Shown here: piece by piece, positions 1-64,000 of the stretch
Numbering within the stretch: the stretch's first letter is position 1
How the letters are laid out: each line of letters begins with the position of its first letter
Assembly: GCA_019828545.1 (NCBI GenBank)
Contig: JACVRA010000101.1
Span: forward strand, 178,658-242,657
Direction: 5' to 3'
Source of the DNA: Paracamarosporium sp. OC-R06-R3
Lineage: Eukaryota; Ascomycota; Dothideomycetes; Pleosporales; Didymosphaeriaceae
Length of the DNA: 64,000 nucleotides
The notes under the pieces: model-generated
Databases searched by the model: none
What the model was told of the DNA's origin: nothing
Seen by the model: the letters and a program-made list of their open reading frames with translations, nothing else
Made by a program: the position numbers and the translations under genes

Positions 1-1603
1 GTACGACATCCAGAAAAGACCGTCGTCGCCGAAGCGGTGACCGAGTTTTTCCATCCAGTATGGCGTCCATTCTTTGGAGCCATCTGACCAGGGACCGTTC
101 CACTCGCCCATGCTTGCATCCACCCGTTTGCCCTGAGAAGATGTCAGTATACGCTTAGAGTGAGTTTCCAAATCGATCACTGACCCACGGATTTCTACGA
201 ATGTTAGTTAGAACAGAAGAACAGCAGCGTGTGACAGTACTTGCCGTATCAAAACAAGCCTATGTTCATTCCCTTGTTCGTCTTTCGGATCTACGGCTTT
301 GATGACCGAGTAGGCATGGTTCAGCGCAAGGCCTTGTCTGGCGTCCGAGTCGTCTCCATAGGAGCCTGGCGAAGAAGCGGAGAAAAGGAATTCCTTGTTG
401 ACCTATCATGCGTCAGGCACCGTCAATGAGATACTAACTTAGAACGCACCTGCTTCAGCTCCTTCCATAGCCGCTCCTTACTCAAGATTCGGTTTGTTTT
501 GACCTTCGTGGTCACGCCTCCAGTGAGGTCCTCCACAGCTTCACCACTGCTTGAAAATTAGACACCCAACGCTAACTAAGATTACACACTCACCTTATGC
601 CTCCACTTATTGCATCGTAATCACCATGGACTTTGGCGTATGCTTTCTCCAGCAAGGGTAGCCACGTCTCATTTTGGTCAGCGCACGATGCAAAATACAG
701 TGCGTCCGAGCCTGTCTGGTTGTTCTTCTTGTACCTTCTCTCCTTGGCACCCGTAGGGTCATAGCTATCTCCATAGGCGTCAAAGTCCGGGTCGCGAACA
801 TAGAGATTGTCGTCGATCACCGTCCATATCCAATCCCCGTCACGGTAGAATACAAAGCCGTACACGCCACATTCCTGACAATCTGCGTCCTTTGCGACGC
901 AGATCTTATCCATTAGGCTGGGGTTGCTGCATATCGTGGCCACCGCAGCAATGAACCAGCAGTCCCCGTTAAAGCCTTGTTTCACGTCGGAGCTTGAGTA
1001 GCTGTCGACCGTGAACGAAGGTTTGTCAAATATCCAGTCAATTCGATGCACCGAGCCGGGGCCGCCAGTGCCGGATGGTTCATCGCCTATGACTTTTGCA
1101 GCTTTATCGATGTCGACCGTCATCACCGGCGTAGATAGTATATCGCTTCTGGCCAAGGTCGCTAGAGCTTCGCTCAACTGTGTGGGGCTCACATTCGATC
1201 CTGGTCGCGGAGGGTCATCGTACCAGGACATCAAGCCCTCCAGGCAATTCTTCTCTGGCAGGTCATCTTCGATATCAAATTCTGGATCTGTGAACTAAGA
1301 TTATCGGTTAGCCGTCGCCTGCAAATGGTATATGTCGATCACCTTCTCGTTGGTCCGGTGGCATTCACGAATTATCTGTTGAACACGGGCACGGCATTCC
1401 TCAGCGGCCGCTTCGTATGATTCAGCGGCATTTTTGCCCTTTGCCGGGCCTGGCTGGCGTTTCGGTGGCAGAAGGTTTGCGTAAAGGCTTGAGGGGAAGA
1501 TGTTCGTGACTTTGCTGGGCTTCTTGATGATGAGATTCTCCCAGAACTCATTCAATTCCTCCTGTGGGCCTTTGATATTGTCATCGGTGGAAACGCAGCT
1601 CAT
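1..1603 (-). CDS. Calpain-like cysteine protease, C-terminus beyond window
   Basis: Cytosolic Ca-type papain-fold protease (calpain family, C2). Exons read as 1603-1343, 1294-594, 546-450, 402-245, 194-185 and 132 to the window edge. The catalytic triad is visible: Cys199 in QGFNGDCWF, His382 in LNHAYSV and Asn407 in RNPWG, followed by GEWNGPWSDGS and DDGLFWMSY, all calpain hallmarks. The first 87 residues form a helical N-terminal extension. Introns are 47-52 nt with CTAAC-type branch sites. Two oddities: the intron 244-195 needs a GC donor (GCAAGT), and it is followed by an exon of only 10 nt that supplies most of the RNPW active-site motif. The frame is intact throughout the visible part. 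The start ATG at 1603 is the first one in frame. The substrate cannot be told from sequence. Family call is firm. Confidence 0.9.
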
Positions 1604-3969
1604 TTTTGACGAGGATAGAGCGTTCGTAGATTGGTAGAGTTTAGATTGGCCTCAAAAGCGGGGATGAGCAGATGCTTGCTCACTGATTGGGGAAACACAG
1701 GGCGTCGAAAAAGCAATTAGATGCAATTAATGCACCGTGCTGTACGTGGCAAAAACTATCGGGAAAAGCAACAGAATCAACTGAAGGCTGAACCGGCTCT
1801 TTATGGGCATCGCTCGTTGGGGGCCGAAAAGAGACGCGAATACCATTCGCTTCATCGAGCCAATCGTGCTCGCTGAGTAAGGGTATTGTGGTACTACAAC
1901 TGTAGGAGGCGTTAGGCGGCCATTGTATCACTGTTTCGGAGGCCATGGGAGACCGAGGTAGTCACTTGGTACGAATGCAATGTAGGTAGGCGTAGGCGTA
2001 GGTAGGCGGGGGTTGGCTCCGTGTCCGTAAATGTGTAAATGTGTAAATGATAAGTCTAGCTGTGACGTCAAGACTCCCCGGTAAATCAGCAAGCTGATGC
2101 AACGGACAGGCTCATAGTGAAAGGTGCGGAAGAGCTGGAATAGTGGGCGAACGGGGGTAGATGAGGGGTGTTTTAAGGTCTTGGACGATTACTCCAATCG
2201 ACCTATTGGCCAGTGCGTTCGTGCTGATGCCCCGCCTCCAGGGGGAAGTTGCGATGGTCCGCAACAATCTCAACACAGAGCCCATACGAAGATGTTTCGT
2301 TGCTGCCCATTCTTGCCTTGAATGAACCTTCATGCATTGCAATAGTTCTGCATGGAACCTGCGCAGGAGACGCGAGACCGATACGCCATGTGGGGTGTAC
2401 GGCCAGCGCGCGCATCTTTCCTTTTCTCTCTGTGAGGCGGAAGCACATCAAACCCTCGAGTTGCCTCACTCTCTACCCCGACACGCCATTTCAAATCCTT
2501 GTTCTTGTTGTCTGATGATCATGCCGCGGGTCGCTCATGATCCCTTTTCTGGGTGCTTTCGAGTAGATAACGCCGGCTAGTCAGTGAGGTTGTCCAGCGT
2601 GTGATGTGGGAGGCACGTACGCTTTGGCGAATAGATCCGAAGATTACGGTGTTTGCCGCGAGTACGTCTTCGCATGCAATAGGCAAGTAGTCTGACATTG
2701 CGCAAAGCCTTGTCGCGAAGCCTTGTCGCGAAGCCTTGTCGCGAAACAAGACGCTAAAATATGCTCGTAATCATTTTGGGGGATCGATCCGCAGTGTGCC
2801 GAGACCACAGTCACGGATCATTCTTGAGAAGCGTCATGGGACGTGTGGTGATGCGAGGTCGACACTCTGTAGTGAACGTTGGCCTGCTAGTATCATGAAG
2901 GATATGCACAAAGCGTTGGATTATTGAGACGCACTTGTAGTACCAGGCCAAAGGTCACATGTAGCCAGCTTTCGTATCACCCATTCTCTGAAAGAAAATG
3001 CCATATTCAGGCCTTTGACACAGGGGGTGTAAAATGACGACGATATTTTCTGTGCAGTCAACTCTAATCAAGGCAAACAGAGATCGTGGTGTGACACGAT
3101 TAGCAAGGCAAATCATCTAGGAACAGCGATCGAATCTGTAATAAACTTCAAGGGGCAAATGGTTTGATAAATCGGATTCATGGCCGATGGCTGGAGTGCT
3201 TTGAGCCTGAAACCGTAGAAATCTTCATTCGAGCTACCGGATAGAAGAGGAAATGGCAGTCCGCAATGCCGGCGGGACTGGATGCAGAAAATAGCATCGA
3301 GCAAGGAAAGAAAAATCGTGACAACGAGCAGCCGTGAAAGCGCATTAGGTGGAATGAAAGGGTGGTACAAGAAGAAATCGGCCGAGCATGATGAAACGGC
3401 CGCACCAGCCAATGACCAGGTGGAGGCATGCGGTGAGAATGTAACGTGCAAATCCCCCCACGCCGCCAGTGAAACCGTCCTAGGAAGCTGATGCCTTTGT
3501 GCACCGACCCAACGAAGGCCCCAGAGTAGAATAAAGTCGTCAAAAGCTGCCCCGAGTCCAGTGTGACACGAAGAGCAAGCCACCGAAACGCCATGCTAAG
3601 GCCGTACGAGACCAACATATGAGAGACGCCTAGCATTATGGACAGGGAGCGCTTGCGATGAGCAAAGTGGAAACTTGAAAGTTGGCATGCAAGTCCTGCC
3701 AGGATGACAGATGGAGCGGCCGGGGTCCAGGCGATTCACGAATCCGAGGCGCTGGGTTCCGGTTGTCGATCCCATCTTGCAGCAGCGCACGCACGCTGGA
3801 ATCCATCTGCGCGCGAGTCAGCGTCAGCACCAAACCATCGCCATTGTCTTTTCCGGCATCCTCCAGAGCGTCTCCGTGCTGGGGTCGGAGGGGGATGAGG
3901 GGGCGTTTCGCACTGCCAGGCCACGTGTGGTGGGCAGGGATGCCATGCCAAGAGAAGCGCTCGACGTAC
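1604..3969. other. Intergenic stretch, no convincing gene
   Basis: About 2.4 kb between the calpain start and the 3' end of the small Cys-rich gene. I see only short open frames without family features. Two overlapping minus-strand frames around 3113-3636 are hydrophobic (the one starting at 3636 has several short apolar runs), but neither shows a recognisable domain. Short direct repeats occur near 2029-2050 (gtaaatgt units), near 1981-2010 (gtaggcgtagg-like) and at 2702-2745. Confidence 0.5.
2702..2745. repeat. Tandem repeat, 13-bp unit, three copies plus a stub
   Basis: The unit gcgaagccttgtc is repeated three times in direct orientation, the first copy differing by one base, with the first five bases of a fourth copy following. 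It lies in non-coding DNA. Confidence 0.85.
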
Positions 3970-4140
3970 CTATGCCCTGGGCTTGGATGTGCAAGGCCGG
4001 CAGTACTGCACCTTGCATTTGTCACACTCGTAGATGAACGGATGCGGGCCAGAGTGGCAGCCATTGCAGTTCCACACGATGATGCTGTTGTCGGACTTGA
4101 TCATCTTCCATGTATGTGCGCAGGTTCCTGGAGCAGCCAT
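3970..4140 (-). CDS. 56-residue Cys/His-rich protein, putative zinc binder
   Basis: A short intronless frame from ATG 4140 to TAG 3970. The 56 residues contain six Cys in three CxxC pairs (CNGC, CDKC, CRPC) plus a Cys and several His near the start (CAHTW, CHSGPH), which would suit two small zinc sites; the spacing resembles treble-clef or knuckle-type proteins. I recall similar very short proteins from other dothideomycetes but cannot verify this here. The Cys pairs are too regular for a chance frame. A GTACGT sequence directly follows the stop, so a spliced longer form was considered, but the TAG would still end the exon. Function unknown. Upstream lies a GGGACTG-rich low-complexity run. 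Confidence 0.6.
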   Translation of the reverse strand: MAAPGTCAHTWKMIKSDNSIIVWNCNGCHSGPHPFIYECDKCKVQYCRPCTSKPRA

Positions 4141-4142
4141 TG

Positions 4143-4190
4143 TTGGGATTGGGACTGGGGACTGGGGACTGGAGACTTGGAGACTGGGGA
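4143..4190. repeat. Degenerate short tandem repeat (gggactgg-like)
   Basis: Imperfect repeats of gggactgg / ggagactt directly upstream of the 56-residue gene start, on the side where its promoter or 5' UTR would lie. Confidence 0.7.
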
Positions 4191-7100
4191 GCGGTTCAGC
4201 TGACGGGCGAATGAGGCAGAGGTGTGTGTCGACGAGGTGAGGCAGGACTGGGTTCATGTCAGTTTGCCGTTGGGAACATGCTGTATATGTACCTGCAGGA
4301 GGCTCACGGCGAAGGAGGGGGCCTGTTTGATATGGGCCAGAATGCGCGCAAACCCGAGGACGGGGGAGAGTATCCTGAGTCGTGGCCGCAAAAGCAAAGT
4401 GGCCGCAGGTGTCAGTACTGGTGATTGCCAACAAGGGTCCACTGGAACAGAGGCGGAGCTGGTGTGGTGAGGTCGCCGACAGGCCGGATCTTGGTCCGTC
4501 TTATACTCATTCCAAATGGTTCAGTCTGGTCGAGCACACCAGCAGTGTGCAACGGGGCCGTCTTGCTCCGCTGGGCGCGTGGGGTGCCAAAGCGGGCGTG
4601 TCGACGACGGATCCAGAAGTAGATACACCAGGCGTTGCACGGCACCGATGGATTCGGCGAGTCTGCTGCCCTCGGTCGGCGTCGTGGCCAGCAGCAGCCT
4701 CGGTGGAGCTTGTCAGACGCGGGCTGGCGGGAGCGCAGCCGCCGTCACAGTGGTATTCGATTGAAACGCTCGCCGGCCGCCATGATGGCATTGCTGGCAG
4801 GCGGCCACAGGGCGACATGCCGCCGGCCCAAGGCAGCTTAACGCCTCGCCAGCGCCGCTTGTCGACGGCCACCGCGCGGCCTTTCCGCTGCACCCAGCCT
4901 GGCGGATTGGGCCAGCGCCGGCCGGGGTCGGCAATTAGAGTTTACGGCGGCGCCCCGGCCTGGCGTCAGACTACACCTCACCTCACCTCTGCTGCCTGTG
5001 CTTTGTTTTCTCTCAAAAGCATCCAACACGCCGTCGACCAGGACAAGGACACGCCCCGGCACCCTGCGGCAGAAGCGGCTCGGTGCTCCACCGCCCGTCC
5101 CAAAACGCTCTGCTGCAGACGCCCCCAGCACCGTGCCTCCCAGACACAGACGGCTGCCTCTGACAGCACCTCCGCCGGCATTCGTTTGGTCTCTCCCTAC
5201 AGCTCGCGCGGCGGCCGGCATTCCACCTTCTAGAAACGCCCCGTGCCCTCCTGCAGGCGAGCCGATGCAGCGTCACCTGCGACACGCTCTCGACCCCCAA
5301 CCCGGTCCAGCTGGGACATGAACAGTTACACGCAGCCTCGCCATGGCAAGCTCCCGGTCCTGTACCACGCCACCTTACCCATCTCACCCCTAGCCTTTGC
5401 TGCGAGTCTCCACTTTCCGCTTTGGGGCCCTTCACATACTAGGAGAGCGAGGTGGCGTGAACTACCCAGAGCCTGGTCCGGGGTTGTCCATCTACGATCC
5501 CATGTAACCCATCTGCTCTTGTGGAAAAACGATGACCTGATTGATAGAATCTCTGGGAAACCACTCCGTTGTGCAAGAGACCGGACCAACGCAAAAGCCT
5601 CCAATGCAGGGGTTTCTCAGGAGAAGTTCGGACATGAACTGTGACTCGCAACAGACAGTGTGCTGTTCTACTGCCTGCCGGCTTCCCATGTGCGGTGGGC
5701 CGGATCGGCGGCCAAGTCTGTGAAGGTGGCGGGGTTGGCTGGCGCCGGAGTCGTTCCTTGCCAGCCATTTTCGTCGTTGGGTTTGTTCTTCCTTTTTCTC
5801 GATAATGCATCTCTTCACGCATGTCGCTTTTCAGAGGCCGATCATCAGCCGCGGACCATGTTTGCAACTTTACCTGGTCAAAGCAAACAGTCTCATGCAA
5901 TTTGATCACAACCTCAGTCGGCCGCTCGACTTGTCTCGCGATCACCAGGACCTTCCAGTAGGCACGTTGTCACGAAAAGTCACTCTGAGGAGAACCATCT
6001 TAGAGCGGTCTTACCGTGCGGGATAGCTCTCCTGCCAAAGGTTTTCTTCTGTAACACGGGATCGAGCGGACCTGGCGCTCGGTTCCACGTATGCAAGATG
6101 CGTGTCACTGTGGAATCGTTCGTATCAGAGGCGCCCGTGGCGCTTGTGAAGCCAGGATCGATGCGCGTCATCCCCTAGCACTACCCACGCCAATTTTCAT
6201 CTGTGTCTTTTAGTCAGTTCTATGGTCATCTCCATGTGTCTCTCTCACACGCGAGTTCAGCGCACCAATTTCTTTTCATTGATCATCTCGAGAACGGCAA
6301 ATGCTAACACAATTTCAAAGGAACCAGCACTCGATGCGTGCGATGGCGTTTCCGTTCAACTAATCCTTTGTGGCTAGCAGCAACACGACGCTGCAACCTC
6401 TTCAGCCAATCGATCAGTGTTGCAGACTTCGTCAGGCATGGTCTCCGATACGGTCTCTCGCACATTCATTCCAAAGGTCGACACCCCTAGCTCTGCTGTG
6501 TCGACATTTATCTGCTTGTGCACTTCAAGGAGGGCGATCGGACCAGAAGTATGATCCATATCCCATGTTCAGATACCCAAAACTACACCGCTGTATACGC
6601 CGCGGTTGCGCCCAGCTATCATCGTTCCGACAGCGGCAAGTGCGAGGTATATCTGCGTCAATTGGGGTACAAGCCACTGACTTCCGCATTCGAGCTTCTG
6701 AACCTGGTAACTGGAGCCCGTCGACTGCATGTTCATTGAGCACAAATCTGAATTGATCGCTGTTGTGCGTGCCGTTTTCTGTCAGTTTGCCACGGCAGTC
6801 ATGCACGGTGCCGCCGCATCACACTCCAAAGCTATTGTTTCCTCGCCACGCCGACTTATTGAGCGATTCAGAGCCCGATGCAGTTTACTGACACGCACGC
6901 GTCTGCCCACAACCAATCGGGTATTTTCAAACAGCCTTGCAGGCCTCTCCCAGCCACAATTACCAGCTCCGTAGACCTAGAGCTGCGGATGGTACCTCTC
7001 GTGCCGCGGTGAAGCCACCAGTCTACTTTAGCACCCGTCCGGGTTGCACAGCATTCGGCCACACCCGACCGTGTGAACTAAACTTCCTAGTTTCTGCCTC

Positions 7101-8515
7101 ACAAGACCCTCGCATGATGTTATCGTCCTGTATCTGGACAGTTGTATCATGAATCATCAAGGTACATACCTCGAGACCGTAGTACTATCTCACCGCTCAT
7201 AGCCTCGAGTGCTACCTTTCCGTTGTCGACGACTTTCTATTCCCTCACTGCAGCCTTTTGTTCACATTACCCTCGAGGGGCGTGTGGAGAACCGCCAGTG
7301 CCAAACCTCCTTCGTGAACAGTGTGCCGTGCTATCTCGTCTCCTTCTCACCCTTCCGCACCTAAAATATTGAAGGCGCGCATCTGAGTGCTCCCAGTCGT
7401 ATCACGCTTCGAGCGCTGTTGAACACAGGAAAATCACAGGTCGCATTACTGCGCTTCGTAACGGATCAGAGATGCCAGAAACAGCAAACGCTGCAGCGCT
7501 TTAGTGCATGAGAGCAAGACCCAGGGTATCCGCAGAATACCTCGACAAGCTCAAGAGGCCTTGACAGAGGAACTCTCAAACGTAAGGCAAGAATGACCAA
7601 TCGGTTTATTTCCGGTCTAGAAAGGCACGACAGTATGAGCAACGTTCAGCAAAAGTCTATGATTGACGCGTGCAGGCATATGAGGCCAGTACGAGATATG
7701 CAACGGCGTACGCATCGTGTTAGGGTGCAGGGTTACCGATAATGGCCTTGCAGAGGCCACAGAGAAAGCTGGGCTCGCATGCTTCGGATTCGATGGCAGT
7801 AAAACCTTGGGTGTGCCATGCGTCGAACTTGCAGCTGCGATCCAATGCTTCTTACAGAATGCACTCTAACAACTTGTTCGAGTCTAGGGTACATTTAAGT
7901 TCACCTCGACGATCTAATGTTATAGAGTCGTCCCAATACATTCCTAGAACGCACGACTTTTACATGCAGCACCTGGTTGGAATTCTGTAGCGAGTCTACT
8001 CGAAGGATCTTCTTTCAGCGCTGTGATGATGCTTTTTCAGCACTCGACAGCGCAAGGAGTCGGCAGGTTCCACGGCGATGACCGTGTGGGGGACATGGCG
8101 TGAAAGGAAGCTCAGGGTGAAGGAGGCCTGTCGCTGCACAGGAGCAGGCGAGGCGTGCTCTAGATAGGAGTCGTGATTCGATGGCCGGTCAACTGCTGGT
8201 CGCGTGCCTGTGCCAGCGCACCGGAAAGTCGTACGCCCAACGGAGAATAAAGAGAGGTGCGGGCGCCATCACAACAGCTCCCCTTCCGGACGCGCACCCG
8301 CATGCTTAAGTAGCGGTGAATCAACTCCAGGTCACGTAGAGACAGAGTCGCGCGCTGTTCGTGTTCTGCGCCAGGCACCCAGGGCAGGAACGACCCGGCT
8401 GCCCTTTCCTGATTGGCTGCTTGATGGCCCAAGCGCATGCCCGCCCGAAATGTTCAAAAAACTTCCCCCACAGCTGCATCAATACGACAACCTCACGCTC
8501 TTAGGCCCCCCCAAG
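4191..8515. other. Gene-poor 4.3 kb stretch
   Basis: No frame here has a recognisable domain. Around 4380-5440 the DNA is GC-rich and several frames are open on both strands at once, with Pro/Arg/Ser/Ala-rich translations that mirror each other; this is what base composition alone gives. The rest (5440-8440) has only short frames. The last part, from about 8200, is in frame with the PRPP synthetase and is probably its 5' UTR. A non-coding transcript or fast-evolving gene cannot be excluded. Confidence 0.45.
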
Positions 8516-10316
8516 ATGCGTGGTGCAATTGTCTTCAGCGGCTCCTCCCACCCCACCCTGGTCGATGGCATCTGCGACCGCCTGGGCATGAAGCGGGGTA
8601 CCGCCCAGCTCAGCAAGTTTGCGAATGGCGAAACCTCGGTGCACATACGTCCGTCGTCCCAGCCCTGGCCTTGTTGTGGTGCTGATGGCGTCTAGACACG
8701 TCGGTGCGAGACAAAGATGTCTTCATCGTCCAGAGCGGGAGTCCAAAGTAGGTCCACAAGGCTCCGCTGCCTGCAATTGCTGACCACACCACCCAGGATC
8801 AACGATGCTGTCATGGAGCTGCTGATTATGGTCTCGGCCTGCAAAGGTGGCTCTGCGAAGTCAATCACTGGTATGTTTACCTCTACCTCCTAGCCGGCGA
8901 GTCTGACGCCAGCAGCCGTCATGCCCTACTTCCCCTACGCCCGCCAGTCCAAGAAGAAGTCGCACCGCGGCGCCATCACCGCCCGCATGGTAGCCAATCT
9001 CCTTCACATTGCTGGCGTGAACCACGTCATAACCATCGATCTCCACGCGTCCCAGATGCAGGGCTTTTTCAAATGTCCTGTCGACAACCTCATCGCTGAG
9101 CCCCTCCTTGCCCGCTGGATCCGCGTCAACGTGCCGAATTGGAAGGATGCGGTGGTTGTCAGCAAGAATCCGGGCGGCACCAAGCGTGTTACATCGTTGG
9201 CGGATGCATTGAAGCTCAGCTTTGGCATAGTGACGACGGATAGACGGCGAGCGGCTACGGCAGTGCATTGGAACGAAAGCGCCATGTTCGAGCAACTGAG
9301 ACTAGACGGCACGTATGAGACACCGGGTCTGGTAGAGGCCGCTGTGGACGCAGATTCACAGATTGCTCCTGCTGGTAGCCAGTCGTACAACCCGGCAGCA
9401 GACCTAGGTAAGCCGAAGCTGCGGGCACGAGCCCCATCGAATCCGGTCCATCGGCGTGTGAACGGGACCACGGAAACGTTGCAAAGTCCGCTCTCAAAAT
9501 CCATGCGAGCGTCATCCATTGTCAGCACGAAGGAAGAGGAAAACCTTCCTCCAACAGAAAAGGAGCCTGAGAAGGAGCCCCTGAAAGAGCAAGATGAGGG
9601 AAGCAGCGTGGAGGAAGATGCGGATGAATACACTGATGAGGTCTGTTTTCCTGAAATATTTTTGGGACACATATTGACTTTCCCAGCGCGCCAGAGACGT
9701 CACGCACGGCCGTCTTGTGCGTGGCCACATCGTGGAAGAAACCCATCCTTCACCCTCTATGTCCGCAGTGTCACACACGTCTTGGCGGAATCGCGCTCCT
9801 TCCGATGGCGAGAACGATGAGATCCCTAACCATATGATATCTTCCTTCATGTCAACGGCCTCACACTCTGAGCACGCGCATGCTTTGGGAGGCACCATTG
9901 ATGCGGCTGCCTCTTCTGAAGACGAAGAGGAAGACCTGCGGAATCCCGAGCTGGAGACTATGGTCACCTTGGTCGGCAATGTGAAAGACCGACCTGTCTT
10001 TATTGTCGACGACATGCTTGACAAGTCCGCATCGTGGATCGCGGCAGCAGAAACGGTAGTAAAGCGAGGCGGTGCTACAAAAGTATACTGCATGGCGACC
10101 CACGGCCTCTTCGGCGGTGACGCTCTCGAGGAGCTGGTTGCTTGCGAGTGCATCACTAAGATCGTTGTCACCAACGCGTTCCCTATTCCGGCAGAGAAGC
10201 AGGCTCAGGCCCTCGACAAGTTGGTCATCCTTCCTGTGGACAACTTGCTTGCCGAAGCGATCCGTCGCAACCACCACGGCGAGAGTATTTCACAACTCTT
10301 TATGCATTACGACTAA
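8516..10316 (+). CDS. Ribose-phosphate pyrophosphokinase subunit with long insert (Prs5/Prs1-like)
   Basis: Makes PRPP from ribose 5-phosphate and ATP for nucleotide, His and Trp synthesis; cytosolic, multi-subunit in fungi. Exons read as 8516-8648, 8696-8747, 8797-8870, 8916-9640 and 9687-10316 (537 aa). Family signatures: the N-terminal FSGSSHPTLV, FANGETSVHI, the block YARQSKKKSHRGAITARMVA and DLHASQMQGFF, then GIVTTDRRR. The C-terminal half carries FIVDDMLDKSAS at the PRPP-loop position. Between these, about 200 acidic, Ser/Glu-rich residues replace a linker of about 20 in ordinary enzymes. Such non-homologous regions are known for yeast Prs1 and Prs5. The loop reads DDMLDKSAS rather than the usual DDMxDTxGT, so this subunit may be regulatory. 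An in-frame ATG at 8450 is an alternative start; 8516 fits family alignment better. Confidence 0.9.
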
Positions 10317-12137
10317 AATCAATCTCTTCGGAGAGACGACTCATCTTAGCCGATGAGCTTGTGGCATATTTCATACGTTCTGGATCTCATTAGCGAGGCG
10401 CCATGGCTTTGAATTTTGACTTATTCGGAGGTAGGCAGGCATGGGGCGGCGTTGGATGGCGGTCGTGAAATGGTGTCAGGTCAAGAGTACCCTGGCACTG
10501 GCACAAAACTGCAAATGACGAGTTTACGGCTGCTACCTCTGTATCGATATTGATCGGAAGCGAACGAACGGACAGACTGAAGTAAGTTGACTTGACTTGG
10601 CGAAAAGCCCTGCATGAATGATACCACACATACCTTCCTTCCCTCTCTTATGCGTCGTTTTCTTGGTCCCAAGATTCTTCGTCGCGTATCTGTCTACCTG
10701 CCATGCCGGCTTTCCAGTCGAGCGTCCAGGCTGGCAAGTCATATACATCACATTATAACCAACGATGCGGGGCTTTGGCACCGCAGGAATCCCGTTCCCT
10801 AATACGGTGCATTCTTAACGGAGCGTTGGGAGAGTAATATCGAGGATTCGCGGGTACATGGCTGGATTGCTTTTTTGCCTCTGTCATGCGGTGCGAAGAG
10901 TGTCGCCTTTTGGCGATGCTTGGTCCTTGGACATATATATTTGTGTACCACTTGTGTGTGTATTCGTGTTGATGTTGATCTTGCTGTGAGGTAAGTACAT
11001 GTGCTTTGTATAGCGTTGAGCCGTGAAATGATTGAGTGAATGGTTCAGATCTGGCTATGATCGAGCCGGTCAACCACACACTCTCTCCCCTCCTTCCTCT
11101 TAAACAAAAGCATCGTCATGTTAGTAAGAGGTTTAAAACCAATAAACAGCTTATCATAGACTCCTCGCTCTGGCTAGAATATAACCTTTGTCCATTCATC
11201 ACCTATGTTCTCTATCGCTTGGGAAACTCGTATCATGTCCATCGTCGATAGTAATAAGTCGGTTCAGGTAGTACATACTACTCCCTGAGACTGTACACGC
11301 ATGCGTGAGCAAAAGAATGAGAAAAATCTCAGCGCGATGGAATCTCGGACCTAGTATATCTTTCCTCTCTTCTTCCTTTTGCTTCTCAGCATGGGATTTA
11401 CGCACTCCAAAACCGACGCACTATGACATGATGCCAATTCCCTCTGTCCCTAGCTTTTATTTGTAGGGGATTTACGCCGCGATGCGTGATCTAGTCTCAT
11501 CTCGTCTGATCCGAGAGAGTCGACTGAGTCGAGTGAAATCGAAGTAGAAACAATGTCAAAACGAAAAGGGATATCAGAGCTACTCCCGAGAAACATCTAT
11601 ACCCACGTGTGGTCGTAAAGGCGCCTTTCACGTGTGTCGTGCGATGCTACGTCTTTATATTTTTACATTCTTACATGTATATGCGTATACTTGGACTTTG
11701 TTCCACCATCCGTTCTATCAATTGCATTACTTTGTATTGTACACTACGTAGAGCACGAGCTTGAACATATGATTCCGATGGCGAGATCAAGGCAAGAGCG
11801 AAGAAATAAAACCTGCATTTAACGTTGTCTGTGTTATCTAGCGGGGGAAGAGAGACATCACAGCTCAAGATACAGTCGCTAGCGAATGCGGCTTCACCCT
11901 TGCACGTAGCTGCAACACATGTTTGCACCGCTCCGTAAATCACGGCTGGAAGCTCCACCTTCTCATAATGGCAAAGCGTCGGAAGTAACAGTCACATGCC
12001 TTATACTCTATCTGACTAATGATTTCTGATTAAAAAAATTCGTCAGCTTTTGCCACATTCACCTGAGTTCACGAAACGCTCAGTATAACAACATAACCAT
12101 TCATTAGGAGGTGGGTGGGGAAGAGGCCGACCAAGTT
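10317..12137. other. Intergenic, no gene seen
   Basis: About 1.8 kb between convergent genes (PRPP synthetase and the NLR relic). It holds only short unremarkable frames and will contain the two 3' UTRs. I found no domain, repeat array or RNA gene here. Confidence 0.5.
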
Positions 12138-15100
12138 TTATTCCATAATACTAAAAACTAGCAGGTAACCAGTCGCAGTTCCAAGAGCTATAACGCGCCC
12201 ATATGTTGCTGAACATGTTACTCGATATTGAAAAGGGAGCAAAAGCACATTTTCAGTTTTATACCTAATCCACTGCCCGTTTGCAGAAACAAGTTGAAGC
12301 ACACTAGAGGCTTCATGATTTCTCCAATGGCCCGTGTTTGCGTCCCACAGCCGGACGGTGCTGTCCCCGGAACCGGACGCCAGTCGATCGCCCTGCGGCG
12401 AGAAGGCCACGCTCCTCACCGAATCCCTATGGCCCTCGAGCGTCTGCAGCGGCCGGCCCGTGTTCACATCCCACAGCTGGACGGTGCTGTCCTTGGAAGC
12501 GGACGCTAGTCGATCGCCCTGCGGCGAGAAGGCCACGCTTAACACCGAAGCCCTATGGCCCTTGAGCGTCTGCAGCGGCCAGAGCGTCCACAATCGCACT
12601 GTCTGGTCTCGGGAACCGGAGGCCACGCGATCGCCCTGCGGCGAGAAGGATATGTGTGAGATCGAGTCTGTATGGCCCTCGCGCGTCTTTAGCAGCTGGC
12701 CTACTTGGGCATCCCCAGCCGCACTGAACTGTAGACCAAGTCGCCAGCGAGTTGGTCTCCTTACGGCCAGAAGGTCACGCTCGAGATAGTTCGTCTGAGC
12801 ATCCCACAGTCGCACCGTCCTGTCGCCAGAACCAGAGGCCACTCGGTCTCCCTGCGGCGAGAAGGCCACGCTCGTGACACAAGCCGTGTGGCCCTCAAGT
12901 ATCTGCAGCGACTGCTTCGTCTGAACGTCCCACCGCCGTATCGTCTTATCGCCAGAGCTGGAGGCTATTTGGTCTCCTTGTGGCGAGAAAGCAACGCTCA
13001 CGACCCAGTCCGTGTGGCCCATAAGTATTAGTGATGGCCGGTCCGTCTTTGCGTCCCACACCCGCACCGTCTGGTCGACAGAACCGGAGGCGACTCGGTC
13101 TCCCTGCGGCGAGAAGGCTACGCTCGTAACCGAACCTCCGTGTTCATCGAACGTCTGCAGCAGACGGCCTGTATTCGCGCTCCACAGCTGCACCGATTGG
13201 TCGACAGAACCGGAAACAACTCGGTCTCCTTGCGGCGAGAAGGCTACGCTCGTGACTGAGCCCCTATGTTCTTCAAGCGTCTGCAGTAGACGGCTTGTGT
13301 TCGCGTCCCACAGACGCACCGTTTGGTCAACAGAACTAGAAGCAACCCGGTCTCCCTGCGGCGAGAAGGCCACGCTTGTGACCCAGTCCGCATGACCATC
13401 GAGCGTCTGTAGCAGACGACCCGTCTGGGCGTCCCACAGTCGCACTGTCTTGTCTCCAGATCTGGAAGCAATTCGGTTCCCCTGCGGCGAGAAGGCCACG
13501 CTCGTGACCCAGTCCGCGTGACCATCGAGCGTTTGCAGTAGAGACCCCCAAACCTCCTTAATCTTCGACTTTAGTTCTATACCTGTCGGTACATCTTTTG
13601 CGAATTGCTTTCAAATAATACTTCTTGCTGGGGCAAAGATTAGCGCAGAAGAGTACACCTGCAGAGGTGCCTCCTGTATTACTGCTCCACTCCACATTAT
13701 AAACCGCAGCGCATCATGGACCATCTTAGATAATGCTAAACTCTTAAACTATTTTCTAAAATTAGCTGCGTTACGACTTTCTATTTGTTTAACCACTTAC
13801 ATTAGTCATAGATTGTAACTTCTAAATTGCTGCTACAGCTTCTGGGATCTTCCGTAGCAGGCTCATAGCCTCAAACCAGTGTAATAGATGTTCCTGGAGG
13901 AAGTGATGGACTATACCGTCGTCTAGTAGGACACTGTTGCGAGCCTGTAGACATGTAATAAGATGGTCAGTCCAGTACTCGCATGCGTATGCTATTCGTG
14001 GAAGCGCGCTGGTTTTAATAAGATTACTCGCTTCTTGGATCCGAGCTCCTGGCTTCCCTAAACAGCATATGTCTCTTTGTAATGTACTCTGCATTGCCTT
14101 TAGCAGCCTATCAATCATCTGTTCCTCCTTTTCTAATACTGCACTCTGTAACACTTGCTGGCCTCGACCAGATGTAAAGTAGTCTTTAGCTAACAGGTGA
14201 ACAAAGAATACAGTGCCTTCACGAATAGTAAGAAACGAGCCGCAGCGACTTATAAGGTCAACAACCTCCCGAACATGTCGAAAATGACCTCTAGATAGGC
14301 CGGCAATAACAGCAATCTCTTCTAGTTTCAGCGGTCGATATGCAACAGTGACTGATCGAAGAATTTCTATACAGTGCTCTGCTGCCTTTAAGTCTTTCTA
14401 TACTAATATTTGTTGTATCATGCGGTGGTATAGCGGATCCAGCCCAGACAGTAGCTCGCGAAGTACTATTCGAATGTTGTAAAGCGGTACACTCTCTAGC
14501 TCTTGACAGACCAGCGACACCCATAGAAACGTGCCCTCTGCCTTGTCGCGGAGCTGGTGCTGGACCTCTGCTTTAGTCTCAGGGTCGTACTACTTTACAT
14601 CCGCCAAGTGTTATACCTTGTGGTCAATAAATGTGGCAACCGCTTTCGAAATGTGGCTAGCGTTGAGCTCAAGACTAACCTTGCCAGTAGGCGAACTGGG
14701 ATACAGAAACTGCTCAATATCTGGTAAGTTGCGGCTTGTCACTAGCCATTTACATTTTGAGCGTTGCGCAAGGTTATCGTCTGTGATGATCCGTAAAAGG
14801 TCAGATAATCCAGATGTACACTCATCGAGCGCGTCAACTAGAAGGTATGTCGTTGGCAGAGAGGGGTCATTGAGAATGTCCGACAGGATTCCTTTTAGTG
14901 TATAGAGTGCGTTGGATCCCTCAAACAACTGTTTTCCTGCCGCCTCGTAGGGCTTCTGCACGTGTCGTATAAGCTGCTCCCTTTGCACTACGAGTAAGTA
15001 TATAAGCCCTCGCAGCACTGAGGCTGCATTGTTGATCTCTGGCCTAGTACTTTGACAAAGAAAGTACGAGAGCAGATTCGGCCCATCTCTCTGTGATAGT

Positions 15101-15456
15101 TCATCGATCAGACCCATCGTCATCATTGTCTTGCCTTTGCCCGGGTCGCCTTTTATCCATAGCAGCCGTGCATCGGCTTGCGTCCGCCAACGCTGGAAAT
15201 TTGCGTCGTCTAGAATCCACCCATAGCACTGCCTAAGCAGCCTGTCTTTATCATGTTCGATCCTCGCTCGATCTGCGCGCGGGTCGGTGACTCTCAGATC
15301 GTGAAGACACTGGTGGGGTGCTGGTCCGCTAGGACCGTTGGCAAAGTTCACGTCACCATGTACGTTGCCGTAGACGTTTGTTGAACTACCGTGCGCTTGA
15401 TTACCGATGTACGTTATTGAATCGTTGGCCGGAGATTGCATGACTGCGACCCGCAC
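12138..15456 (-). pseudogene. Decayed NLR: NACHT NTPase with WD40 repeats (HET-E/NWD type)
   Basis: Remains of a STAND/NLR immune-type receptor. The frame opening at 15456 (first ATG 15441) encodes a Gly/Asn-rich stretch with GNQAHG and YGNVHGDVNF, then a NACHT domain with Walker A GDPGKGKT and Walker B LLVDALDEC. The linker (13.5-14.6 kb) still reads as typical NLR helical sequence on translation. The C-terminus has about nine 42-residue WD40 units (12.3-13.55 kb) and ends with a conserved tail at 12138. It is broken by in-frame stops at 14613, 14592, 14400, 13824, 13751 and 13613 and a frameshift between 13824 and 13751; one WD unit near 12.75 kb is also out of frame. Four stops look like CAA/CAG to TAA/TAG and one like CGA to TGA, the C-to-T pattern expected of RIP. 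An upstream exon beyond the transposon is possible. Confidence 0.88.
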
Positions 15457-15504
15457 GCCGCGGCCTCTAGATATTTGTTTAACCTACGACGGCACCATGC
15501 GCTA

Positions 15505-15548
15505 CAGTGCCGAACGCCGAGGCGCCCCCGTCGGTGAGGCGCCCACCC
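15505..15548 (+). repeat. Left terminal inverted repeat of the pogo-like element
   Basis: These 44 bp are the exact reverse complement of 17602-17645. Similarity continues imperfectly for about ten more bases inward. A TA dinucleotide precedes it. Confidence 0.95.
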
Positions 15549-15602
15549 AAACACCAGAACGCGTAACTATCCCACACTTTCACACGCGATAACTCCACAA
15601 CC

Positions 15603-17492
15603 ATGGCACCTATTGATGATGCGATTGCAGCGTTGAAATTGCAAGAACCAGGAGAACGACTTTCATATAAAGAGTGTGCAGCTAAGTTTAAAGTTAACCG
15701 CCACACGCTATCGCGAAGATTCCGGGGCGTACAGGGCTCAGTGCAGGCCCAGACAATCAATAAGCAGAAACTCAACCCACAACAGGAGCTAGAGCTTGTA
15801 GCTTATATAAAAGACCTTACTGGCAAAGGGATTCCACCCTCAAAAGAGATGACTCGAATTTTTGCAGAGCAAGTGGCCAAAGATTACGTTGGGATTGGCT
15901 AGGTTCGTCGCTTTTTAGACAGGAACAACGAAGCTCTCACCTCTAAGACCACTAGCCACATAGACGCAGTACGCTTCAGGGCTGATTCTGAGACAAAGTA
16001 CGACCTCTACTTTAATATTCTTCATGCAAAGATTAAGGAGTATAACGTCCTGCCTGAGAATACGTACAATATGGATGAAAAAGGCTTCGCTATTGGGGTG
16101 ATAGGAAAGAGCAAGAGGATCTTCAGCAAGGCTTCGTGGCTTGAAAAGAAACAAAGAGAAGCAATTCAAGATGGCTCACGTGAGTGGATTACTTTGTTGG
16201 CTGGAGTTTGCGCGGATGGGAGCTGCCTGCCTCCAGGGCTGATTTTTCAGTTGAAGAACAAGTCAATTCGATCAGCTTGGGTGAGCGATATACAGGTTAA
16301 GGAGCACGACGTTTTCGTTAGCTCATCTCCCAGCGGATGGACGAATAACGATATAGGATTGGCCTGGCTTGAACAGGTTTTTCAACGGCGTACAAGAGTC
16401 AAAGCTGGGAAGAAATGGAGGCTCCTCATCCTTGATAGCCATGGCTCGCACGTAACAAAGGATTTTATCGACTACTGCTTTAAGCGACGTATTCTTCTTG
16501 CAATCTTTCCTCCTCATTCAACCCACAGCCTTCAGCCACTTGATGTGGCTTGTTTTAGTCCACTTACGCGGGCCTACTCCACTAAGCTTTCTTACCACAC
16601 AATGAAGAGCCAAGGCCTTATCCCTGTCAAGAAAAGCGACTTCTTTTTATTATTTTAGAACGCGTGGACGCGCTGCATGACGGAGAAGCTAGTATTAAAG
16701 TCCTTTAAGGCCACAGGGATCTTTCCTATAGATCGTGAGGTTATACTCAAAAAGTATCGCCCAAGAACACCAGATGAAGCTAAGGACGAGCCACGAAGCT
16801 CACCCCTTGAAGAAGCTGACTAAAGAAAGATTAGACGGGTTTTAAAGCATATCGTTCGTAATAGGCAGCAGCAGAAAGCCCAAAAGATCACTGCTTCACT
16901 GCATTACCTCCAGGTACAAAACGAGCTGCTTCTTCATGAAAATGAAGGCCTTAGGTACGCGCTCACCACTAAAAAGAAGCATACGAAGAAGAGCAAGGTC
17001 CTTAACCTGCAACAGCGCGAAGAATATTATAGTAGTGCAGTCTTTTGGAGTCCTTCTAAAATCCGCGAAGCTCGCTATCGTGAGCGCGTAAGAGCACGTG
17101 AAGAGGAGCAAGAAAAACTCTAAAAAAGTAACGAGAAGGACCTCAAGGCAGCTGCTGCGCTCTACAAAAAGCAGCAGCTTAAAAAGAAGCGTGTGGAACG
17201 AGAGGCGCTCCAGAAGGAGCGGGCGATAGAGAAGGAAAGGAAGGCTGTAGAAAGAGCCGAACTTCAGCGCAAGAAACAGCAAGAAAAAGAAGCTGTAACT
17301 GCCCAAAAAGCTCTACAATTGCCCCAAAAGGGTAAGAGGGCAGCTTCACAAAGTACTGGGCCAAAGGCAAAGCGTAGGCGTATTGCGCAGCCTGCTAAAG
17401 GTAGTGCTGGTAGTGGAGATCCTGCACTGAGCCCTCCACCAAAAGTTAACTCCCGCAGGCGAAAAATTAACCTTCTAAAGAAATTTAAATAG
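15603..17492 (+). pseudogene. Pogo-like transposase, four in-frame stops
   Basis: One frame runs from ATG 15603 to TAA 17492 without any frameshift, interrupted only by stops at 15900 (TAG), 16656 (TAG), 16821 (TAA) and 17121 (TAA). N-terminus: a psq/CENP-B-like helix-turn-helix (YKECAAKFKVNRHTLSRRF). Catalytic DDE/D region: MDEKGF, LLILDSHGSHVTKDF and HSTHSLQPLDVACF, the three acidic positions of pogo/Fot1 transposases. The C-terminal part is Lys/Glu/Arg-rich and coiled, ending in basic residues. The stop at 15900 replaces a Trp expected in GIGWVRRF (TGG to TAG); like the other three it fits C-to-T change at CpA on one strand. No intron was needed to read it. Confidence 0.9.
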
Positions 17493-17601
17493 TACAAATT
17501 GATTGCAAGCACCTATTTACTACCTTACTACAAAATCTCGTGATAATAGCTACTGTAGGCGACAGTATAACCTCACTTTGATTATGGCCAGATGGTGGTT
17601 G

Positions 17602-17645
17602 GGGTGGGCGCCTCACCGACGGGGGCGCCTCGGCGTTCGGCACTG
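17602..17645 (-). repeat. Right terminal inverted repeat of the pogo-like element
   Basis: Reverse complement of 15505-15548 over 44 bp without mismatch, followed by a TA dinucleotide at 17646-17647. Confidence 0.95.
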
Positions 17646-17996
17646 TAGCGGAAGGTAAGAACTTACCAAATTTAGCGTCGTTTCAATTAAGCCCGGGCCT
17701 TAGTCGTTCGTGTATGGTCTTAGCGGAGAGAGCAAGCGTCGATGCAGGAGTTCGACAATAACTTCGTTGCCTGCGAGGCTGAAGTGATGTTGGAAGCTAC
17801 GTGAAATGGCTGCTCGAAGGCTGAGCGCTTGGAGCAAGGCTCGCTTTATGTCAAGTCTTCAGCCGAACGGCAGGTACCGATCGAGCCTTGCCAAGCGGAC
17901 TTCTATCTCAGCCTGGTTGCATCTAGACATGATAGAAGGCTCAGTATTTAGTACAATACTTTAACATCGACAGTATTGACTTCGCATCAGATCGAG

Positions 17997-18896
17997 ATGT
18001 CAGGATTAGTATGATTGACCTTCGATTTCGGGCGTAAAGTAGGAATCTTACTAAACTTGCTAGGAAGTGATTGGGAGCACAGCTGCTGTCTCTCAGTTGC
18101 TCGGTCAAGCGATAACCGTGGTCCAGAAAATTCAGAACGCGAGAGCGAAAGTACACGGGGCCTCCGCCCGCCTAGACGGTTACAAAGACCAGCTTGACAA
18201 CCTGCTTAGAACGCTGCAGTTTGTTCATAATGAACCAGCGTTGCATACTTCGTCTGTTCAGGAACAAGGTCACGCGATTATCAAGATAGGCCAGGTGTTG
18301 CAGCGCCAGCTAGATGGCTTAGCTGCTCAGTTGCAAAGGAATAAAGCCAGGCAATACACGCATACGTTCACAAACGGTGCTAGGGAGGAGAAAGATCTCG
18401 AGAATGCCATGACCCAATTGGACCGAGCAATATCCGACCTGACTGTACGGATAGTCACCGCGCATGTCGGACTAAGCGGCACGATCCGTACTAGTTCCGC
18501 AGTTGCTCTGGAAATGATCCAAAGGGTCGATCAAAACGTTCAGAAGGTCCTTGGTCAAAGACTTTCTATTGCCGCTCAGCTCGAAGGACGGGGATCAGGG
18601 GAAGACGGTACTGTACAGCTTCACGTATCTGAGTACCACTGCTAATAGTACTAGACATGATATCCCTTACAGAGGAGGACGCTCGCGCATTGCAGGTCGT
18701 AGACAAAGTGTCTTGGGAAGGGAATAAGGCTTTTAATGATGCTGTTATGGTTAATGCGGACCTCACCGAACATGTAATTCATGTTCGAAAGGAGAGGAAC
18801 TACGTAAATAACGAGGCCCATCAGAAAAGCCTTATTATTCAAGGAATCGTAGATGGAGATGGTCTTGCAAATATTCTTCGCGCACGCCGAGAATAG
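17997..18896 (+). CDS. SesA-like protein (fungal NLR-associated N-terminal domain, stand-alone)
   Basis: Exons read as 17997-18008 (12 nt), 18064-18607 and 18673-18896, giving about 259 aa. Splicing the tiny first exon gives MSGLEVIGSTAAVSQLLG, the usual start of SesA/HeLo-like helical domains that occur at the N-terminus of fungal NLRs or alone near them. Residues 5-185 are predicted helical. The last exon holds two similar 17-residue units (WEGNKAFNDAVMVNADL and YVNNEAHQKSLIIQGIV) with an Asn-x-Ala core. The second intron could also end at 18655 (TAG) in the same frame, which would add six residues. It lies head-to-head with the NLR relic, separated by the transposon. By family it would act in incompatibility-type cell death; that role is inferred. 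Frame intact. Confidence 0.7.
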
Positions 18897-19481
18897 CGCT
18901 TTAGCAAAACTATAACATCTATAGAGCCGGCAACCTCAGTTGTTGCGACATTATCAAATCTCCCTGTTTAATGATTTATCCGTAATCGCTGTGTAGGTTG
19001 CCTTCGTGGTGCCTGAGGACGCAGACGCGGACGTTCGTGAAGTTAAAGCAGGAGGGGAGTTTTGTTAAGAGGCCGAAGCCCTCAAATGGATGCGATACAG
19101 GTATCGTTAGCGCAATGCAGAGGACAGTACATAGATGACATACTAGACAGAGCTAATGATAAAGCAACGAGAGTGCCCTGGCTCATTGGGGACGGTATCG
19201 CGCAAGAAGAGCATTCATAGACTGCGACATCGCCTCATTGCGCAATTAGCGCCGAATAGTAACGGAGTGATTGTACAAGACGCATGTACAGTACGCAAGA
19301 GTAACGAAGAATGTCGTAGGGCTATAAAGGCGCTATTGTGGGATTGGGGATTTGGGAAGAGAATGCGCGTGTCGGCACTGCTCAAATTGCCGGAGAAAGG
19401 CTGAGCGCGAGAAGATGCCACCGTAAGCGCCTGCGAAGCCTGTAGGCTTAGGACGACAGCGTATGCGATTTTCTCCCAGAT
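18897..19481. other. Intergenic, short unassigned frame
   Basis: Between the SesA-like gene and the 19482 gene. A plus-strand frame 19156-19404 (82 codons, basic, three Cys) is open but shows no family feature; it could be an upstream exon of the next gene if spliced, which I could not establish. Confidence 0.4.
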
Positions 19482-20930
19482 ATGCCAGTTCAACGTGTCA
19501 ATAGGGTCATCAGCAAGTCACGATTAACTCCTGTAGATATCCAGCACCGCCGCAAGAAAGGCCCCGCTCAAGCCGTAGCCAATACGTGTGGGCCACCGCA
19601 ACCTGTACATCCGTTCCCACTCGATGCCCGTCAACGAAAAGACACGCTAGAACCGTCGCAGATCCTAGGGACCTCATATTTAGACGCTAGAAACGATTTC
19701 CTTGCACAGCACGACCCTTCTGCGCGCGGCGATGCGTCACCAGGTGTTGTGACAAACGAAGGTCAGAGCCAGGATCAGGGCATCAGTAGACTGCACGAGA
19801 CGAGGTCGTATTTAACCAAGCTCGAATTGCTTGACCTGGATGAGTGGAGTGAACATGAGACATATGATGAGGAGCCGTCGACCTGTCTCCATTACTCGAT
19901 TGAATGGAAGGTGACTTTAAACAACAAGCTTATTTCCAAGGATACAGAGCCTGATCTCGTGCTGGCCCCCAGGTTTTACAGGTCTTTATTTCTGCGGGAT
20001 AAACTTGACAAACTCCTGCAGAAGAAATTGTCGCCAAGCAAGCGTATTACATGTGATGACACCAGTATAGTTACGTCGGTGACCGGGCGTTCAGAGCGCG
20101 ATTTGACGAAGCGATTTGACAATACAGACATTGATTGGTTCTTGATAGAAAGGCAGCTTTTAGCGTGGGGAGAGCTCTTCCGTGCTGGCAAGAAGCTCAG
20201 AGTTGATATCTCATTCAATTACCTCGAAGTGGGCCAGCTAGCTTCTGGGTCGATAAAAAGAGGGAAGCGAGGGTATTCCTCTACTACTCAGCAAATGCTC
20301 ACCGAAAGAGATTTGCAGGTCGATGCTGAAGAAGGAAGCTCTAAAGAACCATCTATCTGGCAGAACGTATATAATCTTATGCGATGCCCCGGACCGCCCT
20401 GCCACCTCAGACCTCATTGCTGGCGGGATCCTATCGGGAAGAGACATTACAAACTAATGACGCACCACCTCAAAGGTTTGATTAGATATGTGGATCAAGG
20501 TGGTCGGCTACAGAGCCACGACGATGTTCCAGAAAATATTCGTGAGCAACTATACGCAGAGGAGCAACAGCAACTAGAGAGACAACGAAAATCTACCAAA
20601 AATCCTGTGCAGAGTCCGCCTCCTATAAATATAACCAATGTGCTGCCTGGATCACCTCACCCATTGGCAAACCCAGTAGTGGCACCCTCGACGCGTCGTT
20701 TAAATGTGCCTGGTTTGTTGGATACTACAGTAGAAGATTACAGTGATTGGCAACAGTCACGAGTTCGAAGTGAAGCACAAAAGGCTGAAATTGGAAAGCT
20801 TTGTGGCATAGCCTTAAAATACGGGCTCGACCTGCAGCAGATTCACGACGATCAAGACCCAGATTTCTTTATCAGAAAGGGTATAACAATAGGCATTGCC
20901 CAGCGCTTCGTCCGTGATGTTGAGTACTAG
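19482..20930 (+). CDS. Orphan fungal protein with Cys/His cluster (482 aa), function unknown
   Basis: A single open frame from ATG 19482 to TAG 20930. The centre (residues 120-260) is a mixed domain with the Trp-rich stretch DIDWFLIERQLLAWGELF. Residues about 300-360 contain a compact Cys/His cluster (CPGPPCHLRPHCWRDP, then HYKLMTHHLKGLI and SHDDVPENIREQLYAEEQQ) that would suit one zinc site, followed by a Glu/Gln-rich coil. A short C-terminal helical module ends the protein (IHDDQDPDFFIRKGITIGIAQ). I recognise this arrangement as recurring in lineage-specific fungal proteins, often in repeat-rich DNA, but know no function. Neighbours are the SesA-like gene and transposon relics. No frame damage, so it may still be expressed. 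Confidence 0.65.
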   Translation: MPVQRVNRVISKSRLTPVDIQHRRKKGPAQAVANTCGPPQPVHPFPLDARQRKDTLEPSQILGTSYLDARNDFLAQHDPSARGDASPGVVTNEGQSQDQGISRLHETRSYLTKLELLDLDEWSEHETYDEEPSTCLHYSIEWKVTLNNKLISKDTEPDLVLAPRFYRSLFLRDKLDKLLQKKLSPSKRITCDDTSIVTSVTGRSERDLTKRFDNTDIDWFLIERQLLAWGELFRAGKKLRVDISFNYLEVGQLASGSIKRGKRGYSSTTQQMLTERDLQVDAEEGSSKEPSIWQNVYNLMRCPGPPCHLRPHCWRDPIGKRHYKLMTHHLKGLIRYVDQGGRLQSHDDVPENIREQLYAEEQQQLERQRKSTKNPVQSPPPINITNVLPGSPHPLANPVVAPSTRRLNVPGLLDTTVEDYSDWQQSRVRSEAQKAEIGKLCGIALKYGLDLQQIHDDQDPDFFIRKGITIGIAQRFVRDVEY

Positions 20931-21084
20931 GTCAAGCGACTAGAGGGGCCTAAAGAGGTAGAAACATAACTTTAGATTAAAGTAGTACGTTATTCCGTTA
21001 GCTATTTTTTTCTATACAACATTGTTCCTTATACCTTTTAGCATTGTACTTTAACATTCCTTAGTCTAAACTATGTATGCGAGC

Positions 21085-21652
21085 TCAAGGCTCCTCTACA
21101 GTGATACCAGAGTGCCTGAAGTGACCGTTTGCACTATCTTGCTTTCCACCTACAATATCAACACACCACTGTAAAAATGCGTCGAACCCTTGCTCCGGTG
21201 CATCCTCAAAGCGCACCAGTTCTTCTTTATGAACGCGTTTAATTCAGCAAAGAACTCTTCAATCGGGTTTAGATCTGGCGAATAGGGAGGTAGGTATAAG
21301 AGTTTTACGCCAGCTTTATGACACATCTCCTCGAGACGTTCTGTGTGATGGAATGACGCATTATCCATCACAAGCACAGACTCTGGCTGAGGCCACGTTC
21401 CGCAAATAGCCCTGGCTTCTCGAGCAGGTGTTGGCATAGCGCATCTAGCATAGGCGGCGTGATCGACTGTCGTCTCCCACCCCCATTTGCAGGAGCCTTT
21501 GTAGTGTTGAAACAACGAAGGTTGGATCGAATCGCCTTGACAGACCGCACGCTGCAGCCTGCGACCGTGGCCATCTCAGCAGCCGTAAGCGTGCCAGCGA
21601 TTATCATGTCACGGATGAGGTTGTGCTGCGACGGGGCGAGATTTGGTGCCAT
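21085..21652 (-). pseudogene. Internally deleted Tc1/IS630-like DDE transposase
   Basis: The start (ATG 21652) encodes a homeodomain-like helix-turn-helix (GTLTAAEMATVAGCSVRSVK) up to KPGLF near 21405. The frame then changes and resumes at PESVLVMDNASFHHTERL and LPPYSPDLNPIEEFFAEL, the second and third catalytic blocks. The first catalytic Asp block and about 130 residues of the usual enzyme are missing. A second frameshift follows the KKNW block near 21225; the normal end (FLQWCVDIVGG, then GHFRHSGITVEEP) is readable to a TGA at 21085. I found no matching terminal repeats, so only the gene relic is marked. Confidence 0.85.
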
Positions 21653-22404
21653 GTTTCGAAGATCGGCCTACAGAATAGTTAGAAAACGTTGCCACACAGT
21701 CCTGTGCTATGCGCATTCTAAGCGTTGCCGGCTTTGTGCAGACATTAACTGACTTGTTGCCAAGGATACGGAGCGGGTCTGTGCATTTCGCTGACATAAT
21801 GCCTTGTCTGTCACGTGTCCGTGCACTCCGAACGTGGAATTTAGTTCCGGAGCCTTACCATAAAGGGAAGGTGGAGCTTTATTATTAAGCTGTGGAAAAC
21901 GAGGTTGCAGCTGCGCGCAGGGGTGAAGCCACATTCGCAAGCGACTGTAGGAGCCTGTAGTTAGTTGGCAAGAAAGAGAAGAGAAGTTAAAATATACAAT
22001 TTAATCTAATCTCCACAAAGCAACAGCAACATCCATCAAACACCTACATCGTACGACGACCATCTCATGTCTCGACTTTCAATAGAATACTGTACAAACA
22101 CCCTAACATCCACAACCCGTAATATGCAGTTCTGCCCTTCTAACGGCGACGAGCTGTCCGTCCTGCTCGTCCACGCCACAGCACAGTACAACAGAGAACG
22201 CACTTGTTGGTTGACAAACGCCACAAGAAAGAAATAATTAAGAAAAGGATACAGATCGATGAGCAACCCACGTCTAAATGCTGCCTTCCTAGATAAAAAA
22301 GTATCTCCAACGCATCACCGCTTTTCTTGACAACACCATCGAAGATATCAAGAATGTCGGCAGAAAAAAAGAACGAAGTTTAATAAACCACTCAATCAAC
22401 ACCC
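21653..22404. other. Intergenic, no gene seen
   Basis: Sequence between the transposase relic and the SEC7 stop. The last 200-300 bp are AT-rich and probably SEC7 3' UTR. No repeat or RNA gene was recognised. Confidence 0.5.
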
Positions 22405-25400
22405 TCACCTCCCCCGGCTTGCCTTCCTATCAAGCCTAGGACTCCCATGAATACTACCCCTGGGACTCCGCGGCCCAGGCGTAGGCGTCATAAGCGGCAC
22501 CCGCTCGATACCGACTTTGCTCTCAAACACGCGCATAACGAGCGCCTGCACCGCCCTCTGTATATCCTGCGCCATCTCCGTGCCGAGCAGCCCCACGACC
22601 AGTGGCGCAAAGACTGCGACGTGCTTTTCGAACTCGCCGGGAGGGAACCCGCAGTATCCGTCCAGCACGCTGACGACGACGGGTCGCCATGTGACGATGT
22701 TGCGCTGCTGCGTTTCTTCGTCAAGCTCGATGTAGGACGCGATGATGTCTTCGCAGAGCGGGATGAGCGCGGCTTCTGTATCGGCGCGCGAGGCGGCGCG
22801 GTCGTTTGAGGTGTCGTGGTACATCCTGAAGAGGATGCTGACGTAGACGGATGCGGAGCCGGACTCTTGTTTGAGAAGATTGGGTGGTTGCTTCATGAAA
22901 CCTTCTCTAAATAACCGCGTACGGAGATCACGGTCCGCGTTGAAGCGCTTGGCAAAGTGGTAGGACTTCTTGAGGACGGCCATGAGACGGAGAAGCTCGC
23001 CTGAGGGTATCTTTTCGTAGACGGCGTCGTTAGTAAATAGCTCTTGAACGGTCTCGATCATCAGGAGCTGGAGTACGCATTTGGTGATGATTTGGTTGAA
23101 GAAGCGCCGGCGGGCTGCAGTAACAACCACGGGTGGTTGCTGGAGGTCTTGATTCTCCGGTCGATAGTCCTCGAGCTCTTGCGTTTGACGCTTTGGCAAT
23201 GGCGATGGCATGCGTTGTTGCTCAGGAGCTAAAGTGCTTGATGAGTCGTTTGTTACTACTGACGGACGACGTGGACTGCTGAGACCGTTGATGCCGAGCG
23301 CGTTGTCATCGGTCGACTCCTCTTCACTAGGGTTTTGTAGCGAGAGCTCCTTGGGAGGAACACTCGCTGTAGGGGTCTTCTCAGCATCAACTCCGTTAGG
23401 ACCATTCGGCGTTTGTGATTGAGATGGTGTGCCCGCCGTGGCAGCCGACATCAATGCTGTCGCTTCGGTTCGTACAAACAGGTCGACAAATGCCCTGACG
23501 ATTTGATTCCAATGTTGTGGCGTGAATTTCTGGACATTTTGCAGTATCAACTGTTGTAAGCAATTACTGCCAATGCGAGCAAGTGTATCGTTTTCTTGAC
23601 ATATGCATAGTGCCAAAAGATCAAGGAACCGGTCGAGCATGTATTCTAGGGACTCGAAAAAGTGAGTGAACAACCGGACCATATTCCGGAGGGCCTGGAT
23701 CATTGTTGTGGAAAGCCAAACAGAGAGTTCCTCGTGGTTCAGGACCTTTGACATTTCTGACTTTGACTTCAAAACCATAAAGATAGGATAAAGCAGCTGA
23801 CGCCAGAGCATATCCCAGAACTCTCGCGGGAAGTCGCCTCCGTAAGTGATTAGAGTCTCGAAGAGGTAGCTCAACGCTCTCGACCGAACTTCCAAATCTT
23901 CGCCTGTCATTAAAACGTCGTGGAAGGCGAACAATACGGGGAACCAGAACTGCTCTTCTTGCGTCTGTCGACTCGGCTGTTTGGGTATCGACGAACCCTT
24001 GTCAGACTCTTTCACAAATCCGGCCCGAGCCGAGAGTGAGCACTCGGGAGTTCGTAACATCTTTGGTACTGACGATTTCAGGAGTTCGATGGCTTGTAGG
24101 GACTTTTTCTGGAATTTGTAGTTTTTAGAAAACTCGGTGAGGCAGACGATCAGATCTGCGAATGCGGCCTGGGAGATCACAACCCCGAAGCGCGTGTTGT
24201 ACACCTGCGATACATTTTCGAACGCAAGATTGACAATGCCCTCTGCCGACCAACATTAGCCTTGTACGATCCGCGAGACGTCTGACTTACCATATGGCTC
24301 CCGTGCAGCCACAGTGAAGACTCCAAACATGGTCTTCCACCCAGAGCGAATGTTCTCACCCCGCGCCTGGATCATCTGGATGAGACAACGTAGCACCATA
24401 TCTTTGACTGATACCACACTAGCATTGTTAATGATGTGCTCAAATGGCTTCAAAAAGTCCTTCTGGAACTTGAAACCAGGAAGCTCCTCGATCTCCATGA
24501 ACTTCATCGACAACTGCCGCAAAGAGTTGAGAGCGAAGTAGACAACGTTCGTGTTAGTATGGCAGCCGACTTCGTTGAAGTGCGCACCAAGAATTTGCCA
24601 AATGTTCGTCCATTCGAAACGAACACGAGTCATATTGTAACCGCTGATTTCGACCAGTTTCTGCAAACTGTATGTTCGGGGCGACTCGCTCTGACCAGAA
24701 GATTGGATCTCTTGCCAGCTAACTTGAGTAAGCGCCTTGACAAAGTCGACGATGGCCTCTCCAGACAGATTGGCAGTGCTGGTAAATATCCGGTCAACGC
24801 CTCTCACAATGTCAGTGGAGCGGCTCTCCTCAGCAACATCCGCCTGAAATTGAATGGTGTTTGTATGTGAGATTTGTCGTCGTCTATTGTTCGGCACATT
24901 TAGCGATTTTCGAGATTGCGCTCCACTTTGCGACTGAGTCTTCAAAACATCAGGCACTGAACGCTCGTCAATACCGGCCGATATAAGCTGGAAGCGATCG
25001 AGCTGGGAGACGCAGGTAAGTACCTCGCGCCACGACTCCCGCAACAGGTTGCCCTCGGTATTTGCAATCTCGATCAGCACTTTCAAAGCTTCCATGTTCT
25101 TCGCCTTCATCTCGCTCAAATTATAAAGGTTGGTAAAGCGAGCCAAGAACGCAACGAAAGCCTGTCGAGCACTTTCCACGTCGAATATGCAGGAGATGCG
25201 AATGGCAAGCCTGATGCCTTCAATGCAGAGCCTTACGATCTCGATGTTGTGGTCTTGGGCTTGACCCGACAGCGCAGTAAGGAAGGGCATCCAGGTGACT
25301 TCGAACATTGGTCCAACATGCTTGGAGGATGACGCGGGAATAAATTTGGAGACTGGCATCGTCCTTGTAGTCCTTCTCTGAGCCCGAAGAAGTTGTTTGT

Positions 25401-28380
25401 ATAGTTGTTCGGTTTTGTTAGCCATCGCCTCCGACGCCTGAACGTAGACTTCTCTTTGAAGATCTCGCCCGCCACCAATCAAGGCTTGTCCAACTGCAGC
25501 CAAACCTCCTGCTTGTTGAGGCTGTATTAGGCCTTTGTCTGCAGCTGCCTCCTGTTCTGTTTCCAGAACAATCTCCTTGTGCGCAATTTCTTCATAAATC
25601 CCTCGGAGATAATCGTCAGGCAGATCAGCGCCGTCGTTGATACCACGGTTATTCTTGATGAATTCCTCCGGAGTCATACGGGGTCCTTTCATCTTGCTAC
25701 TATGCTGATCTACGTTCAGCATGATGACTGAGTACGAAAGCACATAAGCAGTATCAGCGTTGGCATAAGCATTAGGGTTTCCAGTTATGTATCGTTCAGC
25801 GAACTTCAGCATGAATCGATCAATCTTCTGGGCCTCGCCGGGTAACCGGAAGCATTGAAGGAACCGTCGCAGAGCATCGGTGAAGCGCGTCTTGGTGAAG
25901 TCCAGCTGGTCGACGAAAGCGTGCATAATAGCGATGTTTTCTGTGTCACCTTCTCCTAAAAACTCGCCAAGCGGTCCCTTGTCTAGAAGATCGGTTTCGT
26001 GGAAGAACCTGGCGATATCCTCGGGAGAATCTGAAGCAATGAAGCCTTCTTTGATCAAAGTTTTCAACCCACGCTTCGGTTTGTAGTTGAACTCACGAAC
26101 AGCCCTTGTCAGAGCTGTCTTCTTCTGTTTTGCCTTCTCCAATTCGCCATAGTCATCCTCCGCCATGGGTGTCACGGTTCCTGAGTCTCCTCCCACGTTA
26201 GGCGATTCGGAGATAGTTCTGTTATCGGTAGAGGCTCTCAGGTTGTCCACTGAACCTCTCAAATCTACATTTGAATTTCTCGCAGTGTTGGTGATAGACT
26301 GCTCAGACCAGTTAACCAAAGAACGCAGAATCTCTACAAGTCCTTCTAATGACTCTTGCTTCAAGGCATATTCGGGAGGATATGCGTGCTCGGTTTCGTG
26401 TGGAACAGTCATCGATGCTGTTGACAACGAAGGTGGCAACGTCCCTCTATTTTGCCAATCCGATGCCTTCGATTGTCTCTCGCGCTGTTCTTGGTAAGCT
26501 TGTTGCTGCATAGGCGTCACTGTGACCGGCGTGCTTGAGATTTTGGAAAGATGCTCAACAACACGCTGGTACATGTTGTCGAGCGCAGTGCGATCGCAGT
26601 CGTAATTGAGGTAGATTTCTACCAAGGCGCGAGGATCAGCTGCTAACCGTCGGAATACGGTCAGAATGTACTGTTTCTGAAATGCTGGTGCACTTCGCTT
26701 GTCTAAGGTGGCGAGGTAAATCTCTTTCAAAAACACCTCGACCTCCTTCTTCAACATGACACGCAAGTACTTGAGCATGTGCCAGAAGATTTCACAAGCC
26801 ACCTCGAAAACTTTGTTGACAGAACTCGCACCATTTCGACTTAAACTCAAGCAGAGGTACTGCTTGATGGCTTGTATAAATGTGGTAGGCTCATCGCCAC
26901 TGCCGCTCCTTATCGTCGCATATGGTGATACGAAGACGGCGATGTTGTTGTGGAGAATGGTATGAATGATATGGAGAGACAATAACTTGGAGCGCATGCC
27001 TTGCGATCTCACGTCTAGTGCGTGGTCCACCGCAAGGGTCTTGGTGCTGAGTCTACACATAGCGCGGAACACGAGGTAGGCATCCTTGACGAATATTTCG
27101 TCTTCTTCCTCTTCGTCTGAGCCTTCGCCCTCTTGCGGAGTCGATGAAGCTTCGACACCAGAGACATGCCTTGACCCTGCCTTGCCTTTTATCCGTGTGA
27201 CCAAGGTCGGCGCGTTGTCGTGTATCCGGTCATCGTTGAAACTCATGTTGTTCTCGAAGCTCTGCAGAGTGATTTTGGGTCCGGTGTGTTTTTCTACTGG
27301 CTTGTCGCTCGGCTCGCCGGACTCGGGATCATCTTGCTCTTCTTCTGCATCTTCGGCATCTCTTTCAGTGCCATTGGCGTGTTCTATTTCCCCGTCGCCC
27401 TCTTCAGGCATATTTTCTTCCGAGTTATTTTTATCGTTCAGTGAAACGCGAGAAAGATTGACCCTAGCTTCTTTCGCTGCCAACCTGCTCTTGACTCTTT
27501 CAAAGACTGTGCCCACCATTTGTGTCAGGGCCCCCTGCGCGACCTGTTGGTTTGCGCTCGACTTGGAGAGCAAAAATATGTTGTAGGTTAACCGCACAGC
27601 CTTCAGCAGTCCGGCACCGTGAACCACGATTTTGTCGTTCAATATCGCAGCCAACAAAGACTTGACAATCTGAAGCTGCACATCCGGCGGAGTCGCCTCG
27701 CCCTGGAAGCATTCGCATATTGTGTCTATGGCTTTCTCGATCAAAGGTGCAGCCTCATTGTCACCCTGTGGCTCGGAAGGCACGGAGAAGTAGGAATAGC
27801 TGATCAGCTTGCCTATACAGTCCAAGGCTACTATCGAGACGGGCACCGAAGGAGTCTCGGAGGCTAGCTGGAGCGGTTCGAAGAGGATCTCGGGGTTGAT
27901 GCGCGAGGGGTCGCCCTCTGCCTTGATGGCTGCCAAGGCGGTTGCAACCGCATCTCCCAGCTTCTTGTTCTTCTTCGCATCTTTTGATGCGGCTATGTTC
28001 TCCAGCGCTGTGATTACGAAGACCAAGGAGCTGCGGGTCGAGGGTCGCGTGGCGGTTGTGGCAGCCGTGGCCGCAGTCGACTGGGAATCGGTGCGTGGAC
28101 GCGTGTCGGCGTGCATGCGCTGGTCAAAGAATTCGGCGGTCCGCCGCGAGTCCGCTTCGTCTGGCTCAGGCACATTGAGCTTGGGAGTCGGCGGAGTAGG
28201 CGTGGGCATGTCCGCGGGCGTCTGCGGTGCGTGGGGAGTCGGCGGAGCGCTCTCGTGTGCGTCCGCAGAGTCGTCGTCCGCACCCTCCTCTTCTGCTGCA
28301 GGCGGCTGCTGCTGCGTCTGCCCGCCCGGCCACTTGTCCTCGACCTCGGGCGAGCCTGGCGGGGGCTCTGTGTCGGCCAT
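22405..28380 (-). CDS. SEC7: Sec7-type ARF guanine nucleotide exchange factor (BIG/Sec7)
   Basis: Exchange factor that activates Arf GTPases at the trans-Golgi. Exons 28380-24291 and 24242-22405 with one 48-nt intron (GTAAGT..GGCAG) give 1975 aa, the usual size for fungal Sec7. Order of parts: acidic, Pro-rich N-terminus; DCB domain (about 100-330); HUS domain with its box YLNYDCD near residue 592; catalytic Sec7 domain about 755-945 with FRLPGEAQKIDR, whose Glu is the catalytic finger, and the motif-2 region VLSYSVIMLNVDQHS; then the helical HDS repeats to the C-terminus. The start is the first ATG after stops and is followed by a typical low-complexity leader. Transcribed divergently from LAT1 across 546 bp. 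Confidence 0.97.
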
Positions 28381-28926
28381 GATGTTTGGTGGTGGGTGTG
28401 CTCGTGATGCTCCTGCTTTAATGTCTGGCGGGGGTCCTGCTCAAGCTACCATTGCGGAGGCAGGCGCTCACGGAAGGCGGCAGGTGCTGCGGGAGGTGCC
28501 TGCCAAAAGGAAACTGCGACTACAGACAGTCACAAACAAGAGCTCTAGAAGGGACGCTGTCCTGTACAACCCAATGCGGAATGACAAAGTGTCTTTGGCA
28601 TCAGCCTCCTAACCCGGCGCTGCATCCCTGTCCGCGCTCGCCTGTCGCAGCTCCGAGCTGCTGTGGCTCCGCTGTGGCTGAACATTTGCTCCCTGGTGCG
28701 CCGGGGACTAAGATTGTCTTGGCCGCCGCTACGGCCAACAGCTAAACACTTTGATTCTGTTGGGCGCAACAACCTCTCCATCTCCAGCACATCTGACATC
28801 CGACCCTCGAGCGCGGGCTCTCCTCCTACATCTCTCCGCTCGCTCTTCCCGCACACAGGTGCTGCCTGCCCTCGTTCCTTGCGTGCCCCGGGAAATTTTC
28901 AGCGGACCCTTCGGCATCCCGTCACA
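28381..28926. promoter_or_regulatory. Shared divergent promoter region SEC7 / LAT1
   Basis: 546 bp between two divergent start codons. No clear TATA box; pyrimidine-rich tracts precede the LAT1 ATG, as is usual for fungal housekeeping genes. Limits are simply the two start codons. Confidence 0.5.
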
Positions 28927-30659
28927 ATGCCTGCGACCACGACTCTTCTGTCCCGCGCGGGTTCCCAATTGACCTCGAGAGGGTCAATTGCCCTGCGCGG
29001 AAGCTTGACCGCCTCGCGATGCTCAGACTTCGCCGCGTATGTCCTTCCCGCGCTTGCAATCCGCTCTTGACGAAGCTTACGTTGACCCTGCCTGCAGCCG
29101 ACGAACACCCGCTTTGGCAGCTCTCGCCAGATACTATGCCTCCAAGTGTGAGCAATGCCCCCCCTCAGTCTTTCCGAAGACCGCCGGGATACACGATGCT
29201 GATCTGTGACGTGTACAGCCTTCCCTTCGCATACCGTCGTCAGCATGCCTGCCCTGTCCCCGACCATGACCGCCGGAAACATTGGTACCTGGCAGAAGAA
29301 GGTCGGCGACACGATAGCGCCGGGAGACGTGCTGGTGGAGATTGAGACCGACAAGGCCCAGATGGACTTTGAGTTCCAGGAGGAGGGCGTCATCGCTAAG
29401 ATCCTCAAGGACTCTGGAGCGAAGGACATCGCAGTTGGCAGCGTGAGTTCCCTTTCTGTCCGGCGGGAAACATGGCATACGATCCAGCACTACGGATCAA
29501 GCACTGGAGTCCTATTTGAAGATGTGTCATGGCTAACTTTGAGCAGCCCATTGCTGTCCTCATCGAGGAGGGCGCGGATGTCTCTGCTTTCGAATCTTTC
29601 TCCGTTGAGGATGCTGGAGGTGACAAGTCTGCTGCTGCCCCCTCTAAGGAGGGCGAGGCTTCTGAAGCTAGCGAGTCTCCCAAGTCAGGATCCGGCACTG
29701 CCCCGCCCGCAAAGGAAGAGGCTGCTCCCCAGGCCATTGAGTCTGACTCCTCCGGCAAGCGCCTGGAGCTTTCCATCGATCGCCAGAGCTCCGCATCGCC
29801 TGCCGTCAAGAAGCTTGCTCTTGAGAAGGGCGTTGCGCTCTCATCTATCAAGGGCTCTGGTCCTGGTGGAAAGATCACCAAGGAGGACGTTGAGAAGGCT
29901 CAGTCTACTGGCGGAGCTCCGGGCGCCACCGCTGGTGCACCTACATACGAGGATGTTCCTGCTACCAGCATGCGCAAGGTCATCGCGTCTCGTCTTACCC
30001 AGAGCATGCAGCAGAACCCCCATTACTTTGTTGCCTCCAACATTTCCGTCTCCAAGCTGCTCAAGCTCCGGGAAGCGCTCAACGCTTCTTCCAAGGGCGA
30101 GTACAAGCTCTCCGTCAACGACTTCCTCGTCAAGGCTCTTGCCGCCGCCGCCCGCAAGGTCCCTGCTGCCAACTCGTCATGGCGTGAGGAGGGCGGACAG
30201 GTTGTCATCCGCCAACACAACGTCGTTGACGTCTCTGTCGCTGTTGCTACCCCTGTCGGTCTGATGACTCCCATTGTCAAGAACGTCAACGGCCTCGGCC
30301 TCCAGGCTGTTTCTTCCCAGATCAAGGACCTTGGCAAGCGCGCGCGTGATGGTAAGCTCAAGCCTGAGGAGTACCAGGGTGGAACCATCACCATCTCAAA
30401 CATGGGCATGAACGCTGCCGTCGAGCGCTTCACCGCCGTCATCAACCCTCCTCAGGCCGTCATCGTCGCAATTGGCACAACACAGAAGGTCGCAGTACCC
30501 GGCGAGCTCTCAGAAGACGGCACGCCGAGCGTTGAGTGGGATGACCAGATTGTCATCACCGGAAGCTTCGACCACAAGGTCGTTGACGGCGCAGTTGGTG
30601 GCGAGTTCATGCGGGAACTCAAGAAGGCGATTGAGAACCCGTTGGAGCTTATGCTATAG
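28927..30659 (+). CDS. LAT1: Pyruvate dehydrogenase E2, dihydrolipoyl acetyltransferase (mitochondrial)
   Basis: Core subunit of the mitochondrial pyruvate dehydrogenase complex; moves the acetyl group from lipoamide to CoA. Exons 28927-29036, 29098-29147, 29219-29442 and 29547-30659 give 498 aa. A basic, Ser/Arg-rich targeting leader runs to about residue 50 (ends ARYYASK). One lipoyl domain follows with the carrier Lys99 in ETDKAQM, then a Ser/Ala/Glu linker, an E1/E3-binding domain ([20 protein letters not shown]) and the acyltransferase core, with the active-site motif DHKVVDG near residues 469-475. Ends LELML. All exon joins keep frame. It could be confused with other 2-oxoacid E2 enzymes, but the single lipoyl domain and SMPALSPTM start are typical of PDH E2. 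Confidence 0.96.
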
Positions 30660-31199
30660 TGCGATTGTAATTTTCTAGGATGCAGGCGATAGGGATCTAG
30701 ATCGGTTCGGTGGACGAGGATGTGTAAGCTTTATCTGAGCGATCGGTGTCTTGGCTGAGATCTTGTACAATGAATGGCAATTCCTTCTACATTCAGATTG
30801 ATTTCTGTTCGCGACGTCTTGCATAGGCCTTGTATCAAAAGATGAGAAGCTTAATTCCATATGTTCATGCACCTTGGTCCCGCTTTGATACTTAATCTTT
30901 TTATCTACTTCAGAGCAACCGTCCACATCCAAGCTCCAATCACGAAATTGGCCGCTCCCACATCTGCAACAATTTAGATGAAGAAAAGGCACGATACAGC
31001 TCGCACTCGAGTTGCTGTATCCCATAGGTGTGAACTTCAATACGATCCTGCTCTGAAAACCGTATACCTACATCGTAGTTTTGCCTCGCCTCACCTTCCC
31101 AGCCAAACCTAGACCTTACACTTTCCATCAATGTTTAACACCCTGCCTGTAGAAGCATTTTGCCACCTCAAAACTACACTACGCCTCCCAACAACCCAC
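30660..31199. other. Convergent intergenic region, no gene seen
   Basis: 540 bp holding the 3' ends of LAT1 (+) and the Zn2Cys6 factor (-). Nothing else recognised. Confidence 0.5.
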
Positions 31200-32946
31200 C
31201 TAAATACTAGCCACAATCCCCGCAATCATCATCCCCAACCCATCCATCTCAGCATACCACTTCCCCACAAGATCATCCACCACACCGCCATTACCCTTCC
31301 CCCCACCACCCAGTTTCGCAATAATAAAATCCCCCACGGTCTCCAGCCGCGGCGCACCAGCTTCTGAGCACTGTTGCCGACGGTACTCCCGCTCCCAGTC
31401 CCAGCGCGTGCGGGCTTCCCAGAGGACCTTGCTGCCGGGGAGAGAGTGGTTGTTTGGGTTTGTGATGGGATCGGAGGGGTCGTTGCCGACTATTAAGGCG
31501 AGGAGGAAGCAGGTTATTGAGATTCTATGTTGGGTTAGAGGCTGGGGTATTGTGCAATGTTGTAACGAGATCGCGGTGGAGACAATCTTGTAGAATGTTT
31601 GTGTGGAGATGTGTTCTGAGCACTAGCTCGACATGCTAACGGCCTGATGGGAACATAGAACGTACCTTCTGCGTGTTTCGTCGCATATCCATTCTTCCCA
31701 TGTTGGTTGCGTGGCGCGGGTGTGCCGGGGGCTGAATGGGGTGCCGGTCAGTGCAGAGATTCGTATGGCGAGTTTCTAGATATGTGAATATTTTGTGAGC
31801 TCAAGTGGGGTGTGGATGGGAATATGGGGCGGGGATAAAATGCATACCTCCATTGTTCGCACTATAGGGGAGTTGATTTCGGCGTAGGTACGACCTGATA
31901 TAGTGACCCTCATTATGCCGTAGAGCATAGTTGCTTGGATCGCGGCGATTATCTCACCCAGCGAGAAGCTTTCGGCCTGGGGGAATGGTAAGAGGTTACG
32001 AACTCTCAGTGTGGCTAGGGAAAGTTGTATTGATAGAGCTTACCTTTTCAGTAATATGCCGATGTTCGCTGTCTATGATTCGCCATAGGAAATCGTTCAT
32101 GCTATCAGAAGATGGGCGGGACACCAACATGCGTGCGATGTTTATACACGCGTCTAGCTGATGTAGTGGCGTATTCTCATAAGTACTATTTACATCTGCT
32201 GTTCGGCCATCGAAATGCAGTCTACAGCCATGAGGATGGATAAAGGGTGGTAGGTTGTTTTCCTGCGTAAGCATACGCGGATATGAATTGATGACCGATA
32301 GGAGGAACTGGCGGCAGCCGTTAGATAAAAAACTTGGGCTTCGTGACGGCCGCCCAATTGCCGAAGAAGGGGGAAATGTAATTCGGGCGATGTTTTGAGT
32401 CCTGAGAGAACTGGATGACGTCTCTGGAGTATGAGTTGGTGCATTGCTGACAGGTTCTGTATTTGCACTCGGTGCATTTACGAAGATATGCGGTAGAGAA
32501 AAGTCTCTACGTGAGCTTGAGTCCCTATAATAGTCTTCAGGCTGTGCATAAATTGTATTCAAGTGTCCAAAAGTATCGATGTCGGTTAAATCGTCCAGTG
32601 AAATCGGCCTTATGTCTTCAGCACTCCCTGCAGACGGATCACTTTCCTTTCCAAGGTGCGCGATTAATTGGGATTCTTGTGTGCCAGAAATTCCATGTGG
32701 ATGCAAAACAGAATCACTGTTCGATACGAAAACGCCCTTAGTTTGACGCGTTGTCGATACTGCCCGATGGTTTTTGCCGTAGGAACATGCAAGTTGCTTG
32801 TCGGCACAGCGAGAGCAAGGAGATTTAGTATTACATTTACTTTTGGCCGCCCGACACGAATCGCAAGCCTTAGGCCGAATTGGCCGTTGCTGAGCAGCAC
32901 GGCGCCGGCAATAATTTACGTGTCGTGAGCATGAGGTTTCTGTCAT
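31200..32946 (-). CDS. Zn2Cys6 transcription factor
   Basis: Fungal binuclear-cluster DNA-binding regulator. Exons 32946-32044, 31976-31848, 31775-31666 and 31524-31200 (488 aa). The zinc cluster lies near the N-terminus: Cys28, 31, 38, 44, 47 and 54 (CX2CX6CX5CX2CX6C), with basic residues between and an Arg-rich leader in front. The rest is Ser/Thr/Pro-rich to about residue 190, then a helical region that includes CRQFLLSVINSYPRML and LHQLDACINIARML, resembling the regulatory part of AflR-type cluster activators, though I would not assign that subclass firmly. The last intron (141 nt) is longer than most here. It lies divergent to an oxidoreductase that is followed by a transporter, so local control of those genes is a reasonable inference. 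Confidence 0.88.
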
Positions 32947-33572
32947 CCGTTAGTCATAAGGATTCAATTACGCACTAATGGGAGGAGGCTACAATTGACA
33001 TTGTCATAATTACCTTGGCTGAATGGCTTTGAACATAATGAGCAAAAGTACAACGGCCCTGAAGCCTGAGTTATAGGCCCTTGTACTTCTTCTCTAACCA
33101 TCCCAACAATCTGTTCTTCGTTTCATCTAGTGATTAAATCAACGCAAAACTTGTCAAACGTTCTTGAAAAGCGAAGCCGCAGAAGTTACGCTTGCTTTGA
33201 CTTTGCGGCAAGTACATTTTTCGAGATCTCAGCTCACATGCTGGAGCTTTTCGGAGAATCGACAACTCCGACCTGTGAAGGAGCAGTTGCTGACAAAGTG
33301 CGCTTTTCCGAAAGTGGCATGACTGAAATCCTACCGGCTAGTTTCGCCGGCCAATTTGGCCGCGGTCAGTTCGTCCCTGAACTTCCATCACAACAAGCAT
33401 GATGTGAACGAAATAGTCTAGGCGGCAAGCTTAACTCCGTCAAGATGGCCCTAATAATGAATGTAGAGAGAAAGTATAAAAGACGGTGCAGTGGGGGTAA
33501 ATGAGGTGCATATTCTCACACTTGCAGACTTCCAACCTTCCAGGCTTGAATCAAATTTAGCCCATTCACAAC
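32947..33572. promoter_or_regulatory. Divergent intergenic region, Zn2Cys6 factor / oxidoreductase
   Basis: 626 bp between divergent starts. The sequence agagaaagtataaaag at about 33468-33483 resembles a TATA region, roughly 90-100 bp before the oxidoreductase ATG. No obvious inverted CGG/CCG pair for a zinc-cluster factor was noticed. Confidence 0.4.
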
Positions 33573-34739
33573 ATGACAGACCAGACAAAAAACCTCGCAG
33601 CAGTCCTACCGGCCCTTGGAGCGGATCTTGTTGTCGAAGAACATCCAATCACACAACCTGGACCTAATGAAGTCTTGGTGCGCAACCACTTTATCGGAAT
33701 CAACCCTATCGATTGGAAACGCCAACTAGTTGGACTTTACATTCCATCCTATCCAGCTATGTTGGGAACTGGTATGTGGATAATGGATCCTAATACTTTT
33801 TACATATATGTAGAAGGAAATTGACGGTCCAGCAGACTTGAGCGGCGTTGTCGAAACTGTGGGTTCGAATGTTACTCATGTTAAACCTGGTGATCGCGTC
33901 CTTGGAACAGCAGATGGCCTTGTTAGCCAGAAGCCGGAGAGGACTTCTTTCCAGACTTATACCATAGTCGGAGCGTCTTCGACTTCGAAGATGCCTTCCA
34001 ATGTCAGTCTTGAGCAGGCTGCTACACTTGGAACGGGTACTGTAAGACACCAAATATCGATAACATCCAAGCTAGATGGTTCACTCACCTCGTTATATAG
34101 ATGACTGCGTATATGATGCTCTTCCATCTGCTTGGCTTACCAAAGCCCGGGTCTGGTACTCCGCTGCCGAAGGCCACGGTACTCGTATGGGGAGGCGCCT
34201 CTAACGTGGGCAATTTTGCCATCCAGTTTGCTAAGCTGGCAGGCTGGAGCGTGTACGCTACAGCAAGCAAGCAACACCATGAATACCTGCGCTCCATTGG
34301 TGCTAGTGTGGTTTTCGATTACCATTCGACGACCATCGTTGAGGATCTTGTGGCTGCGGCCGAGCGTGAAGGAAAGCCTATCGCTTACGCCGTGGACGCC
34401 ATTACCTTGCCCACTACACTGGGTCCCGTTCAGGACATACTATCGAAATCGACAGCTACCGTGAAGAAGATTGCGCACACGACACCTTGGCCGGAAGACT
34501 TGGTCAAAGCGGAAGGAATTGACGCTGACATGGTTCATGGTGAAGAAGTTTGGATCAAGCCTGACCTCATCGAGCTAGGTTCTAAACTCTTCCACGAAGA
34601 CATCCCCAAGTGGCTCGAGACTGGGGCCATTGTATCACCGGCCTCCCGTGTGATTGAAGGTGGAATCGGAAAGATTCAGACTGCATTAAATGTGCAGAAG
34701 GGAGGAGTGAGCAACGAGAAAGTCGTGGTCAAAGTTTAG
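33573..34739 (+). CDS. Zinc-type medium-chain dehydrogenase/enoyl reductase (MDR, ToxD-like)
   Basis: NAD(P)H-dependent oxidoreductase of the MDR superfamily. Exons 33573-33771, 33836-34041 and 34101-34739 (347 aa). It has a GroES-like N-terminal half (PGPNEVLVRNHFIGINPIDW, then DLSGVVETVGSNVTHVKPGD) and a Rossmann half with VLVWGGASNVGNFAIQFAK as the dinucleotide-binding loop. The catalytic-zinc Cys and the structural zinc Cys quartet of alcohol dehydrogenases are absent, as in stand-alone enoyl reductases and quinone reductases. Such genes often sit in secondary-metabolite or catabolic clusters. Here it lies between a Zn2Cys6 regulator and a transporter. Substrate unknown. Confidence 0.88.
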
Positions 34740-34873
34740 CGGGCACCCTGCTGGAGTTTCGAGGTAGCAGTGGGCGAGCGATAGATGATGCCAGTGAAAT
34801 TATCAATTGGATTATCAAATACCACGTGTTTGTCCCTAGGATTGCTTTCTTCCATTCTACTTGGTAAACGTGC

Positions 34874-36671
34874 TTAGACATGTTTACTAGGCGCAAATTC
34901 AGTCTGTTCGACGCCGATTTCCTTCTCGACGCTAATTGACTTCAAGCCCTTCCTTCTTTCGGCTTCGATCTCATCGATCGGTAAGGGTTTCTTTCTAATC
35001 TGTGCCCATACTACCTGATGCATCGGTTTCATGAACAGCGCGTCCATCTCTTCCAGCGTAATACCCTTAGTCTCTGGCACGAAGAGGAACGACCAGATAC
35101 CCATGCAAAGCAATATCGAGGCGAAGAAGAAGTAAGCACCATATCCAAGATCAGAGATCATGTACGGTGTGCTGCGCGCAATTATAAAGGATCCGAGCCA
35201 GGTATCGGCTGTGGTGAGTGAGACGCACAACATGCGTATATCGAGTGGGAAGATCTCAGACGCATATGTCCAGGTAATACCTTGCCAGGTCGCACATATG
35301 ATAAAAGCATTCACATAAACACAGACCATGGCAAGGTAACCCCATCCATCTCGAGAGACGTCTCCTCGAGCAGCAGCAGCGGCTGGGTCTGCGCGCATAA
35401 CGTAACCTCCAATATACCACATGGGAATGCAACCTAGAAAAGCACCCCAGATGAGCCCTTTACGGCGTCCGACCTTTTCAACGACGACAATCGTGAACGT
35501 GATCATCCCGAGCGTTTTCGCGATGCCATAGAAACCGGTTGAGAAGAGTTTCAGCGAGGTGCCGGAGATCCCAAGGGTTTCGAAGATGCGAGGAGCATAA
35601 TACGTGATAATGTTTACCTGGCTGCTGTCAGTCTAAGAGCATACAATTACCCCTTGGATGTATATTCACCCCTGTAAATGACTGCAAGAACATCAGGGCT
35701 AACCCGATTCCCATGCGATTGCGAGTTCCCTTCTGGAACAGCTTCTTGAATTGTGCGGTTTTGCTCAAATGATTTGTGCTTCGCTCTTCGACTTGGGCAC
35801 GAATCTCACCCATTTCGTGCTGAAGATACGGATGAGACGAAGGTAGGCCGCGCAACGTAGTTAGTATCTTCTCTGCTGCATCGAAGTTATCCCCCCTAGC
35901 CAGCCAACGTGGTGACTCTGGGCACCAAAGCATACCCAAGACAAGCATCACGCCAGGGAACAATTGCAATGCCAGAGGGATGACCCATTGTGCCTTGTTG
36001 TTGACGTTGATGGTTCGATCGGTTGCATAGTTAATCCAGAATCCTATTTATTGTCAATATACGCGGTGTTTGCATATAACTCGTATTCTAGGGATCTGCA
36101 CTTACCTAGCATGCCACCACCTTGCGAAGCAATCTCGAAGATCCCAACAAGTCGACCACGTATAGATGGAGGCGCAACTTCGGCGATGTAAACAGGGACC
36201 GTTAGTGATGATGCGCCAATACCCAAACCTGCGATAGCTCTTCCACCATAGATCATATTTAGATCGCCTTGCGCAGCGGTCATTAGGGTTCCACCTAGCA
36301 GGAAAACCAGACCGGCTATCATGACAGTCTTTCTTCGGCCAATCTTCTCGGCTATAGGAAATGTCAACAGAGCGCCAAAGAAGCATCCAGCCTGGAACGT
36401 CGACACAATATTGGCCTGAATCGTGTCGCGCGTCGTCTTCGATACTCCCTCCCACCCAAAGTCTCTGATGAAAGAGTTCAGTGCCATTGTTCCACCTATA
36501 ACAGCTGTGTCATAGCCCACTGCGGTACCGTCAATGAACACATCTCAAGGCTGACAAAAATTCCTTACTCGCAAGCGCAGACATCGAAGCCACCAGTGCG
36601 ATCATGTGTATGCGCCAATTGCGCACCTCAGGCGGATCTTGCGTTCCATCTGCATGAATATTCCAACCCAT
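34874..36671 (-). CDS. MFS sugar-porter family transporter (quinate permease-like)
   Basis: Plasma-membrane 12-helix proton symporter. Exons 36671-36569, 36519-36106, 36043-35670 and 35617-34874 (544 aa). Splicing the first intron restores ALAMGYDTAVIGGTMAL, the classic TM1 of quinate/sugar permeases. Sugar-porter signatures: GRRKTVMIAG after TM2, GRAIAGLGIGASSLTVPVYIAE, PESPRWLARG, and VPETKGITLEEMD after TM12. The N-terminal leader MGWNIHADGTQDPPEVRNW also matches QutD-type permeases as I remember them. No broken frame. It converges on the upstream MDR gene (134 bp apart). Quinate versus another aromatic or sugar substrate cannot be decided from sequence. Confidence 0.9.
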
Positions 36672-37472
36672 ACTGCCAGTGTGATAATAGTGCTTTCAAT
36701 ATCGTGAAGGACGCGTGAAGGTCAATGTCAAAACCTTTCGCGGGTGTTGATCGTCCCAACAATTATCCCGAAGGCACCGAGAGCCAGGTCTCAGTACCGA
36801 TTGTCTCCATTCTTGACCAAATATATAGCTGCCCTGCCGAATCATGTCATAACAAGGAATGATGCTCACGCGGGCGATGTATGTTTGCTGACACCTGCTA
36901 CTTTCGGATAATTGTTCAACGTCGCTGAGGGAAACCACTTGGCGAGAGGTTTGGCAAGCTTGGTGTATACCTTTCATAGGCGAGAAGTAACGAAGAATTC
37001 TCGGCAGGATGCCCGTGGCTGCTTGGCGGAGGAACGATGCGGGGAAAGCGACAACCCAGTGGAGACGACGTTTCTCACCCCATAACCTCGATCGTGGCAA
37101 GCCTATTGCCGAGGTCTTTTTACCTGTGATACGCCTCTAAATCGCATATAATTGGCTAAGTGTAAAGTATCAGTCCACCTAAAGTGCTGCCTTGGGACTT
37201 TCTTTGAGCACGGCCGCATCTCGATGCCTTTCCTACGTGATCTCTATAGCGCAACGTCCCTACGAGCTCATATAGGTTTGAAAGACGAAGCTCGAGTGCC
37301 AGAGCCCTTAGTCACTCGAATAGAGTAGGTATGAAAGCTATGCTTAACTTCCATCCTGTGCGCGAACCGAGGAAGGGAATACGCTGTGGCCAATCAAAGT
37401 ATGTATTGTTCTATAGAGTTGCAGCTAATCAACCTTCCAACCTTCAACAAAGCTCTAAAACCTATCGCATGT
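36672..37472. other. Intergenic, no gene seen
   Basis: 800 bp between the transporter start and the 3' end of the small secreted protein gene. A minus-strand frame at 36696-37100 has no family features and lies where the transporter promoter should be. Confidence 0.5.
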
Positions 37473-38018
37473 TCAATAGGAATAGCAGTTCGGTTTCGAC
37501 GCTGGCCCTAAACATTCAACCCTCACGTTCGATGAAATCTTGATCCACACCCCTCGCGTAATCCGCTGCCCGTCGTAATCGTATTCTACATCGGCGAACG
37601 TAAAACCATCTACATCAACTCCGGGTTTAGTCACGTAACCCGATCCAGCTGTTTTGCCGTTGGCAAGGTACTTTTGGGTACAGTTGATAGGTTCGTCACT
37701 ACACAGAAAGTCAGAATCCGTTCTGGTTTGTTTGAACGTATACAGAAAGGGTGGGCTGTGCATACTGCCCGACCCAGTTCCAAAACTTGCACTTGTTCGG
37801 ACGGGTGCCGCTGAGGGTAGGATCGGTAGTATAACGCAATTCGCGCCCAGATTTGTTAACTACCTGACCTATGATAAATATAAGCATCGAAAGTTTACGT
37901 AGTCATTAAAACTAGACTGACCACAGTAGTAACCGTTTCCACCAAGAGGGTCTTTCGTGCACGTATCAGCCAAAATGGGAGCCGCAAGGGCGAGGAGACT
38001 CAAGCAAGTAATTCTCAT
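37473..38018 (-). CDS. Small secreted Cys-rich protein, 141 aa (candidate effector)
   Basis: Exons 38018-37922, 37868-37766 and 37698-37473, introns 53 and 67 nt, all joins in frame. The first 18 residues (MRITCLSLLALAAPILA) form a clear signal peptide. The mature part has six Cys (20, 32, 59, 73, 129, 138), an even number suited to three disulfides, and no membrane segment. It includes an Asn-Cys-Thr glycosylation site at 72-74. I do not recognise a family. Size, secretion signal and paired Cys are the usual profile of fungal apoplastic effectors or small surface proteins; that role is inferred. It stands alone in a gene-poor stretch. Confidence 0.72.
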
Positions 38019-40762
38019 GTTTACTGTAATTTACGGTATAGGATATGTCTATCGATTATTCCACAATTCTGTGAGAAGAGATGGGTTTGAGGTGGACGAG
38101 GTTGCTTCTTATGCACCACTTTCCGACTACGACACGTAGCAGCTTGAGTTTTTACGACATCGCTCACCTCGCAAAACTCGCATTCTTCGAAATCACTGAC
38201 ATGGACCAGTTCGGTAACAAGTCCAGATCTACACATATATATAGTGCGGCTGGATGTAAGCTGAGCCGAACGAATCAACGTGCTAGCCCGTATGTTATTT
38301 TAGCGTAATAATATTCCTTTCCAAAAATTTCTTGCCTTATTCCGTAGCTAGAAATAATTGTATTCGTATCCGAAATGGCCCGAACACAAACACGAGAAGA
38401 CGGGGAGATGGCGCAGCACCAAATGCCATAGCTGTTTCAGATCCGCTAAATTTACTATCTCGCAGTTCTGATACCAGTAAACGTGGGTTCTATACGAAGC
38501 AGACAAGCTTTAAAAATACGTATAGAAATTAACTTAGATGGACTTTGTTAAGGTTTCACTGGCCAAGAAACAACAAAATGTGTGGATTTTTTATTAAAGC
38601 TGAACCCAGAGAGGTGAGAGAAGCATCATTCTGTACTGATTTTGTAACTCTGAAATACAAAGAGTCGCCCTATCACCTCCTCGTCCTTTATTGCTCGATA
38701 TACCGGCGTTTTCGAATTTAAACACCTCCACAGTCGCCACCTCATCCATAATCTTCAGATCCGTATTGGTATAGTTGTCAGCCGGAGTGTCCACTGCTGT
38801 ATCTACTATTCAAGACATGGCTAAGGCCATGTCCGCATCTATGTGCAGGCATTGAATAAATGAATGTGGCACGTGGCATGCGTGTAAGGTTGAGATTTGA
38901 GAAGAGCGCAACACTGTTCAAAGGTAGAGAACGCAAACAACTCTGATCTGCAACTATACTAATGATGGGGAAGGTGCTTTTGGGTGCGCATATAGAAATA
39001 TTGTTTGTTGAGCTTCGCTACCATTTGTAGATTTCCCGTGGGATCAAGGGGCAGAGGTATAATTGTTAACCGCAAAAGATGTGATCAAGAAACTAGCATC
39101 TTGTAATAAAAGGCCTACAATTATGTGTCAAAACTACTCCTTTCTTGATTCTAGGAGAGCTTCTGCCTTAACACTACGCGACCTAGCGAGCATTGACCAG
39201 TTACGGCTCTATGGAAGGTACGCTGCCAGCCATCCTTCGTGTTCCCACTGCTGCGACAGGTAGAAGGTCTCCATATCATCAACATTGTCTAGCGCCGCTG
39301 TCCAAAGGTTTGGAATATAATGTTTTCTTACGTAAAAACCAATTATACAAGTATTAACTGAGGATTGGGTCTTACAGGTTGGTACAATAACATCGTTCAG
39401 GCTACAAGCTCTCTCTGCCTTTGTATACTCTTTTTGTGAAACTCTTCATCAAAGGCATTATTAAGTTGCCTGCGTGCATTAAGCTAGCTTTTACTTCTGT
39501 AGATTCATGATCTGGAACCAGCCTTAGAACTTAGTCTGCATACACAACAATATATACCGTAGGTTTGTGTGAGTCTCAGCTGACCAAGAGGTGCTAAAGA
39601 CTAATCAGCAAGCATCAAACAGCGTAAAAGAGGACCTTTAAGACAATGGCTAGGTAGTGGTTGGTGCTTGGATCATTGAGCTAGTTATCGTTCTGCCCAC
39701 TTGGGCCAAGTAGGTATTGGGCCAGGTGTGGGAACTCGGAGGATCGGCTCCAGGCTCCAGAGTGGAGCTACGTACTGAATACTGTACAGTTACTGATGTA
39801 TAGGTTTGTATAGTTCTAGTCGTTAACAATTTCCTTTGGAGTCATACCTCAACGATCGATGAAGAAATCGAATATTCCATGGCTGCAGAGCCTTGTGGTC
39901 TCTCCACAGACACCTTCATGCCCACTTGAGCCTCGGAGGCTGAGTTCCATGCGCAATTCTAAGATACTTGTTGCTTACTATGATTATTATACCTCAGCTG
40001 ACAGATTCCCTTTTAGTCAAACGTTGGCTAAGCCAATGAAAGGCCTCGGTGAATGCATCACGTGACTAGAAAACTATCCGTCAGCTGAGGTATGAATCAT
40101 TGACTCCTTGTGTCTTCACACCGTAGAGCTTTGTAATATGCAGGGTAGAAGGACTGTAAGCACTCCCTATCTGAAGGTATCATCGGGAGCTATTCCATCA
40201 GGAAAGATTTTCTATACAATCCTTTGATTGCATAAAAGAAATTCTTTTAGGAGACAAGAATATAACGCTATTTCTCGAACTCTGCCTTTCGTTAAGTTCC
40301 TTTTTTTGGGTATTCCTTCGCCATGTTCTACCACTTTCGAGGGAAAACTGGTACAGCCGCCATGGGCCGAGTGGGTGTCGAGTGTAAGCTCCGTCTTATG
40401 GATGGTCATTCTTGTATACTGAAGATGGACACTAAGACCTCGGGGTTCGCAAATTACAACCTAGGTTCTGACATAGTAGAAGGAGCTTTTAAGACATACG
40501 CGTAGGTGGATCGACAACTTGTTACCAAGTAACGACATTCCTGCAGGAACAACATTTCCATCGCTCGTACACTTGAACGTTTAGGGACAAAAAGACTAGG
40601 TATCGGCAAAAATGTAGACCGAAGGGCTGAGTGTGTACTATCAAGCGGGGCTATGCGGCGTCTATAAAGTCGAGTGAAGAATCCTCTCCATCTGTCACTT
40701 TCATCATCTCAATACTTTATCCAAACAACCTTTTGAAACATCACTATCTCAATACCACAAAT
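38019..40762. other. 2.7 kb AT-rich stretch, no intact gene
   Basis: Only short frames. It is moderately AT-rich. Minus-strand translations around 39.39-39.56 kb contain scattered protein-like pieces (for example AFDEEFHKKSIQRQREL) broken by stops, which may be a degraded transposon, but I cannot place them. The 3' end holds the TATA box of the next gene. Confidence 0.4.
40663..40668 (+). promoter_or_regulatory. TATA box of the 111-residue secreted protein gene
   Basis: TATAAA 95 bp upstream of the ATG at 40763, followed by a pyrimidine-rich stretch (ctctccatctgtcactttcat), a common fungal promoter layout. Confidence 0.55.
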
Positions 40763-41214
40763 ATGCACGTATCTACACTTTTCGCACTCCCCCTTATGGC
40801 TGTTGTCCCAGTGAGCGCCTACGTTGAGATGTGGCTCTATCAAGACAATAACTGCCAGACTCTCATTCCCGGTAGTGGGAAGACAACCGTAAGCCATTGC
40901 TCCTGTATTCCTCATCAGCTTGCCTCATTTTCGTCTCAACCAAATATCTTTACTCATGGCTCATACTATCTTACTGATGCTTTTTCTAACTAAAACGTTA
41001 CTAGGTAAACTCCGGCAGCTGCGATACCAACGTCGGCACAGGATGGTCCTCAGCTAAGATCATCAGTGACCAGGACTCTCCGGCCGGTACACTGACCTTC
41101 TACAATCGCAACAACTGCGCGGCTGGACAGCCCAGCCACGGATACAGCGCCGCCAACTTTGATTGCTTGAAAGACTTCGGCTTTGTTGCCAATGCTGTTG
41201 GTCTTGTTGGTTAA
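40763..41214 (+). CDS. Small secreted protein, 111 aa, four Cys (candidate effector)
   Basis: Exons 40763-40888 and 41005-41214 joined in frame across a 116-nt intron (GTAAGC..ACTAG). A signal peptide covers about residues 1-19 (HVSTLFALPLMAVVPVSA). The mature protein has four Cys (31, 48, 80, 96), is rich in Asn, Ser, Gly and aromatic residues, and has no membrane helix. The pattern of a WLYQDNNC start, a central SCD and an NNC element recalls small beta-sandwich secreted proteins common in plant-associated dothideomycetes, but I cannot name a family. A TATA box lies 95 bp upstream. The neighbourhood is gene-poor. Confidence 0.75.
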
Positions 41215-42986
41215 AAGTCTGCTCTTGCGGATAGGTAAATGAGATCGGATCTGAGAAAGGGGAGAGAAAGGCAGGGGAAGAGTGAGATATGCGTGGGATA
41301 GCTATCGAAACGTTGAACAGGACACTCGTTTGGGGAGGTTAACCCGTGGATAACTATTAGTCGTTGATGTACTTGTGATCGTCTGTAACAAGTAGCCGTG
41401 AGATACCATCAAATGACGAATAGTAGTTATTTAGCAATGCTTCTCATGTTGAAAAAATGAACGCGAACCCCTGGAAGTGCAGGTTCGCACTTCCCATTGG
41501 CGAAATTCATGTTGAGAAACAATAAATTCATAAAATTCCAGAGAAAACGCTTTGCGTTCCGATAATACGGCGAAACACAGTGACACAAGCGTTTCAAAGG
41601 ATCTGGTCAGCCTGTTGGGCGTTTGGAGACAAAGCGTGTAACCCTATCTTAACTAGGGGTTCAAATGAAGATATGATATTGAAAGTGGGCATATGTTCTA
41701 ACGATGCGCTAGATAGGTTATAATAACATGTAGAGATAAGATTATAGGTATTTCTGGTTCAATTAAGATAGCGTATGCGAATTCAGGGGAACGACAAAAT
41801 GGGGTTAAGTCGTGGAGATAGCATGTCGAGGCAGTGAGCAGCCGCATCATCCCGCTTACATCAGACCGGAAAGAGTTAGGTGGTATGTCGACTGTGATAT
41901 GCTCAATCAGGCACGGTGAAAATGACATTCCCTCGTTCACAATAGGAGAATCAAGTCGATCGTCAACTTGACGCAAGCTAATCGAAGTCATCTCATGCAG
42001 GCTGCAAAGAAAGGATCGAATGGTCGGAAGGACCGGAAGGCGTACATGTAGTCCACCTTACAAATAGACTTTAATTTCAATAGTCCGTCTAACCTTCGGG
42101 TGGTGACTGCATACATCGGATTAAGACGGTATTAATGTGGTCTGCCAATGATCCTCTTCAATCGGCGCGCAGACGTCATGTCCCTCTGATTTATGGGAAT
42201 TTAAACACTATGCTCATGCATGTGCTTTTCTCTTCTGTTTGGGAACTAGTGGCAAGGAGGAGGGCGCAGGTAAGGTGGCAGAGGCAATGGCTTTAAGATG
42301 CACAGGGTGCATGCAGGTGAGTGGCAATGGCTGCACCCGTAATCGTTTTCAACGTCTCCAGAGTTTATAGAAGCAAAGTTCATTGTTTAGCTGAACGCAA
42401 TTAACATGTGAGTGATGCGGTGCACTGGAACACCTTGTTCGTTGAGAGCGCGGGATAACGACATTAATGAGTACTCAAGACAATTGGGGAACTGCTTCTA
42501 ATCGATGTTACACAGCCAACACAGCCGAAATTGAACAGGCTACGCCGCAGTCTTGCTGAGCGGGGAATGTGATCTTATTGATTGGCGTGATTGGATGTAG
42601 ACCGAATAGGTGTAGCGTCTCGGGGCACAGTCCTTCACAGTGCTCTTTATGACCACGGTAGCCACGCATCTGGATTTATTGATCGTATCTAGTGTCATTT
42701 ATTGTACCATTTGAGTGAAAACTCCTCACCAAACACCGGTCCAAACAACCTTACATTGTTCCTGCAGTCTCTGATAGAGAAACAAGCCCGTCATTCGAAC
42801 TCCGCACGCTGTCCTTGAGCCTTACTCAAGAATAATATTGTATCTAGCCTTGGATGCGAAGCTAATTACGTGGAAAGTATATCCTACTACTAACTTACTC
42901 GATATTTTTTAACCCGGTCTAGAGTAATTGTATTGTCGAGAAAACGAAATCATTCCTAATAAGTCAAGCCTTACTCGACGGTAATC
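41215..42986. other. Intergenic, no gene seen
   Basis: 1.8 kb without a credible frame; a minus-strand frame at 41698-41991 has no family feature. Confidence 0.5.
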
Positions 42987-44659
42987 ATGGCAGCTAATGT
43001 CACGCCGACCGTTGTACCATTAGAAAACCCAGAAAGAGAAAATAAGGCAATGAATGAAGCACACGAGAACACTTCAGCTCTTATTTCAGGTATCCCTCCC
43101 GAAACAGTAACACCATGGCAACGGGATCCGAATAACCCGATGAGTTGGTCTAATCTTCGTAAATGGACGATTGTCCTACTCATAGCAGTCGCAAACTTCT
43201 CTGCGTACGTCATAGTCGTCCCGTAGCCCCTGGTTCCCACTCTCATTGTCGTGAACATCAGCATAGAAGCTTACTACTATCCTAAAAATTGCAGACAGAT
43301 GGCATACACAGCATTCCAACCAGCCTTGCCAACAATCATGGATGATCTGAATGTCGAATACAATCGTGGCTCTCTGTCAACTCTTACTATATCGATAAAT
43401 ATACTGGGATATGTCTTCGGACCGATTTTCATTGCTCCCGTGTCCGAACACGTGGGTCGGAGAATTACATTGATTATTTCAATTCCGATCTTGTTAATCT
43501 CAATAGTTGGGCCAGGGGCTTCCATCAATATCGCCATGTTCCTGGTTTTTCGAGCGTTGGGAGGCTTCCCTACAACATCCCTGAACCTGATTAGCTATGC
43601 AGTTGTCGCTGACCTTTTACCGGTGGAGAAGAGAGGTCTTGGTGTGAGCATCGTTCTGGCTGGACCCAGCATCGTGAGTCACCCCTGTGTTTCTATGCCT
43701 GCTTCGTCGAATGCATTAACTGACCATCTCTTCTAGGGCCCAACTTTGGGTAAGTAGCATGTGATTCTTATCAAGGTGAGCGACGTTGAAATGATATAGG
43801 GCCCTTGACTGGTGGTTATATCGCGCAGTATATTGGGTGGAGATGGATATTTTGGATATACACAATATTTGTGAGTTATGGGAAAGTTCACAGTTACCCT
43901 GCTTCTCACAATGTTTCAGGCGGGCATCTGCGGAATCATGGTGATTCTCGTATACAGAGAGACTTACAATCCTGTCCTTGAACGGCGATATCACGCCACT
44001 CGACGGAATGAGCAGAACTGCAATCCTTCCGTTGATGCAGAGGTCGAAAATTCGTTTGCTCTATTGCGAACAGTTATCTAGTGTTTTCTTTAGCAACCTT
44101 AGGCACTTCGTTCCAAGAGCAGTATGGGTTTTCCGCATCACAAAGTGGTCTCGCATACCTTGGCATGACCGTCGGCTTTACTATCAGCCAATCGACTGCT
44201 GGATTACTCTCGGACGCCTACATCCAGAAAAAAACGCGCAACGGGGCACTCCCAGCCAAGCCAGAACAACCCCTCCCGATTCTTATGATAGGCGCCATCA
44301 TGCTACCAGCTAGTTTCATCGTCTATGGCTGGGGCCTTCAGTATCAGGTCCAGTGGATTGTCCCCATTATTGGAAGTGCACTCATTACCTTGGGGGTTAT
44401 GTACAACTTCCTGCCAGTACAGATGTATGTGGTTGACAGCTTTACCATATATTCTGTCAGCGCCACTGGAGCTGTAGGAATTATCCGTTCAATTGTCACG
44501 ACAGTCTTTCCACTTGCTGGAGATCCTTTATATGCCAGTTTGGGTTACGGCTGGGGAAACACCTTGCTAGCCTTTATTGCCCTGACTAGCTTGCCGATGG
44601 CGATGATCTTTTGCAAGTATGGAGAGAGATGGAGGCTGAAATACCCACCAAAGCTATAG
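42987..44659 (+). pseudogene. MFS drug/polyamine-type transporter, broken in the middle
   Basis: Exons 42987-43204, 43295-43673, 43737-43749 (13 nt), 43800-43870 and 43920 onward read well as a DHA1-type MFS protein: a cytosolic leader with DPNNPMSWSN, TM1-TM6 with FGPIFIAPVSEHVGRR, RALGGFPTTSL, the antiporter motif GPTLGPLTGG split over the micro-exon, and YRETYNPVLERR. The frame then stops at 44079 (TAG). Another frame resumes directly after it with LATLGTSFQEQYGFSASQSG through the C-terminal helices to 44659. About 30-40 residues around TM7 are missing, and no splice pair I could find restores the frame. I therefore read it as a deletion plus frameshift. A sequencing error remains possible. 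Confidence 0.7.
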
Positions 44660-45418
44660 GTGCCGTCAGAAAGTCGATAACACCTCAAGCATTTGGAGAG
44701 TTGTAGATATAAGGACCCAAAGAATCTTCTAGAGTCAGTGGCAGGTAGACTTGAAGAATCGAGGGCGTGTTCCCGATGGACAAGGCGATGGATGCGACGC
44801 TGCGAGAGACCCCGAATAAGTCTTAGCTATGGAACATTGGGAACATGACATAATACATATTGCTACTATACCCAAAGTAGTACAGCTTGCGAGAACCAAT
44901 GCATGTGCGTTTCATCGAAATTCTACCCCATCAAAAATGTTGATGTAAGGTCAAGTCACTTTTGTACAACATGCGCCCGTGAACTCCAAACAATTGAGCA
45001 ACTGCATTATTTTGTACCCTTCGCGCACCTACCGAGCCACTCTCGCCTCGCTAGAAACTGGGAAGACAGCTATGTTTGCAAACAAGATTCGAAATACTGT
45101 TTAAGCAGAAGTAACAGACTATTTTAAGGATTTCCAGGGAGGATGCCATGGGAGTGGCCCCCAGAGGGGAAGTCCTGCAACCATTTAAGTGGGACGCGCG
45201 TTCGGCTGCGCCCTGAACTTGCAGTGCGGACTCTCAAGCATTACCATGTTGGGACTAGCGCTGGCCTCGTTTAGACATCCTTTTCCACGAGCAGTACATG
45301 GTATAAAGGCACGCTGGGATAGTAATGACTTTGTCCGCTAGCCGTCCAATTTCATCAGCTTTACGCTGCTATTGTACATTTGTAATCTATCTAAGAAGAG
45401 AGTGGTAACTAATTTACA
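44660..45418. other. Intergenic, no gene seen
   Basis: 760 bp between the broken transporter and the next plus-strand gene. A 74-codon frame at 44903-45127 has Cys residues but no other support. Confidence 0.45.
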
Positions 45419-46861
45419 ATGACGGCCTCAAGTATACGTTTCATAAACGAAGGGAATGGGAATGGCGAAGGTGAAACCTATGTAGCATTACCAAGGAGGT
45501 GCAAGAATTCTGACAGAAATCAGGCAACAACCGACCATCTTCTGCGCGCGAAGAGGTGCAAAGCAACGCAGACCTCTACGCTCCACCCGCCTATACTGTA
45601 ACGAGCACCGCAGGTGAAGAAAGCCTCGACGCGGAAGCTTTTGCACCCGAGAAGACCCCTCTTCTGGAAAGGACTCAGTCTACGACTCAAAACGATCAAT
45701 TGTCCCCGTCATACACAGCCGATCAATTGTCTCCGTTATATACAAGTGGGAACTCTGTCGCTGGCGAAGAGAGACCTACGTCCAGTCATACCATGCCTAC
45801 ACGCAAGCCTGTAGACTGGGCGAACAACTCCGCAGATGCCTTGAGGTGCAGTGTTCTGACAGATCGCCCAGCAACCTGGACTGTGAAGAACAAGAAGGGT
45901 ATGGCGCTGTGTCCTCTAGCCGCCGCTATTCTAGTCCGTGAGGGCATCCTCAGGACCAAGCACCTTGAACTCGTCCCATCGCTCCTAGAGCGCCCATCAT
46001 CACTGTCTTCCACGTTACATGACCCGACAGATCCATTGTCAGCTGTAGTCATTAGCAGCTATGACCTTATCGGAGATGTTTTGACTGGAGTTGCTGGAGG
46101 AGCAATAGAAGTAGTACAGAAAGTCGGACCCCAGGCGCGAGCATCGGAGCGGCACGAAGCTGCAGCTCGGTTATCTCAAGATTCAGCGTGGGAGCAAGAG
46201 AGGGGGAGCACTACATCCGACATGTTGATGATTGGGCCAAAAGCAATGATGCACTACGGCGTTGGCACGTACAAGGGTGTGTGCAAGGTCGTAGAAACAG
46301 GTATCAAATGCCCAATGACGTTTACACATAGCATGACAAGAGGATTTCACAATGCTCCAAAGCTGTATGGCGAGCAATTAAGAGAGCATGAAGAGGTTGT
46401 CGACTTGAAGAGTGGGCTGATAGTGGGCGGAAAAGTATGTATTACTCTAATTCAATCGAGCGCGATATTGATAGAGTCTCCAGGCCCTCGGTACAGGTAT
46501 CTTCGACGGAGTCAAAGACTTATTTGTCATGCCAGTTAAAGGTGCGCAGAAAGAAGGCGTGCTTGGATTGGGTAAAGGAGTTTGCAAAGGTGTTGGAAAC
46601 ATCTTGTGTAACTTTGGTGAAGGTACTCTTCCCATCTGCTACGTTCTTGTTGGGTACTAATTACATTTAGCTGGCTGTGGAATCGTTGGATACCCTTCTT
46701 ACGGTTTATATAAAGAAATTAGAAGGTCCACTTCAGGTGGGAATGTAGCAGCTAGGAACATGGTGTTGACACTGGGCGAAGCTGAGTACAATCAAGTTAG
46801 CGAGGAAGAGCGGCGCAATGCGATAAAAAGGTGGCTGCAAGTACAAATGAGGCTGAATTAA
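45419..46861 (+). CDS. Protein with C-terminal region like that of GT28 sterol-glucosyltransferase-type proteins, lacking the transferase
   Basis: Exons read as 45419-45470, 45524-46434, 46484-46622 and 46671-46861 (430 aa), every join in frame. The first 90 residues are polar and disordered with repeated QLSPxYT units. The middle has DWANNSADAL and YDLIGDVLTGVAGGAIEV. The C-terminus has GIFDGVKDLFVMPVKGAQKEG, GLGKGVCKGVGNI, GIVGYPSYGLYKEI and a final helix ending RWLQVQMRL. This Gly/Lys-rich alternation is what follows the catalytic part in fungal GT28 (UGT80/Atg26-like) proteins, as I recall, where it may bind membranes. No glycosyltransferase domain is present here. Role unknown. The first exon join is the least certain. 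Confidence 0.65.
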
Positions 46862-48410
46862 TGTGAGGGTATCAACACACTGGATGTGTTGTGGTTTATT
46901 GCATTCGGCTTCTTGGTTTACTTTGATCTGAGCGTTGTTCTTGCGATGGACGGCAGTCCGTCAATCAAGCATTTTATTTCACCAGAATAGGTGCAAACGT
47001 GATCCGTGATAAGCTAACCACCTCATTCTAAGTATCTGTGTATGGTCATTGGGTATTACTTATTCGCTAATGTGGTAACGTGGGCTTTTATGGACATAAG
47101 CCTGTAAATCATGCGTATTTTCCGCTCCGCTCTCTTTCGCCAATTTGTGGTATTCTCATACTCTGTGGCTCAAGAGCGGCAAGCAAGATTGCAAGGGTAC
47201 CAACAGTACTAACATCAACCCACGACACTCAGAAAGTACTCCACCAGAATCTGGCCCCCAAATTGATGCACGGATAGCATGGGTTGGAAGTCATCACGTG
47301 CGCAGACAGCTCTCGCAACACATGCACAATATTGTCTTTCGGCCTCTGCGTTCAATGTATGAGACGATCATCTAAGTAAATGTTCAGCCATCCGAAGACT
47401 TCGTAATGCCGCCTTATTAGGGAGCCTGTCCACTGAAAGAAATTCTGGGGACTAGATTTTGTCGCCGCATTTAACCACAGACTATCTTGAATAGTTAACA
47501 TTGAGATAGCCTCCCCGAACAACAGAGGCTTTTAACATCACTCCGGAGAATCAGTCTTGATCGACCGGTCTCCAGTGACTAAGAATTTCGCACTCCGAAC
47601 AAAGACTGTCGAACCTTCTTTCGACCTAGCGCCTAACGTGCCCATACACCAATACCCAACGTCAAATCGTAACAATTTATCCTTCGCTTACAAGTGCTTC
47701 TTAACCACAATGGGTTCATTCACGTTGATTAGGGCTCACCGCACGCATGGCACTAACAACGCTGCAATTGATACTTTTCTGGAAATTACCGAACAAGGCA
47801 AGTCCATCCCATCGGCCAACTTGCCCCTTGTAAGTCTTCTGACCTCGCATAGCGTAAGCAATTTGAGATGATTATTTGCATTTCTATTTCTTTCGAAAAC
47901 TATTCGATAGATTGAATGGATGACATAGAAACAACGGCAATTGCGAATGCGAGTCGGCCCTATCATGCGTTGTAGACGCACGATGACCACAGCGCACAGG
48001 ATCAGCGGCCCATTCGCAGCACGCCAGCACATACCCGTAAAACCCGCACTCCACATCTGTGCATACTCAACAACAACTGCAATCGCTACTGGAGGTCTCG
48101 TCTTCCGAGTGCATTTCCGACTGGAGAAGCACCTCCTTTCGATATTGTTCGGATGATTATGACGACATGCGGGGTGCGGCGCTGGAGAAGAGAAATGCAG
48201 GGGCTGTGTGGGATAGGGCGTGGGGTTGGAAAGAGATATAGTCGCGTGCGAAGTCGGTTGAAGATGGCAAGAAATAGCACTTAGGATTTCAACTACATTT
48301 TGAGAAATATGGCTGCTCGATACGCTGCACAACCGCATCGTAAGCCATGCTCGACTATGCAAGTGTCGATTCAGACACTTAGTGGTCACTGAAACTGAAA
48401 GCGCATAGAT
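46862..48410. other. Intergenic with unassigned short frames
   Basis: 1.5 kb. Near 47.94-48.24 kb two overlapping plus-strand frames look mildly protein-like; one ends CSDDYDDMRGAALEKRN.. at 48241 but lacks a start in frame. They could be a small spliced gene; support is too thin to call. Confidence 0.35.
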
Positions 48411-48996
48411 ATGGACGACTATGGAGGCAGACATTACCCTCCTCAACCTGATGCTCCGCCTCCATCAACCGGACGGCCACGTCGTTCCCGACACGAAGGT
48501 ACTCAAGATAGAGAAGGTAGCCCGTCTTCCTACCAGGCACCTTGCCTTCACTCATACTTACAACACCTTAGGCCGTCGCCCCCGTGCACAAACCTACCGT
48601 CCACCACCTCCTCCATCTTCCTCCTCCTCCTCGGCTAGCCCGCCACCCCGTCGCCACCCTCCTAGGCGATCTCCCCGCAACCATGACCGATCAGCCCCTC
48701 AGGAAGACTACTACGCCCCTCGTCGTCGCCATAGAGAAGAAGACTACTTCTCCGACGACCGACACAATCGACGTCATCCGCCGAGGGATCGCCATCGAGA
48801 CCGCGATGCTCCAAGGAAGAGGGAGCCCGACGAAACACCACGGCCAGCACGGCCCGGCCCAGAGAGAAAAGAAAGCAAGTGGCAGAAGGAAGGCAAGAAG
48901 TTGTTCAACGAGTACGCCGTACCTGCGATCAAGGCAGAGGGAACGAAGTACATCAGCAAGCAGATTGGAAACATGCTCGCGAAGGGAATTTCATGA
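48411..48996 (+). CDS. Pro/Arg/Ser-rich low-complexity protein, 170 aa
   Basis: Exons 48411-48498 and 48572-48996 (73-nt intron ending CTTAG) joined in frame. The N-terminal 130 residues are disordered: MDDYGGRHYPPQPDAPPP, a Pro/Ser run, then Arg/His/Asp-rich DRHRDRD-like repeats. The C-terminus is an ordered amphipathic segment (KLFNEYAVPAIKAEGTKYIS, then KQIGNMLAKG). This arrangement occurs in small fungal proteins of unknown function. A longer frame from 48421 with no intron would change the N-terminus, but the spliced form gives a more consistent low-complexity protein. No signal peptide or membrane segment. Confidence 0.6.
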
Positions 48997-49111
48997 TTGT
49001 GTAGACTAAGGCGTCAGATTGAATGGGGTGTCGTTGTACGATATGTGTTTCGGTTTGTCTGAGTGTTTCCTATACAGTATGATTATGGTGTTATGGTACG
49101 GCTACTGGTCT

Positions 49112-49156
<45 letters not shown>

Positions 49157-49953
49157 GTATTACTCATCAAAGTTGGTAGCATTGCATTCCCGAAATCAGA
49201 TTTGCATGCCCGTTCTTTTTCCGTCTTCTATCTTTCTGCACACGCTAACCCCACCACCTACCATCCTCACATACCTTCATCTTACCCTCATAGAGATCCT
49301 ACATCTATCCACCGCACGCTACCACGGCGCGTCAACCTTTTCTCTCTCGCTGTCTCCCTCTTCCATCACCACTTTCCTTCCTCGGCCCTACACCGTCCGC
49401 AAGCATCTCAGTCATATGGGCAGATGTCTGACTTTGAGATAGGAATCATTATTGCAGTTTCGATGTAATCATGGAGTTTAGTTTACTTTGAAGCGGAGTT
49501 ACAACCGAGAGGGTGATAGTACGCCTATACAAGCGTACCAAAAACAGCCATGAAAGCTGCTAGCAATGCCCATCAGACACGTCAGATAATTCCAACATAA
49601 CAGTATAGCCCTCAACATACCTGAATAGTAAGATTTCTAGTAGATGATACTTTCGCACGTGGGACTGCACAAAAGCAGGGCAATACTTTCGTTGAAATCA
49701 TATTCCGTTCCGTTCCCTTCTCATTCATCTATGGACTCTATCATAAACAATCCAATCCAATTCATTGCCAGTCATTGCCAGCCATAGCTCGCATCGAAAG
49801 AAAAAGGGACGCATCATACCCCGGCGATGATCCGAAAAAGAACCAACCCAACCCAGCACTCCCACTCCAATCAATGCTTTTACTTTACTTGCTTTGCACC
49901 GAACCATCTATCGCTACTTTTGCTGCTTGCATGCTTACACCTAAATGGTGTTT
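48997..49953. other. Convergent intergenic region with microsatellite
   Basis: About 950 bp between convergent 3' ends (48996 plus-strand gene, SSE1 stop at 49954). A frame of 149 codons at 49019-49468 runs through the TC repeat and a TC-rich flank and is a composition effect. Confidence 0.5.
49119..49154. repeat. (TC)18 microsatellite
   Basis: 36 bp of uninterrupted TC dinucleotides in a pyrimidine-rich intergenic flank. Confidence 0.97.
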
Positions 49954-52430
49954 CTACGACGACGGCTCCTCGACCTCATCCGGCTTCTGCGTTTCCGCAT
50001 CCGTCATCTCCGCGTCCTTCTGCTCGGGCGCCTCCGCCTGCTTCTTGGCCTCCTCCTCGCGCTTCTTGCGCTCGATGTCGGCTTGCTTGGCGGCGGCGGC
50101 CTCCTCCTGCTTCTTGCGCACTACGGCTTGCTCCTCTTGGATCTTGTCGTTGTAGCGCTGGATGATGGGGCCGGCGATTGAGCGGATGTCTTCGGACTTG
50201 GACACGTACTGTGCCTTTGTTGCGTCCTCGCCCTCGTCGTACAGCCAATCCTATGAAAAGGTTAGCACGGTCAAAATGGTATTGTCGAGAGAGATGCTTA
50301 CCTCTGTTGCCTCGAGCTTGGCGTTTAGTCTAGACTTCTCGTCGTCACTGGCGAACTCTGCGTAGACGTCGAGAATCTTGTCCTTGAGCTCGTAGATGAA
50401 CGACTCCAGGTCGTTCTTCTGGTGCTCGGTGTCGGCAACAAGCTTGTCCTCCATGATCATCTGGTTCTCCTTCTCCGTCGCCTGGTCCTTGCTCGCCTGG
50501 TCCAGCGCGGCGGTGCCTGCTGACAGAGGAAGATCGCCCTTGCGCTGCTGCTTCTTAACCTTGCGCATCTTCGGGGGCTCCTTGGGCTCCTTGGAATCAA
50601 CATCCATTGCCTGTGGATCGTTTGTTAGCCCCTTCTCAACAGGCAAAGAAACAGAAGCTCGCGATACAATATGTGCATTCGATTTGCGTCGTTTCACAGC
50701 GCGCTCTTCAGAAGCGTTATCGAATTGCTGCTCGTTATGCGGAACGACATAAGAAGATGAGGAACTGGAAATACGTACGTCACCCTCCTTCTTCTCTTCC
50801 GGAATGGGCTCTTCAACCTCAGTCTCCTCCACGTAGTACCCGGATTCGACGTTGAGAATACCGTGTACGTTGAGACGCGCCTTCAGCTTGCAGATCATGA
50901 AGTCGCCCTTGGGGTCTTCTTGGACACCCTTTACGGAGAAACGGCCGATCCAGGGGTTGGTCTTTCCAGGAAGCTGTTCTGGTTTCGCGTACTTGGCCTC
51001 CAGATCGAAGGGGTGCTTGCGGTAGAAAGTGAGGATCTTGGTAGAAGGCATAACGTTACCCTTGTTGAAGACAGTCAAGCTGGTGTCCTCGTCGGGGATA
51101 TCCTCAGACTTTTCCCAGGTGAACTCGATCGGATAGCTGACCATGTCGTGTACGGAGAAGTCGCGGACGCGGAAAACGGGAGAAAGGATGGCACAGCTGA
51201 AAGCGCAGCCACGAGCGACAGCCTCGTCCTGGTTCAGGGTGAAGGACAGGGTCTTGCCGAAGAAATCCTGGATACGGGACTTGAGCGCAGGAACACGTGT
51301 GCAGCCACCGATCATCTCAATGGCGTCAATGTCTTCGGGCTTGAGCTTGGCCTCGGCCAGAGCCTGTTCGATGGGGGCGGTAGCGCGGTCAAGCAGGGGC
51401 TTGATGAGCTCCTCAAGCTCGTCGCGCTTGAGCATACCGCGGACATCGACATCGTTCATGACGGACTCGATGTTCAACGGAGCGGCCGTGTTGGCGGAAA
51501 GAATCTTCTTCAGCTTCTCAACACCAGCCTGTACACGGAACTTGGCCTTTGCGTTCTCGAAGATGTCAATCTTGTACTTTTCCTTGAACTCCTTGCCGAA
51601 GTGCTCGACGAGGGCCTGGTCGATGTAGCGACCACCAAAGTGGCGGTCCCAGGCAGTCGACTTGACGGTCAACTCGCCTTTCTTGAACTCAACGATGGAG
51701 GCAGTGTAGTTGCTGTGTCCAATGTTGACGAAGGCTACCCTCTTGGGCTTCTCTTCGGGCGCGGGAAGGTCGGTCTTTGTGATACCCCAGCCGAGGGCAG
51801 AGGCGGTGGTGTCGTTGATCAGGCGCAGGGTCTTGAGGCCGGCGATTTCAGACGCGTCGATCAGAGCTCTCCGCTGGGCATCGGTGTACCACGCGGGCAC
51901 GCTGATGACAACGTCGGCGACGGGAAGCTTGAGCTCTGCGGAAGCGGTCTGCTTGATCTTGGTGAGGTACATGGCGGTGATCTGGGTGGCGGTGAACTTC
52001 TCCTTCTTGCCCAGGTATGTGACCTCGGCGCCGACCTGGCCATTAAGGTCGATCAAGGGCGCCGAGACAAAGTTCTTCTCAACCTCGACATCGGGGTCGT
52101 TGAGGGAGCGGCCGGCGAGGCGTGTGAAGGAGGAGACGGTGTTCTTGAGGTTGGAGACCTCCTGGTTCTTTGCGGCCTCGCCGATGTACCTGCTCTTGGG
52201 GCCGAAGCCTACGAGTGACCTGTGAAGGGTGTGAGTCTGAGTTTTCTGGCGGCGGTGAGAGGACCTACGGTGTAGCGCGGTTGGAGACTTCATTTGTGAT
52301 CTGGGGCAGCAGTTAGCAGGCATACAGCAGGCAGTTTGCAGGTGTGTATACGTACGACGTCGACACCGCGATTCCGCGCAACAGCAATAACGGTGTTCAG
52401 CGTCCCCAGGTCAACACCCACGACAGACAT
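49954..52430 (-). CDS. SSE1: Hsp110-type chaperone / Hsp70 nucleotide exchange factor
   Basis: Cytosolic Hsp110: nucleotide exchange factor for Hsp70 and holdase. Exons 52430-52356, 52300-52269 (32 nt), 52219-50779, 50610-50302 and 50250-49954 (717 aa, close to yeast Sse1). N-terminal ATPase domain: MSVVGVDLGTLNTVIAVARN, EVSNRATPSLVGFG, FVNIGHSNYTASIVEFKKG and EMIGGCTRVPAL. The HFGGRYID and Hsp110-specific loops distinguish it from ordinary Hsp70. The substrate-like domain has the acidic insertion EETEVEEPIPEEKKEGD. It ends in a Glu/Ala/Lys coil and EVEEPSS. The third intron (50778-50611, 168 nt) has no in-frame stop and a length divisible by three. A heat-shock element lies upstream. Divergent from the CENP-L-like gene. 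Confidence 0.95.
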
Positions 52431-52594
52431 GTTTGTGCAAATCCGATGTGGCGGGGTACTAGGCGAGGTTACGGGTCGAAGCGCGTGCGGTTCGGGGTAT
52501 CGTGGAGGCACAGAGTGTCGTGGAAGAGAAATGCAAGCTTTGTACAGACTTTGAGCGCGTACTGGGGCTGCTGGGTCCGCTGGGCTGAGAGACG

Positions 52595-52624
52595 CAGAAG
52601 CTTCTCGAGCATTCGTTGAAATTC
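52595..52624. promoter_or_regulatory. Heat-shock element in the SSE1 promoter
   Basis: Alternating inverted nGAAn/nTTCn units: aGAAg cTTCt cGAgc aTTCg, followed by tGAAa and TTC. At least three are perfect and phased at 5 bp, the arrangement bound by HSF trimers. It lies about 170 bp upstream of the SSE1 start, in the 430-bp region shared with the divergent gene at 52861. Confidence 0.7.
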
Positions 52625-52860
52625 TATGCACGCCAACAAGACTGCCTCTAGTGGGGTGGGCACGGGCCACCAGAAGGCAGAAGGCCGCAACACCACAAAA
52701 ACACGGCCCGCCTGCGTCATGGCGAGCCCACGGCAGACACGGCCAGCCTTGTCGCCAGCCCTAACGCCCGCCCGGCCGCCCTGCGCTCCATGCGCCCCTG
52801 ATGACCCGCCCCGCCTAGCCACGCGCCCGACGCCTGCGTCCCGACTCTCTGCCTCCAGCC

Positions 52861-54030
52861 ATGGCCGACATCCCCCCGTACCCGCTCTACGCCAGGAGCT
52901 ACCTGCTCTACCGCCTCTCCCCCCTGCACAATGGCGACGCCCCGCCGCTGGACGAGCGAGCATCGAACACGCACGCAAAGCGGCTGAGGGAGCAGCTCAA
53001 GGGCGACAATGTGCGGGGGGTCGAGGTCGACTTCGCAGGCACCGAGGACGCGCTGCCAAACCTGGGCCCTCTCGACGAGTGTTCCTGGCATGTGATCGGC
53101 GACGAAGACGCGTGGATCGACCGCCATCGCCAGCTTGTAGATCCGGACGCCTCACAGCTGGCTGCCGTCGTTGCTGCTGAGCACGCGCGGGGCATCCACG
53201 TCAACCTCGAGTACGAGAAGAACTCATACAATGCGCTGCTGCTGCGGGACCCCCAAGTCACAGCCTCGCCCGAAGGCTTCACGTCGCTCCCGCTGTTGCT
53301 GGTCAAGATGCCCTCGGCGATCCGGGACATCTTCCTCAACTACATCAGAACCACCTTCGATGCCCACGTCGCCCCGCTCAGACTGTCTTCGGCCTTCGTC
53401 ACATCCAGCCTCGAGACCTACTTCCGTCGCCTGTCCGCCAGCACCTCCACCCAGTCCATACAAGATGTCATCAGGCAGCTGTCTGTCCAGTTGTCGTTTC
53501 CAAATGCCACCGCGCTGCTCAGACACCTAGACGTGACCATAGCAGGGCGAGACGTCCCCGGCTTCTTAAGCCGCGGGAAACTCATCCGAGACGCGAAAGG
53601 CAGACCCTTCACGGCTGCATTGGCCGCCTACATGAGGAAGCATCTCGCGCTGGACATCTTCCACCCCAAGGTCCAGGTCTCGCGAGTATCATGCGCCAGT
53701 TTTGTCCTTGGCACCGACCGGCTCAAGCTCATGGCACCCGACATTTCCGATGCATCAATTGCAGACAGCGATGTCCCCGAAGCAAGCGCTGGAGAGCTAG
53801 CTGTCCAGGAATTTTACGCGTCCCTGGTCAAAGAAGCTACCGGGACTGGCAAATTCCTACCCGAGGACCTCAGTACGAACAGGAGATCGTCTACCCCATC
53901 CTCTGCGGAGAGCACGGCCGCGGCCCGGCGGAAACGTGCAGTGAGCAACGTGACTGCTGGGTCGCGTCATACGAAGCGATCAAAGGCAAGAGAGAAAGAG
54001 AACGGAGATGAAGAGATGGTGGATGCATGA
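52861..54030 (+). CDS. Probable kinetochore subunit CENP-L/Fta1-like
   Basis: An intronless frame of 389 codons. The start LYARSYLLYRLSPLHNGD, then AKRLREQLKGDNVRGVEVDF, fits what I remember of the N-terminal part of fungal Fta1/CENP-L (Sim4/CCAN inner-kinetochore complex). The middle has VKMPSAIRDIFLNYIRTTFD and the C-terminal half ITIAGRDVPGFL-like beta-rich sequence, also as in that family. The last 60 residues are basic and Ser-rich with possible nuclear signals (RRKRAV, KRSKAREK), consistent with a nuclear protein. Without alignment the assignment is moderate; that the gene is real is nearly certain. It shares its promoter region with SSE1. Confidence 0.62.
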   Translation: MADIPPYPLYARSYLLYRLSPLHNGDAPPLDERASNTHAKRLREQLKGDNVRGVEVDFAGTEDALPNLGPLDECSWHVIGDEDAWIDRHRQLVDPDASQLAAVVAAEHARGIHVNLEYEKNSYNALLLRDPQVTASPEGFTSLPLLLVKMPSAIRDIFLNYIRTTFDAHVAPLRLSSAFVTSSLETYFRRLSASTSTQSIQDVIRQLSVQLSFPNATALLRHLDVTIAGRDVPGFLSRGKLIRDAKGRPFTAALAAYMRKHLALDIFHPKVQVSRVSCASFVLGTDRLKLMAPDISDASIADSDVPEASAGELAVQEFYASLVKEATGTGKFLPEDLSTNRRSSTPSSAESTAAARRKRAVSNVTAGSRHTKRSKAREKENGDEEMVDA

Positions 54031-55173
54031 GCAAGACGCAGTCGATCGTCGAACTCATGTCAAATACCAGTGCCTCGCAGGCGCATCGAACCTGTCCGCA
54101 TTGCTTTGATTCACCGCTTACGTTATATACCCCGATTACAATTCAATTCAATCAGATCCAATTAATCAACTCTCCTCCTTTGTGACCCAAGCACCGCACT
54201 CCCACCCACAAATTCTTGTCGTCCCTGTCTGAAAAAGTTCACCCCTAACAATCTCTTCCATGCTCTCTAGACGAATAAGACACGCTCATGTGACACATAC
54301 TTTCTATCCGTACATCCATCACAGACCACACCCCTCTTTCGTTCTCCCTTCCTCTAGCCAACACTCACATTTCCCACCCGTTGTTCTTGCTCATCTCGTA
54401 TTAGTTTCTTTCTATCGTGAATAACCTGTCCAGCATAGAAATGCATGGGTGTCTAACTGACGCGTTCACTTACTCGCCATCCTCCTGTACTATGTAACAG
54501 GCTACTGAGAGTTTAGAATTAATATAAATTGTGATTTTAGTGAAGTGCGAGTCGAGGTAGATGGAGAGTGTGAGGGCTGGAAAAGGGTTTTGTATTTGCT
54601 GTGTTGTGCGTATTCTTAGGTTTCATCGATGTGGTGTAGGCTGGGAATTGGTGAATTGGTTGACTTGGGTGTATCTTGGAAGCAGCGAGTATGCGGAAAC
54701 TTGGGTCACTTCCATGGGGATGCGAATGACCTTTGATTAACGTGGGTGTCTTTGTGAATTGGGATGTGGCTGGCTTTTTGATGTGACGAGAGGATGGAGT
54801 GGCGTCGGTTATGGTCTCATACGGACTGTGAGTGCAAAGCATCGAAATAATGTAAGAGACCCAGACAGTCTATCAACGCAGCACAATACTGTGAACTATA
54901 TATTTAGGTTTAAAGGACGGAAAGCTGCGCGATCGACGAAGGGAGCTTGAACGGAACACGGCGACGGTGCAAGGGCGACAGTTGGCCGAAAAAGTGGGGA
55001 CTCCGCACACGACTATCGACATCTACATGAACATCGGACAGCACTCCACACCAAAACCGCATACAAAACTCACAACCAGTTTGCATACCTTTGAAGAATT
55101 TTTGCGTTTTGATTGCCTCCACTCTGCAATAGTCTCAAACTTTTTCTCTCCCCAAACACCTCCACCAAGCAAA
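54031..55173. other. Intergenic, no gene seen
   Basis: 1.1 kb between two plus-strand genes. Frames are short and AT-rich; the final 200 bp form the promoter and leader of the kinase gene. No RNA gene recognised. Confidence 0.5.
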
Positions 55174-55955
55174 ATGGCCAAAGACATCGTCACAGACACC
55201 CTCGCAGGCACCATCCTCAATCTAGCCAAGCGCGTCGAAGCACTCCTCCTCCGGCAACAGTCCTCCGACCCACCATCCCGGATCCTCGTCGCGCTCGCAG
55301 GCGTACCCGGATCGGGCAAGTCGACAGTCTCACAAGCGCTTCTATTAGAGCTAGCTGCAAAAGGCATCAACGATGTCGCCGTCGTACCCATGGTACGCCA
55401 TTCCCTCCTTACTCTCCCATACATACAAAACCAAAACACAACTAACAGTATATCTACCAGGATGGCTTCCACCACACCAAAAAGACCCTCTCCACCTTTG
55501 CAGACCCGCAAAACGCCTTCAAACGGCGCGGCGCACCCTTCACCTTCGACGCACCCGCCTTCCTCTCTCTCGTCAAAGACATAAAAAACCTCCCCGTCAC
55601 CAGTCCACAAGAGCCCGAACAGTTTCTCTACGCGCCTAGCTTCGACCATGCGATTCAGGACCCGGTAGCGAACGGTATTCCGATATCGTCGCGCACCCGT
55701 GTGATTATTGTCGAGGGTAATTACACGCTTCTTGACGAGGATCCGTGGAGAGAGGTTGCGGCGTTGTGTCAGGAGAAGTGGTTTGTCGATGCGCCGAGGG
55801 ATGTGGTGCTGGATAGGTTGGTGCAGAGGCATCTTGTGGCGGGGATTGAGACGGACGTGGAGAAGTCTGTTGAGAGGGTAAAGGAGAACGATTTGGTGAA
55901 TGGGGATTTGATTAGGGGGTCGTTGATAAAGCCGGATGTTGTGGTGGAAAATTAG
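55174..55955 (+). CDS. P-loop kinase of the uridine kinase/panK-like (YFH7) family
   Basis: Exons 55174-55392 and 55461-55955 joined in frame (237 aa). Walker A is GVPGSGKS at residues 43-50. The second exon begins DGFHHTKKTLSTF, the substrate-site motif of uridine-kinase-like enzymes, and later has VIIVEGNYTLLDEDPW (Walker-B-like strand) and WFVDAPRDVVLDRLVQRH, the lid with its Arg. The set matches the fungal Yfh7/FrcK-type small-molecule kinases, whose substrate is uncertain. A 323-codon frame on the opposite strand is a shadow of this gene. Confidence 0.85.
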
Positions 55956-56203
55956 AGAGTAATTCGTACTAATGAAGGTTGGAACACATTTCAAGCGTGA
56001 TGTGCAGACGTGAAATTATTTTAGAACTCATGTCGTTGGCCTTGGTCAGTAAAGAGATAAGAGATGCCAAGTACCATCCAAGGAGAACGTAGCATAGAAG
56101 ACGTACAAGCTCGAGCAATAAACATATGGAAATGTAGAGTGCAATTGAATCCAGAAACTTTTGCATCATCAGATTTCATGGTATCGTCCTAGCAGGGAAA
56201 AGT

Positions 56204-57364
56204 CTATTGAACACCCTCGATCACGACCTTGAAAACTCCCTCCTTGGCTGCCTTGACCAGTTCAAACGCCTTCTCCGCCTCTTCGAACTTGAATCGGTTC
56301 GTAATCAATGATTTTACATCGACCTTGCCCGAACCTACTAGATGCACCGCATCAGGATAGCAGCCAACTGAATAGCGAATGGAGCCCTTGATAGTCAATG
56401 CGCGGATGCACGCTGTTGTAATGGGGAAGACAACGTTCTAGTGCAAACCTCCGTTAGCAAAATTCTACAAGATTTCAAAATTGCGTGCGAGACTTACCTC
56501 CTTGCCCATACCAGCCTGCACATACGTGCCGCCCTTGATCGCAACATTGATACCAGCCTGGATACACGGCTCTGCACCCGTGCACTCTAGCACTACATCC
56601 GCACCCTCTCCCAGATCAAATTCCTCCTTGATCATCTTCGCAATACGCTCCGAGTGTACGACAGGGTCGACACCTTCCTCCGCCCGCGGAGGCAAAAACG
56701 TCCCATCAGCAGCGTACTTCTTCGCAAAGTCCAATCGCGATTGCGAGATATCAACTGCAATGACCTTCTTCGCTCCTGACGCTTTGGCTACGGCTTGCGA
56801 CAGCACACCAATTGGACCTGCACCGAAGACTACTACAGTCTGGTTTGCTCGTACGTCGGCGACTTTGCAGATCTGGACGGCTACTGAGACGGGCTCTACC
56901 ATGGCAGCTTCTTCCATGTCCATGCTGTCGGGAATCTTATAGCAGTAATCACTCGCAACGGTGTAGTATTTCGCCAGTGTACCGTCCCATGGTGGAGTCG
57001 CGGCGAAGATGGTATCATTGCATAGGTTGTAGTTTCCCGCACGGCAGTAGTTGCATCGTCGGCACGGGACGCCTGGTTCGATTGCGACGCGGTCTCCGAC
57101 TTTCAAGTTCGTCACCTTGGAACCAATTTCGACGACAGTGCCAGAGCTTTCGTGACCTAAGACGATGGGGCTCTCGAGGACAAAGTCGCCGATGCGGCCG
57201 CGTTGCCAGTAGTGGACGTCGCTACCGCAGATACCGGTTTGGGCGACGTGGACACGGACTTCGTACTCGTCGCGCAGTTTTGGAACTGGTCGGTCCTCGA
57301 AGGCAACATCTTTGACGGCACGAAGGACAAATGAACGATTTATCTCGGTGGTTGTAGACGACAT
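56204..57364 (-). CDS. Zinc polyol dehydrogenase (xylitol/sorbitol dehydrogenase family)
   Basis: Oxidises a polyol to the ketose with NAD; cytosolic. Exons 57364-56498 and 56437-56204 (366 aa). Catalytic zinc ligands Cys46 (GICGSDVHYW), His71 and Glu72 (GHESSG); structural zinc Cys101, 104, 107 and 115 (CRRCNYCRAGNYNLC). Rossmann motif VVFGAGPIGVLS. The sequence HYWQRGRIGDFVLESPIVLG is close to xylitol and L-arabitol dehydrogenases. The residue after the dinucleotide loop is Asp (AVDIS), which favours NAD. The ATG at 57364 is preferred over one 45 bp upstream because it matches the usual leader. Divergent from an SDR polyol/ketose reductase, suggesting one pentose or hexitol pathway. Confidence 0.9.
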
Positions 57365-57970
57365 TGTGAAGTTGTGGATAGTCGAGCACGAGTGGAAGGA
57401 TAGTAACAATTAAGATCGAAGGGAAGCTATGTTTTTTCAAGAAAAGTGAAAAGAATCATTCGATTTACCGTCCCAGCTTTCCGGTCCATTGTAAACAAAT
57501 ATCGCGCCTCTGTATGCGCGTCCACCTCGCATCGAGGGGCGAGGGTGCCTCTAGCTAAGGGTCAACGTCACCCGTCGACCCCTCCACTAGTCGCGGGGGT
57601 GAAACCCCGCCGTGTGGACCCACAGGGCTTCCAACGCCATGTGATGGGTAGATCGTATTCTTCGGGACCGTTAAAGATTCCATTTGTAGGATTAGCCGTC
57701 CGTTTACCATTAGTACCCGGAAAGGTGGATCGCTGAACAGCAACGACAGCAGGCCAGCGCATGCAGGGCGCAGGCGTACCCACCCCGAAGCTCTCCACGT
57801 CGGTCTGAACAACTGGATCGGCATCTTTGTGAGAAATCGTGAAGTACAATGACCCCATATGCTTCCCCTAGTTTTTCAATCTCTCCTCTCAATCCTGTCG
57901 CTTCCCATTTTACTTCTGTCCATTCATCCTTCACCCTACCCTGTCTTGAACCTATTCTACGCATACCAAC
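57365..57970. promoter_or_regulatory. Divergent promoter region of the polyol dehydrogenase / SDR pair
   Basis: 606 bp between two divergent start codons. Contains an inverted pair of GCGGGG boxes (57593-57610). The SDR leader just before 57971 is pyrimidine-rich. Limits are the two ATGs. Confidence 0.5.
57593..57610. promoter_or_regulatory. Inverted pair of CreA-type (SYGGRG) boxes
   Basis: gcgggg gtgaaa ccccgc: two GCGGGG boxes in opposite orientation with a 6-bp spacer. Both fit the carbon-catabolite repressor consensus SYGGRG, and closely paired sites are the functional form in Aspergillus genes. Position: between the two sugar-metabolism genes. Confidence 0.45.
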
Positions 57971-58768
57971 ATGTCTCTCGCCGCGCACCCTAACCCCTCA
58001 AGCTCCGTAACTTCCCACTTTTCTCTCAAGGGCAAAACCGCAGCCGTCACTGGCGGCGTCCGAGGAATCGGTCTCTCCGCCTCACGCGGCCTCGCCGAAG
58101 CAGGCGCCAACGTCGCCATCCTCTACAGCAGCACAAAAGACGCCGACGCCATCGCCTCACAAATCGCCAAAGACACCGGCGTAACCGTAAAAGCATACAA
58201 AGCCAGCGTCGAAAACAAGGAAGAAATAGCATCCGTGCTGCAACAAATCGCGAGCGATTTCGGCTCACTGGACATCGTGGTTGCGAACGCGGGTATTGCG
58301 AATCACCATGCGGCCGAGGACTACACCGAAGAGCAGTGGCGCAAGGTTATGGCTGTGAACTTGGACGGCGCATTTTACACTGCGCAGGCAGCGGGGAACA
58401 TCTTTAAGAAGCAGGGCCACGGTAACTTGATCTTCACGGCGAGCGTGTCCGCCATCCTTGTCAACGTGCCGCAGAAACAGGCCGCATACAATGCTTCCAA
58501 GGCGGGTGTAGTACAGCTTGCGCGGTGCTTGAGCGTCGAATGGGTCGAGTTTGCGCGCGTCAATTGCGTGAGCCCTGGGTTCATTGCGACGGATATGTTG
58601 GACGTGCATCCGGAGGCGCACAGGAAGAAGTGGTTTGACATGATTCCTGCGAAGAGGATGTGTGAACCTGATGAGTTGAAGGGCGCGTACGTTTTTCTGG
58701 CGAGCCAGGCGAGTTCGTACATGACGGGTGAGAACCTTGTTATTGACGGTGGATATACCCTACCTTAG
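57971..58768 (+). CDS. Short-chain dehydrogenase, sorbose/polyol reductase-like
   Basis: Classical SDR, intronless, 265 aa. Cofactor motif TGGVRGIG at 27-34, NAG at 106-108, catalytic Tyr173 and Lys177 in AAYNASKAG with Ser158 or Ser160 upstream, and the end MTGENLVIDGGYTLP. The fungal leader before the SDR core and FSLKGKTAAVTGGVRGIG match Sou2/mannitol-2-dehydrogenase and D-arabinitol-type reductases, which use NADP(H). Together with the divergent zinc polyol dehydrogenase it would interconvert ketose and polyol pools. The exact substrate cannot be set from sequence. Confidence 0.9.
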   Translation: MSLAAHPNPSSSVTSHFSLKGKTAAVTGGVRGIGLSASRGLAEAGANVAILYSSTKDADAIASQIAKDTGVTVKAYKASVENKEEIASVLQQIASDFGSLDIVVANAGIANHHAAEDYTEEQWRKVMAVNLDGAFYTAQAAGNIFKKQGHGNLIFTASVSAILVNVPQKQAAYNASKAGVVQLARCLSVEWVEFARVNCVSPGFIATDMLDVHPEAHRKKWFDMIPAKRMCEPDELKGAYVFLASQASSYMTGENLVIDGGYTLP

Positions 58769-59163
58769 GCAACTATCTGGAAGTTATATATAAAAATTAC
58801 CTCGCATTATTATCTACGCTGATGTCTTCAAGATTCTATTCTTCTACTAGTTGACAACAGAAGCTATAGTCTACCTACTTCATGATGAGAATTCTGTAAG
58901 AGCTTACTAAATTCTCTTATTCTTTGGTACCACGTGAGTCCAAAACCTCAAGGACGCATCCAACGATGAATATGGGACTACTTCCTGATCGAATTCGCTT
59001 ACATGTGCCATGTTTAAGGTCTAGTATCGCTTAGTCTGATGTTCGGAACGTTCAGAATGTGTCCATCTCTCTTCGTGGCGAGGGCATGCGCACGCTTCTG
59101 CACCTCCCCACCTATGTGAGGGCGCTTCTCTAGATTCTCATGGTGGAGATGTCATGCGTTGGC
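58769..59163. other. Convergent intergenic region, no gene seen
   Basis: 395 bp of 3' flank for the SDR gene (+) and the 932-residue protein (-). AT-rich at the SDR end. Confidence 0.5.
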
Positions 59164-62067
59164 TTATGGGCTCTCTGGTGCCGGGACCTTGTGTACACTT
59201 CTGTGCACTCTATTAGGTCGACCTATGTGCGATTCTCCGACCTGTCTTAAGGGCGGTTCCACGCGTAGTCTTCTATACTCTCTTGATGGCGAGCGTGTGC
59301 GTACATTTCTGTGCTCTCTTAATGGGGAGTTCGTGCGCATAGTTCTGTGCTCTCTTGAAGGCGAGTGCACGCGTCTTGAAGTTCTCCTGGGAGCATGCTC
59401 CCGAGGCCTTTCTTGTACGTAAATGCGCTGTGGGGACCACTCTCTTTGCCTATGGCGCTGTTCGAAGGCTAACTCGGGCGGTAGATACTCGCGTTCGAAG
59501 TGAGGGTCATTGGTATCTCTGCTGGACCGCTCTTGAACACGAATACTTTGTGAGGGCCGCCTCCTTCGGCTGTGACGCCGTTCGAAGGCCGCCTCGGGAC
59601 GTGGATACTCGCGTTCGAGCACTTCAAATCGAGGGCCTTCCCCGTAGTGCCTCGCCTGTTCTAGAGCCTCATCGAATCCTATATCTAGATCTCTTCGATA
59701 AGGGGGCGACCTAGAATCCAGCACGTGGGATGGGGCTTCGCGTTCAAGCACTTCAACTTGAGATCTTGCCGCGTAGCTCATGGACCGCTCTATAGCATCA
59801 TTGAGCATCATGTGTAGATCTCTTTGGAAATTGGGCGACGCAGGATTCACTATGGGTGGTGGGACTTCGTGGTCGAGCTCTGCGAATCGGGGGGATTCCC
59901 AGCCTGGTCGAGGGATCAAAGGTAGGGGAGGGGCCTGTGGAGAAGGATGGACAAATCCTGGAGCCTCTTGGTGGTTAGGAAGCCGCGTGGGCGGTACCGG
60001 GAGCACTCTAGGTAGTGGCCGCCTTGGGGCTTCATGCAGATCCGGTGGTGGCCGAGGCCTTGGGGGAATCTGCCTCGGAGGAGCAATACTGATTCTGAGT
60101 GCAGTGCTTTGGATATCGTCCCCTCTTCCGCTATCGGAAGATGATTCGTAATCCGATACTCGGGCATTGTATTTCTTTTTACTCTTCTCCGGATTAGATT
60201 CCAGGTCGGAATGCCATGTTATCCGGCGCGCGGTGGGTATGAGATTACTTGATGACTGGGGTGCACGGGTCCGATGACTCGACTCTAAAAAGCCTGAGAT
60301 GTATGTTGGTCTTAAGGACTCCATGCCGGACTGCGACCTCCATGGGGAAGGGTTAATGGTATCATGATGGTTCCAGGTCGAGCGTGGCGAATTGGGTCTC
60401 CGCTGTATGGAATTCGAGGGCAGTGAAGCTCCGGAGGGGGAGATATGCTCATGCCCACTCGACAAAATAAGTGAAGCCTGGACAACGTTCTGTCGTTCCT
60501 TCATAGAAACGTCATGTTTCCGTCGCGGCGGTAGCGGGCGCCAGTGGCTGGGTTTAGGGTGTGGCGGTGAAAAACGCGACGGAATTCGAGGAGGCGGAGA
60601 TGTGGGTTCGGTTGGCGTTACATAATAACCTGGGAGCTCGGGATGTTCAGAAGAGTTATGGGTTACATCGAAGGCGCTTCGTTTGCTTCTCCTCTGATGA
60701 CGATACTTCTTGCTAGAAGATGTGTCGACTCTGGTCCCGGTATACTCCCGAGGCTGATCACCTCTTATTATGCTAGGTCTCCCTATGGGTCCGGAGGGTA
60801 CGTCGTATAGCGAAGGCTGGGTCCGAAGCACTAGCAACATAGCGACTGTATCAGTTTTTCGGGATCCAAAGCGTCCGTACTTCTCGTTTTGAAAATGGAC
60901 ACACGCAACGACCCATGTTAGCCTTGCATTGTGTTTTTGCAACTCCACGTTCTCGTCCTGAAGAAGGTCATAGATTGCATCTCGTTGCCGTCTACTTTTT
61001 ATACCGTGGATCTTATGCATGACCCTAAAATCAGGCCTGTCGGTCATTTCTCTTTGCCAAATAACTTCGTAGCGTAGTTCTTTTGAAGATATACGTAAAA
61101 GCTCTCTATCATGGTTTCTCCAGGATCCCTTAGAGTCTCGACTGAAGGGTGAGTTGCGCATCTTGCTTCTTTTGCGAAGAGACCAACATGCATACATTGG
61201 ACGGTGTCGCATTTGGTTATATGGGTGATTGAATGGCCAGTCTGTAGCTGGATACATGGCTAACGGTGCTGGCTTGTACGGAAAAGTGTCGTTCAGGGGT
61301 CTTAGGTTTGGTGGAGGGACGAACAGAGGTCCGGGGCCGTAGTATCGCATGATCTGAAAGCTGAGCATCTCTTGATATAACGACTCATCCTTCGACGCCA
61401 TGCTTTTTTTGACGTCGGCGGGTAAACTGCGTTCAGGTCAGATTACTAGTTGGTTATTGAGAAGCATCTTCATTTTGTGTACCTGTGTGTCTCACTCAGT
61501 ATATCCAGTTGAAACATCTCGATTTCGAGGCGTAATCCATTCCTTCTCATGTCCACTTCAGCTGCTATAAGCTGAAGATTCTCCTGAAATTCTGTGGTGT
61601 AATTCTCATTTGGAATACCATATCCGATCTTTTTACTGATAGACTCGAACATTTCCCGGATATTACTGAGCCGTTTCAAAAACACCTTCACAGCCTGCGG
61701 CTCCGATTTCTTGCTTGATGAGAATCGTTGTACGACTTCTGGGAGACGCCCAATGATAGACGTCATTTGCCGAATGCTTTCTGCGATTAATGCGATACGG
61801 TGGCTGCAGATTTTGTTCACGCTAGATTTCTGACCATTCAGTTGCTTTACAACCTCCATACCAATATTGATAGTATAATGAGTCGGCCCTAGGCACTTGT
61901 AAGAAGCTATAGACAAGGTTTATACAGAAGGACGTACCAGTGATCCGATTGTTACCGACAATATTTCCAGCGGCGAATCCATGCTGATTGTTCTGTCCTG
62001 CGAAGTCTAGATTACCCCTAACGTTTTGACCGCCTGGAGGCTGGCTGTCTTTTTCTTCGATACCCAT
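59164..62067 (-). CDS. Large protein with N-terminal amyloid-like motif, helical domain and disordered repeat tail
   Basis: Exons 62067-61938, 61888-61483 and 61426-59164 (932 aa), all joins in frame; introns 49 and 56 nt. Residues 12-53 are Gly/Asn/Gln-rich (GGQNVRGNLDFAG, then GNIVGNNRITG) and end NNRITGPTHYTINIG, which matches the tail of the divergent hydrolase. Residues 54-178 are predicted helical without a P-loop. Residues 190-330 hold an ordered segment (MHKIHGIKSRRQRDAIYDLL, then LTWVVACVHFQNEKYGRFGS) of no family known to me. The rest is Pro/Arg/Ser-rich and disordered, with repeats near the end: two EREYxxPExAFExRH units and three SPxREHRxxRT-like units. There is no NACHT or kinase domain. 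Position and motif suggest partnership with the hydrolase 557 bp away; that is inference. Confidence 0.75.
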
Positions 62068-62623
62068 TTGAATATGATTTCATACCATCCGAAAAGAAAA
62101 ACTGACAGACGATAGCAAAAGAAAAATGTTAACTTCGAAACATTGCTTGCGCAAGCGAAGTACTGCAATGTGGACTGCACCATTACCCGGTCGAAGCAGA
62201 CATTCAGCTTCTCCTCGTTTTCAAGTATGTATTACTCAGAGAAAAAGCCTACAACATTGTTCAACCCTAGCCTTGGACCCTGCATATGGTCCAATCCATC
62301 GTCGTTCTCTGCCCAAAAGCTCACCGGAATTGGCGCTGATCAAGGGTCGGCATTACCGCCATTGGCCAATCTGCCACACAACTTCCGGTCGCAAACATCA
62401 GCTCCTGCAGCCACAGTTCGGACGTCACACTATACCTAGTGACTTTAACTCCGGTGGATACACCCATCAAATCGATAATTATGGCATACGGGCAGTTGTC
62501 TATATAGTCGCTGACTGCATGAAATACTCAGCCGCATCGTGAAAAATCGCGCATTATTTATCGTATTTATCTTGCACGATTCTAACAGTTAGAGAAACAG
62601 ACTTCAGTGTATGGCAGCTCAGC
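62068..62623. promoter_or_regulatory. Divergent promoter region of the motif-sharing pair
   Basis: 556 bp between the starts of the 932-residue protein (-) and the SesB-like gene (+). Frames here are short and without features. No TATA box stands out. Confidence 0.5.
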
Positions 62624-63896
62624 ATGGCCAAAAACGAAAGCGTCGGTCTTCTCAAGCTTTGGGAACCTCAAAACCCCGCTGGTGCGGCTGTTGAGTGAGC
62701 ATCCCATCGAATCTATATGCCATACCCTCACACCAGGCTAGCATTGTCTTCATCCATGGCCTTGGTAGCGATCGAAAAGATACCTGGACGTATACAGACC
62801 CAAAACGCCCGACCATTTTCTGGCCGGAAGAACTCCTCCCAGAGAAATGCCCCACCGCCCGCATTCTCACCTTCGGATACAATGCAGAGTTCATACAATT
62901 CTATTTCTCGAAGAAGCAGGTGTCCGATGGTACAAACATCAACGATCATTCGTCGTTGCTTCTTCAAAGCCTTGCTAATTTACGGTCCAAAACGCAAAGT
63001 GTATGTTTATTGCGGCTGCGTAGACTACTTCAAGCTGACTTGTGGTCACAGACCATGCGTCCTATTATCTTCGTTGCACACAGCTTAGGCGGGCTCGTCT
63101 GTGCGAATGCGCTATCGAGTTCTTCTGCTGCGGACGAAGCTACCAAGTTGATCGCTGAGCATACTTACGGTACGGTTTTCTTAGGCACACCCTTCGAGGG
63201 TTCCCCCAAAGCAAAGCCTGGTCAGACGATGCTACGTATGGCGGACTGGCTTAGTACCGATACGGATACGAGAGATATTGAAGAATTGAAGAAGAAGGCG
63301 GAGAAGCTTGGTGACATCAGGACCGCGTTCCTCAAGGTTCTGAAAGATAGAGATGCCGCTGGGAAACCGATCCACGTGACCTGTTACTTCGAAGCACGTC
63401 CAACTTACATACTTAAGGACACATGGATTTCTATTGGAGTCATCGTGGAAAAAGACTCCGCCACGCTCCCACCGTTCGACCCTGTACTTATTGAGGCAGA
63501 CCACGAAAGCATATGCAAATTTGGCGGAGAATGGGACAGTGGCTTCAAACACGTATCGGGGCTCCTTGCTCGTTTGATCGATGACCTTGGCAGGGGGAGT
63601 CGGCCTAACAAGCAGAAAGTAAGTCATGCCCCTGCCATGTGTGGCACATAGTGACTCTTGTAGCCGAGCATCTCTGTCGCAGGGAATGTGACACACGGTG
63701 ACAACTATGGCGGCCAACAATTCGGTCACCTCGTTGCCACCAAGAGAGACGGAAACCGTATCAACGGATCAAGCAGTCACGTAAGTCGCTTACAATTTCT
63801 ACTTCCGTGTGACTAGTATCCTAACTGCTGTAGACTTTCAATATTGGAGGTCCTAAGGCTCGAACAGGACAGAACGCGTACGGGGGCGATGATTAA
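62624..63896 (+). CDS. SesB-like alpha/beta-hydrolase with C-terminal amyloid-like motif
   Basis: Exons read as 62624-62689, 62737-63000, 63052-63618, 63664-63780 and 63834-63896 (358 aa). The fold is the lipase/esterase of SesB proteins: VGLLKLWEPQNP leader, SIVFIHGLGSDRKDTWT (oxyanion region), nucleophile Ser121 in AHSLGGLV, FLGTPFEGS, and His261 in EADHESICKF. After residue 299 two short exons encode a Gly/Asn-rich tail: SISVAGNVTHGDNYGG, then GNRINGSSSHTFNIGG, ending AYGGDD. The fourth exon uses the acceptor at 63663; the nearer-looking one at 63690 would give an immediate stop. The first intron has a weak donor (GTTGAG). In known fungal clusters SesB hydrolases are triggered by NLRs through such C-terminal motifs; here that is inferred. 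Confidence 0.8.
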
Positions 63897-64000
63897 AAGG
63901 AGTATTCACAGGCAAGCCTCAAGTGGTGGCTTCACTTAGCAGACCGAATCTAAAGGAGTTGTGTTCAATTCATATATGGATGATCGATCTTTTCTATGCG

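What the first reader, a model, noticed from the sequence alone, without database searches (positions are those of the whole stretch)
59164..63896. Two divergent neighbours share the motif: N-terminal in one, C-terminal in the other
Residues 39-53 of the minus-strand protein (NNRITGPTHYTINIG) and 329-343 of the hydrolase (GNRINGSSSHTFNIG) are identical at 8 of 15 positions, and both are preceded by a GQ-containing Gly/Asn stretch. In both genes an intron falls inside this motif. A shared short motif at opposite ends of neighbouring genes is the signature of receptor-effector pairs that signal by amyloid templating. Here the would-be receptor has no NACHT domain, which would make this a new type of pair.
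Basis: partly seen in the sequence, partly recalled or inferred. Interest (0 to 1): 0.88.

Follow-up and report, generated by a model that had tools for sequence, protein, structure and literature searches.

The report
Fungal amyloid-signal pair without NLR
Two neighbouring fungal genes share a short amyloid-like tag, one at the end of a cell-death-type lipase and one at the start of a helical protein, which suggests that fungi may trigger such lipases with receptors that are not the usual NLR immune receptors.

Summary
R1 (minus, 932 aa) and H1 (plus, 358 aa) are head-to-head; the stated 15-mers match at 8 of 15 (3 of 2,000 double shuffles reach that), inside a 39-column similarity. H1 belongs to a broad ascomycete SesB-like hydrolase clade with a related ~45-aa tail that hits no Pfam amyloid model. 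The same genome holds at least three more hydrolases with this tail. All four face a divergent gene whose N-terminus carries a related motif: R1, R2 (paralogue), R3 (unrelated non-NLR) and, at C74, a presumed NLR. Among these four N-termini each tail scores best with its own neighbour (one tie); cognate pairing ranks first of 24, though the NLR N-terminus prefers another tail. R1, R2 and R3 give no NOD hit.

Best reading: amyloid-type receptor-effector pairs in which a non-NLR helical protein replaces the NLR. Shared motif and pairing are shown in one genome; amyloid templating, receptor role and cell death are inferred. Two word-based searches of 5.8 billion proteins found one relative of R1, an exon-3 fragment, so co-occurrence across species is untested. 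New variant of a known kind.

The parts
59164..62067 (-). R1, would-be non-NLR receptor, 932 aa; exons 62067-61938, 61888-61483, 61426-59164
   Evidence: Splice model; intron positions and phases (1, 2) the same in paralogue R2; exon 3 has one relative P0001 (59% identity over 27% of the query)
61860..62025 (-). N-terminal motif of R1, residues 15-53 (NVRGNLDFAGQNNQHGFAAGNIVGNNRITGPTHYTINIG), split by intron 61889-61937
   Evidence: Local alignment with the H1 tail; top non-hydrolase hit of the hydrolase-tail profile
61485..61859 (-). Helical region of R1 (exon 2), three long helices; coiled coil is an inference
   Evidence: AlphaFold2 without alignment on 61485-61886, mean pLDDT 67.3; Foldseek PDB: 0 matches with E <= 0.001 of 339 with E <= 10
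60814..61194 (-). Conserved core of R1 (YACWSL to before SLYDVP), fold unknown
   Evidence: 50 of 118 aligned residues identical to R2; long identical blocks in P0001; model unusable, mean pLDDT 38.3
62624..63896 (+). H1, SesB-like alpha/beta hydrolase, 358 aa; exons 62624-62694, 62742-63000, 63052-63618, 63664-63780, 63834-63896
   Evidence: Splice model; DUF676 21.2 bits, cut-off 20.3 (on the 375-aa model); 265 homologues at E <= 1e-8, 120 listed, three of them named SesB or SesB-related
63667..63848 (+). C-terminal motif of H1 (SISVAGNVTHGDNYGGQQFGHLVATKRDGNRINGSSSHTFNIG), split by intron 63781-63833
   Evidence: Tail profile of 32 database hydrolases hits it (23.8 bits, E 1.6e-5); alignment with H2
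62068..62623 (.). 556-base region between the two start codons
   Evidence: Start codons; gaps 679 (C306), 408 (C61) and 786 (C74, candidate start) bases at the other pairs

Best explanation
H1 and R1 are an effector-receptor pair joined by a shared amyloid-type signalling motif. H1 is a SesB-like hydrolase that stays inactive until its C-terminal tail is templated into a cross-beta fold. R1 carries the matching seed at its N-terminus, followed by a helical, probably coiled-coil, region in place of the NOD and repeats of an NLR. Ligand- or state-dependent clustering of R1 through its helical and core regions would bring seeds together, nucleate the fold and recruit H1, whose activity would damage the cell. 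Shown: gene structure, shared motif, head-to-head pairing repeated at four loci, partner-preferring motif similarity, no detectable NOD in three of the four partners. Inferred: amyloid fold, direction of signalling, clustering, membrane damage or death.
For: Second pair C306: H2/R2 keep all 4 hydrolase and both receptor intron positions and phases, head-to-head. Third pair C61: H3 with R3, an unrelated non-NLR protein with an N-terminal motif. Fourth pair C74: same tail type facing a presumed NACHT-ANK NLR with a related N-terminal motif, the classical layout (PMC3321046, passages seen). 4 x 4 scores: H1-R1 50, H2-R2 42, H3-R3 42, H4-N4 40; 4, 4, 1 and 1 of 1,000 shuffles reach these; cognate sum 174 is first of 24. 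Of 1,171 Met-initiated pieces from the window and 7 loci, 0 reach the H1-R1 score. A profile of 32 database tails, no own-genome sequence, has R1's exon 1 as its best non-hydrolase hit among 11,061 partly redundant ORFs (E 0.45), and 6 of 5,000 shuffles of R1's N-terminus score as high. R3's paralogue R5 keeps exon 1 with the motif (26 of 36) better than exon 2 (46 of 77).
Against: All pairs lie in one genome. The database-only profile scores R2 (199 of 5,000 shuffles reach it) and R3 (87 of 5,000) weakly. N4's best tail is H2 (42), not its own H4 (40), and H2 ties R2 with N4. A sigma tail (C131) scores 46 with the H3 tail, above R3's 42. Paralogues resemble each other more (H1-H2 105, R1-R2 68) than pair members do, unlike the within-cluster similarity reported for sigma (PMC3321046). 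R5 at C60 has no hydrolase in the 1,042 bases to the contig end. No sensor domain is recognisable in R1. Segment ends and the 32 tails were chosen by hand. Amyloid formation untested.
Confidence: 0.55

Rival explanations
1. R1 co-assembles with H1 through the motif but is not the sensor: it is an adaptor, scaffold, second effector or inhibitor (decoy), and the trigger is an NLR or another protein elsewhere in the genome.
For: No sensor or NOD domain found in R1. The genome has many NOD genes (93 PF24883 matches, 22 PF00931, 50 PF05729, overlapping sets), and the N-termini of most were not read. One in the same window (open frame 14614-15483, minus) has a short Gly/Asn-rich N-terminus. SesA/SesB/NLR triads with one shared motif are known (PMC5485727, passages seen).
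Against: That NLR's N-terminus aligns with the H1 tail less well than R1 does (36, 76 of 2,000 shuffles). The motif is at R1's N-terminus, the receptor-side position, and R1 sits where the presumed NLR sits at C74. None of the three NOD profiles matches within 40 kb of the window pair. The NB-ARC gene nearest R3 reads by eye as HET-type at its N-terminus, with no plus-strand tail-profile hit above 0.4 bits in the 1.3 kb read.
Confidence: 0.22
2. The shared motif is a relic: an exon duplicated or exchanged across a shared promoter, kept without signalling function.
For: Small terminal exon at both ends; start codons only 408-786 bases apart.
Against: Introns differ in place and phase between R1 and H1; DNA identity only 27 of 45; exon 1 with the motif is better kept in R3/R5 than exon 2; the tail recurs across a large hydrolase clade.
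Confidence: 0.08
3. Chance similarity of two Gly/Asn-rich, low-complexity ends.
For: Profile scores are low in absolute terms (R1 9.8 bits, R2 2.4, R3 3.7, N4 3.3); an unrelated sigma tail scores above R3 with the H3 tail.
Against: Composition-preserving shuffles reach the four cognate scores in 4, 4, 1 and 1 of 1,000; repeated at four loci with partner preference; few unrelated pieces of 1,171 score as high (0 for H1, 1 sigma tail for H3, none but tails and partners for H2 and H4).
Confidence: 0.08

Closest known systems
sigma system of Nectria haematococca (SesA/SesB/HET-eN) and other SesB/NLR pairs (PMC3321046, PMC5485727; passages seen)
   Same: SesB-like hydrolase with a C-terminal Gly/Asn-rich motif; adjacent gene with the motif at its N-terminus
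   Different: Here 3 of 4 partners give no NOD hit; the tail does not hit PF17106, whereas a sigma tail of the same genome does
nwd2/het-S of Podospora anserina
   Same: Adjacent genes, motif N-terminal in one and C-terminal in the other
   Different: HET-S is a HeLo pore former and NWD2 an NLR; the motif here has no HET-s Pfam hit
PP system (PNT1, HELLP, SBP) with RHIM-like motif (PMC5485727, passages seen)
   Same: Also controls a putative lipase (SBP)
   Different: No hit to PF17046, the PP model; its receptor PNT1 is an NLR
Motif families found in short NLR N-termini (PUASM and unnamed; PMC9815663)
   Same: Neighbour-gene logic for finding motifs
   Different: Both searches described in the parts seen (section 20 and passages) require an NLR on one side; whether the motif here equals one of the unnamed families was not tested

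Membership tests
NLR-based amyloid signalling pair | Similar short motif, N-terminal in one neighbour and C-terminal in the other | tested here: met
NLR-based amyloid signalling pair | Adjacent genes | tested here: met
   Head-to-head at window, C306, C61, C74
NLR-based amyloid signalling pair | Receptor with NACHT or NB-ARC domain | tested here: not met
   R1 0 Pfam families at E <= 5; R2 (first 527 aa) ten sub-threshold hits, mostly coiled-coil families, no NOD; R3 0 families; NOD profile searches of the genome do not hit R1, R2 or R3
NLR-based amyloid signalling pair | C-terminal WD40, ANK, TPR or HEAT repeats | tested here: not met
   R1 no Pfam hit; R3 none; R2's C-terminal part was not scanned
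NLR-based amyloid signalling pair | Motif forms amyloid and cross-seeds | not testable with these tools
   needs experiment
NLR-based amyloid signalling pair | Effector causes regulated cell death when templated | not testable with these tools
   needs experiment
SesB-like hydrolase | Alpha/beta hydrolase related to SesB | tested here: met
   DUF676 over cut-off; homologues named SesB or SesB-related: P0054, P0065, P0068
sigma motif (PF17106) | Match to the family profile | tested here: not met
   0 of 13 tails and 0 of 4 N-termini at E <= 10; control sigma tail E 1.4e-8
PP motif (PF17046) and HET-s motif | Match to the family profile | tested here: inconclusive
   No hit, but Pfam filters are insensitive to short motifs and no positive control was run for these two

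The most novel reading that the evidence does not exclude
One amyloid-type motif family links SesB-like lipases to interchangeable, divergently transcribed receptors: an NLR at one locus, and at least two unrelated non-NLR helical scaffolds (R1/R2 type and R3/R5 type) at others. Amyloid signalling in fungi would then not need a NOD; any clustering protein can be wired to the lipase by the seed.
Probability: 0.5. Interest if true: 0.85.

Novelty: new variant of a known kind. Interest (0 to 1): 0.72.

Why it matters
In the passages and sections seen, fungal amyloid signalling is described with NLRs on the receptor side, and the motif survey whose methods I saw (PMC9815663) needs an NLR to find a pair. 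If non-NLR receptors exist, such surveys miss them, and the rule that a NOD provides the clustering step becomes testable by a natural swap: the same lipase tail type with a presumed NLR at one locus and with helical proteins at three others in the same genome.

Tried and rejected
Rejected: chance (shuffles); a recent inverted DNA copy (27 of 45 bases identical); membership in sigma; an NLR hidden next door. The 5.4 kb beyond the window's end reads by eye as 1.4 kb without a recognisable gene, then an SDR and a sugar-type transporter.

Led nowhere: protein searches for relatives of R1 (only P0001 at E <= 10 and E <= 1; both need shared 5-residue words and a length of 0.55-1.75 times the query; P0001's contig of 14,177 bases could not be fetched, and none of the 120 listed of 265 hydrolase hits has a longest contig of that length); scans of viral and prokaryote contigs (46, 10 and 64 pattern matches, none confirmed); AlphaFold model of the R1 core (pLDDT 38.3); NCBIfam and PDB sequence searches with H1. 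In the hydrolase tree H2 groups with Kalmusia P0002 (support 0.89) rather than with H1, hinting that the H1/H2 split is older than that species split; support inside the clade is partly low (0.53), and H4 was entered as a truncated hand model.

Choices made by hand: the 32 tails of the profile were picked by eye from the 120 hydrolase hits returned; the rest were exon fragments ending before the tail, carried other tails (many PF17106), or were left out though tail-like (P0011, P0026). Of about 21 places with a hydrolase match in the genome, 10 were looked at individually; all but C282 lay within loci scanned with the tail profile.

In one search H2-R2 scored 37 (29 of 2,000), with tail and N-terminus cut slightly longer, 42 (4 of 1,000).
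Full report
What is there. The window lies in a 43-Mb genome of 337 contigs, probably a filamentous ascomycete (inference from the hydrolase homologues). At 59164-63896 two genes diverge from a 556-base gap. H1 is a 358-aa alpha/beta hydrolase (Pfam DUF676, 21.2 bits against a cut-off of 20.3) of the SesB-like kind: 265 database proteins match at E <= 1e-8, 120 of them listed, three named SesB or SesB-related. R1 is a 932-aa protein with no Pfam match: a Gly/Asn-rich N-terminus, a helical exon 2 (three long helices, mean pLDDT 67.3 without an alignment; no significant PDB fold match), a conserved core, and a long Pro/Arg/Ser-rich tail.

The motif. The similarity extends over 39 columns. H1's tail is the local form of a tail seen in many close homologues, roughly G-[DN]-V-x-Y-...-N-x-G-V-[VI]-x-G-[HN]-x-x-S-T-x-x-D-G-x-[RK]-I-x-G-S. 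Of 13 tails scanned none hits PF17106, PF17046 or a HET-s model, while a sigma tail from the C89 hydrolase of the same genome hits PF17106 with E 1.4e-8 (tail read). I did not test the motif against the unnamed families of PMC9815663.

Other pairs in the genome. (1) C306: H2 and R2, paralogues of H1 and R1, head-to-head with a 679-base gap; all four hydrolase introns (phases 2,0,0,0) and both receptor introns (phases 1,2) are in the same places. H1/H2 share 182 of 299 residues in the body and 21 of 42 in the tail; R1/R2 share 18 of 53 in exon 1 plus motif, 38 of 123 in the helical part and 50 of 118 in the core. (2) C61: H3 (350 aa, introns of the same phases) faces R3, whose exon 1 carries the motif (GASAWNRGAITGNIGGDHNQII) before a different helical-looking exon and a low-complexity exon. 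R3 was not found to share sequence with R1 or R2 after the motif: the R1 search does not hit C61 and the R3 search hits only itself and R5. (3) C74: the hydrolase with tail ISLGNVKQGDNVLNYGIVTGHVV faces an ORF beginning MEDFPTAG... with LRLGDVDNRGDTVASPNYGSRVDGHVV, upstream on the same strand of a NACHT-ANK reading frame; the exons between were not resolved, so that this N-terminus belongs to the NLR is inferred. Six other hydrolase loci were read: C89 and C131 carry sigma-like tails, C171 another tail, C327 none recognised, and C245:172453 and C194 run on into what look by eye like NOD-type sequences. About 21 places in the genome match H1; 10 were looked at individually.

Partner preference. 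All 16 tail-by-N-terminus scores were computed. By tail, each cognate N-terminus scores highest (H2 ties R2 with N4 at 42). By N-terminus, three of four prefer their own tail; N4 prefers H2 (42) to H4 (40). The cognate sum is 174, first of 24 assignments (next 163). Shuffles of the N-terminus reach the cognate scores in 4, 4, 1 and 1 of 1,000. Against 1,171 Met-initiated pieces of the window and loci L038-L044, 0 reach the H1-R1 score; 2 reach H2-R2 (the H3 tail, 65, and N4, 42); 3 reach H3-R3 (the H3 tail itself, the C131 sigma tail, 46, and R3); 2 reach H4-N4 (both N4). With a profile built from 32 database tails alone, R1's exon 1 is the best non-hydrolase hit of 11,061 partly redundant ORFs, though its E-value is only 0.45; against shuffles R1 is clear (6 of 5,000), N4 less so (20), R3 (87) and R2 (199) weak. 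Segment ends and tails were chosen by hand, so these numbers are supportive, not exact.

Single parts. R5 (C60) is a paralogue of R3 with the motif kept (26 of 36 in exon 1, 46 of 77 in exon 2), but no hydrolase is recognisable in the 1,042 bases up to the contig end; downstream in its reading direction follows a RING-like segment (below Pfam cut-offs; that both belong to one gene is inferred). A tail without recognisable hydrolase lies at C178, probably a relic. The tail query that found it did not recover the tails of H1 and H4, so its sensitivity is limited and further members may exist.

NLRs. PF24883, PF00931 and PF05729 searches give 93, 22 and 50 matches, none within R1, R2 or R3 or beside them, except an NB-ARC gene about 4 kb beyond the 3' side of R3 whose N-terminus reads by eye as HET-type (the HET signature is recalled). 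The nearest NOD match to the window pair is inside the window (open frame 14614-15483, minus), about 44 kb away; its N-terminus aligns weakly with the H1 tail (36; 76 of 2,000 shuffles).

Mechanism. By analogy with nwd2/het-S and sigma (PMC3321046, PMC5485727, PMC7889193: passages seen), the N-terminal seed on a clustering protein templates the tail of the effector. R1's helical region offers a possible clustering device. The sequence shows the two ends and their partner preference; fold, clustering and outcome are inferred.

Literature. Searches and the passages seen in PMC5485727, PMC8086366, PMC3321046, PMC9815663 (plus its section 20), PMC12261475, PMC12881547, PMC7889193, PMC12258605 and PMC4986451 gave no description of a fungal non-NLR protein as the receptor side. 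Supplements, most subscription papers and preprints were not seen, so I do not claim that it is not in print.

Limits. One genome; no contig context from other species; one exon-3 relative of R1 (P0001). Presence of R1-type partners beside P0002 or P0003 is a prediction.

Noticed in passing
window 14614-15483 (minus): NACHT-matching open frame with a short Gly/Asn-rich N-terminus (ITYIGNQAHGSSTNVYGNVHGDVNFANG), itself a candidate amyloid-type motif of another kind; its effector partner was not sought.
   Followed up: partly
L075 (C60:314300-317278), about 1-1937 minus: R5, paralogue of R3 with the N-terminal motif; downstream in its reading direction a RING-like zinc finger (below Pfam cut-offs), perhaps a motif-bearing ubiquitin-ligase-like protein.
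   Followed up: partly
L076 (C178:23300-25300), 1406-1561 plus: Isolated hydrolase-type tail (NQGVVMGHAHSTATDG) without a recognisable hydrolase in about 1.4 kb upstream; probably a relic.
   Followed up: partly
L006 (C174:116780-120025), from 1252 plus: Weak possible relative of the R1 core (22%, E 0.12) in a reading frame without the motif exon: the core may belong to a wider family.
   Followed up: partly
window 56465-58768 and L077 (C3:244051-248050): By eye, the H1/R1 pair sits between two short-chain dehydrogenase genes, with a zinc alcohol dehydrogenase-like frame on one side and a sugar-type transporter on the other; H3 at C61 also has a transporter-like frame downstream (L039 5734-7532).
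   Followed up: no
L044 (C89) and L043 (C131): SesB-like hydrolases with sigma-like tails; a NACHT match lies at C89:176852-177373, near the C89 hydrolase.
   Followed up: no
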